Positions 1 through 64,000 of a DNA stretch of 64,000 nucleotides are shown in pieces. Source of the DNA: Symmetrospora coprosmae (lineage: Eukaryota; Basidiomycota; Cystobasidiomycetes; Symmetrosporaceae); NCBI GenBank assembly GCA_008802785.1, contig VUYT01000009.1, positions 558,001-622,000 of the forward strand, in the 5' to 3' direction. Each line of letters starts with the position of its first letter. Position 1 is the first letter of the stretch. The position numbers and the translations under genes are program-made. Under the pieces are notes generated by a model, which saw nothing but the letters and a program-made list of their open reading frames with translations, did no database searches and was not told the DNA's origin.

Positions 1-644
1 TATCCTCCAGATTGCAGGCGCCGTTCCAGCGTCGGCTGTCAGTGGCATCGGATGCCCTGGTGGAGCGTGCTAAGCGTGTTTGATGCACGATGTGTACAAA
101 AACTCGGCGGATCCAACGCTGCTTTGTTCAAAGGGTATAATCGCGGAGAAGTACAGGGGTGTTGCAGAGCATGTGCATATGCCAATGTTTATATTAGAGG
201 TGTCCGCAATACCATTAATGCTTACGACCTCTCGTCCTGCTCGTCCCGCGAGTGCATTGCTCTGCTCTCGGACTTACCCCGACCCAGCCCTCCTTAGTCC
301 GTACTATCAGATCGTCGTAATATGCCTCGCACCATCGCAGAGCACCTCAGCGTGGCATAGCCAAGTCCATTGTCGCATCCCGCCGCATCTGTAGCCATGC
401 TCGTTCCCGCAGGCATCACTGGGTGGTTGTGAGTTCTGCAGAGGGGAACGACGCGTCCGGACATGTACATGTCGACGCGCGCAGAGAGGGCCGAGACTGA
501 GCGAAACTTGTCGAACTCCGCAGCCAGTCCCAGTATCCTCAAGTCCGGTTCAATACAGAGTGGCTAGAAGGTGCATTGCAGCGAGCGCGCACAGGACGGC
601 ACCAGACAGCCGAGTCTCGCGCGTCAAACGCTCTCAGGGCTTGC
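1..644. other. 5' end of window, no gene supported
   Basis: Several overlapping open frames of 80-100 codons exist on both strands. None has a recognisable domain, a convincing start or splice-linked neighbours. The right part is presumably the promoter and 5' UTR of RMI1. The left part may hold the end of a gene lying outside the window, which I cannot identify. Confidence 0.5.
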
Positions 645-2389
645 ATGTCGATGTCTGACTCGTCGCCCTCTTTCTCTACGTCCGCAGAGTGCTACAAATG
701 CATCGTCGAACGACATCCCGGAGCCGGTCTACCCGTCCTCATCAAGCAGATGGAAGGGCAGCTCCTTCGTTCCGACCTCGCGGACTCGACCGTGCACCAC
801 GCTGGACTGCTCCCCGACGAAGAGGGCGAAACAGGAACGCTCTTTATTGCGGATGGTACAAGCAGGAACAAGAACGCAGCGGCTGTGCTCGTGCAGATTC
901 TCGAGGTCCTAGAGATAGGCCGCCCCGCTCTGGAGCTGCTGGACATCCATCGCAACAGAGTTGAAGACAAGAAAGTCCTTCGCGAGCAGGGCAGGCAGGT
1001 CCGCCGCGCGGTGGCTCACGTTGAGCACGATGAAGGAGGCGCGGGGACAGGCAATCCTGCGGGAGCCACCCAGCAGGGGCCCAATGCCGATCAGGACGAG
1101 CCGGCCACCACCATTGGTGTCAAAGGCTTCCCGCGAGCCATGCTCCGCCTGCGTGTGAGCGACGGCTTCACCGAATATGTGGCCATCGAAAACAAGCGCG
1201 TCCATACTCTCAGCCTCGAAGATACAATGCTAGGAAGCAAGGTGAGCTGGGTTGGCTGGATGGCCTGCCGACCCCCGTGAAGTGAGGGAGGGCTGACACA
1301 CGAGACACCTGAATAGCTTCTCCTCAAGAACATCCGCTGCCTGAGAGGTATCCTCATGCTCGACGAGCCATCCTGCGCATTCAAGGGAGGGCACATTGCA
1401 GAGCTGGAGAAGGACAGAGATGAACTGCTGGAGCGAGCTCTGAATATCAGAATCAGGTGCGTAGTCATGTCCACTGGCCGTCCGTTACTGTTCTCACCAA
1501 GTACGACCGCATCGCTTGCTGCAGAGGCCACTCGGGAGACGAGCAGCAGAATGCGCGACAGGGAATTCAGCATCGTCAAGTGCAAGCGGACCCGCCCCGC
1601 CCGAATGAGCAGCGACAGACAAACGCAAGACCAAATGCCTCTGCCTCTCTGCCCCGCGCCCCACCCACGCCTTCACGAAGCAGCGCGAGCGCAAATCGAG
1701 GCCAGGCTGCGAACAAGGTAAAAGGCCGGGCAAACAATCGAGCATATGCGAGGAACGACAAGAAGGAGGTAGAGGAAGACTTTGATGGCATGCTTGACGA
1801 TCTGGAGGACGAGATTGATGAGGACGAGTTGGACGCTCTGCGGGCAATGGAGAACGAGCATCAGCACCACAGTCAGGCGCAGGCGAAGACGAAACGCCAA
1901 CCCAGCGGTTCGGTGCACCCGGCACTTCTGAGTGGCGTGGCGAACGGCAGAGTTCAAGCATCGAAGAAGCAGGGTACAATCGAGGGCTGGCGCGACAGCG
2001 TACAGCCCAGATCAGCAAAGAAAGAGATGGAAGATTGTGACGTCCTTGCCGCTGGTGACGACGGCATCAAGCATGACGACGAAGAGGACGAATCCTTCTG
2101 GGCGGCGGCGGGAGAGCTAGCCGAAGCTTCAGCATCTGGCAGATCCGGGATGCCGTCGACGTCTGCGGCACAGTCTCATCGCGCGCTTCCTTCCAAGGTC
2201 ATCGACATCGACATCGACAGTAGCTCAGAGATGGAGGAGGAAGAGATTGCGCAGTTGGTTGCGTCTTCTGCGGCTCAGAAGCACCACAAGCCGACGCTGA
2301 TCAAGCAGGAGCGGGCTGGTATTTCGCGCGCGCCACCACAACACCCGGGCAAGGCTGCTCCCAACCCTATCGAGATCGACTCAGACTGA
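645..2389 (+). CDS. RMI1: RecQ-mediated genome instability protein 1 (RMI1)
   Basis: Model: exons 645-1241, 1317-1456 and 1525-2389, 533 aa; both introns are GT-AG and phases close. RMI1 binds the Sgs1/BLM helicase and Top3 and stimulates dissolution of double Holliday junctions in the nucleus. The RMI1 N-terminal three-helix bundle plus OB fold is recognised from the segment GFPRAMLRLRVSDG followed, across intron 1, by LLLKNIRCLRGILMLDEPS and a Gly-Gly-His-Ile-Ala-Glu-Leu stretch. The C-terminal half (about residue 270 on) is low-complexity, acidic and Ser-rich, with a DIDIDSSSEMEEEE-like patch that resembles SUMO-interacting motifs, and it ends IEIDSD. It is about twice the length of yeast Rmi1, as is usual for filamentous and basidiomycete forms. 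ATG 645 is chosen; a second ATG follows at 651. The convergent neighbour ends at 2796. Confidence 0.85.
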
Positions 2390-2795
2390 GGGGTGGTCCA
2401 GCAATTTTGCAGTAGTGGGCAGTACCAGCAGTCCTTCAGTGTGTGTGTGTGTTTTGTTGAGCGAAACATCCGAAACACGGACCTTCCTAGATTCAGTAGC
2501 ACAGACGAGTACCGGCACATACCGGCAGGCGAGACTTTAAAGCAACAATCCAGCCATGCCGTCTGAACTAACGGAAGAGTTGCATGAGACTTCCGAGCAC
2601 GATGCGATACGAGAACAACACCGGCAGGCGAGAAGGTCGCAAAAGCCATCATAGGTACGACAGGAACGAGATGCGAAGGCGGCAGAGAACGATGATAACG
2701 ATTGGGCGACGGTGGCGGTGACGATGACGACAATATCGTTGTCGACGAGGTCGTAAGAATCAGCTTCCACGCGCGCGAGGAACTGGAGAATCAGG
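2390..2795. other. convergent 3' intergenic region
   Basis: The 3' flanks of RMI1 and of the DNAJC8-like gene meet here. A short GT dinucleotide run lies at about 2440-2453. No open frame in it shows a domain. Confidence 0.6.
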
Positions 2796-3998
2796 TCATC
2801 CAAGCACCTTTGGACGTTTCGCCTTCTTTGAGCCTCCCTTTGAGAAGCTTCGCCAATCGGTGACTCGGGTTTCACGGGAGTCTGCGTAGAGGAAGGAGCA
2901 GCTGTTTAGCACCATGCTACGACGAGCGTCTGCCGAAGCGCATAGCTGGACGCACCTTCCCACTTCGCCTTGTCCTCCATCTTGCGCTTGCGCTCATTGG
3001 CTTCCTTCTCGACTCTCTGCGCCTCTGCACCCTCTGCAATCATCGTCATTTTCACTGTCCGACGCTTCCGCAATTCTTCATCAATGAGAATCTCCTTCGT
3101 CTTTTGCTTGACTCGCTCTCGCAAAGGGGGAAGGAGGAAGCGAAGCTTGTCGTGGGAGTCGGGTGCCTCGGGTGGCACGCCCAAGCCGCGCAGGACGAGC
3201 ATGCGTGCATCGGCTCTACGGGATGGCAGGCAGTATGAGCATGCATCAGTCAAAGCATGCGCTCGGTGTAGCCTTGGGGGTGTCGCTCACATAGTCTTAT
3301 CTAGCACTCTGCAGGTGGGATGAACGGCGGTAACAATCAGCAGCCAATCCACATACTTCTATCCATGGCGGAACCACTCACTTGCGCTTGTCCTTGTCGA
3401 GTAACTCTGTCTGTGCCTTCTTGAGCAAGTCGAACGCTTCCGGCCCCCGAACAGCCTTGAATCTGTCCGGGTGAATCATCAGAGACTTCTTCCTGTACGC
3501 CTTCTCTGTGGTTGGGAAACAAGCAGCGGGCTGTCAGTTCAGCAAGATGCAGTGTGACGGCACAGCGCGGCCCTTGCTCACGGATGTCATCCTCGGTGGC
3601 CCCGACGTCGACGCCCAGAACGTCGTACGCATTCAGCTTGAAGGCTCCGAGCACGCGGGCACACTAGGAGGAAAGTCAAGTTGATCATCAGCAACCAGTC
3701 CTTACTAGACTGCGGCTATTGCCCTCCCTACAGCCATACAGCGCCGGCTGACGCGGTCACTGGACGTAGGCCGCACGGCACGGCACACGGCACAGCACAG
3801 CACAGCACGCACCTCCTCCTCCCGCTGGAGACCAGTCGCTTCAGCTGCAAGAATCCTATCAATCTCCTTGTCGTCAAAGCTGGCCTCGAGCTCTGCCACC
3901 GACTCTTTCTTTGTGGTCGAGGTGGACGGACCGGGTGCCGGTCCCTTGGACGTCGAGGCCTCAGCTGACGCCGAGCTGGCAGCAGCGGGACTGGCCAT
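2796..3998 (-). CDS. DNAJC8-like spliceosomal J-domain protein
   Basis: Model on the minus strand: exons 3998-3813, 3663-3582, 3505-3382, 3308-3291 (18 nt), 3215-2956 and 2881-2796, giving 251 aa, almost exactly the length of human DNAJC8 (SPF31). The J-domain begins at KLNAYDVLGVDVGATEDD and carries HPD in SLMIHPDRF. It is followed by TELLDKDKRK, VLDKTIADAR and a long charged helix (LIDEELRKRRTVKMTM). The C terminus has the family signature WEDSRETRVTDWRSF, which only appears when the last intron (2955-2882) is removed; this strongly supports the model. The start at 3998 has a good context (ATCATGGCC). Family members act with Hsp70 in the nucleus and associate with the spliceosome. The gene is tandem with the HIT gene upstream. 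Confidence 0.87.
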
Positions 3999-4237
3999 GA
4001 TGAGAGGGTTCTGCACGAGCAGGAGCGATGAGAGCGGGCGGTTGCGCTATGCTGTGCTCCTCTTCGTATTGTACGTTTGATTGGTGGTCACAATGTCAAG
4101 GAGAGCGAGCGCGAGAAGGTGCCCGTGACAGAGCTGAACAGCAGTGGCGGAAATAATGACAGGCGCAAGGCTGATATACGCTATGATCACAACGACAGGA
4201 CACAGAGTACTGATGTATCTGGGAATCTTGCGCAGAA

Positions 4238-5168
4238 CTAGCACGGCAATACGCCCACCTTGCCGCCCTTGTTGAGGATGGCCATCGCTTGGTCGAGCTC
4301 CACAAAGTGCGAGAAGCCCTTTGACCGCTTCCCCGAGGATGGCGTCTGGCTGGGACGGTATTTGAAGCGATCGTAGGCGGTCACACATGGCAGACCAAGG
4401 CAGTGTAGATGCAGGTGGTTGACCTGTTACGAAAGGAAGATTCAGGACGTGTCCGCGGGCAGGTGTATGAGCGAATGCGCTCACCGAGAAGAAGCTGTAG
4501 GTTCGATGAATATCCAGTCAGAAGCGAGGCCAGCAGATGCAGTTACGGAACATGAGTGAAGCTCACGGAGGTATGTGAAAGCCCAGGCTACCCACAGCAG
4601 GATGTCAGGTGGATAGAGGGGCAAGAGCCGGGGAGACGGCCAGAAGCTCGACTCACCGCTGATGTGTGCTGGCGAAGCCGGCCTCCTCGAGTAGATGCGT
4701 ACCGATTTCCTTCATTGCGTGGACTGTGGGGTGTGCAACAGTGAGCGACACAGCAACCTTATCCGCCGTGCTCTATCATAGCGAAATCGCACGCATAGGG
4801 ATGTCGTCGGCGCTCAACGTCTTGACGTTATCTGCAAGCATCTGCAATGTGAGCTTCTCTACTGCGGGCAAGGTACAGCTGCTATGCTTACCAAGATGTC
4901 GCTTTGGGACACAGAGCAGATGCATCCTGGCTCCAGGACTGCGGTCGTGGAAAACGGAAAAAGCATCATTCTGAAAGGCAGGCAGTTAGATCAGAGCTGG
5001 AGACGAGAGGGACAGTCGCAGAATCACTTCAAAGACAACGTTGAACCCGCGCTCCTTCGTGATGCCGCAGAAGATGCAGTCTGCGAGCGCAACCTGGCTC
5101 TCGGATTTGGCGTTCAATATGCCGTTTGAAGGCGCCCGACCGAGACAACCTCGCAGAGCTTCGAGCAT
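4238..5168 (-). CDS. HIT-domain protein, HINT3-like
   Basis: Model: exons 5168-5028, 4970-4892, 4831-4793, 4723-4657, 4587-4567, 4494-4485 (10 nt) and 4423-4238; 180 aa, matching HINT3 length. The HIT domain starts at ADCIFCGITKERGFNVVFE and NDAFSVFHDRSPGARMHLL. The nucleotide-binding His-x-His-x-His triad is in SVNHLHLHCLGL, and the C terminus (FVELDQAMAILNKGGKVGVL) is typical of the fungal aprataxin/HINT3 branch. Family members hydrolyse nucleoside phosphoramidates or acyl-adenylates. The triad is read in frame only if the 10-nt exon is spliced in (LGFHIPP-FFS-VNHLHLH). All intron phases close. Start 5168 is the first ATG in the frame; an upstream non-coding exon cannot be excluded. Confidence 0.85.
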
Positions 5169-5987
5169 GGAGGAAGCCGCTCTTATAGCCTCGAGCGCGA
5201 GTACTTCGGGTCGTCGCAATGCCCAGGTTGGATGCAGTGAGGGTCAGGAGTTAAGGCCGCGAACGGCGCTCTGCGGCGTGCGCAGGCGCTTGCACCGGTC
5301 AAGGATGGCAATGTTTGCGCTCTCCTTGCCACCTGTTGTCGTCGATGCCTCCCTGTCTGCGCGCAACTGCGGTCCACCCTGCATACAGTACTACTGTTCC
5401 TTCGTCAAACACAACAAGCTGATCTGTCGTCCTCTGCCCAAGCTCTGGTCTCTGGTCCTCCCCTCCTTCCGCCCGCGTCGGAGTTGTCCCGACCGACCAT
5501 GCCTCTGAACTCTTGGACGCATGAGCCGCACCACCGCCTCTGGCAGCCACCTGACGCTGTGCAGGTGTGGACGGATAGCGAAAGCAGCGCACATGTCCCA
5601 ACGAGGACGTTGAGCCACGCTCCCAAGGGCAAGGCGGTCGTCTTGTTGTCCCGGTTTGTGCCCTGTTTACCCCGCAGCTGCCGAGCCTTCAAGGTCGAGA
5701 GTTCGCCGGGATGGCCAAGCACTACGAGGACCGTTCACTGATCGTCGTCAATGGAACGAGCGCGTCCCAAGCCTTGCATTGCAGACTTCTCTCTCTCTGT
5801 CGCTACAGCCATAAAGACGACAGCAGCTCTCGCTTCCTCTTCCTCCTTCCCTCTCCTTCCTCCATCCTCGCAGTCACACTCCTGCAGCTCTCAACCCGAA
5901 GTCACAGGTTCTGCCCGCTTGGCTAGCTGCACCGCACGCTCCTTCGTACACCCTTGTCGCAAGTCTCCCCGACCCAAACTTCGAAAA
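5169..5987. other. divergent intergenic region
   Basis: This is the region upstream of both the HIT gene and the lipase-like gene. Its open frames have no domain or signal peptide. The lipase frame is open upstream to ATG 5751, so a longer N terminus is formally possible, but the signal peptide begins at 5988. Confidence 0.5.
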
Positions 5988-7855
5988 ATGTCGAAATCCG
6001 CCCGGATATTCTCGATCGCAGCCCTCGTCGGCCTCGCTGCTATCGGTACCACGCCTGTACTTGCCCAGGGCGAAGGCGAGATCGAGTCGGACGCCGTCTG
6101 GCACAACAGATATCATGCGTTGCTTGCATTGTCCCTCTACGGCGACCCGGCCGAAACGTGCCCTGGTACCTTCACGGAGGCGACCCTCCGTCAGAACGTG
6201 CGTTTTCAGGGCCTGTCTATCGCGCTCGGTCAAGACCTGACGTCTGACGTCTGCTCTCTGTCTCCAGTTCCCGGACACCACTCTCGAGCCCTTCCAGATT
6301 CTACAGCGCTTCGGTCCTACCGAGCATGGCGCCGAGGGAGTAGTCTTCCAGGTAGGTCCATAACATTGCTGAGAGCGGCACCACCAACTTAACATGCCGA
6401 GGGCGAGCGAAGACCATGTACGACTGACATCGAGCTATCAACCACCCAGATCCCGGAAATGGATAAGGTCGTCATTGCTTTCAAGGGTGGGTCGGTCTAA
6501 GCGCTCTGATTAGCTGAGTCGCGCTCAGTAAACGCGATCGCTCTTCAGGCAACTACGGCCTCGAGGTCACCATCCCTCACGCAGTCGCCCCCCTCGACTC
6601 CGCCCTCGGTCTCGGTGGCGTCTGTGCCAACTGCACGGCTAACGAGTTCGCTCTTCAGGGATACCTCGAGTGCGTCATATGACTTCAATCGCTTGACAAG
6701 CTGTCGCTGATCTGGAGTGCTTACAGGGCTCGCCGAGAGACCGACAACTGGGCCCTCGCCCGACAGCGCGTCGAGGAGACGGGTCTCGAGCTCAGCATGG
6801 CCGGTGTAAGCACGCGGCACACGGGGCATACAGATGCATTGACACTGATAATAGTATCGCTTATAGCACGGACTTGGAGGCATGCACAGCATCATCGCAT
6901 CGATCGACCTGGGATGGGCCGGCGTCTGCCGCTGGGTGGGTCTGCTCCTCGCCCGCAAAGACAATGGGCAGGCTTCGGCTAATCATCTCGCTCTGCTCAT
7001 TCTTTTTCGCTCAGTCGCACAACCATGGGTGAGATAGCTTCTCTCCCAAAGGCCGGTTCACGGATCCGAGCTGACAATCCGATCATCCTCACCGCAGCGC
7101 ACCACGAACGCTGAACGCTGCAGGGGCAGCCATGTACACAAGGTTATTCGCCGGAGAGTCAGGAGAGAGAGGTGTCGCCAATAACGACGGCTTTGTCGAG
7201 CTCATTCCTGCCGGTCCGGACTATGCCTTCACGGGCACCCCGTTCTACTACAGGTTCGTCCGGGCTCTTTGCCCAGAGCCAAGGCAGCTCAGGACTGACA
7301 TTCGATTCATATCAACAGCGGCTACTCGAACGTCACGCACATGCAGATGCATGTCTGCCGTGACGCTCCTGAGGACCCGGCTTGCGCTCCGCGAACCCCT
7401 TACAACGTCAACGACCAGTGAGTGCAATACTCAAGCGCGAGCGCGGACACGCAGAGACGCTGCAATCCAGCAACTGACATTCTGTTTCGCTTCACTCTCA
7501 AAGCTACTTCCTGTTTGACCACGCTGGACGATGCGGTGCCGGCCGATGGATCCGAAACGAGACCTACCTTGACAACTTTGTCGCCAGCATTACATCGGAG
7601 TTCCAGGCTACCGCTACCGTCTCTTCGTCGATGCCCAACGCTACGGCTGTTGCGACCGCGGTCAACTCCACCACCGTCGCTGAGCCCACGACCACGGCCG
7701 CTCCGTCGTCTGCCGTCACATCAGCGACGGCAGGCATTGCAGGCGCAGCTGCCAACGCGCCAACCGTTGTCGCCGACTCTGGCGCCTCGACTCTTCGCAC
7801 CGCTTCGGCATTGGCCGTTTCGGTCTTTGCTGGTCTCGCATACATCTTCTCTTAG
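5988..7855 (+). CDS. secreted GPI-anchored class 3 lipase-like protein, nucleophile Ser replaced
   Basis: Model of ten exons: 5988-6197, 6268-6351, 6450-6486, 6549-6669, 6727-6805, 6867-6935, 7015-7028 (14 nt), 7098-7253, 7319-7417 and 7504-7855; 406 aa. A signal peptide covers about residues 1-26 (hydrophobic core FSIAALVGLAAIG). The class 3 lipase fold is recognised from KVVIAFKG, the nucleophile elbow, HGAPRTLNAAGAAMYTRLF and a C-terminal FDHAGRCG. The elbow reads AGHGLGGMHS, so the expected Ser of GHSLGG is Gly (codon GGA at 6870-6872). Candidate acid (NNDGFVELIP) and His residues remain. The C terminus is a Thr/Ser/Ala-rich stalk ending in a hydrophobic GPI-type signal. It is probably a cell-surface pseudo-lipase or binding protein rather than a lipase; that is inference. 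Confidence 0.75.
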
Positions 7856-8008
7856 GTTTCGCCCGCAACACTCTAGACGCCCAGCATACAGAAGGGCTTA
7901 CTCTCATACGGACACTGCATCATCCTTCGCTTTACTTCGTTTTAAACCGGGCGCTTTGTGTACGGTTGATCCGATTGATCGTCGATCATCCGGGTAGCAT
8001 CGCAATGT

Positions 8009-9137
8009 TTACAATCTTGCCATCTCCTCTACGATCCGGTCTAATCTTTTCTCAACGTCAGGCGACACTCTGCTCCTGAGCATGCGATCGAGAGTGCTGC
8101 TCGAGATGCCGCTCCTGACGCCGAGGCCGCCTACTAGTGGCGCAATCTGACGGATGAGCGCTTCCGACGATCCTCCTGCGCGTGCCGACTGGCTGTCCGG
8201 AGGTGAGAGGACTGGCAGATGGCTCAGGGCGAGATTGAAGCCGAACCAGACTTGCCGGAGCACTGCGATAAGCTCGTACGCGAGTAGATGCAGGCTGGTT
8301 GGACGCAGAAGGTAGAGGGTTTGCGGAGAAGCGAGAAGGACGAGCTCGTGGCTGGCGAGCAGGATTAGCGTTGTTAGGCGCCACTGGGTGACACAACGGC
8401 TGATGTCAGTTCGGTCGGGAGTCCCGAATGAGCAGCGCAGGCAGGGCAACCCACAAAGAGCTTGTTGTTTCTCCCTCCACCCAGCAACGGCATGCCGATG
8501 AAGATGACGAGCGCGACTGTGTACCAGCCGACGCTGGACAGAGCGCCTCGCACTAGGATGTCTCGCTCGGACAGCGGGGTCTGCGGGAGTCTCTCGAGGT
8601 ATTCTGGGCCGAAACTGCGGCGCGGAGCAGAGTATCAGTATCGCTGGGACGTACACCTAGTCGGGGCAGTGCCTGCGCGAACCTCTCGTATGCTGTACGC
8701 AGCTGGTCCGTCTTGAGAACCTCATTCGCGCGTTGGAGTGTCCGAAAGTATGCCTGGGCGGCCTCGGATCCACCAAGCTTGTCTGGATGGTACGCCTTGA
8801 CGAGACTGAGCCATCTCGGCCTGAGCACGCTCTCCTTCCACGCATCTACCGCTGTTGCTGTCGTCGCCCCCGCTGCGGTCCCGCTCGACAGAGGCACAGC
8901 CACGCCCAGAAGGTCGTAGTAGTCGACGGGGAGGCGAACGTAGCTTGACCAGACCGTGTACAGGATGTACACAGACACGATGAGGTAGTGCAGCCAGCGT
9001 GCATGCCGCGGATCTGGGCGCAGAGGTGTGCGCGCGTAGGCCAGATTGAGGATGGTCCGGACAATGAGGGGAGGGAGGAAGTGGGAGACGGCCGAGGCGG
9101 TGACGAGCTGGAGGATGGGATGCGTCGACGGTGCCAT
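8009..9137 (-). CDS. membrane-anchored J-domain protein (likely ER)
   Basis: Model: exons 9137-8683, 8614-8455 and 8383-8009, 329 aa. Two hydrophobic segments (about residues 9-34 and 48-66) precede a J-domain starting at DYYDLLGV, with HPD at residues 117-119 (AYHPDKLGG). After intron 1 the reading resumes as FGPEYLERLPQ, the conserved RFGP-type end of membrane J-domains. Further hydrophobic stretches follow (WYTVALVIFIGMPLLG, TTLILLASHELVLLAS). Intron 1 has a GTTCGC donor and a good CTGAT branch site; other splice choices lose the FGPEYL match. J-proteins stimulate Hsp70 ATPase. The multi-span layout suggests an ER membrane co-chaperone, but substrate and exact orthologue are unknown. The first exon faces the mannosyltransferase gene. 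Confidence 0.75.
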
Positions 9138-9654
9138 TCTGGTATCTCAGGCTAGGCTATTATATGCTGTGCTGTCGCTCAAGCTGTCCCTCGACATGAC
9201 GATGCAGAAGCATCACCCGCTGCGACTTCACGTGCGCTCCTCTACGCCTTGGCTCTTCCTGGTCCAGCTGGCTCTCATCTTCTTCTCTTCCCCCATTACC
9301 AGCACGCCAGCCAGCTCCTATACCGCTTCAGCCTCGACGCGTCTGTACAGCTACAACTGGCTGCTGATCGCCTAGACCGCAGATCTCTCCTGTCCAACAG
9401 CCGGCAGCTGCCGTCCGAGCGGTGCTGCGCCGTCCGCAGCCACAACCGCACGACTTCGGCCTGCAGGACGGCAATGCCCCGGCGAGGCGTTTGACCTCAT
9501 TGCGCGTCAGTGTACAGCAGCTCTCACCGCTGGAATCGTCGCCGGGGTCGCCTCCACCTCTCTGCTCCTCTCCCGCCAAGCGCCAGCAGCTCGAGCTCTC
9601 TCTCCGGGCTTGCCCCAAAATAGCAGTCAGCTGGCACCCGTCAGCAAGCAGTAC
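9138..9654. other. divergent upstream region, possible extra first exon of the next gene
   Basis: It contains a 59-codon frame from ATG 9197 (hydrophobic, signal-like) that ends at 9375. Immediately after it the same frame stays open into the mannosyltransferase gene. A first exon here, spliced to a point after 9375, is therefore possible, but no single donor and acceptor pair stood out. Confidence 0.35.
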
Positions 9655-11413
9655 ATGGCGAACATGTCGGTGCTGCCTCGGATCAGATCAGCGACATACC
9701 CTGGACTGCCCTGGTCGTCTTCGTCTGGCCATGCAGGATCATCAACCTCCTCGAGCTCGGCCACCCCGCGCGCGTCAATGGAGAAAGCTCCGTTGCTCCT
9801 CCTCAGCTTGCCCATCTCGCACGCCCGCAGACACACCAAGCTCCTTCTCTCGCTCGTGGCGTCCCTCACCCTGCTCGTCCTCATCCTCGATCAGCGCACG
9901 CTCCCTGGGCGAGGCTCCCTCTTGCCGCCCTTCTTCTCCTTCGCCGCCACCACCAACAACGATCCGGGAGCTCCTCCTTCGACAGCGACGTCAGAGCCGC
10001 AGCCGTTGACGGAGCTCGGCTTCGAGGCGGATCTCACGTACGAGAACGTTGGCTCGACAGACAAAGACGCCTATCGGATAGAGCTCGAGCAGTTTCTGCA
10101 TCGCTCCTTCCCGCCTTCCGACACGGACGCGTCCAACCCAGACTCGCTCCTCAGCATCCTGCACGAGTTCCTCCCGCCTCCACCGCCAGCACCGGCATCA
10201 CACCACCCACAGCGCGCATATCAACGCCTCGTCCTTCTACCTTTCCAGTTCGTCGTGCAAAAGGTCGGACAGCTCATCGAGCAGGCCTCGCGTATACCGC
10301 CACCGCCGCCTCCAGTCTTGCGCCCGGCCCGTCACATCCCGCAGAAGATCTTTCAGACATCGTGGCAGCCGGGAACAGAGCCTCCGTCGGATAAATCGCC
10401 TCCCCGGTCCTGGAAGGAGCTAAATCAGGATTATCAGTATCGGTACTTTGACAATGCGGCTGCACAGACGTTCATGACGGAGCGCTTTGGGTCGAATGCG
10501 AGTGCGGCGGGGACGAAGGTGCTGCCCAAAGGCTGGAAAGAGGCGCAATCGGAGAATCAGGGTCCTCGAAAAGGGTACACGGTCGCCGACACGTACGACA
10601 AGATGTCGAGCGTCCGCGTGATGCAGAGCGACTTTTGGCGGTACTCTGTACTTGCGGCGGAGGGCGGCGTATACAGTGGGTGCTTGCACTCGATATGTGG
10701 CGATGCGATCGATGAGGCTGACCGTCCCGACCACGCATCCGCACAGGCGACCTCGACACACGCTGCATGAAGCCCATCGACGGGTGGCACCGCTTTCCCT
10801 GGCAGCGCAGCCTGACGGTGTTTCAGAACGAGCCACGCGCGCGCCCTTCTCTGATTGTCGGTGTGGAGGTGGACGTCGGCGACCGGGGCGACTGGAAGAA
10901 GTGGTGGCCGCGCCCGCTGGGGATCGCCCAGTGGACGATTGCAGGGACGGCTGGGCACCCCGTGCTCATCGACGCGATGCGCCGCGTCAGCGAGGCGGTC
11001 AACCCGTTTCCGCAGCCCGGCGTGCACGAGGCGCAGGAAGGAATCGCAGAGCAGTCCCATCGGAACTTGGATGCCGTCGTCGAGAAGACGGGCCCGGGCC
11101 CATTTACGGACGCAGTCCTGCGATGTAAGTTCATCAGTCTTCTTGGGTTCTGGCTGGCGGAGCGCACGCTGACCTGTGCGCGGACGCGCGAGCAGACCTC
11201 GGCGCAAAGTACAACGTGACGTGGCCCGCGCTGCAGCACCTTCCAGACGAAGGCCTCCTCTTCACGGACGCAGATGGGCATGCCGATGTCCTCGTGCTCT
11301 CTGTCACGGCTTTCAGCCCAGGCGTGGGCCAATTCGGTGCCGGGGACATTTATCACGCGGCAGCTCTCGTGCAGCACCTCTTCAGCGGGAGCTGGAAGGC
11401 TCAGCATGGGTGA
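9655..11413 (+). CDS. Och1-like glycosyltransferase (DXD sugar-binding family)
   Basis: Model: exons 9655-10675, 10747-11124 and 11196-11413; 538 aa from ATG 9655 (alternatives 9664 and 9778). It has the layout of a type II Golgi enzyme: a short Ser-rich N-terminal tail, one membrane segment at about residues 62-78 (LLLSLVASLTLLVLIL), a Pro-rich stem and a lumenal catalytic domain. The domain shows HIPQKIFQTSW, YFDNAAAQTFM, VMQSDFWRYSVLAAEGGVYS and, across intron 1, the DXD motif in SDLDTRC, the signature of the Gly_transf_sug/Och1 family. That family transfers mannose from GDP-mannose to N-glycans or glycolipids. The acceptor substrate is not visible from sequence. A CCTGA pentamer repeat follows the stop codon. 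Confidence 0.8.
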
Positions 11414-11436
11414 TGCTGCTGACGCCGGGTCCGCAG

Positions 11437-11470
11437 CCTGACCTGATCTGACCTGACCTGACCTGACCTG
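11437..11470. repeat. CCTGA pentamer tandem repeat
   Basis: Nearly seven copies of CCTGA (one copy TCTGA) lie about 25 nt after the stop of the mannosyltransferase gene, in its likely 3' UTR. Confidence 0.85.
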
Positions 11471-11968
11471 GAGAATGTTGTTGTGGGACAGAGAAGGATA
11501 ACAGAATGGCGGAGATAGAGAGAAAGAGAAAGTAGAAATGCAAGGCGCTACTGCAGCCTAGATAGACGCGTTCCGTTCCGTCATACAACCGAGCCATCCG
11601 AACATGTAGCCAAAACTCCCTCCTGCCTCTGAATTGGGGGTTCCTCTACAGCGTTCATATTGGGCGCAAGCAGAGCAAGGACGATGCCTCGTTTCAGCGT
11701 TAGCACATGCGCAACGAGTCCAATCAATCCTCTGCTGTCTTCTCCAGGCAAAGACCCGTTGTGCTCTGCAGCTTTATCCCTCTGGTCGGTCAGTCCTAAA
11801 GCTGCTCTGCCCTGCTCTCGCTCTCCCTCTCTCTGCTGGACACCCACCTACAGACGACTACCACGACTCTCACAGCGCAGCTTCGGAGCTTGACCACAGG
11901 AAGCAGACATATAGACAGTACTGCCCGCGGCCGCCCTTCAACGCAGCTCCAGTCCAATCCGCCCAAGC
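11471..11968. other. intergenic region upstream of SmE
   Basis: No supported gene. The right end carries the SmE promoter and 5' UTR, with an AG-rich stretch at about 11500-11535 and CT-rich blocks near 11810-11845. Confidence 0.5.
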
Positions 11969-12812
11969 ATGTCCGGACGCGCAGCGAGGACCCAGGTGGC
12001 TCCCATCAAGTGCGTGCAGGCATGGGCCACGGCGGCGATTGCGTTCCTGCAATCGCGATGCCTCTGTGCAGCAGGCGAGCTGTCCGACTGACTCGCTTCT
12101 ATTCGTGCTGCTCTACCGTGCTCGCCTCCTGTCGCCTCCGTGTGTGTCACCTCCGCCAGCGTCATCTTCAAATATCTCCAGACGAGCACAAAGGTGAGCG
12201 GGCTCTCCGTCACGCATAGCGGGACCTGGTAGCGCGAGCTTTTGGATCGCTTCACAACTGACACCATCTCTTGCCCCCCTTCTTCGCCGCCGCTCTTCTA
12301 CCGCTACTCCCATCTACGCAGGTCTGCATCTGGCTCTTCGACAACCAGGAGTTCAAGCTCGAGGGCAAGATTATCGTGCGGAAGGAGCCCCGGCTTACTT
12401 GCGAGCGGCATGCGTGCACCTTATGCTGACGTGACTCGGACTGAACGCTGCGCTTGTCACAGGGCTTTGATGAGTTCATGAACGTCACGCTCGACGACGC
12501 CGAGGAGGTCTGGGTCAAGGTTAGCAAGGCAAAGCCGGCGGGAGGCGAAGGCGAGGACGCCGCAGCAGCGACAACGACGGCATCGAGGCGACCGAAGCGC
12601 GAGTACGGCGACAGGCGGCCACTAGGTGAGTCTCCTTCTCTTCCGTCGTCCCTCGCTCGCCCTACCGGGACTGACGCTGATGACGCTGGCTCTCCGTTAA
12701 CTTTGTCGCAGGCCGGCTCCTCCTCAAGGGAGAGAACATCACCCTCATCGCACCCGCCCAGAAGCCCAGCGCGAGACCGCAAGGCCAGGTCAGCACGCAG
12801 ATGGAGGAATAG
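11969..12812 (+). CDS. SME1: small nuclear ribonucleoprotein E (SmE)
   Basis: Model: exons 11969-12009, 12160-12193, 12322-12375, 12463-12625 and 12712-12812, 130 aa. Sm motif 1 is VIFKYLQTSTK / VCIWLFDNQEFKLEGKII / GFDEFMNVTLDDAEEV, matching SmE closely. Sm motif 2 is LGRLLLKGENITLI. SmE is one of seven proteins in the Sm ring around U1, U2, U4 and U5 snRNAs. The protein is longer than the usual ~92 aa: about 35 residues separate the two Sm motifs where animals have about 8, and there is a 19-residue C-terminal tail. The extra loop (PAGGEGEDAAAATTTASRR) is not bounded by good internal splice sites, so it seems truly encoded, although a missed intron cannot be ruled out. Confidence 0.88.
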
Positions 12813-13128
12813 GGTCCGGATGCACGGCGTAGACGACGAGTCGGGCTGTCTTCTGAGCGAATGCTGTATTTCTTGACTCTGCTTTGTACACCGCCCCTGC
12901 AAAAGCGCCTCGTACAGAGGCTGAATCCGAGTCGGGTTGCACTGGCATTCTATGCAAGGCATTGGTATTAGAGCTTGTGACATTGTCTTCTTGCGTGGAA
13001 GCCAACGCCTGTCAGCGCTTTGCGAGCTTGCAGGAAGGAGCTTCTTGCTTCTCGCTTCTTGCTTCTCCTCACTCTTGCTCTGACTGTCACCCATACACCA
13101 ACCCACACACCACGCATCCATACAGAAC

Positions 13129-13827
13129 ATGCAGCACACTTCATCTGCCGGACAGCCAGGTCAGACCGAGCAGGCGCCCGCCCTCGGGACGTACCTCGAC
13201 CAAAAGCCAGAGGTCGCCAACCCGGCGCCCCAGTCTGCGACGTCAGAGGAGCACACGAGCGCCGGGCCAAAGTCGACGAGCGACGAGTTCACAAACGCTG
13301 CGACGGGCAAGGGTGCGCGTATCTCCTACCTGTATCCGTAGTGGCATTGCTGGCTGCACTGGGGCAAAGAGCTGACTGCCCGCGCACGTCACTACTCCGG
13401 GGCGAGCAGGCGGACCGACATCCGTCGGAGAGACCGACGGGATGGAGACCATCAACAGCGTCGGACCCACTGATCCATCCATGGACGAGCGCGGGCCAAG
13501 AGAGGCGCAGGCGCACGCCAACACGACGTCGACGACAAACCCGCAGGACAACGAGGATCGGTGCGTCCCGTCCGCTCTTCGCCCGCCGAGCTTCCTGCGA
13601 GACCTGCTGACCCTGCTGCTGCCCAACGCTGGATTCGGACGCCCCGAGCAGAAGTGTGGCACCTCACGCGAGGTAGATACGATGCGGTCCTCCCTGTTCT
13701 GCAGCTCATGTCCTGTGTACGTGTGTGAGTCCAGAAGCTTCCCCCGCAGAGAGCGAGACTGCACGGCTGACCCGCCTCGGCTGGACGTCCCTGCAGAACC
13801 ATGAAAGGGACAGCGCCCTGCTTGTAG
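13129..13827 (+). CDS. small hydrophilic protein of unknown function
   Basis: Proposed exons 13129-13312, 13410-13560 and 13797-13827, 121 aa. The protein has no hydrophobic segment and is rich in Thr, Ser, Pro, Gln, Asp and Glu (for example QHTSSAGQPGQTEQAP, SDEFTNAATGKG, PTSVGETDGMETINSVG), a composition like that of stress-type disordered proteins. Phases close at both introns and the ATG has an ordinary context (AACATGC). The last 10 codons depend on an acceptor at 13796 that I cannot confirm. No family recognised. Confidence 0.45.
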
Positions 13828-14176
13828 ACACATGATACACGTTAATCAATGGTATATGGGCGAAGACACCAGTCTCACTGCGATGAAGCGACTTGTTCGG
13901 CGCCGGCCACTTTTAGCACCACAGACGTCTCCGGAGCTGCCGGAGCTCCTCGTGGTTTCCTTTGGATACGGCTCATTCTCACTGGACTCCCTTTGACCTC
14001 AGTCCAGTTCGGCAAGGCCCACACAGTGTGGTTCGCGGACTGGAGTTGAGAAAGTCTTCCCTGACGACGGTAGCCAACTGACTGCACCCTCATCTCGGCT
14101 GCACCCCTTGCCTCCTGACCTCATCCTTGAGCGACGGCCATCCAGACAGACAATCACCGAACGCGCACCGTCGAGG
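13828..14176. other. intergenic region
   Basis: Between the small hydrophilic gene and the first Cys-rich GPI gene. Nothing beyond short chance frames. Confidence 0.5.
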
Positions 14177-15190
14177 ATGGCACCTGATAGGAAGACGCTC
14201 TTCTCGCTCGGCCTGCTGCTGGCCAGCGCCGCCTCCACCTCCACCCACGCTCGCTCAAGCAGCCCTCACCGCCTGTTCGCGCGACAGCAATCCGCCGACC
14301 CCGCCGACCCTGCTGCGACTGGCGACGCTAGCACCGGATCCCTGCTCGAGGCAATCATCCCAGCCGAGTGCAGCCAGTGGGTGGCAGTATTCCCAGTGTT
14401 CCTCTGCCTGGCTTGCATCCCAATCCTTACGTGCTGACCTTGCCGGCATGGACTCTGCTCCCACCTACAGAGCATGCCAGCAGCTCGTACAAGCCACAAA
14501 TGCGTGCCTGGACGGGGCTGACCTCACTTGCGCTTGCAACACTGAGACCGTCAGCGGCTTCGTCACCTGCGCAACCTGCGCACCCGTCATCTACCAGGGC
14601 GAGTCAGACAGCCTCAGGTCTGCCGTTGAGCGTGAGTTCAGATTGCTCAATTGCCGAACGGAGGTTATGAAGCCTCACACCGCCTCGCACGCGGTCCTGC
14701 CGTCGCGCGGACACTGACAGGGCTGCTCTGACTTTCTGACAATCGAATCACAGAGGCCCTGCAGCAGTGCCAGGCTGCTGGCTCGCCCGTCGACGACGAC
14801 CCGTCGCAAGTCCCCGCCGGGTCTGGCTCGTCCGCAGGACAAGGCAGCGCCATCAACACCGACAGCCTTGCCAGCAACTCGGTCGACGACAGCCCGAGCT
14901 CGAGCTCGAGCTCGAGCTCGGGCTCACTCACCCTCATTGCGCCGACCACGGCCGCTAGCAGCGGCGCCACCCTCGTCTCGCCTACCACGCTCGCCAGCTC
15001 TCCAGCAGCAGGCATCGGCGCACGTCCCATCACATCGACGGCGTCGGTACCTCCCCTCTCATCTGCAGCCGCAAACGGGAACGCTACGGAGACGGCAGCG
15101 GATGATGCTGGTGGCGCATTCGCCGCTGTCAAGATGCACGTGGGACTCGCCGCGGCTATGGTGGTTGCCGTCATCGCTGCACTTGCGTAG
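14177..15190 (+). CDS. Cys-rich GPI-anchored surface protein, paralogue 1
   Basis: Exons 14177-14376, 14471-14631 and 14754-15190; 265 aa. The N terminus is a signal peptide (LFSLGLLLASAAS). The middle exon, 161 nt long, encodes a cysteine module with CxC and CxxC pairs: CQQLVQATNAC, TCACNTETV and TCATCAPVIY, with one more Cys just after in LQQCQAAGSPV. A Ser/Thr-rich stalk with a poly-Ser run follows, then a hydrophobic tail (GLAAAMVVAVIAALA) typical of a GPI signal. The spacing does not fit CFEM well, and I do not recognise the family. It is a tandem paralogue of the gene at 15743, which has the same exon layout and the same middle-exon length. Likely a cell-wall or plasma-membrane surface protein. 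Confidence 0.78.
14895..14920. repeat. GAGCTC/CTCGAG alternating repeat coding poly-Ser
   Basis: An almost perfect 6-bp repeat that is also palindromic; it encodes the Ser run in the stalk of the first Cys-rich GPI protein. Confidence 0.8.
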
Positions 15191-15742
15191 ATGCCCTGAG
15201 TCTTAACTGCGTCTGGAAGGCTTGCTACATACAGGGGCCCTGGTGGCCCTGATTTACGGCACGGAATGGACAAAGGTGCATAGGTAGTGCTATAGCTCGG
15301 TCTCGATACCCTTGTGGCCACTCTAGTCGTTGCTTTCATAACAGCTTCGTCCTGGACGGCTCATCAGTCTCGACATGCCTTCGGTCCTCAGCAGCTACCT
15401 GTGCCTACCTTCTCTCCGACTGCACATCGGATCGGCCAGGTCAACAATCTCCTGCCGTACAAGCCAATGCATCCGTAATGCAGCCGCCGCCATCGCATGC
15501 GAGCCTTTGCTTCACTTGCGACGGCCGGGATCCGTCGCGCCCGCTGGATGGGGATGACCGGGGCGGAAGCGTCTTCTCCGGACCGAAAGGGAATCTCAGG
15601 CGTACGCAATAGCGCCTATCCTCACGCGACCTGAGTGCTCGTCGACTCTGCTTTGCTCCGACTTCACAAGCGCACCTCATCCTCCTCTCGCGTCTAGCCT
15701 CCCCTGCTGCCCCATTCCGTCCGAATCTAACGAACCTCCATC
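15191..15742. other. intergenic region between the tandem paralogues
   Basis: 552 nt with no supported gene; it presumably holds the promoter of the second Cys-rich gene. Confidence 0.5.
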
Positions 15743-16837
15743 ATGCCCTCTCAGATCCAGCGCGCTTTTTCTACAGCACTCCTCACCTTCCTCGTCGCTG
15801 ACAGCACCCTCGCAGTTCCTGCCCAGACCGGCTCTGGAGGGCTAGTTGCACACCATGCCCGCAATCTCGCCGCTGTCCGGCCTGTCGCTCACAACGCTCA
15901 GCGAAGGCATCTCCATGCCCGCCAGGAGGCGGCGCAAAGTACCGGAGCACCTGCGGACAGCAACACGGCTACAATGAGTCTCTCACCCGATGGACAGACG
16001 GCCTCGGGCGGCGGCACGCCAGAGCTGCAGGGCCCGGAGGAGCCCGTCAATCTGGGCGGCCTCCTCCCTCCCGAGTGCGAGTCGTGAGTGAGCCCTTGCA
16101 TTTCACGAAACTCGGCAGCCGCTGAACTCTGTGTCATACGCCCGCCGTTCCATAGAGTCTGCCAGCCATTCAGCAAAAGTGCTTCGAGTTGCGTGCAAGA
16201 CTCGGCACCTGCTTGTGCTTGCAACCTCGACACCGTCACCAGCTTCACGGGCTGCGCGATGTGCGCGCCTGCCCTATACGACGGATACATTGGCGGGCTC
16301 AAGGCTGCTGTGGAGGGTGAGCGCTGGCTCAGGTTGAATATTTAGCTAATGCAATGAAAGTGAAGCTTACATGAGGGTAACGTGTACCATTCAGGTGCTC
16401 TCGAGGAGTGTGCAGCAGCCGGCTCGCCCGTCGAGTATGACACATCGACTCTCCCGGGCTCTGGCGCTTCCGGCTACACGGGTCCTTCGGACAATGAGCT
16501 CTCCTCTTCAGCCGCAGCGGCTCTCTCATCCGCCATGACCACGCCCGCTGGCACCGCTGGTGTGGCCTCTGCGACGGACGGCAACGACGCCGACGCCTCC
16601 AGTGCTCTGGAAACGCCACGCCTGAGCCCATCCGCCACAACGACCGCCGACAATGCGCAACCGACAGCCAGCTCCACATCCGGCGGCAACTCCACGAGCA
16701 CCAACTCGACAGCCGCAAATGCTACTGAGACTGGCTTCGGCGAATCTGGTGCAGCTCCCGCTGCCGTCAAGGTACAAGGAGCTCTCGTGGCGACTGTCGT
16801 TGTTGCTCTTGCTGTCGGCCTCTCTAGCGTCCTGTGA
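15743..16837 (+). CDS. Cys-rich GPI-anchored surface protein, paralogue 2
   Basis: Exons 15743-16083, 16156-16316 and 16395-16837; 314 aa. Signal peptide at the N terminus (STALLTFLVADSTLA), a variable linker, then a cysteine module with the same spacing as its neighbour: VCQPFSKSASSC, ACACNLDTV, GCAMCAPALYDG and LEECAAAGSPV. The middle exon is 161 nt in both paralogues and all intron phases match, so the pair arose by duplication. The C terminus is a long Ser/Thr-rich stalk with NST/NAT sequons and a hydrophobic GPI-type tail (GALVATVVVALAVGLSSVL). Function unknown; a surface or wall-bound role is inferred. Confidence 0.78.
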
Positions 16838-16998
16838 TGCCACGATCGTCTTGTATGTGCCTGTACCTTGGCAGTATGCCCTCCCCTGGCAAGAGCTCTG
16901 TAGCCGTTCGCTCCATCATACATAGTGTCCATTGCCGCAAGTAAGTAGAGCGTCATGCGCTGGTATACGTAGCCACATATAGCTACAGCTAATTAAGG

Positions 16999-18613
16999 CT
17001 ACCACTCTTGAATAGCACGCTCCACAATGGGACGGATCGCCTTCCTGCCAGTCCCGGAGCCAATCTGCTTCCAAGCGAATCGCCATCGGCCCCAGTCTTT
17101 CTCGGCCCTCCAGGGCTTCAAGCTGAGCTGCGTATCCGTGGCGACCTCGTCTCGGATAGTGTGGTAAATCCGCTCGGCCATGTCCTCGTCTAGGTTTGTT
17201 CCAGGTTCAACGATGAGGATGAGCTCGCGGATTTTGTTGCCTTTCTTGTCCTTGGCCTTTGTCATCGTGATAAGGACGTCCACCTTGTTTGCTGCTATCC
17301 ACTCGCGCGTCTCTGCGACGAGTCCCTGCATTGTCCCGTTCTTGGACCTTTCAATGAGGTCATCCAGCACCTCCGGGATGTTGGCATAGCCAACATTTAC
17401 AGGGATGGTGGAATTGTACATGACATCGCCCTTGTAGTCGCGGCTGAACATCTGTCCAACAGTCAGGTTCTGCAGTTGACTTTGCGCCTTCTTGAGATCC
17501 TTGGCGAGCGACTTCATGAATGGCTTGAGGTCCTTGTGCCGGCTGGTAGATCTGGCGAAGAGGCTCTGGGCCGCGTTCCGATCGGCCTTCTTCGCTTTGC
17601 CTTTCTTGAGGCCATTCGTATCTATGGCGATTGCGCTCAGGAGGAGATCCGCAAGGCCTCGGGGGATCGGCTCGTGCTTCTCGGTCTCGATAGAGATGAT
17701 GTTACCGACCAGGGAGGATGCCGATCCGACCATGGAGATGATGCCTGACGTTGGCGCCGCATGTTCAGATCAGCATGGCCAGGAATCGTTCTCTGGCTCG
17801 CACACTTACGAGGGTCCGCTGTCGAGTTGACGCCCCGATCCCAGTGATGGTCGACTATGCCGAGGACTGGAGCGCCGGCCCAGTAGCTGGGGAAGGATGT
17901 GAGATTTATCTGAGCATTAAAATGGAGTTACTGTCGAGATTATCCAGTCCAAAGAGAACGCACGAAAGCGGTCGGTTATGGTCGACCAGGACCAGACCTT
18001 TGATCATTTGTGCAATCTTCCCTCGGTGGTACGGCAGCTGATCCAGAGCTACGGTAGCAAGACAGTGCGATGAGCCAGAGCCTGTGGAAGGTGTGGCCAG
18101 TAGACAGCTTACTGAGCAAATCCGCGTGAACCGAGTTCAGCCTGGCAAAGTCAAGCGCCAGGGTATTCTCTGGCCGGTAATCGATGGCCTCCCGGTCGAT
18201 CTGCAGTAGTGCGACGGCCTTCTCGGGCTGGTGATACCGGTGTGACAGATGGTACGCCATGGCCAGGGAGGACGCCATGGTGTCGGTGTCTGCCGAGCGG
18301 GAAAGAGACAGAGTGTCAGCTTGCCAGGCCGCGCAGGGGAAGAAGCGTAGCGCGTCGCAGACGAACCTGCTGCCTCGTTCCCGATGACAACGATCCAATC
18401 TCCGACTCCGCCTTTCTCAAAGGCTTCCAAGAAAGCGGCCTTGGATTCGTTACACCATTGCGACAGATGCGAGTCGGAGCGCGAGGTCTCTGGGTCGGTC
18501 GAGAGAGGTCCCCAGAGAGGCGCCTGGGCAAGCTGTGGCAGGGCTGAACCGCTGTTGAACGGTACGAAGAAGAGGGCAGCAAGTGCTAGGATGGCTGCGG
18601 CGGACTTGAGCAT
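16999..18613 (-). CDS. PPX1: exopolyphosphatase (PPX1/DHH family) with signal peptide
   Basis: Exons 18613-18367, 18289-18113, 18048-17964, 17886-17810 and 17744-16999; 443 aa. The DHH-family active site is visible: VVIGNEAADTDTMASSLA (NEAADxD, like NESADMD in yeast Ppx1), VLVDHN, GIVDHHWDRGVN (DHH) and SAIAIDTNGL. The C-terminal DHHA2 region contains RDYKGDVMY, VDVLITMTKAK and RELILIVEPG. The enzyme releases phosphate from the ends of inorganic polyphosphate. Unlike yeast Ppx1, the N terminus is a clear hydrophobic signal peptide (AAAILALAALFFVPFNSGSA), pointing to a vacuolar, secretory or extracellular place of action. It is divergent from the SPX-EXS exporter gene, which suggests joint phosphate control. 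Confidence 0.85.
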
Positions 18614-19313
18614 TTCGAGTGCGAGAGCTTCCGAGTGGGAAGCTGCACAGTAGTATGTGAGCGGAGCAGAGGAGAGGAGAGTAGCGATGCAGGACGAGGT
18701 CGACGATGACAATCCCCGCCGTCTTGACTGTTCTGGAGTTGACCGAAAGGAAGCTTCATATTCGAATAGTCTCCTTGAGTCCTTTGCCTTGCTATTCCTG
18801 CTGTTGCGAAGCGCGGGCAGTGCGAGAGACCGCACGCAGGAGGGGAAAAAGTCGAGCACGTGTTTCGCTAGGCTTCGACCTTGTGGGTTCATTACGTCAT
18901 TAAGACGGAGCTCCGGGCTGGGGCTCCAGAAGCGACTCGCACGTCCGCGCACACACTCCCCAAACACACGCACAGAGACGGTGTGTGCACGCTGTAAACT
19001 TGCTCATGCCGTATGAGCTGCTTGTCGATTCTGCTAATAGTACGTAGTATGGGGATCCGGAGGCGCGCGTGTGCGAACGAGCTGCGCGCATCAGAGGTCA
19101 GCCTGCGATCGCGCTCATCTCGGTTATCTGGGGAGATTTGCAGCAGCAGCAGAATTGCCATGCAGGGAGCGTACTCGTCCCGGATGTTGAGACGAGCGAT
19201 GGCACCTGTCCTTATGACGCTTTCTTTTCCGTTCTTCTTACCTCTGACGACAGTCTTGCTGAAGTCGCACGTTCGCGTCGACGCAGTTCTGTGCGCTCTC
19301 GGCGGTACCGGTG
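18614..19313. promoter_or_regulatory. shared upstream region of PPX1 and the SPX-EXS gene
   Basis: 700 nt lie between two divergent start codons. It contains one CACGTGT site at 18857-18863, the core bound by Pho4-type bHLH factors in other fungi. Such a 6-mer also occurs by chance and elsewhere in this window (for example near 48480 and 15136), so regulation is only a suggestion. Confidence 0.35.
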
Positions 19314-21830
19314 ATGAAGACTCGGAGCTTTGCGCAGGACAAGCTGCAAAGCCATGCAATCAAGGGTGCGACACGCCTGTGTATGGCTAAAAGGCCAGCT
19401 ACCAGGCTCACGCTCACGCTCCTCTCCTCGAACCTGCTGGTCTCACGCAGAATGGCGTGAAGCTTACCTCGACTTTCCGGCGGTGAAGGACCTCATCGAC
19501 CGCGCTGCGCAAGGCAGTCGACAAGCAGGTCAAAGTCGCAAGATCCGCGTGTCTTATCCTCCCGTGGATCACCTCAATGAAGAAGAACGCGCCATTTTCG
19601 ACACGCTCGAGCGAGAGCTCCAAAGGGTGGGTGGCGCAGGACGGAACCTGACAACGCCTATTGCACTGGCTCTATATCCTGACCTTTCGGATCCATGCTT
19701 CCAGACAGTATCGTTCTACCAGGAGTTACTGCGCAGCGCCGTGCGCCGTCTCAATGTGCTGCGTCGCCAGATAGAGGAGCTCGAACAGCATCGCGACGTC
19801 TACCTCGCTGCACGGCGGCGGGAAATCCCAGCTATCCGACCGTTCCTACGGCTAATGAAGGAGGCGCGACAGCGCATGCGACCAGAAACCCCGTACGGTA
19901 ATCACGACTCGTACGAGCAGGACCCTCTCGGATACGGTACCGCATACCGGAAACTGCAGGTCGCAGCTACAGAGTACTACCTCTTCCTCGACTCTATCGA
20001 ACAATACTGCAGCGTCAGCGTAGCCGCCTTCACACGCGCCTTGGGAGACGTCGAGCAGGATCTTCAGATTACTTGCCATGCAGCGTATGCGCGAAAGGAG
20101 GAAATGCTCACGCTTAGCGTGCCGGCAGCGCTCTTTGATCTAAGGTCCAGCATTGAGCTCATCTACGAAGAGACATTCGCACAGGACAGTGAGATGGACG
20201 GAAGGGACAAGCTCCGCTCAATTGCAGATGCTCCGCCATCTCATGCATTTGCAATCTGGCGAACAGGATGGTACCTCGGAGTGGCGCTCGTAGCTTGCGC
20301 CTTGACTGGCTTGCAGCGTGAGTCTCCTGAGACAGTCTCTCCACGTTACTCTGATCATTCATAAGCTAATCAGCGAACTTACAGTCTTCCATGGCACCGC
20401 ACGGCAACGTCTCCCACAGTACTCCACCATTCTGCAGGTCTATGCAATCGCGGGTGTTCCCCTGCTGCTAGCGCTGGGTGTGGGAGTCAACTGGGTTGCT
20501 TGGCGGAGGGTGGGCGTGAATGTAGACGTCCTCTTCGAACTCGACAGGCAGAACACCCTCGATCTCGACCAGTATCATGAGATGCCCGCCTTCCTCATCT
20601 GCACCTTGGCCATCACCGTGTGGGCCACATTCGCAACCGAGGCACCAGGGGTTTCGCCTGGCTACTATATCCTCCTGTGGTTCGCCTTCGTTGCCGTCTT
20701 CCTATTCAACCCTTTCCCAATCTTCCATTATCATGCGAGGTGGTGGATCTGTCGAACTCTTATTCGAGTGACCATGAGTGGCATACTGCAGGTAGAGGTG
20801 AGCCATTTGATCATCTCGCTGATGCGCCAAGAGAGCACGAGCTCACACGAACACCTTCCGCAGTTCCGGGATCTATGGCTCGGCGACCAGCTATGCTCGC
20901 TGTCTTACAGCCTTTCCAACATCTATCGTAGGTAACCCGAGGTCTGCACGCATTTTCTGCTGGCTGACCTGGTTCCACTGAACCTCCATGTCCACGCACA
21001 AAGTGATTGGCTGTGCTTACAGCAAGAGATTTGCGCCGAACATTCAGGGCTCATGCGACACCAGCGCGACCTGGCTCACACCGATGATAGGTTGTCTACC
21101 GTCTCTATTCCGTCTGGGCCATTCTGCTCGGCGTTACAATACCTCGCCCGAAGTGAAGTAGGCTCATGGTCATTGCACTCAAGCTGCCCACGTATCTGAG
21201 CTGATGCATACATCCACTTCTGCAGGACGCATCTCCTGAACGTGGCGAGGTACGGTCTCAGCGTGGCACAGCTGTTCTGCTACTACAACTGGCGGATCGC
21301 AGGATCCGAGAGGGATTCGACCATGGCGGTGTTCATAGCTGTCTCTGCAGTCAACAGTCTCGTCCAGTACGCATGGGACGTGCGCATCGACTGGAATCTT
21401 TTCAATCGCCAGAGTCGACACCCTTTCCTGCGTTCCGAATTGGCGTACAAAGCTCCGGTGAGTATGAGGAAACCCTGCAAAGCACGCTCACTGGCTGTTT
21501 CTGAGTGACGGTGGCCTCCCTTGCAGGCCTACTACCTCGCCGTCATTGCCGATTTCGCTCTGCGTTTCGCTTGGCTCATCTACCTCTCAAGCTGTCCCTT
21601 GACGAGCCTCCTGAGCTTCACAAATGCGATGGCCGAAGCATTCAGGCGGTGGATCTGGAATGTGAGCACTCATGACAGGGCCGCTGGGACATCGCGGTCG
21701 CTGATGTGCCTGCCACACCCAGTTCTTCCGAGTCGAGGCCGAGAACAGCGGAAACATCGACGACTTCCGCGTCACTCGAGCGATCGTGCGTGACTGGACG
21801 CCTAGCCTTCGTACGCTTCGCAAGAGCTGA
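19314..21830 (+). CDS. SYG1: SPX-EXS phosphate exporter, SYG1/XPR1-like
   Basis: Eight exons: 19314-19365, 19451-20317, 20385-20797, 20864-20927, 21004-21157, 21226-21457, 21527-21661 and 21723-21830; 674 aa. The N terminus is an SPX domain (IKEWREAYLDFPAVKDLID, a long helical centre, YRKLQVAATEYYLFLDSIE), the family sensor of inositol pyrophosphates. After several membrane helices comes the EXS domain: VEFRDLWLGDQLCSLSYSL, YLIGCAYSKRFAPN, RRYNTSPEVK and NSGNIDDFRVTRAIVRDW. XPR1-type members export phosphate; yeast Syg1 lies in the same family. Each intron is supported because the consensus only reads correctly across the junctions (for example NIY|LIGCAYS). The initial exon starts MKTRSFAQ rather than MKFG, so the N terminus is atypical. 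Confidence 0.88.
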
Positions 21831-22120
21831 TGAGTGGACCTCTGTGCCGCCCCTTAGCCGTTGCCGTACAGCATAGGAGATGGCGTGGACGTGAAGACCG
21901 AAGCGTCTCGGCTTCTCGAGGCCTCGCGCAGATGATACACGGGCGAATAGCGAGCGAAGCAATGGATGTGAGACGTGTAGTGTCGCGCGACAGATGCAGG
22001 CTTGTGTAGCAGTAATTCAGGACTTGTGCCTCTATCATCCCAACGGATCCGGACGGCAGCCGCGCCCGGTGCGGCGCGAGACATCGCTTGCCCTTGCGCC
22101 TCTCCCGCACTGCCAGTGCC

Positions 22121-24339
22121 ATGTCGCGTTTGGCTCGCAGACAAGTCTCTTACCTGGCAGCAGCGCTGCTGTTGAGCTTGTCTGCGCATGCCAGCGACAC
22201 GTTCGACGAGTCCTTGCTCATCCGACCTCTGCCAGACGGCAAGGTCCTCTCGCACTTCGAGTTCGTAACGGCGTCCATAGGCGAAACGGCCTGGCAGGGT
22301 AGCGATTACGGCCGCACTATCTCCAGTATGCACAGACGTGTAGCTCGGTCGCATAGTCTGCCTCACGCGCTGAGCACCCCTTCTCACAGCTTTCCAGACG
22401 TCGCTCCTGCCGAGATCGCTCGCGGCGCTGATCCGAACCTACGATGTCGAAGAGGCCCACCTCAGCCTCACTTCTGGACGGTGGGACTATGCGCGATGGG
22501 GCGAGCCAGTTGCGCACGGCAGTCCGAGCGGCGGAGAGATGTACGCCTGGCTCTCACAGTTCGAAGACGAGGACACGGCGTGAGTCGGCACGTGCAATGC
22601 CATGCAATACACACGATCCACTGACGCCTCACTCCCTGTGGACGCGCAACTGGGTGGTGCACAGCGCCGTCGAGCAGAAATGGCGGGGCCTGACGAACGC
22701 TCTAGGCGGCCTCTTCTGCTCGAGCCTCAACAACCTCGATTCCCGAATGACCGTCTCGCCCGCATTGACATTCTCCCCTGCTCTCGCATCCACAAGCGCC
22801 TCATCGCCCTTCTTCCACGCATTACTCCCACTTGAGCGGCCATGTACCGAGAATCTTACTCCGCTGATCGCGCAGCTCCCTTGCCGCGCCTCTGCGGGGC
22901 TGGCGACCCTGCTGAACCCGCATCGGCTCTTTGACGCCAACTGGCAGAAGCTCGCCCTTCACGTCGTTCGCGATCCCGAAAGTAGCAATCTCAACATCAC
23001 GCTCGAGTTTGAGGTCGTTCAGGACCCTGTGCGCATGACGAGCGCGCTCGGCGCACAGGCCAGGCGGGACTGGTCCTTCGAGACCCTCTTCGAGCGACCT
23101 ATCGACAGAGCCTGCCCCGTCGCCGACTCGAGCGTCATCACGGTCGATCTGAGCAAGGAAGACGAAGAATCTGGGTATTCCCTCGAGCCAAAGGCGAGCG
23201 CGATCCAGCTGCCAACCGTTGATGATACGGCGGTCTACAACGTGCAGACGTGTAAGGGCGATGATCCATCATTCGCACGATGAAAGGCTCGCCAGGAGCT
23301 GAATTATAGGTCCCTCGCGCTGGTCTGTGCAGTATCAGATCCACTGAATCTGCACATGCGGTGGCCGGTTATGCAGCGCGAAGGTTTCCAGTTCCGTAGG
23401 TCTCGACGGCCGACCACGATGTCGGGTTCCACAAGCGTCACTGACGGACAGATCATGTGCAGCCGTATCCTACGATCCGGCCCCCTTGATTGTCGAGCGC
23501 ATCAATACCGGGTATGGCCTCGAGCGCAATCGCCTCGGCATACAGATCCGCAATAACGCCGCGGAATCGATAGCCGTCACATGGCTCGAGGAGTGGCCTT
23601 GGTGGATCAAGGTGTACATGCACACTTTGCGGATCAGCGTGAATGGCGTCAGCGTTGCACAAGGTGCGATGCGGATGGCCTCGATTGTAGCAAAGGACGC
23701 CCGCACTGACCTTTACCCATTCTCACAGATGCCATTCTGCAGGACATGCGCTACTCGCAAGCACAGGCTCGCAAGCGGCCTACAATGATCGAAGCGCGGC
23801 TCAGCCTCCCTGCCAACAGCACGACTCGCCTTGTGCTGGACGTTGACAAGGCGTATCTATGGTACACGGATTACCCGCCAGACTCGCTGCGTGGGTTCGA
23901 CGTGCCTTCAGGCGTCATTTCAATCTCCGAGCGGCCGTCGCACCTCGACAGCGGCAGCAGCGTGGCGGCAGGCCCGGCCACACACAAGCGCAGGCTCTAC
24001 ACGACAGCGACACTGCTCGACATGCCAACGCCGGATTTCTCAATGCCGTACAACGTCATCATCTTGACATGTGAGATGGGAGCTGGCGACGGCATCGTGC
24101 CATTTCCGCCCCTTGCGTTAGGACCGACTGACACCCCCGCGTCCCCGGCAGGTACCGTCATCGTCATCTTCTTCGGTAGCGTATTCAACCTTTTGACGCG
24201 GACATGGATGCTGGTCGACATGCGCGAGCGGCCGAAAGAGCCCGTCGAAGGGAGCGGTGCGGTCGTGGCGGATGCAGCTGCGAGCGAGCATACGGCGACG
24301 GTGACGGGCCAATCCGCGGGAAAACAGCCAGCAGACTAG
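22121..24339 (+). CDS. GPI16: GPI transamidase subunit GPI16/PIG-T
   Basis: Seven exons: 22121-22325, 22390-22579, 22665-23251, 23333-23395, 23463-23663, 23729-24070 and 24152-24339; 591 aa. A signal peptide (LAAALLLSLSAHA) leads into the lumenal domain: DESLLIRPLPDGKVLSHFEF, FQTSLLPRSLAALIRTYDV, EEAHLSLTSGRWDYARWGEP, QKWRGLTNALGGLFCSSLN, VERINTGYGLERN and the hallmark TPDFSMPYNVIILTCTV. One membrane helix (TVIVIFFGSVFNLLTRTWM) precedes a short tail, as in PIG-T. With Gpi8/PIG-K, Gaa1, Gpi17 and Gab1 it attaches GPI anchors to proteins in the ER. The convergent neighbour is GUP1, which remodels GPI lipids. Confidence 0.92.
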
Positions 24340-24566
24340 CATTTCCGGACAATTCCGCGCCGCAGTTCCTCCTCTCTTGTACAATGCAAGAAAAATACGG
24401 GGAGGTCAGTCAGACTGGTATGCGCAATGGTCGCAGAGGCCAAGTATGCTCACCGATACTCGAACATGAGATGGACCGCGGCAAAGACGGCAACGCACGC
24501 TTGCGCAAGGAAGGTGATACCTAATAGGCGTGTGAAATGCAGTCAGCGCTTGTCGAGCGGGACACT

Positions 24567-26914
24567 TTATGAGATGGCAAGCAACACACCCGACCAGGTC
24601 CCGCAGACCTCCCTCAGAAAGGCTACGGTATTGTCGATACCAAGAACAAAGCCGATGGTGTTGGCGGTGATCATCATGAGGATGTTGCCGAGGGCTCCAA
24701 CCGCACAGACGTGCCTGTACCATGGCTGGTTGCCGTACTGTGAAGCAAGAGCAGTACAAAGCTCAGCACGACCATCCGCTCAAGCTTGCCAAAGCTAAGA
24801 TCAGATGAGCAGACTTTGGTCTCCGGGACGGCCTTGACTGCAATCATCTCAGGAATCACAAAGAGCGTGATGAGCCATCCCCACGCAAGGAGGTGGAGCG
24901 AGAGGTCGTGCCAGAGCGCGACGAACGTAAAGACGAGCAGGGTAGCGACGACCGTGTTTGTCGCGGTCGCGATAGGCACGTAGAGGTACCGGATGAGCCA
25001 GAGGTTGTACGAGCGGTGCCAGGAGCGCCAGAATCCGCGCGTAGAGTAGTTGTTGAGCACGCAGCGGATCATGTTCTCTGGCGGGTCGATGCCGTCCATG
25101 AGGGCCCAGAGGCGGAAGAAGCGCCAGGGAAGCAGGAGCTGCCGCGCAGACAGACCACAGAGGACCGCACGATGTGACGATACGTGAGCATGCAACTAAC
25201 CTTTGTAGTACGGGGTGTGTGTGTGGGAAGGGCTCGCTCACTTTTAGCCAGACAATGATCAGATTCCAGAAGCTGATCATGGCGAGCTCGAAGGGCGTGT
25301 CGCCCGTCCACGCTGGCACGCGAGCCATTTTACCGGCGCTATCTGTGCGTGTCGCCCATGAGCCTTTGATGGCGACGACGTACATGTAATGCAGGATGAC
25401 CTCCATCGTCAGGAAGCACACGACGAACCGCACCAAGTAGCTGAGGATAGCGCGGCGAGGAATGGGCGCCTGCTTTTTGGCCTGCTCGATGAAAGAGGTG
25501 AAGGTGACGATTGGGCCGGCGATGAACAGGGGCGGGTACAGGATGTACGAGAGGTAGTTGCTCCACGAATAGTCGCGCAGCTCGGTACTCGAGCGTGCTG
25601 GGATCTGGATAGGAGAGGCAGGCAATACACTCAGAGAGAGCCGCGCGCACCCGGGATGGAGCGCTACTCACCTCGGCTGACTGCGGTAGATTGGCCCAGT
25701 ACCTGTCGAGGCCGAACGACACCAAGCGCAGCATGCAGATGTTGAAGTTGACGTGCCAGTCGGGCTTGAGGCCCGCTATCCGGTGGTCGTCCTGCACAGT
25801 CGTCCAGGTTGTCAGCAAGACCCGCGGGTACTCGGTTTGTCCGAATACACGACATGTCTCTCACCAGGAACGCCAGAAATTGAACAATGCTTCCAAACTT
25901 GTACCCGCGGTAGATTTCGTTCAGGAAGAGGATGGCAATGTTGACTGTCCAGATCAGGTACGGAGTGGCCCTCGACGCGTGGCCCACAATGTCGGGCAGG
26001 CGGAAGTTGATGTAGAGAATGAGGAGGACCTTGAGCGACGAGATGCCGTGCAGGAGAACGAGGACGGAGAGAGACGAGACGAGCATGACTGGTATCCGCT
26101 GGTAAGGCGCCTGCGGGTTTGGTGTGGCGGGCGTGGGGTTTGACTGCCCTGTCTTACGGCGGAGGTGCGCGGAGTACAGCTTGGATCCAACGATGTGGAC
26201 GAGGGCGAGCGCGACGAGAGAAGGGAGGCCATTGCGGAAGCCTCTGTATTGTGCATCGGTGTTGTCCTACAGGGACGGGCAGGGGGACAGTCAGGCACGT
26301 CTGGCCACATCACGCTATAGAAGGCCGGTCTCTGCCAGACAGACGCACCACTCTCCGCCCGGGTATCCAGCCCGGTGACAGACGCCTTTCGTATATCCAG
26401 TAGTTCGGGTGGGTCTCTACGGGTGGTGTTCGAGGAGTCAGAGACCCTTGACTGTCGGTGTGGTGTGCCTTTACCCCGAGCGTGTCTGGCTGACCCTGAC
26501 CCTCCCTCACTTACCCTGGCTGAGGCGGATGGGCGCCTGCACCATCTTCCACAGGTAGAAGGCAATGACGAGGTAGTAGATGCAGAACTCTGTGCTCGTC
26601 CAGCGTGAGCGCGCAGCAGCAGCAGCAGCGGGGTGCGACGACTGCGACGCGCATGGGAGTGCAGCGGACGTCGACGTCGAGAGGCGCGCCTTTGTCCGCC
26701 TTGACGCCGTCTCTGGGGTCTGGATGGTCAGGGAGGCGATTCCAGCAGGCCAGAAGTAGGATGGCGACGACGACGAGGACGAGGGCGGATACACCAAGCT
26801 GTCATTGCTGCTGCCATCGCTGCTGCTGCTGCTGCTGCCGAGGAGATTGGCCGTTTCGCTGTCCATGGCGTCGGGCGCAGGATGAAGCCGGTGGGCGGCA
26901 GCGGGGCTCGTCAT
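24567..26914 (-). CDS. GUP1: MBOAT O-acyltransferase GUP1
   Basis: Seven exons: 26914-26515, 26416-26349, 26266-25865, 25791-25672, 25604-25242, 25138-24815 and 24737-24567; 615 aa. The N-terminal tail is Ser/Ala-rich with CAG/CTG-type codon runs. Family marks are [108 protein letters not shown], the probable active-site His in [11 protein letters not shown], and [17 protein letters not shown]. Gup1 works in the ER, remodelling GPI-anchor lipids by acyl transfer. The last intron has a weak GTCTGC donor but closes the frame and restores the family sequence. It is transcribed towards GPI16. Confidence 0.9.
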
Positions 26915-27142
26915 TGCGTGCTGCGATATGAATGTGATGGCGATGGATGCAGCACGTCTGCGTCCAGCATGGTGTCGCTGCTATGCTGCTGCTATTGGCT
27001 CCCTGTCTGATGTGCTCATCTCCCCCATGGCTGTTGGGATCCCGCAGAGGAGCGTCGTCGTCGTCGCTGCCCGTCGTCGCCGTCCTCACCCTCCTTCGCC
27101 TCTGCACCAGCAGCACCACATACGTACCTGTATGCATACAGG

Positions 27143-30100
27143 ATGTCGGACAGCAAGTTCTTCGCCAGGGTGGGCATACAGCCGCATGGCATAGCAGAGA
27201 TGGGCCCAGTCTGATGCAGTCGTCTCATGCACGCACGCACCCAGGGCAAGGTCGACGCGCTCCGCCTCGAGCTCCAGGGCGTCGGCGACAAGAAGGACAA
27301 GGGATATGTCAAAACAAAGGTGGGTGCGGGCGAATGCGACAGGACGTCCTGAATGCTATGACCAAGGCTGACACTGCGCATGCTGCACCATCTCCTGTCG
27401 AACAGGGCGTCCTCAAGAAGATAGTGTGAGTGGAGCAAGCACCCCAGGCGGCGGCGAGGGCGAGGTCGCAGTCGCAGTCGCACAGGGCGCCTTCTTGGGA
27501 TGGCCCGGTGTCCATGAATCTATGCTCATGCCCATGCTCGTGCTCACATTGCGCATCGGCCTATCCCTCGCTCGCAGCGCCAACATGACCATGGGCATGG
27601 ACATGTCCCCGCTGTTCGGAGACGTGGTGGCGTGCATGGCCATCCAGGTTCTCGAAATAAAGAAGATGGTGAGCGTGAAAGGATGCTCGCGTCTCATGCG
27701 AGGGGGCCGCTTTGATTACTGAATGCTGTGTCACTCCTGCAGGTCTACCTTTATCTCAGTGAGTGGATCCCGCCCACCGGGAAGCACGAGGATCACTGCC
27801 TGCACGGTCCTGACAGCCCCGAACCCAGTCAACTACGCCAGGAGCAAGCCCGAGATGATGAAGTACGCCATGGAAGGCTTCTTGGCGGTGCGCAATCCGT
27901 ACAGCACCCTCAGCTAGATAGGCCTACACAAGCTACACTTGGCTGAACAGCCTGCCTGCCTGCCTGCCTTGCACTCCAGGACTCAAACGACCGCAACCCC
28001 TTGATACGCGCGCTGGCTATCCGGACAATGTCCTACATTCAAGTGCCAAGCGTGAGTGTCGGCGCAGGTTATCCAGAATCCGCTCACTGCCTGACGGCCC
28101 AACCCGTGCGATGCGGCCCACAGGTCATCCACGCCTTGGCCGACCCGCTCCGGCACGCACTGAAAGACTCTGACCCGTACGTGCGCAAGACGGCCGCCAT
28201 CTGCGTGGCCAAGATCTACATGCTCGACAAGCGCCTGGTCGAGCGCGAGAACTTTGTCAATGCGCTGCGGGACTTGCTGGCCGACGCGAACCCGACCGTC
28301 GTGGCGAACGCAGTGGCTGCGCTCGTCGAGATCAGCGAGCGAAGCGAGAGTATACAGCTCCGGCTCAATGCGGGAATCAGCAGCAAGCTCGTCAGCGCAA
28401 TGGGCGAGTGCTCCGAGTGGGGGCAGACGTACATTCTCGAGGCCTTGATGTACTTTGTGCCGCAAGACTCGACGGATGCCGAACTCCTCGCAGAGCGCAT
28501 ATCCATCCGACTCCAGCATGCAAACTCGGCCGTCGTGCTCACGACCGTCAAGATCATTCTCTATCTCATGAACTACATGGATGACGAAGCACGGATAGAA
28601 GGGCTGTGTCGGAAGCTGAGTCCGCCGTTGGGTGAGTTCCCGCACAGCTAGCTACACGTCAGCCACAGAGGAGGCAAACAATCTGCTGTGCCCACGCAGT
28701 CACCCTCCTTTCATCCGGCTATGAAGTGCAGTACGTTGCGCTACGCAACATCCTCCTCATCATCCAGCGCCGGCCGAGCGTCCTTAAGAACGACGTCAAG
28801 GTCTTCTTCTGCAAGTACAATGATCCCATTTACGTCAAGCTGTCCAAGCTCGAGATCATCTACCGCCTCGCGGACCGGAGCAACGTCTCGCAGGTGCTTG
28901 CAGAGCTGCAGGAGTACGCCACGGAAGTCGACGTCGACTTTGTCCGGAAAGCGGTGCGCGCGATCGGGCGGCTCGCAATCAAGATCTCCTCGGCGGCCGA
29001 CAAGTGCATCGGCGTGCTGCTCGACCTCGTCAGCACAAAGATCTCGTACGTTGTCCAGGAGGCCGTCGTCGTCATCAAGGACGTCTTCCGCAAGTACCCG
29101 AATCAGTACGAGGGGATCATCGCCACGCTGTGCGAGCACCTCGACGCCCTCGACACGCCAGAGGCAAAGGCGGCGATGATCTGGATCGTGGGGCAGTATG
29201 CAGACCGGATCGAGAACTCGGACGAGCTCCTCGAGGACTTCTTGGCGACGTTCCTCGAGGAACCGGCAGAAGTCCAGCTCGCCCTCCTCACCGCGACAGT
29301 CAAGCTCTTCATCAAGCGTCCGACGGCGGGGCAAGACCTCGTGCCGAAGGTGCTCAAGTGGGCGACGGAGGAGGTCGATAATCCCGATCTGCGGGACCGC
29401 GGCTTCATCTACTGGCGGCTGCTGTCGACAGACCCCGTGGCTGCGAAGGACATTGTCCTGTCGGACAAGCCGGCAATCAATACCGAGACTGAAGTTATAG
29501 ATCGGTCTGTGCTCGACCGGCTTCTGCTGCATACTGGTAGCTTGGCCAGCGTCTACCACCAGGCGCCAGAATCTGTGGGTGCCCTTTGGCCGTTCAGGAC
29601 GCCGGTGAGGTCGAGCCCGGCTGACCTTACCTTTTGATTCTGTCTGCGCGTACGGTCACTCCAGTTCATTCGAGGTCAGAAGCCTAAACAGCTGGCTGAC
29701 TCGCAGGCACTGAATGCGGCAGCCCGCGCCTCGCTCAATAGCTCGCTGCCGCCCGCACTACCCCCTTCGCTGCCTTCGCGGGACAGCTCGACGCTCATGC
29801 CGCCCTTGCCACCCAAGCGGACCGACACGACGTTCGACGCGATGGGCATCTCGCCCGCTTCGGCGTCCGCAGGGCTCGTCGGCGTCGGCGTCGGCGTCGG
29901 CGTTGGCGCCCGGGGAGTGGGGCCTATCGCGAGCGGCGGGAACTTGATCGACACGGACCTGGACGAGCCGGGCAGCCCGAGCGCACCTGCCATGGGCAGC
30001 ATACCGTTCAACGGGCAGGGCGGACGAGACCCCTACGAGGGGCTCGATGCGTTTGGGCAGATGGACGATGAGCGGTACGATGACGAGCAGGAGCAGGAGC

Positions 30101-30189
30101 GAGAAGGGAGGCTGGGCATTCTGGGTGGAGGGAGCAACGGCAAGAACGGAAGTGGGAAAAAGGGCATTGTGGACGATGACGACTATTGA
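27143..30189 (+). CDS. APL2: AP-1 complex subunit beta (beta-adaptin)
   Basis: Ten exons: 27143-27169, 27245-27319, 27406-27425 (20 nt), 27578-27668, 27743-27758 (16 nt), 27829-27887, 27980-28051, 28124-28631, 28700-29574 and 29665-30189; 755 aa. The adaptin HEAT-repeat trunk is unmistakable: [91 protein letters not shown]. The C terminus is a flexible linker with a GVGVGVGVG repeat and an acidic tail ending VDDDDY. No appendage (ear) domain is seen, as in yeast Apl2. AP-1 sorts cargo between the trans-Golgi network and endosomes in clathrin coats. The region upstream (26915-27142) is shared with GUP1. Confidence 0.93.
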
Positions 30190-30327
30190 GCGGTCGGCTC
30201 TGCTTGCTTCTGCCGGAGCTTTATTCGTCTCTGTCATTGTTGTCGAAAGTAGCGCATGACTGCATCACGCCGACGGCATGGGTAATGAGAGCCATCCGTT
30301 GCGTGCTCGCGGTTGTTCAGAGATGCC

Positions 30328-31457
30328 TCAACTCGGCTTGGTCGGTCCCGCTAGCCTTTGCACCTCCGTGACCAGACGACCCACTTCCAGCTTCTCGAAC
30401 GTGGCCTGCTCTAAAGCTGATTCCGCATCTTCCAGAGCAGCCACGACGCACAGATACTTGCCCTCCTTGCTGTCCACCGTCCACTCCTTGCAGGTGCATA
30501 TCCGGTCTGCCCCGCCGTTCAAATCCGGAACATCGATGTAGCCCCGCTCCCGTAAGCGTGAACAGTCGAGCCGGGCGTAGGGGAAGCTCAGTCCATCCCC
30601 TGTCGCTTTCGAGATGGCCTCTTTGGCGGTCCATAGGTGCAGGAGGAGACCGAGCTTGTCTGACTCGGGGCACCGCGCAAGTAGTTCTTTCTCCGCTGGG
30701 GCGAGCTGGTGCGACGAGAGTTCTCAGCCCGGGATAATCCTCGGCACGGCACATTGCCGCTCAGTCAACAAGCCACGCACCAGGTCTGCTAGGGTTTCTT
30801 CGAATTCAGGCACGGTGGGAATACCCTCAGGCAGGGCAAGCTGCATCACGTCCGCTCCTAGCCGCATCTGCATTCCTTCGCTGACACGGTGCATGTCCAG
30901 AGACGACGTCTTCGTGTAAGCGGCCGTCATGAGGACCATGCAGCCATCGTGCGAGACGTTGAAGTCGTATTCAGGTATCCGTTCGCCCGAGGCTGAAGTG
31001 GCCTGCAAGGCGCTCGGATGTAAGGAATGAGAGCATGAGCTGCGGGTGACGAGTTTGCAAGACTGACGAGATACGGTCTTCCTTTCGGCTCCTTGTCCTG
31101 TCTCAGTACGCTCCAGGCGTACCCAGCAGGGTAATCGTCGCTGGTGGCGGTCTTTGCGCCGCGTCCCCTGCTCGAGCGGGTGCATATGTTCCACGCAGCC
31201 AAGATGCGGCCGACAAGGTTGCCGAGAGCGTCGCGTTTCAGGCGGTAGTTGCGGATCTTCTGGGCGGCGTCTTCGTCATTCAATGCTGCCAGTAGCTCGT
31301 CATAGAGCTGGGGGAGCGAGGGGGATGTGTACCAGGACAAGCTCAGGACGCGTAAATGGGGAAGAGCTCTCCCGGGGCCGCCTCATCCCACCTCGGGCGA
31401 TGGATCCCATTCTGCGATATCGACAGTGTATGCGTGGATGCTCGTTGTCGCGTCCAT
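30328..31457 (-). CDS. Sfp-type 4'-phosphopantetheinyl transferase
   Basis: Model: exons 31457-31392, 31307-31068, 31002-30777 and 30722-30328; 308 aa. Expected motifs are seen in order: ATTSIHAYTVDIAEWDPSP at the N terminus, KIRNYRLKRDALGNLVGRI, GRPYL, DFNVSHDGCMVLM (FNVSH), LGADVMQLALPE (the Gly-x-Asp metal site) and LWTAKEAISKATGDGLSF (W-x-x-KEA). The enzyme moves phosphopantetheine from CoA onto carrier proteins of fatty acid synthase, polyketide or peptide synthetases, or aminoadipate reductase (Lys5/Ppt role). The third intron is the weak point: an in-frame stop near 30725 must be removed, and the donor chosen (GTGGCT at 30776) is only one option. The second intron uses GTCAGT. Confidence 0.8.
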
Positions 31458-31625
31458 CCCTGAGCTGACAAGTGAGGAGGCTCGTTTCGGAGCGGAGCGA
31501 AGCGGAGGAGAGCGCGTCCATCGCAGCTCAGCTTCAGCCCAAGTCATTGAGTAGGTATACAGGCGGGGGGCACAGCTTGTGCAGGGTCGACATCAGAGTG
31601 GATCAGAGTCATATACAAGGGCGTC

Positions 31626-34599
31626 ATGCCGTCGACTGCAGCGGGCGGGCGCGAACGCGTCAAGGCTGCGCAGCCTGGGTCGTCCTCGCAGGCCGCGATA
31701 GAGCTGCTCGACGAAGAGGACAGCAACGACAGCGGGAGCGCAGGAGGGAGGCGACCGCACGGAACAGCGCCAAAGGGCAATGGTGCGAGAACTGCCGCAG
31801 AGCCACGCCGTCGAGCGAGCGAGCGCAAACGCCCTGAGAGCGTCAACAAGCCGACGCGCCCAACACCGACGCTCGGACCGGGAGGAACCGCCGCGTCTGC
31901 CGCTGCTGTTGCACGAAGGCGACGGAGGTCAGAAACCAGCTCGAGCGATAGCGACGCGTACGTCGTCGTCGCCGTCTCGAGAGCGCCGTCTGCTGCCCCC
32001 GCACTGGGCACGGGCAAGCGGTCGTCCCTGCAGGACGAGCCGAGCAGCAAGCGGCGCAGGAACGGTAACGACACCGACAAGGACAAGAACGGCAAAGGCA
32101 GAACCAAAGGCAAAGAGAGGCAGGTTGAATCGCGCAAGAAGGCAGACGTCGTCACAATCGAAGAGGGCTCGGAGGAGGAGGAGGAGGACGGGCTGGACCT
32201 AGACGAGAACCAGACGCAGCCTGGGCCGTCCAAGCCATCCTTCAAGGACCGCCTTTCGCAGAACTTGCACAGCTCGCCCCGGTTCAGCAAGGCTTTCAAG
32301 GGCAAGGTCAAGAGCAGCAACAGTATCTCGATGGTGTGCATACTCCATTGGTCCGTGAGATGGGAGCCCGCTCACTGACCTGTGTTACCCCACACGTGCA
32401 CTTCATTCGATAGCCCCTCGCGGACGACCGCTTTGAATCGGACGAAGATGAAGAAGGAGACGGCTACGAGAGTGCCGACAAGCCTTCACCACGCAAGAAA
32501 CGCGCCTCCAAGCTCGGCACCAAGCAGAGCCGCCTTGGAGCAAAGAGCAGCCGCCGCAGCCGAAACGCCTCGGACGCCGAGAACGATCCCAGCGTACTCG
32601 GCAGCGATGCAGAGCGCGTCTCGATCCGCTCGTCCACAGACGACGAGGCCACGGCGCCCGCCGCAGGGAGGCTCGACGCCCGCTCGGACGCCGAGGAGTT
32701 GTCGGATTTGCCCGAAGCCCTAACGGCTGCAGCCCCTTCACGTACTCAAGCGGAGCACCGGCGTAGATCGCTCGATAAGCTGTCGGCATCGCGCAAGGAG
32801 AAGGACCGCAGAGGGCACAAGAAGGAGAAGCAGAAGCAGCGCGTTGTGGACAGCCCAGAGCCCTCACCTGGTCCTGGGCCTGCGAGAGCAAACCAACCGA
32901 GCTCGAGGCGCGCCGTTGTCGTGGACGACGAAGAGGAGAGCGAGAGCGCAGAGCTCCCTTCCATCAGTCCAAAGGCCAGGACAAAAACGAGCAAGCCTCT
33001 ATTTGTCAGCGACCACGAGGACGAGGAGGACGATAGTGCCGTAGAACTGCTAGCAGACAATGCGACCGGCCGCGGCCGAGAACAAGGCTCAAGCAGAAGT
33101 AGACACGAGCAGTCTGGGACGAGCAGCAAGCGGAAGAAGGACGATAAGCAGCGAAAGAAGCGGGCAGAGCGGGACTCGAGCGGGAGCAGCAGCTCCGCCC
33201 CTAGAGTGAAAAAGAAGACGAACAAAGCCAAAGCGCGACCCGTGGCGTCTTCGTCATCGGCGTCTTCATCCTCGTCGGCCGCCTCGTCGGCCGGCGAAGG
33301 GTCAGATTCGGACTCCAGCCCAGACGCCACACTGAACCGCCTCACCCGGAGACACGAGGCAGAGAGCGAAGAGGATGTCGACGAGGAGCTCGAAAACCTC
33401 AAGATGGACTACGATCATGTCCAGGCGGAGAAGCTACGGCCGAAGGATGATGCAAAGGAGCGGCGGCTGGACAAGCTGCGAGCGGCCAGGGCGGCAAAGC
33501 AGCGTAGGTCGAACGAACACGGGCAGTCTGGTCTAATAGATGCTCACGCTAGCCGTTGTCTCGCTTATTGGACCACAGAGCGGGAAGAACGCCGTAAGAA
33601 GGGCATCGTCGAGTCGGACGATGAGCAGCCGAAGCCTGGCTCGTCGCAGCAAGCACCGCAAAGGGTGGACTCGAGCTCGAGCGAAGACGACAGTGACATC
33701 GACTCGGTCATCCCAAATCTGGACGACGACGACAAGGATTTCATCGTGCAGGATGGCACGAGCTGGGAGGTCGAAAAGACAAAGGTGGCCAAACACCTTC
33801 CGCGTAGGTCAAGTCGTCGTCGTGACCGCGGTTCGTGACGATTCAGGCTGATGATACTGGCTCACGTCGCATGATGCAGCCGAGATCCAGTTCGGTAGCC
33901 GGGACCTTGAGGAACATTTCGAGACCTTCATCTCGTATCTGGTCTACAAGTACATTTTCGCCAACAAGAGCTGGGTCGACGAGTCTGACGAGTTCCGCTT
34001 CGCGCTGCTCGCCTTGGAGAAGGAGATCAACGGGACCATCAACTCTGGCATTGCGTCGAGCATCTGGAAAGAGGAGTTCCGCGCCGCCCTGGACGCGCGG
34101 CCGGAGCTGTACATGCGCGAGATCGAGTACACGAACGGCTGCGAAGGGTGCAACAAGCATGATCGTACCGCCTCGCAGGAGGCCACCATCAGCGGGCCCA
34201 CGTACGACAGAGACAGCTTTGAGGACGACAGCGATGAGGAAGAACCGCCGCAGGTCTTTCTGCTCGGCAGGTTCTGCGCAGAGAAGTGCGTGCTTGCACA
34301 CGATCTCAAACGTGAGTACGCCGTTTCCTGCACTTCTTGCGGTGTCGACGTGAAGCTAAGGTTGTGGAGAATTTGCAGACTTCCAATACCGCACGCACAA
34401 CCGGATCCACGAGCTGTGTGCCGAACACTGCCGTTTGCCAGTCAAAATACCAGGAGATCGGGAAGAGCGCGACAGAGTGCGGGGCCAGGAAGCGAGGAGG
34501 ATCATCAAGATACTGGGGCAGGGCAACTTCCCGGAGGTCAAGCAGATGTGGGCAGAGCTGGACCAGGCGCTACAGAGGGCTAGGAGGGGTCTGCAGTAG
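31626..34599 (+). CDS. nuclear protein with C-terminal DUF4211 domain
   Basis: Five exons: 31626-32333, 32414-33503, 33579-33803, 33880-34311 and 34379-34599; 891 aa. The first ~600 residues are disordered, charged and Ser-rich, with many basic clusters (KRSSLQDEPSSKRRR, KKRAERDSSGSSSS) and acidic blocks (EEGSEEEEEDGLDLDE), as in chromatin-linked proteins. The C-terminal quarter matches the fungal DUF4211 pattern: DDKDFIVQDG, then EEHFETFISYLVYKYI, an EIEYTNGCEGCNKHDR cysteine cluster, FLLGRFCAEKCVLAHDL and IHELCAEHC. The paired CxxC, CxxxC and CxxxHC elements suggest zinc binding. Exact role unknown; a nuclear function is inferred. It is divergent from the phosphopantetheinyl transferase with only 168 nt between starts. 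Confidence 0.72.
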
Positions 34600-34948
34600 G
34601 AGGTCGTCTGGGCATGATGCCGCGACTGTGCTCTAGATATACAACCGATCGCGCTACTGTGCAAAGACAGGACTGATTGGCGAGACACGGAACGAGGAGC
34701 TGGGCGAGTTCGGAAGGGGCAAGTGCAACGAGGGTGAGACAATAAGGTGCTGCTCTTCATGCGACAGATTGAGCGGAGGCAATGTAGGAAGCTTGAAAGG
34801 AATGCTGGGTCGGCGCGGGGTGCTCGGCCTGCGAGGCTTGGGATGACCAGCCGCCAGGGCAGGCTCACCGGTAGCGCTTTCAAGAAGTGTGATGGCAGTA
34901 GGTGCTGTAATCAAGGGGCGTGTCAGTGGGTGCGGGAGTGTAAACTGT
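34600..34948. other. convergent 3' intergenic region
   Basis: 3' flanks of the DUF4211 gene and the repeat-protein gene; no further gene seen. Confidence 0.5.
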
Positions 34949-36748
34949 CTAGCAGCCTGGCCCACCCTTCTTTCGCCTGAATGCTGCGACGTCTGTGCTC
35001 GCGTCCTTGTCGAAGTTCTCGCTCGGCGAGTACGGCATCCGCCCATCGGCAATTACACCTTGTTTCGCGAGGGCGAGAGGCGACAGTCGCGCTGCAGAGA
35101 GCTTGCGGCGGGGCACGGGTGTCACGGTCCGCGCCAACTTGACGGGCGTCTGGACTGCCTGCGGAGGCGAACCTGGATAGAGGTTGATGTGCGGATAGAC
35201 GGCAGGATAGATGCACGCCAATGAGAAGGGGTAGCCGATCCGGTCTACTATCGGTCCTGTGCCTGACTGCCCCTCTAAGCGGACTTGTCGCCTAGCGATC
35301 ATGCGAGCAGAGGACGGGTAGAGGTCGAAGTGCGGGTAGACAGGCGGATAGATGGCAGACAGGGAGAAGGGATAGCTTGTCCCCTCATCTGTCTGACATC
35401 TTGAATGCATCTCCAGCTTGGGCCGACTGACTATTGTCTCTCGCGCAGGGTAGAGACGGAAGTGAGGGTAGACTGGCGGATATATGTCGGCCAGCGAGAA
35501 GGGATATGGCAACCTGTCTTCATGCTGCACGTTGCAGGCGGCAGACGTGGCATGGAGAGGGCGAAAGAAGACTTCGTCGAGGGGACTCGGCTCTGAGCAC
35601 TCAGCCAGCGTGCGCATCTTGACGTTGCGCGCCGTTTCGATGAGCGGACCAGCTTCTCTCGAGAAGCGCACATGCTTGAACTGTGTGTCGACGGATGGAC
35701 TGGGGAAGCTCCGAGCAAAATTGGAGGAGGACGTCGAAGGCGAGAAGGCGAGTCGATCCATAAGCGAGGCGGAGGGGAGTCGGTCGGGTGAGGGCGGCAT
35801 GGGCGGCCAAGGCGAGTGCTGATCCTCGGAGTCGTTGAGCTCCAAGGTAATATTGCCGTCCTGATAGTCCAGTTCAGGCTGAGTAACTTCAGCATCGACC
35901 TTCTCAATCCTTCCGGCATCGAGAGGCGACTGCGCGATATCCTCCGACACGTCGTTTACCTCCATAGCGACGAGGGGCGGCACGTGCTGACGTTGCAGGA
36001 AGGACAGGTTTGACGGTCGTATCTTGCGTGTAGGCGAGGTCACTGTCAGAACCCTTGGCAGCTGAGGTGCTTGCCGATGAGTGATGTCCGCGATGAGCGT
36101 GGCCGCGACAGCTAGACGGCCAAGGACCGCTCGAATCAGCCTGTGCTCCACTTCAAGTTTGAGCTTTGTCGCACGCTCACGCAAGACAATACGGGGAATC
36201 AGAGACCCGTCCGCTGGTGACGCTGGCCCCGGCACTCCCATGTCCGAGCTGAGAAGGCCAGACCACGCAATAGCCCAGCTCTCCTCCACAAAGACTGCAG
36301 CGGGCAGGCCAGTGCCTAGGTCGATCGCGAGCGATATGCCGATTACTGCGGAAACGTGTGCAGGGAGCGTCCTGAGCAAATGCACATACTACAGGCATTC
36401 CGCTGCGGCCCGAAGGTTAGACACACCTGAACGCATCCCAAACTCCCGAGCCACAGCTGCGAGCTGCGCATGGAGCGAAGCTTGCATAGGCAGCAGGACG
36501 GTCCGAGCGCTGTAAGCAGCCTCACTTATAGCAGCCAGCTGCTCCGAGGGCGACACGGCCACAAGCCACTTCGGTCGAGACCTGCCTGGTGTCGAACCAG
36601 GCATAAGGCTGCTACTGCCATTCGAGTAACTGATGGAGCTAGTGCGGCGGGAATAGGGTGGACGACGTTGCTGGGTCATGTTCGAGAAAGCATCCTCGCT
36701 GTCCAGACCAGCTGGAATCGAACGGGCAGGGGAGCTGTGGGCTTTCAT
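34949..36748 (-). CDS. unknown protein with three YPFSL..IYP.VYPH..LYP repeats
   Basis: Model: exons 36748-36427 and 36345-34949, 572 aa. Both exons are in the same frame and a single stop between them is removed by an 81-nt intron (GTGTGT donor, TTTCCGCAG acceptor). The C-terminal third holds three near-identical units about 50 residues apart: YPFSLADIYPPVYPHFRLYP, YPFSLSAIYPPVYPHFDLYP and YPFSLACIYPAVYPHINLYP. The N-terminal part is Ser/Arg-rich, followed by a helical region (VIGISLAIDLGTGLPAAVF, ATKLKLEVEHRLIRAVLGRL). No signal peptide. I do not recognise a function. The aromatic Pro repeats look like a binding or assembly motif; this is inference. Confidence 0.65.
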
Positions 36749-36801
36749 GGTCGCGGAGGGTCGCCGAGCTGCAGGATCGGATGGTAAGGGAACGGAGCGA
36801 A

Positions 36802-36843
36802 GTGGAAGAGGAAGAGGAAGGGGAAGGGGAAGGGGAGAGAAGG
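36802..36843. repeat. purine-rich GGAAGA/GGGGAA tract
   Basis: A run made almost only of A and G lies about 55-95 nt upstream of the start codon of the YPFSL-repeat gene (on its strand a CT tract), in the probable 5' UTR or core promoter. Confidence 0.7.
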
Positions 36844-37046
36844 AGCTTCAGGAGGTGGTCGCGCGCATTTATAAAGTCGCCATCCGCCACCGTCGCAGCC
36901 TGGCACCTGTCGACATGTCGACCTGTCAACCGCTACCAAGCAGACCACCTCCACCACGGGCCGCAAGTTCAACAAGCATATCTGCTTTCATACACCGTCT
37001 GCGCGGACTGCCGCATAGTTGTTACACCTTATGCGTCGCTCTAGAG

Positions 37047-40000
37047 CTATCTCCCGAACCCGGCCTGCTGCATCCGCGAGGGATGCATGAATGCACCTCC
37101 GCTCGGTTGCGCGGGAGGTCCAGGCGGAGGCGGTTGATAATGCTGCTGCTGCTGCGCCATGTACTGCGGCGTCTGCGGTCGCATCTGATGTGCTTGCGGG
37201 GGAGGCGCGCCGCGATGCACGTATGGGCTTCGGGAGCCGTATGGAGTTGTGCCGGTCTGCGCGGGCGTGCGAGCTCCTGCTGCTGGATTTGGCGTCCGTC
37301 CGCCCAGATGAGGTGTGCGGCCACCGAGCGCCGCACCACCACCTCCACCGCCAGAGCCGGCGAGCATTGCTTGTCTTGTCATGTACATCGACTGTAGCAC
37401 GGGCAGATTGACAGATATGAGTCGTCCATTCGGCGGCAACCTGGAGAACAGTCAACTCACCTTGAAGGCATTGCACAGCATCGTAACATTAGGTGCTGGA
37501 TCGCTATTCCCCTGCAGAAGGAATTGTTCTGGCTCGACAGAGATGCTCTGGGGGATGCGACCGTGTCAGCAACGAGCGCAAGAGCCCGCACGTGAGGTAG
37601 CCGGGCTCACCCAGCTCTGAATCTCATATCCCTTCGTCAAGAAAGCGAGGATGAAGTTGCCTGGCTTGCGAGGGTCCAGAGCGAAGCCGTAGAAGCTCCT
37701 TGCTGGTTCTGCCATGATGGATGTGTTGAGCCATTTGCCTATGGACAAGCATGCAATAAGATCGTCAGCTGTACTCAAGAGTTCTCAGTACCACAAGCAC
37801 TCACGGAGGTCGGCCTCGGTACCCTTGTACTTGTCCGAGTGCATCATCTCGTCAACCTTCCTCGCCATCGAGCGGACGTATGATACGATCAACTCGTCCA
37901 GATCCGAGTACGTGTATTTGCCTTGCACACGCAAGCTCTTGCCGAGCGAAAACTCGTTCTGCTTGTCGAGCTCGAGAACGTCTACATGGAGTCGTGAGTT
38001 GACAGGACGTCAGACAGCGATTTGAGCAATACTGCGGAAGCGTTGCCTGACTCACCGATGTGCTGGTATACACCGTCATCGACCTTCCACGTCACTGCGA
38101 GGTGATCCGTCCCACGAGACGAGGGGCGGACAACGCAGTCACCTCTCTGCAAGTTGGCCAGATGCTGCTCGGCCTGTCCAGCATTGAAGTTGTAGAAGTT
38201 CGGGTGGTTGACAACACGGCGGTGTCGGCCCTGGCTACGCTTGTTGCGTGCTTCGTCGGCCTGCTTGTCCATGCTGGCTTGGATATTGTCGTAGAACTGG
38301 TCGGGCTGAACTTTGCGGAGGGAAGTATGGTCTGCCGCAGCGACATGTTCCGGAAGAAGACTGACCCCAATCTTGAACTTGTTGATGTCGAGACTGGTGA
38401 CCAGGGCCTGTATCGTCTGTCCCACTCGGAATGGCATCGGTACTGGAACTTCGGGCGGGACAGCCTCGACTGTGACACCAGAGTCGAGTCGTCCTACTAC
38501 TCGCTCGTCCTTGATGATACGGGTGACGACCATTGGCACGACAAGGTGGACCTCAAGCGAGCGACGCGTTTCTCCGGTTAGCATTGTGAACGCCCCTTCC
38601 CCTGCCTTGATCCGGTAAACCTGTCGCGGATCCGAGTAAGGTCTTTGCAGCTCATCCCTGATCATGTAGAGTGTGAGCCGCTTTTGCAGCTGCTGCGTCT
38701 CGAAGAGGGCTGCCGCGAAGTCGTCCAGACTGAGCTCGTTCAGCTTCTGCGGGTCATCCGCCATGAGCTGAGCAACTATCGCGGATGGATGAGGCAGATC
38801 TTCGAGATCTTCCTCATCCATCTCTTCAGCATCGCCAGCCATCTTGCGAGCGATGTGGTAGTCCTCGCTGTGGATGCGAGTGCTGTCCAGAATGTCGTAG
38901 TCATCTTCGTCCTCCATGTTCTCCCGCGGTATCCGCAAGAATGCGACACAGTTCATGAAAATGCGGGATGTGCAGATCTCCTTCTTGACGAGATCGGCTC
39001 TGCAGATGAGTGTCCCTTCAGACTGTGAGATCGAACGAACATAGAAGTATCAGCTTGCGAGTTGCCTTTATCGCGCTTTGAGCAACACTTACTGCAGCCG
39101 TGATACGTCGCACCATGCCGCTGGCCTTTCTTGGACCGAGCCCAGAGACGTAGGGAAGCAGGACGCGGTAGTTGGGCTCTCTGATGGCTTTGTTGATGTC
39201 GACGCCTGTCATGTTGACGATGTTGACAATGGCCGACTCGAGTATGGGTAGTAGCTTCTCCCGCGAGATCTGCAGCGAGAACCCGTAGTTGTTCAGCGCG
39301 AATGCCGCTACAGCCCCTCTCACTGCACACGAACGCTTACCAATCGTTGGTCGGGGTCGAACGACAACGCAGTGATGTCGTTGCCAAGGGCGGCATACTC
39401 GCACAGCGGGTCTTGGACATGCCGAGCCAATCCTACGCAGTATCGCTCGACCGGGGACAGCTCGGCAAACTCCGCCTGGGCCCGCTCGCTGTTCTGGTAC
39501 AGTCGCGCTACCTCGTCGTTGACGAACACGACGGGGAGGTGGTGCACCCAATTCTCGGTCACCATCTGCTGATACTGCTCATCGGTCAATGCGTCCTTGA
39601 TGTCCGATTCCTCCAGTCCCTGCACATCGCGGTCGATGCTGCGCAAGTCGGCTAGCTTTTGGTCTAGGCGATCTTGAATCTCTTTGTCATGAAGCTGGAG
39701 CGTTGCCTGGACATCTAGCCTGAGTTCGTGCGTGTTCGCCGTGAAACCGCCGACCACGACCACATCCGGGCGGGTCCGCAGTATCTGCAGACGCATTGCG
39801 TGCTTTGAGTCGCGGTACCTGATCTCCTTGTACTTCTCTCTGCCAGCGAAGCGGCCCTTCGGAGCAAGGACCACCGTCTCAACCCAGTCGCGCTGCCGAT
39901 CGCCATTGCCAGACGAGATCGCCATGACTTTCGGAGGAATGTTCTTTTTGGGGTCGCTCGGCTGAGGATTTGGGTGAACGGGCACGTTCTCTGCTTCTCG

Positions 40001-42806
40001 TGCATGCCCTGGCGGCCATTTGGGCTGCGTGTCTCGATCATAAGGCGCCTGATTGACTCTGTCCTCGAGTGCGCGCGCACAGCGAGCAGCCAGCCAGTCC
40101 TCCTCCGTCTCCTTGAGCCAGTCCTTCGTCCATCGCGCGGCCATGGGCAGCAGATGGTACTGGAGCGCTTCGACGACGATGTCCTCGCGGACCTTGTTCC
40201 ACGCCCGCCCAATCTCGCTCGTTGATTCGGACAGGTAGGCGGTGTAAAAGTCCTGGGTGAGCTTGCGCAGCGGCTCCTTCATGATGTGAATGTCGACCGT
40301 GACGAGACCCTCGGACTCGGCATCCAGGATCTGCAGGAACTGCGTCGACTGCAAGAAATAGTCCACTGGCTTATCGAGCAGGTATTTGAAGGCCTGTGGA
40401 AGCGAAGGTCAGTCAGACGTTCACATGAGCTCACAATCAGCGACTCACATTGTACGGATGTGTGTCATCGACCTTCTGAGCGCCTTTTCCCGTCGGCTTG
40501 ACCGATACAGCTCCAAAGGTCCGGAAAGCTGTTCTGACACCTTTCTTGAGGATGGGCTCCTTCGATATTTCGTGGACAAGGATGACCTTCGCAGCGTTTA
40601 TGACTTGGTCATAGTCGGCAAAGAGCGACGTGACGTCCGTGAACTGCTCTGCAAAGTCCTCGGGTGCCGAGGGCGGATCTTCGATGTGGGCCTGCTTTGA
40701 TCCAGCCTCAAAGCCAGCGGCGAGCGCCTCAGCCGGGACAGCGATTTGCTGGAGCGAGAGCCAACGATGTCAGTCCATCCCATTCACCGAGGACCCCGTG
40801 CTTTGAACGTTATTCACCTCGGCAAAACGCGCGACCAAGCTGTCCTTTGCCTTTTCGTACCGCGAACCACTCGTCGCCCGCTTGTACTTCGACCCGTCCG
40901 AAGCGGTCCGCACGGCATCTGCGTCCTGGTCTTCTGCGATGATGTCTGCTCCAGCTGCCTGGGCGAGGTCCTTGAGCCTGCGCTGGTGCTTGACCATGAC
41001 ATACTCGACGAGGTCCGCGGCTTCCTCGAGTGACTCAATTTGCGCAAAGGTGTCGGTAAAGTGCTCGTCTTCCTCGATGCCGAGCTTGCCCCACAGCTTG
41101 AGCAGGTTTGCCTTGCGGTCGAGCATGGCGCGGTATTTAATGGCGAGGTGGTAAATCTTCCAGAGGTCGTCGCGGTCCAGCAGCGTCCTCTCCCGGTTGG
41201 CCGCGTTGGAGGCTGTAGGGTCGTGGTGGATGAAGTAGTCGCGCCGGTGCATCCAGATGAAGGGGACCTCGAAGCACTGCTCGCAGAGGAACTGCAGCAC
41301 CCGCTGGATGGCAGTGACGAATACACCGCGCAGCTCGGGAATGTGCCCGTCCGGCGTGAGAATGTACTCGCGTGTCAGGTCGTCAGAGATGCGCGTCGAG
41401 ATCCAGTTGGCGGCGTCGCCGAGCTCGGAGCGGAAGAGCAGGAGGTCGCTGCTTTCTGGCTCGGCTGGCGTTTCCTCCCCTTCGAGCACTGTCGGCGGAG
41501 GCGGGGTGCGGTGGGTTGAGATGCCCGTTTGCGCAATCTGCATCCGCTCGGGAATGTCCGTCGCGCGAATGATGTCGTCGGCGTCCGTCATCATGCGCTC
41601 AGCGATCTCCGAGGGCTCGAACACGTCCTGCATCCGCGGAGCAGGCTTGCCGTCCTCTTCGTCGGACTCGAGCGCGTCGTCGTAATCGTGCCCGTCGCCG
41701 AACACTTCCTGGATCTCTCCCCACGCTCTGCGGACGGAGATGGGTTGAGTCAGCTATCTGATCAACGTCTCTGTGGGTGCTCGTGGGAGTTCACGCACTC
41801 TGCACCCATGTCGAGCCCTCCAATGGAAAAGCCGCCCTTCTGCTTCTTTCGTCGCTCGCGTTCCTTCTGCTTGCGTGCGAGGCGGGCCTCCCTGTCGCGC
41901 ACCTCGCCGGTGCCGTCCTCGTCCGGACTGTCCTCCTCGATGAAGTCGGCCATATCGTCCTCCTCCATGAGGTCGGCACCCAGGCCGTCGGCGTCCCCGT
42001 CGCCGTCGTCGGCGGCATGGCGCTCCTGCGCGCGCCGCTTGCCCTTGTCCTTGCGGGCGCGCGAGCTGATGTCGTCAAAGAGGTTGGCAATGTCCGGCGC
42101 GCGCGCGTCGCCGGAGTCCTCCTCATCCTCGTCGTCCGAGGCTGCACCGGCCCGCTTGAGCTTCTTGAGCTTGCGCTGCACAGGTGTTGAGGTGTGGACG
42201 AAGGTCAGGGCGAACGCACACTGTGAAGCCCCACAGAGGCTGCGACAGGCAGACTCACGCCCTCTGGCCGCTCAATGCGCACGCCCGTGTTCTGCTCGAC
42301 GAGGTCGAGGTCGTCCTCCGAGAGTGCCTCGAATTCGCCTGTGCGTGTCGGGTGCGGTCCACAAAGACGGCTGGGCTTTCAGGAAGGGGCAGTCCACGAG
42401 CAGAGCATAGCAGGGACACGACGCACGCTCTCTGTTCTTCTTCTTCTTGTGCTTCCTGCGCTTCCTGCGCTCGCGGGCTCCGTCGTCCTCGTCCTCGTCC
42501 GCAATGAAGCCTGTGCGTGCATGTGCGCCCCCCGGCGGCGTGGCACAAGCATCAGCGTCCAACCCGCTGCATACAGGCAGGCAGAGCATCGCAGGGGAAG
42601 ATGGACGCACCCTCCCGGATGCGCGCCTCCTCCTCTGCATCGTCGTCGTCGTCCTCCTCGCTGCTGTCCCCGTCGCTGTTCATGAGGTCAATCCCTTCCT
42701 CGTCGCTCGACCCGGGCGCGCCTCCATCCTCATCGTCGTCCTCATCCCTGCGCCTCTGCTTCTTCTTGGAGGCGCCATTGCTGCCCGACGCCGGTTCAGA
42801 GGACAT
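37047..42806 (-). CDS. SPT6: transcription elongation factor SPT6
   Basis: Thirteen exons, 1626 aa: 42806-42611, 42510-42427, 42338-42259, 42175-41799, 41727-40818, 40748-40449, 40393-39341, 39269-39093, 39022-38056, 37981-37805, 37738-37611, 37547-37461 and 37391-37047. The N terminus is very acidic. Recognised parts: [39 protein letters not shown] (death-like/HtH core), [19 protein letters not shown], the YqgF-like block [17 protein letters not shown], the helix-hairpin-helix [20 protein letters not shown], an S1 domain, and the tandem SH2 ([40 protein letters not shown]). A Gly/Pro/Gln-rich tail follows. Spt6 is a histone chaperone riding with RNA polymerase II. All exon phases close. Confidence 0.95.
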
Positions 42807-42995
42807 TGCTGCTATCGCACTTGCTGGCTGTCCGCGCTGCAATTGGCTGGCTGCAGTCGGAGAAGAGCAGGGGACGGTGTCTGATAGCCAGGACAGGACA
42901 GCTCGAGAAACGGCGTCGCAAGTAGGCTTGACGCATTTCGCTATGGCTACACTCTGGCATACAATACGAAACTTCACACACGCGACGACTTCACG

Positions 42996-44554
42996 TCATG
43001 ACTGGGCCACGTCTGCATAGCAGTCGAACCGCCTCTGACCCGAGATGGGTATATTGCGGCGCGTCGTCTTGACGAGGTCGATGTCTGGCAGCACGCGGCC
43101 CGGTGCAGATGCATGCGAGTCAGCCACAGCGCAAGCATCGGGCGTGAGGAGAAGTATGGGCCCGGCACCCACCGACTTCGCCGTAGGCTATCCCCTCCGT
43201 CTCGTCGAGCTCGGTCTGGATGCGGCCCATCGGGTCGACAATCATGCTGCGTGCGTATGAAGCGTCAGCCCATCGCATCTCGGACTGCCAGAGGGTCCCA
43301 CACAACCAGCATGGGCGGCGCACCTGTGCCCCCAAGCCGGGTAACCTTCCTTGGCGCGCGCCGGACTGCACGTCGCCACAAACATCTGGTTGTCTGTCGC
43401 CCTCGCCCGCGCGAGCAGCGCCCACGATACGGGTCCTGTGGTCGTGTTGAATGCGCCTGGGTAGATCATCGCGATGCACCCTTTGCGAGAGGCGATCATC
43501 GCAGGTTCGGGGAAGCGGATGTCGTAGCAGATGCCCTGCGTCCGACCCGATAGCAACGCGCGACGAGATTAGCGGAATTCGCCCACTAGCCCAATTGCAG
43601 CATTGCAGCACTGCAGCACTGCGAGCTCTCACCAGGCCGAGCTTGCCGTATCCTGTGAGCTCGCGAAAGCGACGTGAGACCCGGTCAGAGTCAGCTGCTG
43701 GTGGTGCTGTCCGCACTCCTGGAGGAGTAGCCAACCCACCCGTGTCGACCGTGACGAGCTCGTTGCCGGCGCTGAGAGTCTCTGACTCTTGAAAAGTAAT
43801 GCCGCCTGGAGTATAGCGAGCAGCGAGCATGTCAGTGTCTGCTTGGTGGACCGGGATATGGCCATGCCATCCGTCTGTTGCCGTCGCCGGACTGACCGGG
43901 AATGTCAATGTCGAAGAGATGCATCTTGCGGTACTTGGCGACCATCTTGCCGTCTGGGTTCCAGACGGTCCTACAGCGAACAGCATCAGTGAGGATCAGC
44001 TTCTCGATGCACACCCAAGCGGCAAACAGGCCACCGCACGACGTGTTGTAGAGCTTCCCAGCCTCATCGCGCTCTGGTATGCTCCCTCCCACGATCCACT
44101 TTCCGAGCTCCTTTGCGAGCTGCGAGAGCATCCGCGTCGACTCTCCGCCCTGTCCTGCATCGCCCGTGATGTGCTCGGCGTACGTGTCGAAGTGTTCTGC
44201 GGGTCATGCAAGCCTACCCTACGTGAGCGGAGAGCTATCGCTGAAGGAAGCGAAGCCCCGGCGCCGGCGGCACGCACGAGTCCCGTACAGGCTGTTGAAG
44301 CACTCTGGCAGCACGACGAGATCCACCCCTTCGCTGCCGTCCTTGCCCTTTGCGGCGCGCGTGACGAGCTCCTTTGCGCGCAGGAGGTTGTCTGTCTTGC
44401 TCGAGGATGTCTCGCCGAGCTGGACGAGGGCGAGCCTGAAGGAGCGGCCGGCGACGGGGGCGGTCGCACTCGACATGGCTGCGCGGCGTGTCGATGTCAG
44501 TGGGCTGCTGGTGATGCGGCTGCGACTACCGAGTGCGAGAGCTCGTGTGAGCAT
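42996..44554 (-). CDS. NIT2: omega-amidase / nitrilase-family NIT2
   Basis: Eight exons: 44554-44278, 44196-44040, 43970-43897, 43805-43740, 43652-43633 (20 nt), 43535-43324, 43246-43173 and 43084-42996; 322 aa. The nitrilase Glu-Lys-Cys triad is present: Glu in [13 protein letters not shown], Lys in [14 protein letters not shown] and Cys in [13 protein letters not shown]; in this branch the first catalytic Glu lies further upstream. [16 protein letters not shown] and [15 protein letters not shown] are typical of NIT2, which hydrolyses alpha-ketoglutaramate and alpha-ketosuccinamate. The first ~26 residues ([13 protein letters not shown]...) look like a mitochondrial presequence, while a second in-frame ATG (AAMSSATAP) would give a cytosolic form. 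The 20-nt exon encodes GYGKLGL just before the Cys exon. Confidence 0.9.
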
Positions 44555-44924
44555 GCCTGGTGGAAAAGTGGAGAGGCAGGGGATGGATGTGGACGACTGC
44601 GGCGGAATCGCACCCCGTGCCTGACTCGGAATACGCTTCGGTCATCTTGGAGCTGCAGGCAATGACCACGGACTGCACGACTGTACAGTGCACTGTATCT
44701 GATCGACCAAACTCTGACTGTGCAGCAAAGTGTCCATTTTGACCCCCGTTCCTTTCTTCCTGGTCACCCGGCGTGACGCGACACCGTTCGGCTGCGGTCG
44801 GGTACGCGCAGAGAGAGAGAGAGTGCGCCTGCAGATCTCCCTTCTTTCCTCTCTGCACACTTCGAGCACGACAGGATAATGGCATAGGGCTGAGCAGGAT
44901 ACACAGACTAGACAGCAGGAGCAG
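44555..44924. promoter_or_regulatory. divergent upstream region of NIT2 and the 44.9-kb gene
   Basis: 370 nt between two start codons. It contains a GA repeat at about 44810-44822 and no gene. Confidence 0.5.
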
Positions 44925-47900
44925 ATGGAGTACCACGCTCACATGCACGCGGTCGCGGGAGGAGCTGCTGGAACGGGCAGCACGCTCAGCACCGGTACCA
45001 CCTCGACCTCGAACAAGCGGGCCTCGGTCATTTCAACCGCGTCGACCAAGCAGCAGCAGCAGCAGCGTCAGCCGCACCACCATGGCAGTGGGATTGTGCA
45101 CAAGTTCGAGGTGAGTCTGCTTGCCCTGTTGTTGTCGTCGGCGGCGTCGTCCCTGCATGCATGCATGCTGACGGGATCCCTGCGTGTCAACCCCTATGTT
45201 CCGGGACCTGAAAACTGATGGTGTCCCTCATCCCTCATGCACGCCATGCACTGCTGATTGTGATATCACCGACAGCGCCTCGTCGTTGTCAGAGCCCCAC
45301 CTTCGCAGCTCCGGCACCCGCTGAACCTCCAGGTCCAGCTCATCAACACGTCGGCAGGCGGAGGTGGAGGCCACAGCGGCAACGGCAACGGCAACGCCAA
45401 CGGCAACGCCAACGGCAACGCCACCAGCGCCGGCGGCGGCCGCACGGCAGGACATGCAGGCAACTCGTCGACCGAGCTGTCGCGCAGCACCACCGAGGGC
45501 TCCTTCGGCGCCGTCGCAGAAGCCTCCGTGTCGGGCCTGCCGCCCTCGTCCGCGTCCGTGCACGACGACCAGACCGCGCTCACCACGCCGAGCGCACGGA
45601 CCCACTCGCGCGCAAGCATGTCGCGCACCAACAGCTCCGAGTCTGGCATTAGCGCCGCAGCTACATCCGAGCAGCACCAGCACCAAGCAAGTGAGGACAC
45701 GATGCACCACGGCAGCCTCCCAGGCGGGGGCGCCTCGCTGTCTCGCTCGGCCTCCGTCCGCTCGAACCGCAGCACGACATCCATGGCTTCGTCGACCGCG
45801 TCGGGCACGTCGGCGCTGAGCATGCGCAAGGTGCTGCCCTGCTACAACCTCGAGTTTCACAGCCTGCAGCCGTCCGTCGTGACGGACGCGGGGACGGACG
45901 CAAAGATTGCACGTATCCACAAGCGCGGAGTAGAGCTGCTCGACCTCGCGCTCCTCGATCCCGTGTTCGTCGACCAGGCAAGAGACGTGCCCACGCTGCT
46001 GCAGAGGGAGGAGAGCCGGCGGCGTGCGGTCGAGCAGAGCGCCCTGGGCAACGGCACGGCTGGAAAGCGCAAGGAAGGGAAAGCGGGCTCCTCGGCGGGC
46101 GCCGGAGCGCCTGGCGCAGGGGGAGCAGTAGGCTTCGCAGCCGCGGATCTCAAGCCGACAAATCTTCTGAACAAGTTCAAGCGGTTCAGCTTCAAGAGCG
46201 GGAGCGGCGGCGGCGCTGCCTCGTCCGTCGGCGACAGTCTGGCAAACGCGTCAGCAAACACTTCTGCTGCATTCGCTAGACCGCCGCCTCTGCAGCCCAC
46301 GGCGTCTCTCGTGCCCTCCGGATCCAACGGGCAGACACCAAAGGAGAACAAGCGGTCTTCCTTTCTCGGGTTCGCCAGTTTCGGCTCAATGGCCGGGCTG
46401 GGCAGCCCCACCACGCCTACGAACGCTACGCAGGCGCAGAATCAGCTTCAGCAGCAGCAGCAGGCCGCCCGAAAGCCCGCTGGTACTGCAGCGGCGTCAT
46501 CCTCTTCCTCTTTGGCAGAGCCACAGGTCGCGCCGCCTGCGCCTGTGCACCCGTTCGTGGTCCCCGCCGTCCCGCTCTTCCGGGACAAGTCCTCCCTCGA
46601 CCCAGACCAGGCACTCATCAAGGGCGCGCCTGAAGGCTTAAATGTGCGCATCACACGGCACGCCCCTGGGTACGCGTGGGTCGTGCGCCACTGGATACGC
46701 GCAGACATCCTCGCTGCAGGCCTCGACGGGATCGCCGAGGTCAGCGTCGAGTGGCGCAAGAAGCGCCGCCGCGGCGCACGCGGCAGAGATGGGAACCACC
46801 ATCACCACCAGAGGTCTGCGCACGCTGATCGTCACCAAGAAGGGGGCGACAGCGACGTGCAGGTCAGGGATCTAGCGGCTGCGCGCGCGCAGAGCCGGGC
46901 GAGCAGCCGGAGGAACTCGCTGCAGATGCCCCGCGCGTCTGTCGATGGCTCGGCGGCCGCGGTCACTGCGAGTGGCCAGGCCGGGACGACGAGTCCCCCT
47001 CGTGCTGCCGTCGTTCCGAGCACGCATGTGCACACTCCTTCAAACGATGCAGAGGCCGGCACGCCCACGAGCAGCCGCGGCGGCACACGGTCGTTCGAGA
47101 TCAACAGGAGCAGATCGGGTGCTGCTGGAGCACCGCAGGAGCCTGAGGCACGCACCGACGGTGGAAGCGCAGCAGGAGGAGGAGCCGGCGGCGGGCGCAA
47201 TGCCGCAGCAATGCTCAATGCTAACTCGCTGGGAAGGCACAGGACCGCGCCACACCTAGGTACAGCGAGCCCGAGCGACCGACAGCCCTCGCACCCTGCC
47301 GCTGTTGCCGCGGAGAGCCCGCGGCGGACAGACAGCCTGCCCCTTCCGGGCTCTGGGAACGCAAGCTCGGCGGCAGCTGTGACAGCGAATGCCGGGACTG
47401 CAGGACAGGGCAGGAGCGCCAGTCCCGTCTCGTTTGCAGGCACGGATGGAGAGAGCGGGAGGCAGAGCCGGCAGTCGTCTCATGCGACAAGGCCCGTCTC
47501 TGTCGTCGGCTCATCGATGCAGCACGATCCTGTCGACGAAGGGGAGGAGAGCGACCCCGAGGATTCGGAGAGGCCCTGGATGTGAGGTTGATCTGCATCT
47601 CTCGTTGCTGCTGTGCGGGATAATACACACTGAGCCAAACTTCCTCCGCCTATGTGCTCAGGTGCGAGCTCGTCATCAAGCGTCCTGTGCCGTCATTAAT
47701 ACTGCCTGCGGCTGATGCGGGGGGTCGCACGTCGCAATCGACGACGTACACTACGCAGCGCATCCTCCTCGGGACGCTCACGCCAGCGCCGCATCACCCC
47801 AAGCTTGTCGCGCACCTTGCGATACCGCTGACGCTAGCGCCCGTCGATCTGCTCGTGCGCGCTGCCGATGGACATGCTGCCTCGGGCGACAACACAGGCG

Positions 47901-48184
47901 CAAGTGGGAAGGCGCTCTCGAGGAGCGCGACGCTGTCTTCGACCGCGTCCTCCCAGGGCGGCCGGGGCAGCAGGGCGCCCTCGCCGTCTGTTCCCACCAC
48001 CACCAGCGCCGCTGCGTGCCCGGCCGAGGTGGTCATTACGAGCGAGGAGATGAAGGACCTCATGACGGTCACTGGGCTGTGGCTCGTCGTGCGCGAGAAT
48101 CTGGGACTGGGGGGTATCCACAAGGCTCGCAAGAACGACGGAGCATGGAGGTTCGCGACGCCTGCGGCACTCAAAGCCGGGTGA
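44925..48184 (+). CDS. large Ser/Gly-rich protein of unknown function
   Basis: Exons 44925-45110, 45276-47581 and 47662-48184; 1004 aa. Long disordered Ser/Gly/Ala/Asn-rich stretches separate conserved-looking islands: IVHKFERLVVVRAPPSQLRH with LNLQVQLINTSAG; KVLPCYNLEFHSLQPSVVTD and IHKRGVELLDLALLDPVFVD; GLNVRITRHAPGYAWVVRHW; CELVIKRPVPSLILPAAD with LLGTLTPAPHHPKLVAHLAI; and VVITSEEMKDLMTVTGLWLV. The islands alternate beta-type segments and could form a beta-sandwich interrupted by large loops; this is a guess. No signal peptide or membrane segment. An NGNGNANGN run comes from a 6-bp DNA repeat at 45378-45422. Phases close at both introns. No family recognised. Confidence 0.7.
45378..45422. 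repeat. GGCAAC/GCCAAC hexamer repeat, coding
   Basis: About seven 6-bp units encoding alternating Gly/Ala and Asn in the unknown 1004-aa protein; a probable site of length variation. Confidence 0.8.
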
Positions 48185-48528
48185 GGCCGGGCGACAAGCA
48201 GAATCAGAGAAGGAGGGCGTGTGACAGTCCGGGACTGCCGCCCCCGGAGGAAAGAGTCTCCTACGCTCTTGAGTTCGCCGTTGGCAGTAGTAGCTAGTGC
48301 GCCTTTCAGTGCTAATTCATTCCCTTGTGTACCCTCTGTACCTCGTTGTTGTGCACCAGTCAATCGTCTCTCTGCCGCAATTGACTCGCTTGACCTCTGT
48401 CCTGTCCTGTCCTGTCCTGTCCGCTACCTCTGACGCAGGCACACGTAGAGTAGGCACCGAGCCCACCGACAGGTCAGCGCACGTGTTCGCAGCTTCAGCT
48501 TGAGCTTTCTCCGTCATCAGCGCTCACC
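48185..48528. other. intergenic region with CTGTC pentamer repeat
   Basis: It holds the 3' flank of the large unknown gene and the IPI3 promoter. Five copies of a CTGTC/TGTCC pentamer lie at about 48397-48422, and a CACGTGT element at about 48480, roughly 50 nt before the IPI3 start. Confidence 0.55.
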
Positions 48529-50891
48529 ATGTCGCATCTGCAAGAGCTCATCCTCTCATCCTCATCTTCGCTGACGTGCCTGCACGATCTGCGGACGGGC
48601 TCGCTATTGACGTCCTTCAAGGCATCGAGCTCCGGGGCCGGTTCGCAGCATGGCGAAATTTCCACACTCGACGGAGCGAATGGCAATGGCAAGGGCAAGG
48701 GCAGGGCGAACGCAGGCGCGAACGCGAACGGCGCAGACAGGAGCACAAGCGTGTACCGGCGCACTGTTGACGTCCTCGAGGGCGCGGACGGGCAGGGCGG
48801 CCTCGTCGTAGCGGCCGTCCCGGGGAGGGGTGCCATCAACGTCTGGGGCTTCCAGAAGGTGGGTCGCATTGCATTCCCGTTTCCCCAGGATAGCTTCATC
48901 TCTGTACAGTGCGGTACGCTGATGGTCTGCATGCATGTCGATGCACGCACAGGAAGCGCCCATCCATCGCCTCCTCATCCCCGTAAAGGTCTCTTGCCTC
49001 GCCATCAGCAAGAACGGCCTGTACCTTGCCGTCGGGGCGCACGACGGCCGGCTCCTGCTTTGGGAGGTGCGTAGCTGGGCCTGAGTCATGCCCCGCCCAC
49101 CCTTCACCGAGGATCCGTGACTGAATTCAACAGCCTACACCTACCATCACGATGTCCCGCAGCTCTCCTCTGGCAATCTCGTCGCAAGCTTTGATGCGCA
49201 CTACCGCGCAGTCACGTGCCTCGCATGGACGGACGACAGCGCCGCACTCGTGTCCGGGGGCGACGACGCTGCCTGCCATGTCTGGTCGCTCCCAGTGTGC
49301 GTCGCTTCTCTCTCTCTCTCTCTCTCTCTCTTTTTCTCCCAATGCTCCGGAGGGATCGTCCATCTCGCGCAGCAGCCCTGCTGACATCATCCGGGCTCAC
49401 GCCACGCTTACCCGCAGCATGCTCGCCTCACCCGACAACCCCCTCCTCCCCGTCGCGCCCTACGCCTCGCTGGCCGACCACGTCCTCCCTCTATCGTCGC
49501 TCTCCGTCTCGTTCGGCGCCTTCCCCTCCGTGCGCGTGCTAACGGCTTCGCTGGACGGCACGGCGAAACTGTGGGACCTGACGCTCGCGGCCGCAGGGCG
49601 CGCCCTGAGCGCTGCTGCCGCCGCCGCGGCCGATTCTGCCAACGAGAGTGGAGGGCAGAGCCGTGTCAAGGCGGACCATGGCGCAGGCAGCTGTCTCGTC
49701 TCGACGTTCGGGTTCCCGCCCGGCGCGGCCGTCACGCACTGTGCGCTCGACCAGCTCGAACGCAGCTTCTTCGCCGTCTACGAGGACAGGCGGGCGCAGT
49801 CTACATCGTCGTCCTCGGATGGCACGAGCGGTTCGAGCAGCACCAGCAGCAGCAGTGGAGGAGGGAGATGCCGCCTTGTCAAGGTCGACCTGTATCGCCG
49901 GGTGCGGAGGGGCGAGGCCGAAAACGATGCCGGCGACGGGCGCGACGATGGCAGTGACCAGCAGGGAGAGGACGACGACGACGACGAGTGGGAAGTCGTG
50001 GGCGGAGGCGGGCGGGGCGACATTGTCCGGCTGCGAGAAGACGGCCATGTCCTCAGCGCGAGCGCACCTGCGCCATCACAGACCGCCAGCGACGCTCCAC
50101 CCGCAACAGGCACGCAGTCACAGCGGGACGCAGACCCGCGGACAGCGCGCCGCTCCTACAGCACCGCCTCCGCAGCGGAGAGCATCGCGTCTCTGCACCT
50201 GTGCGCGCTCTCCTCGCACCTCCTCGTAGGCCTGACGAGCGGGCGCATCGACGTGCTCGCCCTGCCGAGCCTGCAGTGCGTCCGCACCCTCGTCCCCGCC
50301 GTGAGCAGCGCGGCGGGTTCGTCCCTCGCGCACCCAATCACGTTCCTCGCCGCCCTGCTGCGGCCAACGGACCTCGTCAGCCGCACGGGCGGGACGCGCA
50401 CGACCGGCACGGGTGCAGGTGCGGGAGCGGGTGCGGGAGGGGCGGACGAAGGCGTACAGCCCCGGTATGTCGCACCGCAACTTGGCAGGAACGTCGTCTC
50501 GGCCTCGGCGCATTTCTCGAATCAGCAGGGCGGCGTCGGAGATGCGGGCGCAGGCGGCGTCGTCAATGTCCGGCTGACGGGCTCGGGCGCGCCTGCCCTG
50601 TCGATGGATCCGCCATCATGGAGCTCCCTGCGTGACACGCGGACGTCGTCATTGTCTACAGCGGCGCCAGCGCGCAGCTTGCCTCTCTCGCGGGGGGCAG
50701 ATGGGCAGCCTGCGTCCGTGTCTGTGTCTGCGTCGTCCGCTGCGCTGCAGGAGGAGAATGCAAGGCTGCGGGAGCAGCTCGCGCGGAGCATCAAGCTCAA
50801 TGAGCGCATGTGGGAGGAGATGGTCGACGGGGCACTGGCCGAGGGCAAGCGGGCGAGTAGTGGGACTAGCATGCAGGCCGACCGGCAGTAG
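48529..50891 (+). CDS. IPI3: pre-rRNA processing WD40 protein IPI3/WDR18
   Basis: Exons 48529-48858, 48953-49066, 49163-49296 and 49418-50891; 683 aa. WD40 blades are recognised: LTCLHDLRTGSLLTSF, VAAVPGRGAINVWGFQ, VSCLAISKNGLYLAVGAHDG with LLLW, VASFDAHYRAVTCLAWTDD with LVSGGDDAACHVWSL, and FGAFPSVRVLTASLDGTAKL. The C terminus ends in a predicted coiled coil (LQEENARLREQLARSIKLNE), as in Ipi3. With Rix1 and Ipi1 it forms the Rix1 complex, which acts in ITS2 removal and pre-60S maturation with Rea1. Long Ser, Gly and Asp-rich inserts interrupt the propeller, making it larger than the ~555-aa yeast protein. Intron 3 begins with a CT dinucleotide tract. Confidence 0.85.
49307..49330. repeat. 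CT dinucleotide microsatellite in an IPI3 intron
   Basis: About 12 CT units placed 10 nt after the donor of IPI3 intron 3. Confidence 0.85.
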
Positions 50892-51016
50892 CTGCATGCC
50901 GACGTCTTTGGATCAATGCGATTTGCAGGGTACATGGTTGACGAGGCGCGCCTAACGATACATGTGTGCGGTCTGCTGTTGCAAATCTCTTGCTTTGCTG
51001 TGCATTGCTTCGAAAA

Positions 51017-51052
51017 GGGAGGGCTGTGGGGAGGGCTGTGGGGAGGGCTGTA
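51017..51052. repeat. three tandem copies of a 12-bp G-rich unit
   Basis: GGGAGGGCTGTG occurs three times head to tail (the last copy ends GTA). It lies in the 198-nt gap between the convergent IPI3 gene and the small minus-strand gene. Confidence 0.85.
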
Positions 51053-51088
51053 AAGGGACGCCCGGGCTCCGACGCGCCACTGGTATGT

Positions 51089-51668
51089 CTACATGACCTT
51101 TCCAGCGGGCTGCTTGATGTTGAACTGGTTGTTCCCCGCCGGGTTCTTGTTGTTGATTGCCTGCTTGACAGCTTCGTAGGTCGGCTTCTCCTTCTTTGTC
51201 TTTTCGTCCTTCTGCTGCTCCTGCTGCTTCTTGGTGTCGTGCTCGACGTGCTCGTGCCCCTCTGGGCGGGGGTAGTCCTCTTTCTTGGACTCCTTATCCT
51301 TGTCGGCTGCGTCTGCGTCTTTGGTCGCGGGCGGCGAGGTGGAGAGGCTGTCGGGTGGCGGAGGGAGAGAGCCGGCAGTCAGGTCAGGTTGCGCCAGCAG
51401 TGCAGACGCACATGGTGCCATGCCACGACAGCGACAGCACGCACTAGCTCTTGACGGGGGGCGACTTGGATACGCTCAGTCGGCGGCCTCCGACTTTCAC
51501 TGTTGGGTGTGGGTGTGGAGGAGCGAATGAAGAGGTGGAGACGCGGGTCGGGTGGACGGATGGACGGAGTCAGCACCCGACACGGTGGGCAAGCGCACAG
51601 AGGAGCCAGGATGGAGCAGCAAGAGAGAGCGCACTTGCGACGGGGTGTCCTGCGAGTGTGCTGGCCAT
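51089..51668 (-). CDS. small charged protein of unknown function
   Basis: Model: exons 51668-51635, 51499-51445 and 51347-51089, 115 aa. It opens MASTLAGHPVAMKVGGRRLS and continues VSKSPPVKSYLSTSPPATKD, then is very rich in Lys, Glu, Asp and Gln (KKQQEQQKDEKTKKEK), ending NNKNPAGNNQFNIKQPAGKV. No hydrophobic segment; mostly disordered with a likely short helix at PTYEAVKQAINN. Phases close at both introns. A shorter reading from ATG 51421 is possible but would ignore good splice sites. Family not recognised; it has the look of a small nuclear or stress protein. Confidence 0.6.
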
Positions 51669-52253
51669 CTTGCTGGGGTTTGTAGGCTGCATCAATGGGG
51701 CCCCAAGGGCTCATCAGCTGACGCGCCTTGTGGAGACGGGGGCCTGCCCTCGAGCACAGGACAGATATGCTCACTGCTCGTCTGTCTGTAGCTGTATGTG
51801 CGAGTGACTGATACTGGCAGGTCCACAATGAAGTGAATCCTGTGTGGTTGATCAGAAGCAGAGCCAGCAGGGAGTAGTGCACTCTGTCCCTTTATAGTAT
51901 TGTAGGCGAGCTAGCCGGTGGCGGCACGGCGAACAGGCAGGCAGGACCATACAGACAGGGCAAAGGAGCGCGCAGTAGCGATGCCGGTTTGAATGGACAT
52001 AGTACAATGCACGATGCTGGTGCTGATGCCGACGCAATGCAGCTTTTCTCACGTGTGTCGCCGTTGGTGCCGGTATTCATCGCCGGACCTAGCTGCAGCT
52101 GGACCCCTGCTCGGCTCGGAGCGCTGCCTTGGACCGGCCTGACACGCACAGGCCACAGAGCATTACCAGGATAGCACAGGGTGCAGCTGACCGTCCACTG
52201 ACTGATTCATCGAGGCCACTCTCCGCGCTGTCGCCCGTCACTGCGCTGCGACC
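51669..52253. promoter_or_regulatory. divergent upstream region
   Basis: 585 nt between the starts of the small charged protein gene and the acyltransferase gene. No gene is supported. Confidence 0.5.
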
Positions 52254-54537
52254 ATGCCGTTCGGGCCGTCCCACCCCATCCTGCGCCGTCTGGCGAAATG
52301 GACCATGCACGGTGCGGGCGCACAACCGCACAACGAGCTGCTGCACTGAGCAGCAGCTTCATCCGACTGATCCCGCCTTCCCTCTGATCTCCCTCCGCTT
52401 TTTGCTCGTCGCTACCCATGCCTTCCTTCTCACAGGCTTCTTCTCGGATATCCAGGTCATTGATGCCGAGAACGTCCCGCAGGATGGCCCGCTCATCGTC
52501 TGCTGTACGCATTGGAACATGATTGTGCGTGGACTGGCAGTCGGCCCGTCATAGGAAGCTCCTTGCCAGGGTAATCTGACGACGTTCCTTTGGCCTTGGC
52601 ACCCCTTCACATTCGTCCATCCCTCCATCCGTCTATTCGTCTATCCGTCTGCCTGGCTGCGTTGACCACTATACAGGTGGACGTGAGTAGCTGCCGCGTC
52701 ATCAACAAAGACGTCAGCGACGGCTGATGGAACAAACCTGTTCCTGCGCAGCCGGCCGTCCTCTCTGGCTTCTTCCCACATGGTCGGATGCTCCACTAGT
52801 GCGTGCCCTGCGACACCACGCATGCATACGCAATGCGCGCCCTGCGGCTCACTTTGACAAATTAACTGACTCGCCTTCATCATCCAATCGCAGTTGGGCC
52901 AAATCCACTATCTTTATCAACAAGCCCGTGTCTGCCCTCCTCAAAGACGCAGGGAACATTCCCGTCGACCGCAAGAACAAGGACAACCAAGCCCTCTTCA
53001 GCGGGACTTTTGACGCGCTCAAGCTCGGAGAGGTCGTCGCCATCTTCCCAGAAGGGACGAGCTACACCGAGCCGCACCTGCAGGCCATCAAGGAGGGTGC
53101 GAGCTGGGTGTGTGCCAACCCCTCCACGCTTGTTCCCTCGGGTGCTGTACTGACCTCTGCGGGTACTGTCCGCCTCGACTCAACAGGCCGCCCTCGAGTA
53201 TGCCAAGAACATCCGCGCCGTCGACGACACGGCACAACGCGATCCTGCCGTCAAGGATCCGCAAGTCATTGTCGCGTCTATCGTCTACACCCAAAAGACC
53301 AACTACCGGAGTCGGGCAGTCATGCAGTGCGTCAACGCGACTCTCCGCTCACGGTCGCCTGATGCGATACCTGATGCGATGCGATGTTCTCTCTGACCGA
53401 TCCCGCAGATTCGGCAAGCCAATCCCGATGAAGGAGTACATCGACAGCTTCCTCAATACCCCAGACGGGCCAAAGGGCGCCGTCAAGGAGCTCACAAAGG
53501 AGATCAGGGACCAGATGATTGCAATGACGGTGGATGCGCCAGATTGGTGCGTGCGCACCTCTGCTTCCGTAAAGCGAGTCGAGATTGGCCCAGCTGACTT
53601 ACCAACCTGGCGCGTTAGGGACACGCTCCGTGCGGCAGAGACGGCAAGACAGCTGCTATGGGGCGATGATGACAGGATACCGCTCAAGGATTTCCGCGCC
53701 GTATCGCAGAGGTGCGTGCATGTCCGCCCTGTCCGGCTCGATACGCCCCAGCGCTAACGTCCGTACTGCTTCAGCCTCGTGGACCTCTTCTCGTCTGCAT
53801 CACCCCGATCCTCGCAGGCTGCATCAGCTCGCGCCGTCCTCATCGAGTACGAGAGCGTGCTCCGCAGCAACGGTTTCACCAACGCTTCCCTGAACGCGCT
53901 GCCTTTACCCCGCATCCTGGACCCGCGCACGCCGGCCGCCCCTCCCGCGCGCCTGCGCACGCTGTGGGCGCTCATCAAGACGACGCTGACGGCGGTGCTG
54001 CTGCTGCCGTTCTTCCTCCTGCCGCTGCTTGCGCACCTCCCCGTGTACGCGATCGGCAAGTCGACCCAGCTGTACCTGAACAGCGTCGAGGCCGAGGCGT
54101 TTGCGCAGAACAAGATTGTCTTCAGCCTCCTCGCCCTCATCTTTGCAGTGTACCCCGCCATCTTCTTCACCACATGGGCACTGTGGCTCTTTACCCCGCT
54201 TGGCCTCGTCGTCGCCCTCGCGTGGACGGCCATGTTTGCAGTCTACCACACACGCCTCGTCGACCGCAACTACGGACGCTGGAAACGACTGGTGGCAGCA
54301 TGGAGAGTGCTCGTGGGCATCTGGTGGCCGGAGGTCAGCACCAGCGATGCACAAGGCGAGACAAAGACCCGGAGGATGCTCAGGCTCAGATCGGAGGCCG
54401 CAAAGAGTATCGCGGACCTCGTGCTGACTCTGGAGAGCGAGAAGGAGGGCAAGGAAGAGGTGCAGTGGTACAGAAGCTTGGGCGCGAGGGTGGCATCGCC
54501 CGGTGGAGAGAGCGATCACAAGGGGAGGTTGCAGTGA
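52254..54537 (+). CDS. glycerol-3-phosphate/DHAP O-acyltransferase, SCT1/GPT2-like
   Basis: Nine exons, 515 aa: 52254-52311, 52436-52524, 52677-52682 (6 nt), 52752-52798, 52894-53107, 53187-53326, 53409-53546, 53619-53711 and 53775-54537. Acyltransferase motif I is CCTHWNMIVDPAVLSGFFPH, read only if the 6-nt exon GTGGAC (Val-Asp) is included. Then come YWAKSTIFINKPVSALLKDA, GNIPVDRKNKDN, the substrate motif VAIFPEGTSYTEPHL and IVYTQKTNYRSRAVM. Two C-terminal hydrophobic hairpins (TAVLLLPFFLLPLLAHLPVY, SLLALIFAVYPAIFFTTWAL) anchor it in the ER. The enzyme makes lysophosphatidic acid for phospholipid and triacylglycerol synthesis. It is shorter than yeast Sct1/Gpt2 (about 750 aa). Confidence 0.87.
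52677..52682 (+). other. 6-nt microexon of the acyltransferase gene
   Basis: The sequence ...ACTATACAG|GTGGAC|GTGAGTAG... has a full acceptor and a consensus donor. Inclusion is in phase 0 on both sides and adds Val-Asp, giving the conserved Asp of motif I. Skipping would keep the frame but lose that Asp. Confidence 0.75.
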
Positions 54538-54964
54538 TGGCGATGCGGACATCGTGTACGACGCACGTAGCAGTGATCTAGACGCCGAACAGGGTAGACG
54601 CGGAATGACAGCAGTTTCCGGGGATGCTCGAGAGAGGCGACCTGGAGCATCGTCCAAGTCGACAGAACGTGTGGTCTTCTCCTAACGCCGGCGCTGTGAG
54701 GGCGCGACCCTCACCGTCCGCGGAGAGCCTTTCTCGACGCCTCTCGATGCCATACCTGCCCGGCCCGGGTCTGTCGTCGAGCACCGGTGCGCATCCTGTC
54801 TGTGTCAGGATTGCAGCGATCATCCTATAGGAGTAAAGTGCTTGATCAACATAATGATTTCCTTCTCTTCACAAATTTCCTGCAATGCCCTGATGGTCGA
54901 GACGCGACGCGACCGCAACCATTAGCATGACTCGGTGGCATAGCAGTGGTCCAGCGGGATGGCC
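54538..54964. other. convergent 3' intergenic region
   Basis: 3' flanks of the acyltransferase gene and the F-box gene. Short frames here carry no recognisable feature. Confidence 0.5.
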
Positions 54965-56712
54965 TTACTGCGAGCCAACTTCCATGGCCTCGGCCGCAGC
55001 GTCTCTCCCCCATTCTGAATCTGTTTTTTTTTCCACCGTCGCCTTTGGAGACATTTGGCACACACTGAGACGTGTGAGGCTTGGCCATTCGTGTTCCGCA
55101 AGGATGGTAGCGAGCTCGAAGGCATAGGCATCGGGGAGCAGGCAATGCTCCAGACCCAGTGTATGGAGAACGGGGAAACTGCAGTTTCGCAGTATGGTGG
55201 TGAACCTTCTCCAAAAGCGGTTTGCCGCAGATGCTTCGCTGCTCTGGCCTGGGATGTAGAGGCCGTGCACCGGACAGCCGAGTTCGAGATACTCCAGCTG
55301 CCGGAAATCGAGGGAGCCGTATTGGAAGAACTCCTCGACATCGCACTCTTCTAGTCCAAGCTGCTCGATAGACAAGTGCATGAAGCGTACATCGCTTGCT
55401 ATCGCGCTGAGGGGATAGATGGGGAAGGGCTCGTCCTCGATATCCCACGATATCGTCAGAGAGAGGTTGACGCCGCGGAAGCTGCACTGATCAGAGAGCT
55501 CCGCGAGCCATCGCGCTACATTGTACGAGCAGTGGGCAGCGGGCTGGAGCTGGAGTTGCTGAAGCCGAGGAAAGCCATCGAGTAAGCTCCAGAGAGGAAC
55601 GTCGTCAGCTTCCACTAATATCTCGAGTTCCGAGACATTTGGACCCTGTATGGCGTGGAATAGGATATTTGGGTCGGAGGCCGGTCCGGCGTAGATGGTG
55701 ACCGCCAGCGAGCGGAGTGCTGGGAAGACGATGGGCGGCAAGTGAGCCGGCTGGAACCACCTGCTACACTCCAACGAGAGGAAGGCGAGGGTTGCCGCCT
55801 GTTTGCTCAGAAGGCTCCACAGGCCTTCCCACTCCGCAAGCCCATCGTCTTCCGGGGTCCAATTCACGACTTTCAGGCGTGAAATACCTTCGATCTCCCG
55901 GAGAGCACCGAAATCTGCCGAAGATAGCTTGAAGGAAGTGACAGGCCCGGCGAGCGTAGCAGCCTTGACAATTTCCGCATCTGCACGAGCCAAGGCGACC
56001 GGGTCCGTGATCTTGTCCTGGGGATACCAGTACGGCAGGGAAAGATGCGTGACGACCAGACCGCGCGGAGCGCCGGCTAGACGCTCCAGGAAGGTGATGC
56101 ACGCCCTGAACTGCGCGCCGGGCATGCTTCGGTACATGGCGATACCAAGTGACAGCTTCGATCCTACGCCGGCAATCACAGCGAGGATGGCGGCCGTTTG
56201 TTCCCACATCTGAGCGACGGTCTCGAGAATGAGGGCGATCTTCGCGGGATCGGTCGCCTGGAAGACAGATGCGCCCGGCGCATCCGAAGGTTTGGGGAGA
56301 ATGACCTTGAGAGTGACGAGACTTGGGCGCGACTTGGTGATTGCAGCGAGGACCCATTGCGCCCGGATGGTTGAGTAGCCGTGGCTAATGCGGGGCGCAT
56401 TGATGTCGACCTTGATGCTCCTAACAGCCTGCCAAGCAGTCGACGACAGATCCTGCTCCATCTTGATAAGCTTCCAGTCCGGCTGCTTGCTGACATCCAC
56501 ATGTCGGAAAAGCGACTGCGGCGGAGAACCGGCGGAAGCGGGTTGTTCAGCTAAGGTGATCCGGGCCCTCACACTCTGCGAGGCTTGGACAAACGCACCG
56601 CGATCGCATTCATGCGGCGGCTCACAAGCGAGAAGCTCTTCCTGTCTTCGAAGGCCATGCACTCGATGATGAGCTCGAGCGTCTCGTCCGGGAGATGGGT
56701 GAGAGCAACCAT
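54965..56712 (-). CDS. F-box protein with LRR-like C-terminal region
   Basis: Exons 56712-56599 and 56515-54965; 554 aa. Exon 1 encodes a classic F-box (LTHLPDETLELIIECMAFED then SFSLVSRRMNAIA). The 83-nt intron (GTGCGT donor, GCTGAAC branch, CGCCGCAG acceptor) joins it to SLFRHVDVSK, the normal continuation of fungal F-box proteins. The rest shows loosely spaced Leu-rich segments (FLSLECSRWFQPAHLPPIVF, LEILVEADDVPLWSLLDGF, QLEYLELGCPVHGLY, LHTLGLEHCLLPDAYAFEL) consistent with LRR-type substrate recognition. Such proteins bind Skp1 in SCF ubiquitin ligases. The substrate is unknown. Basidiomycetes often carry expanded sets of such genes. Confidence 0.75.
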
Positions 56713-57146
56713 GTTGGCGAGGGCGTTTCAGAGCAGCCGGACCGAGGGGAGGAGCGATACGTGCTCAATGACCGCTGCAGAAATTCAGCACCGAGGCACG
56801 GAGTGAGTTGGCACAAGGAGGAAAGCACATTTGGATTGCTTTGGTCACTCGAAGAGGTCGGAGCATGAGCGGAGGGTCTGAGCGCGAAAGTCGATCGCAG
56901 CTAGTGATGCGGGGGCAATGATTGCGACGAGCTTCACCACGTAAGTGCTGCTCATCGAGTCCTATTGGAGTCTTTGGTCCTTCTTGAATAGTGCGAAGCA
57001 AACGTGCGCCGTCCGGCGGCGAGTCGGAGTGGACTAGAGACGCGCAAATCCCAGGTAGCTATCGCCATGCCAGCAGTCTGTACAGCAGGTACAGCAAACT
57101 GGACTGGGCGCCTACAACATCGCCCAATGAGCTCAAAACTGGGCGC
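56713..57146. other. intergenic region
   Basis: 434 nt between two minus-strand genes; it likely holds the F-box gene promoter. No coding feature seen. Confidence 0.5.
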
Positions 57147-58393
57147 TCATTCATACGTCCGCCGGTAGAGCTCCTCTCGACATGGATCCAAATGCAGCTC
57201 GGCAAGGTAGGCCAGCCGGAACTTCGACATCTTGACGTCCTTGTGGCGGAGAAGTGGCCGATGAGGGTGGTACAGAGGAAGGTTCCGGTCCAGAACTACG
57301 CGTAGATCCTCTGTGATCAGCTCAAGTGCCTCACATCGTCCAGATAGATATTGGCGATTTGCCTCGACACCGCTAGAGAGCCTCTTGCCCCTGGCTACCC
57401 GGGCCGGCACGGCCATGCCGATAATCTCCTCTGCTGTAGGCATCTCTGCTAAAGCGAGGGTTGTGGATGTCAGCCCATCTTGCGCAGTGTCGCATCATCA
57501 TCCTCCGGAAGCACGACCGACGTACGCGTAATCGGAAAGAGCTCGCTGTCGGGCTCAGCAAAGCCTGAGGTTCTCGCCTGGGCCTGCGTTTCGGATTTAG
57601 ATCCTCGGATCGTATAGCGATACGGGATATGGGACTGCGACAGCTGGGACGGCGTGTGAGCCTTCAACACCGAAGCTTGTAGGCTGGACCGTTCGCGGGT
57701 CTCCAGCTCGCTTTGGCGCCTGTCCAGATCGCCCTCCCGCGCTTCCAGCTCCTGATCGAGCGTATCCAACGCATTCTCGCGCAGGTGTAGCTCATCCTCG
57801 CGCGCCTTAGTTTCGCGCCTCCGCTCCTTCAAGTTGGCTTCACGAGCCTCTATGGCCTTCTCCCGCGCGTCCAGCTCCTCTGTGCGCGCGTCCAGCGCGC
57901 CCACCTGAGTCGCCAGCCTGCTCTTGCGTGTCTCCAGCTCATGCTCGCCCAGCTTGAGCTTGGCTTCCTGTGTATCTAGTCCAGTCCTCCGCCATGCGAG
58001 CTGCGCCTCGAGCGTTGTCAGGCTGCTCTGGCGCTCGTCCAGCTCGCGCTTGCGCGTATCCAGCTGGCACCTGAGCGTCTCCAATGCGGCCATTGCTTCG
58101 GAGAGCGGGCTGCCAGTCTCCCACGGCCTGAATTGCGACAGGCCCAGGGCGGGAGAGCCTTCGCGACTGAGGATCTCCGTGCTTGCTGACGAGGTAGGGC
58201 TGCATGATCCCACAAATCCCGCAGCCGTAGGGTCGTACTTGCCGGCGAGAGGATGAATCTGCACGAGGGGAGGAGAGTCGAGAGTAGGGGTGGAGCAGGC
58301 GTCCTTGTACACGCTTAGATTGGGCGACGAGGCCAGCTCCGAGCAGTGAATGGCTCCAGCCATAAGAGTGGATGGAGCGTGGGAAGACCACAT
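57147..58393 (-). CDS. coiled-coil protein of unknown function
   Basis: Exons 58393-57526 and 57445-57147; 388 aa. After a Ser/Pro-rich N terminus of about 95 residues comes a ~135-residue coiled coil built of a short repeating pattern: LDTRKRELDERQSSLTTLE, LGEHELETRKSRLATQ, LDAREKAIEAREANLKERR, LDTLDQELEAREGDLDRRQ. The recurring LDxRExxLExRE theme indicates internal duplication. The C-terminal part (ALELITEDLRVVLDRNLPLY, FRLAYLAELHLDPCREELY) is globular and unrecognised. The intron has a good GTACGT donor and a TTTAGCAG acceptor. No membrane segment. Possibly a structural or scaffold protein. Confidence 0.65.
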
Positions 58394-58870
58394 GCTGGAA
58401 TGAGCTCAGGCTGAGATGCGAAGGGAAGCGATGGCGAGCAGCAGAAAGGCCAGCTTCCTGTTAGTGGGCTCGAGGACAGGGAAGATTCAGCGGGACGGCC
58501 GGCGTTGTCGGGGTGGAGCGGACGTGAGAAGGTTGCAGGGACAGGTCCAGTGGAAAAGGTGAGCGAGTGTGCTTGCACAAGTCGGGCCAGTTTCAAACGA
58601 GCCCAGGCCCATTCCGCCATGTCGCAGATGTATCGCGAGGCTCTTGGGGGCACTTTGCGGCAGCATTGCGAGCACGACAGGCAGAGCGAAGCGACTGTAC
58701 AGATCAGGCTGCTGTGCAATTTGACCTGCGCCATCGATCTCTGTCGCATATACCACAATATTCGAGCTGGGTGGCAGGAGACAGAGCAGCAAGGCAGCAG
58801 ACCACGTCGAGCTGCACCTCATCCCGGGGGTCCATGAGACTCCAACTGCACCGCTTATTTTCAGCAGGAC
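58394..58870. promoter_or_regulatory. divergent upstream region
   Basis: 477 nt between the starts of the coiled-coil gene and the next plus-strand gene; frames within it show no feature. Confidence 0.45.
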
Positions 58871-59730
58871 ATGACCAAGCTCCAAGGCACTGACTATGAC
58901 ATTGTAGCCAAGCACACCATCGAAAAACGCTCCTTTGTCGTCTCTGCCGCTTCCAACGCCATCTGGTCCACCGAACGCGTGCTTCAGCGCGATGAGATCA
59001 TCGAGGTCGTGTCAGAGCTCGCTGGGCCATCGGCAGTGACCATCCACCAGTCAGCTCCACCTCGCAATCTTGTTGGACACGTCTCCAGCAGCCACATCTG
59101 ACTTCCTCTCTGCTCGCAGACCCGTCCGAGGCTGGTACCTGCTCCTCAAATCGCGTGACGCTGCCTTCACAGCAGCTCAGCCGCACGTCAACCTCGTCCC
59201 GTCTCGCACGAATCCCAGGACGCACTTTGGCTTCACCGTACACTCGCTAACGAGCGCGCCTGTGCAGGATGGGAGCTCTGGCACGGTGCGCCCCTCGCAC
59301 TTCACTGTTCACCCGCAATCACATGCCAAAGAAAGCGCGCGGCTGTCCCTCCGCGCGCTGAAGGAAGTCTTTGCGAGCGACCGCAATTCGTTCTCGTGAG
59401 CTGGTACACTCGACTGCTGAATTGTCTCGAAGCTGACGCTTGTGTCCGAAAGCATCTCCCTTGACGCCGACGGGACCGAGCGCGAAATCGCACACTACGA
59501 AGACCACCCGTCGCTCTTGCACTCCGATTCAAAGGGGACGTTGACGCTAGACAACACCGCGATTTCAAGTCTCAACGTCGAAAGGACATTCTTCGTGGCC
59601 GTGGCAATCGCCTACCTAGGCTTCATGGAGGATCAAGCAGTGAGCCGTCCTGCCCCAATTTGGGTATAGTGACAGGCCCCCGCTGACCGCACTGCGCAAC
59701 ACTCAGGCTTATAAGGCAGCAAGCGAATGA
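58871..59730 (+). CDS. protein of unknown function, beta-rich
   Basis: Proposed exons 58871-59010, 59120-59395, 59453-59639 and 59707-59730; 208 aa. The protein reads MTKLQGTDYDIVAKHTIEKR, VPVRGWYLLLKSRDAAFTAA, THFGFTVHSLTSAP, RLSLRALKEVFASDRNSF, ISLDADGTEREIAHYEDHP and ERTFFVAVAIAYLGFMEDQA, ending AYKAASE. Many short beta-type segments suggest a lipocalin- or tubby-like barrel, but I cannot place it in a family. The first intron uses a GTCAGA donor, the only choice that keeps the frame; the other two introns are ordinary. The convergent neighbour is RAI1, with stops about 110 nt apart. Confidence 0.55.
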
Positions 59731-59841
59731 GTTTGTAGTGTTATTCGCAAGCAGTACACTGTTGATGTACATGGCGCAGCTCGAATACTTCATATTCTGT
59801 TTCGCGGTCCCAACATACGATACTGCGCTTCGTGCCGAGAG

Positions 59842-61422
59842 CTAGTAATTCAGCTCTGGCTTCTGATACCTGTGTCTGGAGCAGTCAGCCGCGTGACAGA
59901 GAGCGATACACGAGTCTGGTCGCCCCACCTGCTTCTCCTCGCATACAGCGCCTGCACCCATTTGAGCGGCAGGAACCCTGCTCGCTCCTCCTTGGACGTC
60001 TTCCTCGCTTGCATTTCTGCGACCTCGGTAGGCGTAAGCTGACGCAGCGCTATTGAGTGGTCTGCAGCCGTGAAGGTGATTCGGAACACGGGCGCGGCGT
60101 GCTCTTGTGGCAGCTCGGTGAAGGCCTTGACGTGCGGATGCTCGGCTAGCTGGCTGAGAACGTAAGAGAGGATCTGGTGGCCGGAGTTGAAGCAGGAGGT
60201 CGCGTGCCAGCCGTGAGGTTTCGAAGCAACCCTGCAGGTAGACACAAACGCGCGCAGCCTCAGCACATTTCGAGCTAGGCCGAGTACGCTTCAACTGACA
60301 GAGTCGGCAGATCTAGCGTGTCAAAGGACTGTATGCCAGCAAGCACGCCGTTGGACTGTCGAAAGCCGATGATGACTGAGGGAACACCAAGCAGCACGCT
60401 CTGAACATAGTGCTTAAGCAGCTTGTATCTGTTAAGGCAAGCGCTATTAGCGAACGGCCCGGCTCGCACCCAAAGCGACGAACCAACGCACCTCTCGAAA
60501 GTGATAGTATTGCGCTCGCCCTCGATGACCATGTTCGTCTTGAGTTCGAGGAAGGATGATGTATCCAGGGGCTGGTCGACACCTGCTCCCGCCTGAACGC
60601 AGTCCACCTCTCCACCCAGGATAAGCGGCAAGTCGCCCAGCTTGGTCCGGACAACTGATCCCCATTGAACATTGGTGTTCACGTCGCCTCCCCACGCCTT
60701 ATCAGCAGATGGCGCGGGCGGTGCCTCAGGGTCTTCAGACGTGCAGTACGACTCGAAGGAGTACCCGAAGTAGGACTGAAGTGACTGCTGGTCTGTCTGC
60801 TTTTCTGAATTTGAAGGCCCCTTGCTCTCCTCGAGGTATAACGTCCCCTCGACGAGCATGGCATTCATCTCCCAGTCTTCGCGCTCCTCGTAGACGCACG
60901 TCAACAGCTTGGTGAGCATCCCGCGCCAGCTGATGACGGCGGTATTGCGGACGAGGTCGGACATGGCCGCGCCGGTCTTGGGAGCTTCAAGAGCATGAAG
61001 AAGACTGTGCAGGCGTAGCAAGCCTTCACTCAGCGCATCAAGATGCATGCCTCACGCCAGCTCGGGACGCACGTGTGTATCAAGCCATCGATGCCCTCGT
61101 CGAAGTCCTCGCTCCGCCAGGTGCATCGCTCGTAGCCAAAACGCAGATCAAGGCCTGCGTAAGGCACATGCAGTCAGTTTCGCGCCGCGTTCTGGCTACG
61201 AGATTGAATGTAGCGCCAGGCGGAGGTTGTCCGAGGCTCACCGAGTGCAGGCTGCCGGTGCCATCTCAGAGATGCGTCCTTCTCTTCTTGACTCAGCAGC
61301 AAGTTGCGATTCTCATCGTAGGAGAAGGAAGCGATGTGCTGCGGCGCGGCGAGGATCGCGCCATTGGTCGCATTCGAGCAGTACTCGCTCGGGTGAGCCA
61401 GCTGGAGCGGTGCAGGACCCAT
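59842..61422 (-). CDS. RAI1: decapping nuclease RAI1/DXO
   Basis: Six exons: 61422-61242, 61154-61073, 61004-60492, 60428-60300, 60231-59929 and 59869-59842; 411 aa. Family motifs: APQHIASFSYDENRNLLL, LDLRFGYERCTWRSEDFDEG, IHTLLHALEAP, TKLGDLPLILGGEVDC (the GxE/D metal site), SSFLELKTNM (the ExK catalytic motif), FERYKLLKHYVQSVLLGVPS and IIGFRQSNGVLAGIQSFDTL. Rai1 partners the 5'-3' exonuclease Rat1 and removes incomplete or non-canonical (NAD, unmethylated) caps from RNA. Intron 2 (67 nt) is required to reach the LLHALE helix. The frame stays open upstream of ATG 61422, so the N terminus is uncertain; yeast Rai1 is 387 aa, so the length fits. Confidence 0.87.
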
Positions 61423-61915
61423 GCAGTTCGAGCGGAGGGAAGAGACGCAGCTGTAGCGTGGACAAGGCGGAGACCGTCCGCGAGAGAGCGGACGGAGACA
61501 GAGAAGCGTGCAACTGACGCGTATAGCTTCTTCCCCTTCATGCAGGCGAACGAGCACATTGCGCCCTTCGCTCCCCATCCGCAGGTACCGACCCGCGTCT
61601 CCACGACGCGAGCATCCTTGTCGCTCGGGCATGCGAACTCCCTTGACATGCGCATTGAGGCCATGCGAAGCGCCTCACAGCCGGCGGGTCAGTCACCTCG
61701 ACGCGCCTGACGGACTGACGCTGTCTGTTTCTGCGACTACGGCTAGGAGCCTCGTCCGCCGCAGTGCCGCTGACGTGTGGCAGCCTGCTTGACCAGCGTG
61801 TGAAGTTAGACGCTATCTCCATTAGCTCTTCCACTCCTCTGGCTCTGCCTGTACAACGTCTGCCTTCCACTTGAATTTCCCTCCTGTTCGTCCCAGGAAG
61901 ACATGCAAGGCTAAG
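61423..61915. promoter_or_regulatory. divergent upstream region
   Basis: 493 nt between the RAI1 start and the Pro/Ser-rich gene. The RAI1 frame extends upstream without stop, but its translation looks like chance. Confidence 0.4.
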
Positions 61916-63427
61916 ATGCAGCACCAGCCGAAGACATCGTACATGGGCTATAACGATGGCATTACTGCCTCTCCACCTGTAAGAAGACGCGTCCGGAGCA
62001 GCAACTTCCAGGCTGCCCCGCCGCCTCATCTCAGCGTCAGTTGCGAGCTGCCGCCGCTGTGGCTGAGCATTGTTACCAGGCTGATTCGACAGAGCCCTTT
62101 GCAGTCTGCCCTTCCATGCGATTTGCTCTTATCACCATTTCAGTCAGCTCACCCAGAATTACTGCAGCCCTTCACACCAAACCCTGCCACTCAAGGTATC
62201 CCGGAGGCATTAGGCAGAAGCCGCGCGAGCAGGTCCCGTAGAGGGACACTGGCTACTCGTAAGCTTCAAACAGTTGCATGCAGGACTTGTAGTTCCGTCT
62301 CAAGCCTCTTGCCTGCAGCTTTCCACGGGCTTTCCAGCCTTCCACCTTTATCGTCGCCGCTTGAATCCGCCAGCTCTCTCACTTGGTCAACCGTTCAGCT
62401 CCCTAGCTTGCCCTCTCCATTCACGCCTGTACGACAGGACAGGAGACAGATGCAACAGTCGCCCCGAGAAACGCTGCCGACGCCCAATCTGCTTGCAAAG
62501 GGCAGCCGCTTGCCAGATCCTCTGCACATTCCGAGAGTGCTTCCGAAGGTGCAGCCGCCTGCGTCCCCGTTCCTCGCAACTTTCGCGGACGAAACGCTCA
62601 GTCCGGCACCACTCGCTCGCAATGCTTGGCCAGGAAGCCTGCCAGACCTGCCTTCATTCCAACCTATGCCCAACTCGACGATGGACCCGCGAGATTTACA
62701 CCTGGACTACCTGACGCCAAGGAGCCGGAGCCTTTCGATGGCGACGACATTCACCGAATGTCCGAACACCGATTGGGCCACCGGCTCCGCCAAAGCGCAA
62801 GGGTCGTCTCCATCGTCGAGTACCTTGAGCCCGAGCGGGGTTGGGGAATTGCGGCGCGCCCGGCGGCAGTCGCGGCGACAACTCAGCCTAGAAGGGGAGT
62901 TAGGGAGCATAGAAGGGCCCTATGGCCGATCTAAAAAGATGGAAAGGATACCTGCTCTTCCGCCTCTGCCGCCTCTATCGAGCCTGACCAAGCCAGCTTC
63001 AGGCCGGCTTGTGGCTTCGGAAACGCCGCCATGGAGCATACCCTCCACCTCCGACCGCTTCTCCAGTCAGAGGCGGGCATCTCCTATGCCTGCTTCGTAC
63101 GATAGTCTATCACCCTGCAATCCTGAAGGGACAAGCCCATTTCCCTTCGCTGTGCCCGCATCGGGCCCATCCCGCGCTGCGACTCAGTCGGCTAGTATCG
63201 CGGATAACGCTGCGAGCCCGACTTATTCATCCTCCGGTCGAATTCTGCAACGAAGAAAGTCGCAGCTCGATCTCGTGGCCGCTGCCATGGCAGACCAGGA
63301 GGCCAGGCGGGGAAGGCCTGCCACTCCAGAGGTTGCAAGCCGGGCTCTATCGAGTCCTTCAGGGACCGGCGATCGTGGAACAGGGAGAAGAGATGGGTCA
63401 CGTCGGAAGAATGGTGCGGAGGAGTGA
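61916..63427 (+). CDS. Pro/Ser-rich protein of unknown function
   Basis: A single uninterrupted frame of 503 codons from ATG 61916 (AAGATGC), unusual in this intron-rich window. The protein is low in complexity: PLPPLSSL, STLSPSGVGELRRARRQSRR, LPPLPPLSSLTKPASG, ILQRRKSQLDLVAAAMADQE. Basic RRxS sites suggest kinase targets. The N-terminal third could contain an unrecognised intron, because it is rich in Cys and Leu codons in an odd mix. No membrane segment or known domain. It may be a regulatory disordered protein; function unknown. Confidence 0.55.
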   Translation: MQHQPKTSYMGYNDGITASPPVRRRVRSSNFQAAPPPHLSVSCELPPLWLSIVTRLIRQSPLQSALPCDLLLSPFQSAHPELLQPFTPNPATQGIPEALGRSRASRSRRGTLATRKLQTVACRTCSSVSSLLPAAFHGLSSLPPLSSPLESASSLTWSTVQLPSLPSPFTPVRQDRRQMQQSPRETLPTPNLLAKGSRLPDPLHIPRVLPKVQPPASPFLATFADETLSPAPLARNAWPGSLPDLPSFQPMPNSTMDPRDLHLDYLTPRSRSLSMATTFTECPNTDWATGSAKAQGSSPSSSTLSPSGVGELRRARRQSRRQLSLEGELGSIEGPYGRSKKMERIPALPPLPPLSSLTKPASGRLVASETPPWSIPSTSDRFSSQRRASPMPASYDSLSPCNPEGTSPFPFAVPASGPSRAATQSASIADNAASPTYSSSGRILQRRKSQLDLVAAAMADQEARRGRPATPEVASRALSSPSGTGDRGTGRRDGSRRKNGAEE

Positions 63428-63580
63428 TAGACAGGTCATTGGGTAGAAAGCCGTGACTGTGCTATTATTGACGATCATCTTGCTGTAGATGCGAGCATAC
63501 TCATAGACCGCGTCCCGCTGGACAGTCCAGCGTGCGACGTGCTGCTGATGGGATTGTGTGCAATCGAAGTACTAGATATG
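63428..63580. other. convergent 3' intergenic region
   Basis: Short gap between the Pro/Ser-rich gene and the end of a minus-strand gene. Confidence 0.5.
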
Positions 63581-64000
63581 CTACATCACGAAGCGGCGTC
63601 TGGCAGCTTCTTTCCGAAAAAGTCGCCACCCGAGATGGGTCAGCAGCGAGAGCGCGCCCGAGGGCATGCCGGCGAAGAGCCACTCAGGGGGTCCGCTCTC
63701 TACCGACACCTCGCTTGAACCGACAATAGCAGGAGCAGCATCAGCGGAGATGGGGTTCTCACGGTCCGCGAGGATCAAAACGCTTCTTGCCATTGACACG
63801 GTGCGTGGAGCTGTTGCGTGCCCAGTCCCGCGCTGGCGCCATCACTGACGAGCCTCTGCGGCGGATCCGCTCGACGTTGCCGCTACGCAACAGGCTTTCT
63901 TCTTGTGAGTCCGAATTCTTCTGCCGAGATGACAGGTGGTCAGCGCTCACGTCAGTCTTGACTGTGTTTTCCGTCCGGCTCCGTCCGTTCCTTGCTCCCC
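63581..64000 (-). CDS. 3' end of an unknown gene, runs off the window
   Basis: The minus strand has an open frame ending at 63581 whose last residues are EWLFAGMPSGALSLLTHLGW and RLFRKEAARRRFVM. Upstream, a second frame (SQEESLLRSGNVERIRRRGS) between about 63760 and 63930 could be a preceding exon bounded by CGGCAG and GT sites. I could not fix the junction, and the start lies outside the window. Product unknown. Confidence 0.35.

Follow-up and report, generated by a model that had tools for sequence, protein, structure and literature searches.

Fungal GPATs have been divided into two classes: fGPAT-A (Sct1/Gpt2), with the formulas HxNQF(phi)D for motif I and FPEGGSHD for motif III, and fGPAT-B, reported in Basidiomycota and basal opisthokonts, with HxNx(phi)(phi)D and FPEG[T/G/I]S[H/Y]x (Smart et al., 2014; PMC4207751). 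Among the fungal GPATs that these authors aligned, an HX5D motif I was reported in both classes (PMC4207751). The His and Asp of this motif are described as a charge relay, with five residues between them in the yeast GPATs (PMC7613133).

Exons of the kind considered here are already known, from published accounts of fungal microexons of 1-20 nt and of a mini-exon in plants that encodes an active-site Asp. Microexons down to 6 bp (2 aa) are described across many P450 genes of Phanerochaete chrysosporium (PMC1184071), and Fusarium CYP621A carries a read-confirmed exon of one nucleotide, which is common to 20 orthologues and whose loss breaks the frame (PMC12940212). In plant GH32 enzymes (invertase/fructan exohydrolase), a 9-bp mini-exon encodes DPN, and an allele that lacks it is probably inactive according to the authors (PMC4477480). 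Simultaneous assembly of the splicing machinery on the two sides of a microexon is reported to be impossible (PMC8831610), and intron definition has been suggested in a review for exons too small for exon definition (PMC8624252). In the passages seen of two Cryptococcus papers (PMC3990503, PMC8022950), only a read-mapping setting is mentioned, and none of the matches listed for the open-licence literature, as covered by titles and the starts of abstracts, dealt with a fungal GPAT microexon.

Here we describe six bases at 52677-52682 of a 64,000-nucleotide stretch of the Symmetrospora coprosmae genome (the window), which are highly likely to form a genuine coding exon of an fGPAT-B-like acyltransferase. 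This exon would be included constitutively and would supply Val-Asp, the Asp of which would pair with the motif I His (HX5D), both residues being required for catalysis in this superfamily.

Gene structure and splice signals

The window lies on contig C76, in a 20.05-Mb genome of 77 contigs with a G+C content of about 60%. Predicted genes have short GT-AG introns with branch sites that are mostly CTGAC or CTGAT. The nine exons of the acyltransferase gene, once joined, can be read without interruption for 515 codons up to a stop codon (Table 1).

Table 1. Features of the acyltransferase gene in window coordinates
Feature	Position	Strand	Basis
Exon 1, from proposed start codon	52254..52311	+	in-frame ATG, ab initio model, translation
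Exon 2, motif I His segment CTHWNMI at its end	52436..52524	+	translation, ab initio model
Intron 2, 152 nt, GTGCGT...TATACAG	52525..52676	+	translation, branch/AG analysis
8-bp tandem repeat CGTCTATC x 4.6, within AG-free stretch of intron 2	52614..52650	+	repeat analysis
Microexon GTGGAC, Val50-Asp51; Asp51 is the motif I Asp	52677..52682	+	translation, alignment, ab initio model, shuffles
Intron 3, 69 nt, GTGAGT...GCTGAT...GCGCAG	52683..52751	+	translation, branch analysis, ab initio model
Exon 4, PAVLSGFF at start; motif I region goes on	52752..52798	+	translation, ab initio model
Exon 5, motif II (IPVDR) and motif III (FPEGTSY)	52894..53107	+	translation, motif check, ab initio model
Exon 6	53187..53326	+	translation, ab initio model
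Exon 7	53409..53546	+	translation, ab initio model
Exon 8; preceding acceptor GCGCGTTAG has the gene's lowest score	53619..53711	+	translation, ab initio model
Exon 9, hydrophobic segments (judged by eye) and stop codon	53775..54537	+	translation, ab initio model

On direct reading of the window, the six bases lie between TATACAG and GTGAGT, and the GT-AG introns on either side are both in phase 0; an earlier note on this DNA had given the exon, its boundaries and its phase exactly, in coordinates and letters. The exon is internal, has AG and GT flanks, and falls within the length of at most about 30 nt by which microexons are defined. Its inclusion yields the product ...CTHWNMIVDPAVLSGFF..., and its omission yields ...CTHWNMIPAVLSGFF..., in which the frame is intact and the motif I Asp is gone. 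Translation thus bears out two further statements of the earlier note, that the exon supplies this Asp (HWNMIVD arises only when it is included) and that skipping removes the Asp without a frame shift. Retention of either intron introduces an in-frame stop (TGA in intron 3).

We scored the splice signals with a purpose-written ab initio gene finder, which combines a three-periodic coding model with donor, acceptor, branch and length models and sets no minimum exon length. It received no protein data and was trained iteratively on 264 kb, comprising the window and 200 kb of contig C2. Six other introns of the target gene served as the first seeds, after which this gene was excluded from re-training. 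The final model holds 358 predicted introns and 80 predicted genes, and its training relied on its own predictions rather than cDNA. An earlier version of the gene finder was used for the enumeration, branch-site analysis, path scores and paralogue gene models given below, and the final version for the shuffles and the AG-free stretch, except where indicated.

The final model returns all nine exons of the target gene, including the 6-nt exon, with a score of 98.0. The expectation that most gene finders would miss this exon fits published experience, as far as two papers describe it (PMC8831610, PMC11121469), but does not hold for a simple ab initio model with no lower limit on exon size. Typical features of this genome are seen in intron 3, both in its length (69 nt versus a median of 73 nt) and in its GTGAGT donor, which is the commonest of the trained set (74 of 358). 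Within this set, donors 52683 and 52525 stand at the 82nd and 45th percentiles, and acceptors 52752 and 52677 at the 82nd and 59th. Over the + strand of the whole window, donor 52683 ranks 14th of 3375 GTs and acceptor 52752 ranks 7th of 4515 AGs.

The high rank of acceptor 52752, together with an in-frame junction, would also suit an mRNA that joins 52524 directly to 52752, in which case the six bases would not be exonic and the gene would encode an Asp-less paralogue, degenerate or working differently. Such a junction requires a single intron of 227 nt, a length found in 3 of the 358 training introns, and in splice score skipping lies 4.63 nats below inclusion. We asked how often chance yields a comparable exon by shuffling the dinucleotides of the interior of 52525-52751 20,000 times under the final model. 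An in-frame exon of 3-15 nt that beat skipping on splice score appeared in 189 of the 20,000 shuffles, and the observed margin was attained in six; in 12, an exon that beat skipping also restored Hx4-5D. With the earlier version of the gene finder, none of 20,000 shuffles attained the absolute splice score.

The motif I aspartate and the acyltransferase family

To survey other products of this region, we enumerated GT-AG combinations above loose score cut-offs, allowing up to two introns of 45-300 nt each, and obtained 11 frame-keeping, stop-free products. The pattern H.{4,5}D occurs in the microexon product alone (1/11), which also has the best splice score of the 11 and the best family profile score (145.2 bits, versus 132.2 for skipping). 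That the Asp comes from a different splice choice or a different small exon in the region was considered because a simple exon model could mislead; nothing was found in its favour, and given the enumeration we regard it as extremely unlikely.

The profile was built from ten bacterial HX5D proteins and one paralogue from the same genome, with the target excluded. All 13 aligned HX5D rows (the 11 profile proteins, the window protein and, from a second paralogue, the exon with the motif) contain both His and Asp; the bacterial proteins had been picked with an HX5D query. The Asp is followed by Pro in 9 of the 13 rows and by Ala in 4. The ten bacterial proteins comprise L120, the best 2 of 32 places from one search and 8 places from another, one of which repeats L121; L119, which shows HPLMYMD, was left out since its translation contains stops. 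Among the 80 bacterial relatives retained out of at least 90 confirmed, 78 show Hx4D and 2 show neither pattern, with Hx4D tried first. Two of the 32 places yielded no locus; the 38 loci checked divide into 27 with Hx4D and 11 with Hx5D, 10 of which were used in the comparison, while in the eleventh, L141, the Hx5D seems to be a coincidental match away from the motif and was rejected. The Asp is thus widespread, but its spacing in the comparison set was chosen.

Against this background, the direct 52524-52752 junction would cost the gene a residue found in every aligned HX5D row and 13 bits of family score, and with its lower splice score and long intron we consider it very unlikely. Three partly independent lines, namely the splicing signals, the protein and the chance test, agree that the microexon is very probably real. 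PF01553 is matched by the 515-aa protein with the exon at 61.5 bits, above the gathering cut-off of 23, and by a 229-aa skipped form at 55.7 bits.

With the microexon, and only with it, motif I of the window protein reads HWNMIVD and fits the fGPAT-B formula, with five residues between His and Asp. Motif II, IPVDR, follows 37 residues later, in agreement with (phi)P(phi)xR at 36-40, and motif III, FPEGTSYT, comes 21 residues after motif II, within the range of 21-104. No Pro matching motif IV, (phi)(phi)P[V/C/T](pi), was found 29-35 residues past motif III of this protein, the nearest similar stretch being IVASI about 40 residues on (counted by eye). Judged by its motifs, the gene is an fGPAT-B-like glycerolipid acyltransferase that fits most formulas of the class; since motif IV is unmatched, we file it as fGPAT-B-like and not as a full member, and its activity is likewise something that we infer. 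Neither HWNMIVD nor FPEGTSYT matches the fGPAT-A formulas. In a tree that contains no published fGPAT-B sequences, the window protein groups with HX5D proteins (support 91/76, not starred), and its place among them is left unsettled.

Three HX5D proteins were seen in the genome. Besides the window protein, these are one on contig C47 (HANQFLD, FPEGGSHD) and one on contig C2 (HSNSLTD, FPEGISHY), in both of which the H...D motif is uninterrupted by an intron. The C47 protein fits fGPAT-A in motifs I and III, and the assignment to SCT1/GPT2 that had been made for the window gene in the earlier note belongs there instead. HX4D proteins lie on C10 (NHQSMID) and C35 (NHISVIDDP), which by our own reading are Slc1-like and tafazzin-like, respectively; PF01553 also matches contig C49, where no gene model was obtained. 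A PDB sequence search with the window protein gave two matches, of which the 1-acyl-sn-glycerol-3-phosphate acyltransferase 5kym (E 1.3e-5) is plausibly related, and the same search with the C47 paralogue gave two weak matches with unrelated names only. In NCBIfam, the window protein scored 67.4 bits against TIGR00530, under the cut-off of 102.95. Among viral contigs, 9 stretches matched a pattern and none was confirmed as a close relative.

Intron 2, splicing order and skipping

The best branch candidate in intron 2 is TCTGAC. Its A occupies intron position 55, against a trained median of 49, and 97 nt separate it from the intron end, against a trained median of 24. The AG that is used is the sole AG in this interval; 281 of the 358 predicted introns also have as acceptor the first AG that follows their best branch candidate. 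The acceptor AG is preceded by 105 nt without any AG, and stretches that long or longer occur in 2 of the 358 training introns. The 8-bp tandem repeat lies between the branch candidate and the acceptor, and a second, weaker candidate, GTTGAC, is found 11 nt from the intron end. Points against the microexon include the unusually long branch-to-acceptor distance of intron 2 and the rank of acceptor 52677, only 212th of the 4515 AGs on the + strand of the window when the branch search is limited to 55 nt. Intron 2 may simply be an ordinary intron of ~75 nt that a pyrimidine-rich repeat has lengthened in the interval from the branch site to the acceptor, with the first AG past the branch being used. 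RNA structure that pulls the splice sites together was considered and rejected, as 52515-52761 folds no more stably than its shuffles (z 0.15; 105 of 200 shuffles did equally well).

Six bases leave no room for U1 on the donor and the machinery of branch site and acceptor simultaneously, so the two introns are probably removed stepwise. Introns 2 and 3 would then be defined and removed in succession, with intron 3, short and endowed with strong signals, presumably leaving first and fusing the six bases to exon 4. After this step, donor 52525 would have only acceptor 52677 to pair with, the AG of which is the first one past the consensus TCTGAC.

Because the skipped product stays in frame, exon skipping at some level is possible. 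If it were regulated, inclusion would give an active acyltransferase and skipping a full-length but Asp-less, dead protein, in a ratio set by growth conditions. Such a switch could exploit the frame neutrality of the six bases, by which skipping escapes the stops of intron retention, as well as the unusual AG-free stretch and tandem repeat as a possible site of regulation, and a glucose-regulated 20-nt exon of Trichoderma Xlr2 offers a published fungal precedent (PMC11121469). The splice signals, however, favour inclusion, intron 3, being short and strong, should be spliced out before exon 2 has a chance to join exon 4, and the fold of the region is unremarkable, so that we consider a regulated switch unlikely. 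A more specific form, in which the skipped protein acts as a membrane-embedded, Asp-less partner, dead or dominant-negative, and the 97-nt AG-free repeat stretch governs the choice, appears distinctly unlikely. The on/off control of glycerolipid synthesis suggested in the earlier note finds no sign of alternative use here, and the genome also has an Sct1/Gpt2-type gene. Constitutive inclusion is thus the reading that we retain.

Small exons in the window and in other genes

Of the 285 internal exons in the final model, 7 are predicted to measure 15 nt or less, including that of the acyltransferase gene. One is a predicted 10-nt exon, CTTCTTCTCG, at 4485-4494 (-), preceded by a predicted 21-nt exon at 4567-4587 (-). 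It codes for FFS directly 5' of an HLHLH stretch, and skipping it would break the frame. The protein bearing HLHLH is of HIT type (DcpS_C, PF11969, 45.4 bits), and the position of this exon before the histidine motif suggests that the acyltransferase microexon may not be alone, so that small exons placed at catalytic motifs may be no rarity in this genome. The predicted model at 2796-4841 (-) fuses the HIT-type protein with a J-domain-like stretch, in which HPDRF is what we take to be a J-domain-like motif, and it may represent two merged genes. A predicted 14-nt exon at 7015-7028 (+) belongs to a secreted-looking gene and lies some 20 residues past a GHGLGG stretch, which we assume to resemble a lipase motif; the first 331 residues of this gene gave no Pfam match at E 0.01. 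The window also holds an SPT6-type gene at 37047-42806 (-), with Pfam matches to HTH_44, YqgF, HHH, S1 and SH2 and 13 predicted exons in the earlier model, and a gene for an MBOAT-type membrane O-acyltransferase at 24450-26866 (-), with its Pfam match at 24852-25667, about 25 kb from the fGPAT-B-like gene.

The acyltransferase microexon shows cleanly how a tiny exon can carry one member of a presumed catalytic pair of residues. As this residue sits in a frame-neutral exon, a gene model that lacks the exon looks healthy yet describes a dead enzyme, which makes it an annotation trap for fungal lipid genes. Were the exon regulated, splicing would provide an unusually direct means of shutting off an enzyme.

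The window protein resembles fGPAT-B, as described in the passages seen, in its HX5D motif I, in motifs II and III and in two motif spacings, and differs in that the motif IV Pro was not found (PMC4207751). Like the P450 microexons of Phanerochaete, its exon is a six-base exon in a basidiomycete fungus; the passages on those genes tie no microexon to a catalytic residue, whereas here the exon carries the Asp (PMC1184071). Trichoderma virens Xlr2 also has a fungal microexon, whose presence decides function, but that exon is 20 nt long, lies in a transcription factor gene and is glucose-regulated with RNA evidence in the account seen, whereas the acyltransferase exon is predicted from sequence (PMC11121469). 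The Fusarium CYP621A exon, as described, likewise completes a conserved motif (PKG), was likewise inferred from a family alignment and splice sites, and likewise sits within what appears to be a single over-long intron; it is 1 nt long, frame-breaking and read-confirmed, whereas the present exon is 6 nt long, frame-keeping and predicted (PMC12940212). The GH32 mini-exon is from plants, measures 9 nt and belongs to a different enzyme family, but like the exon described here it is in frame and bears a conserved active-site Asp (PMC4477480).
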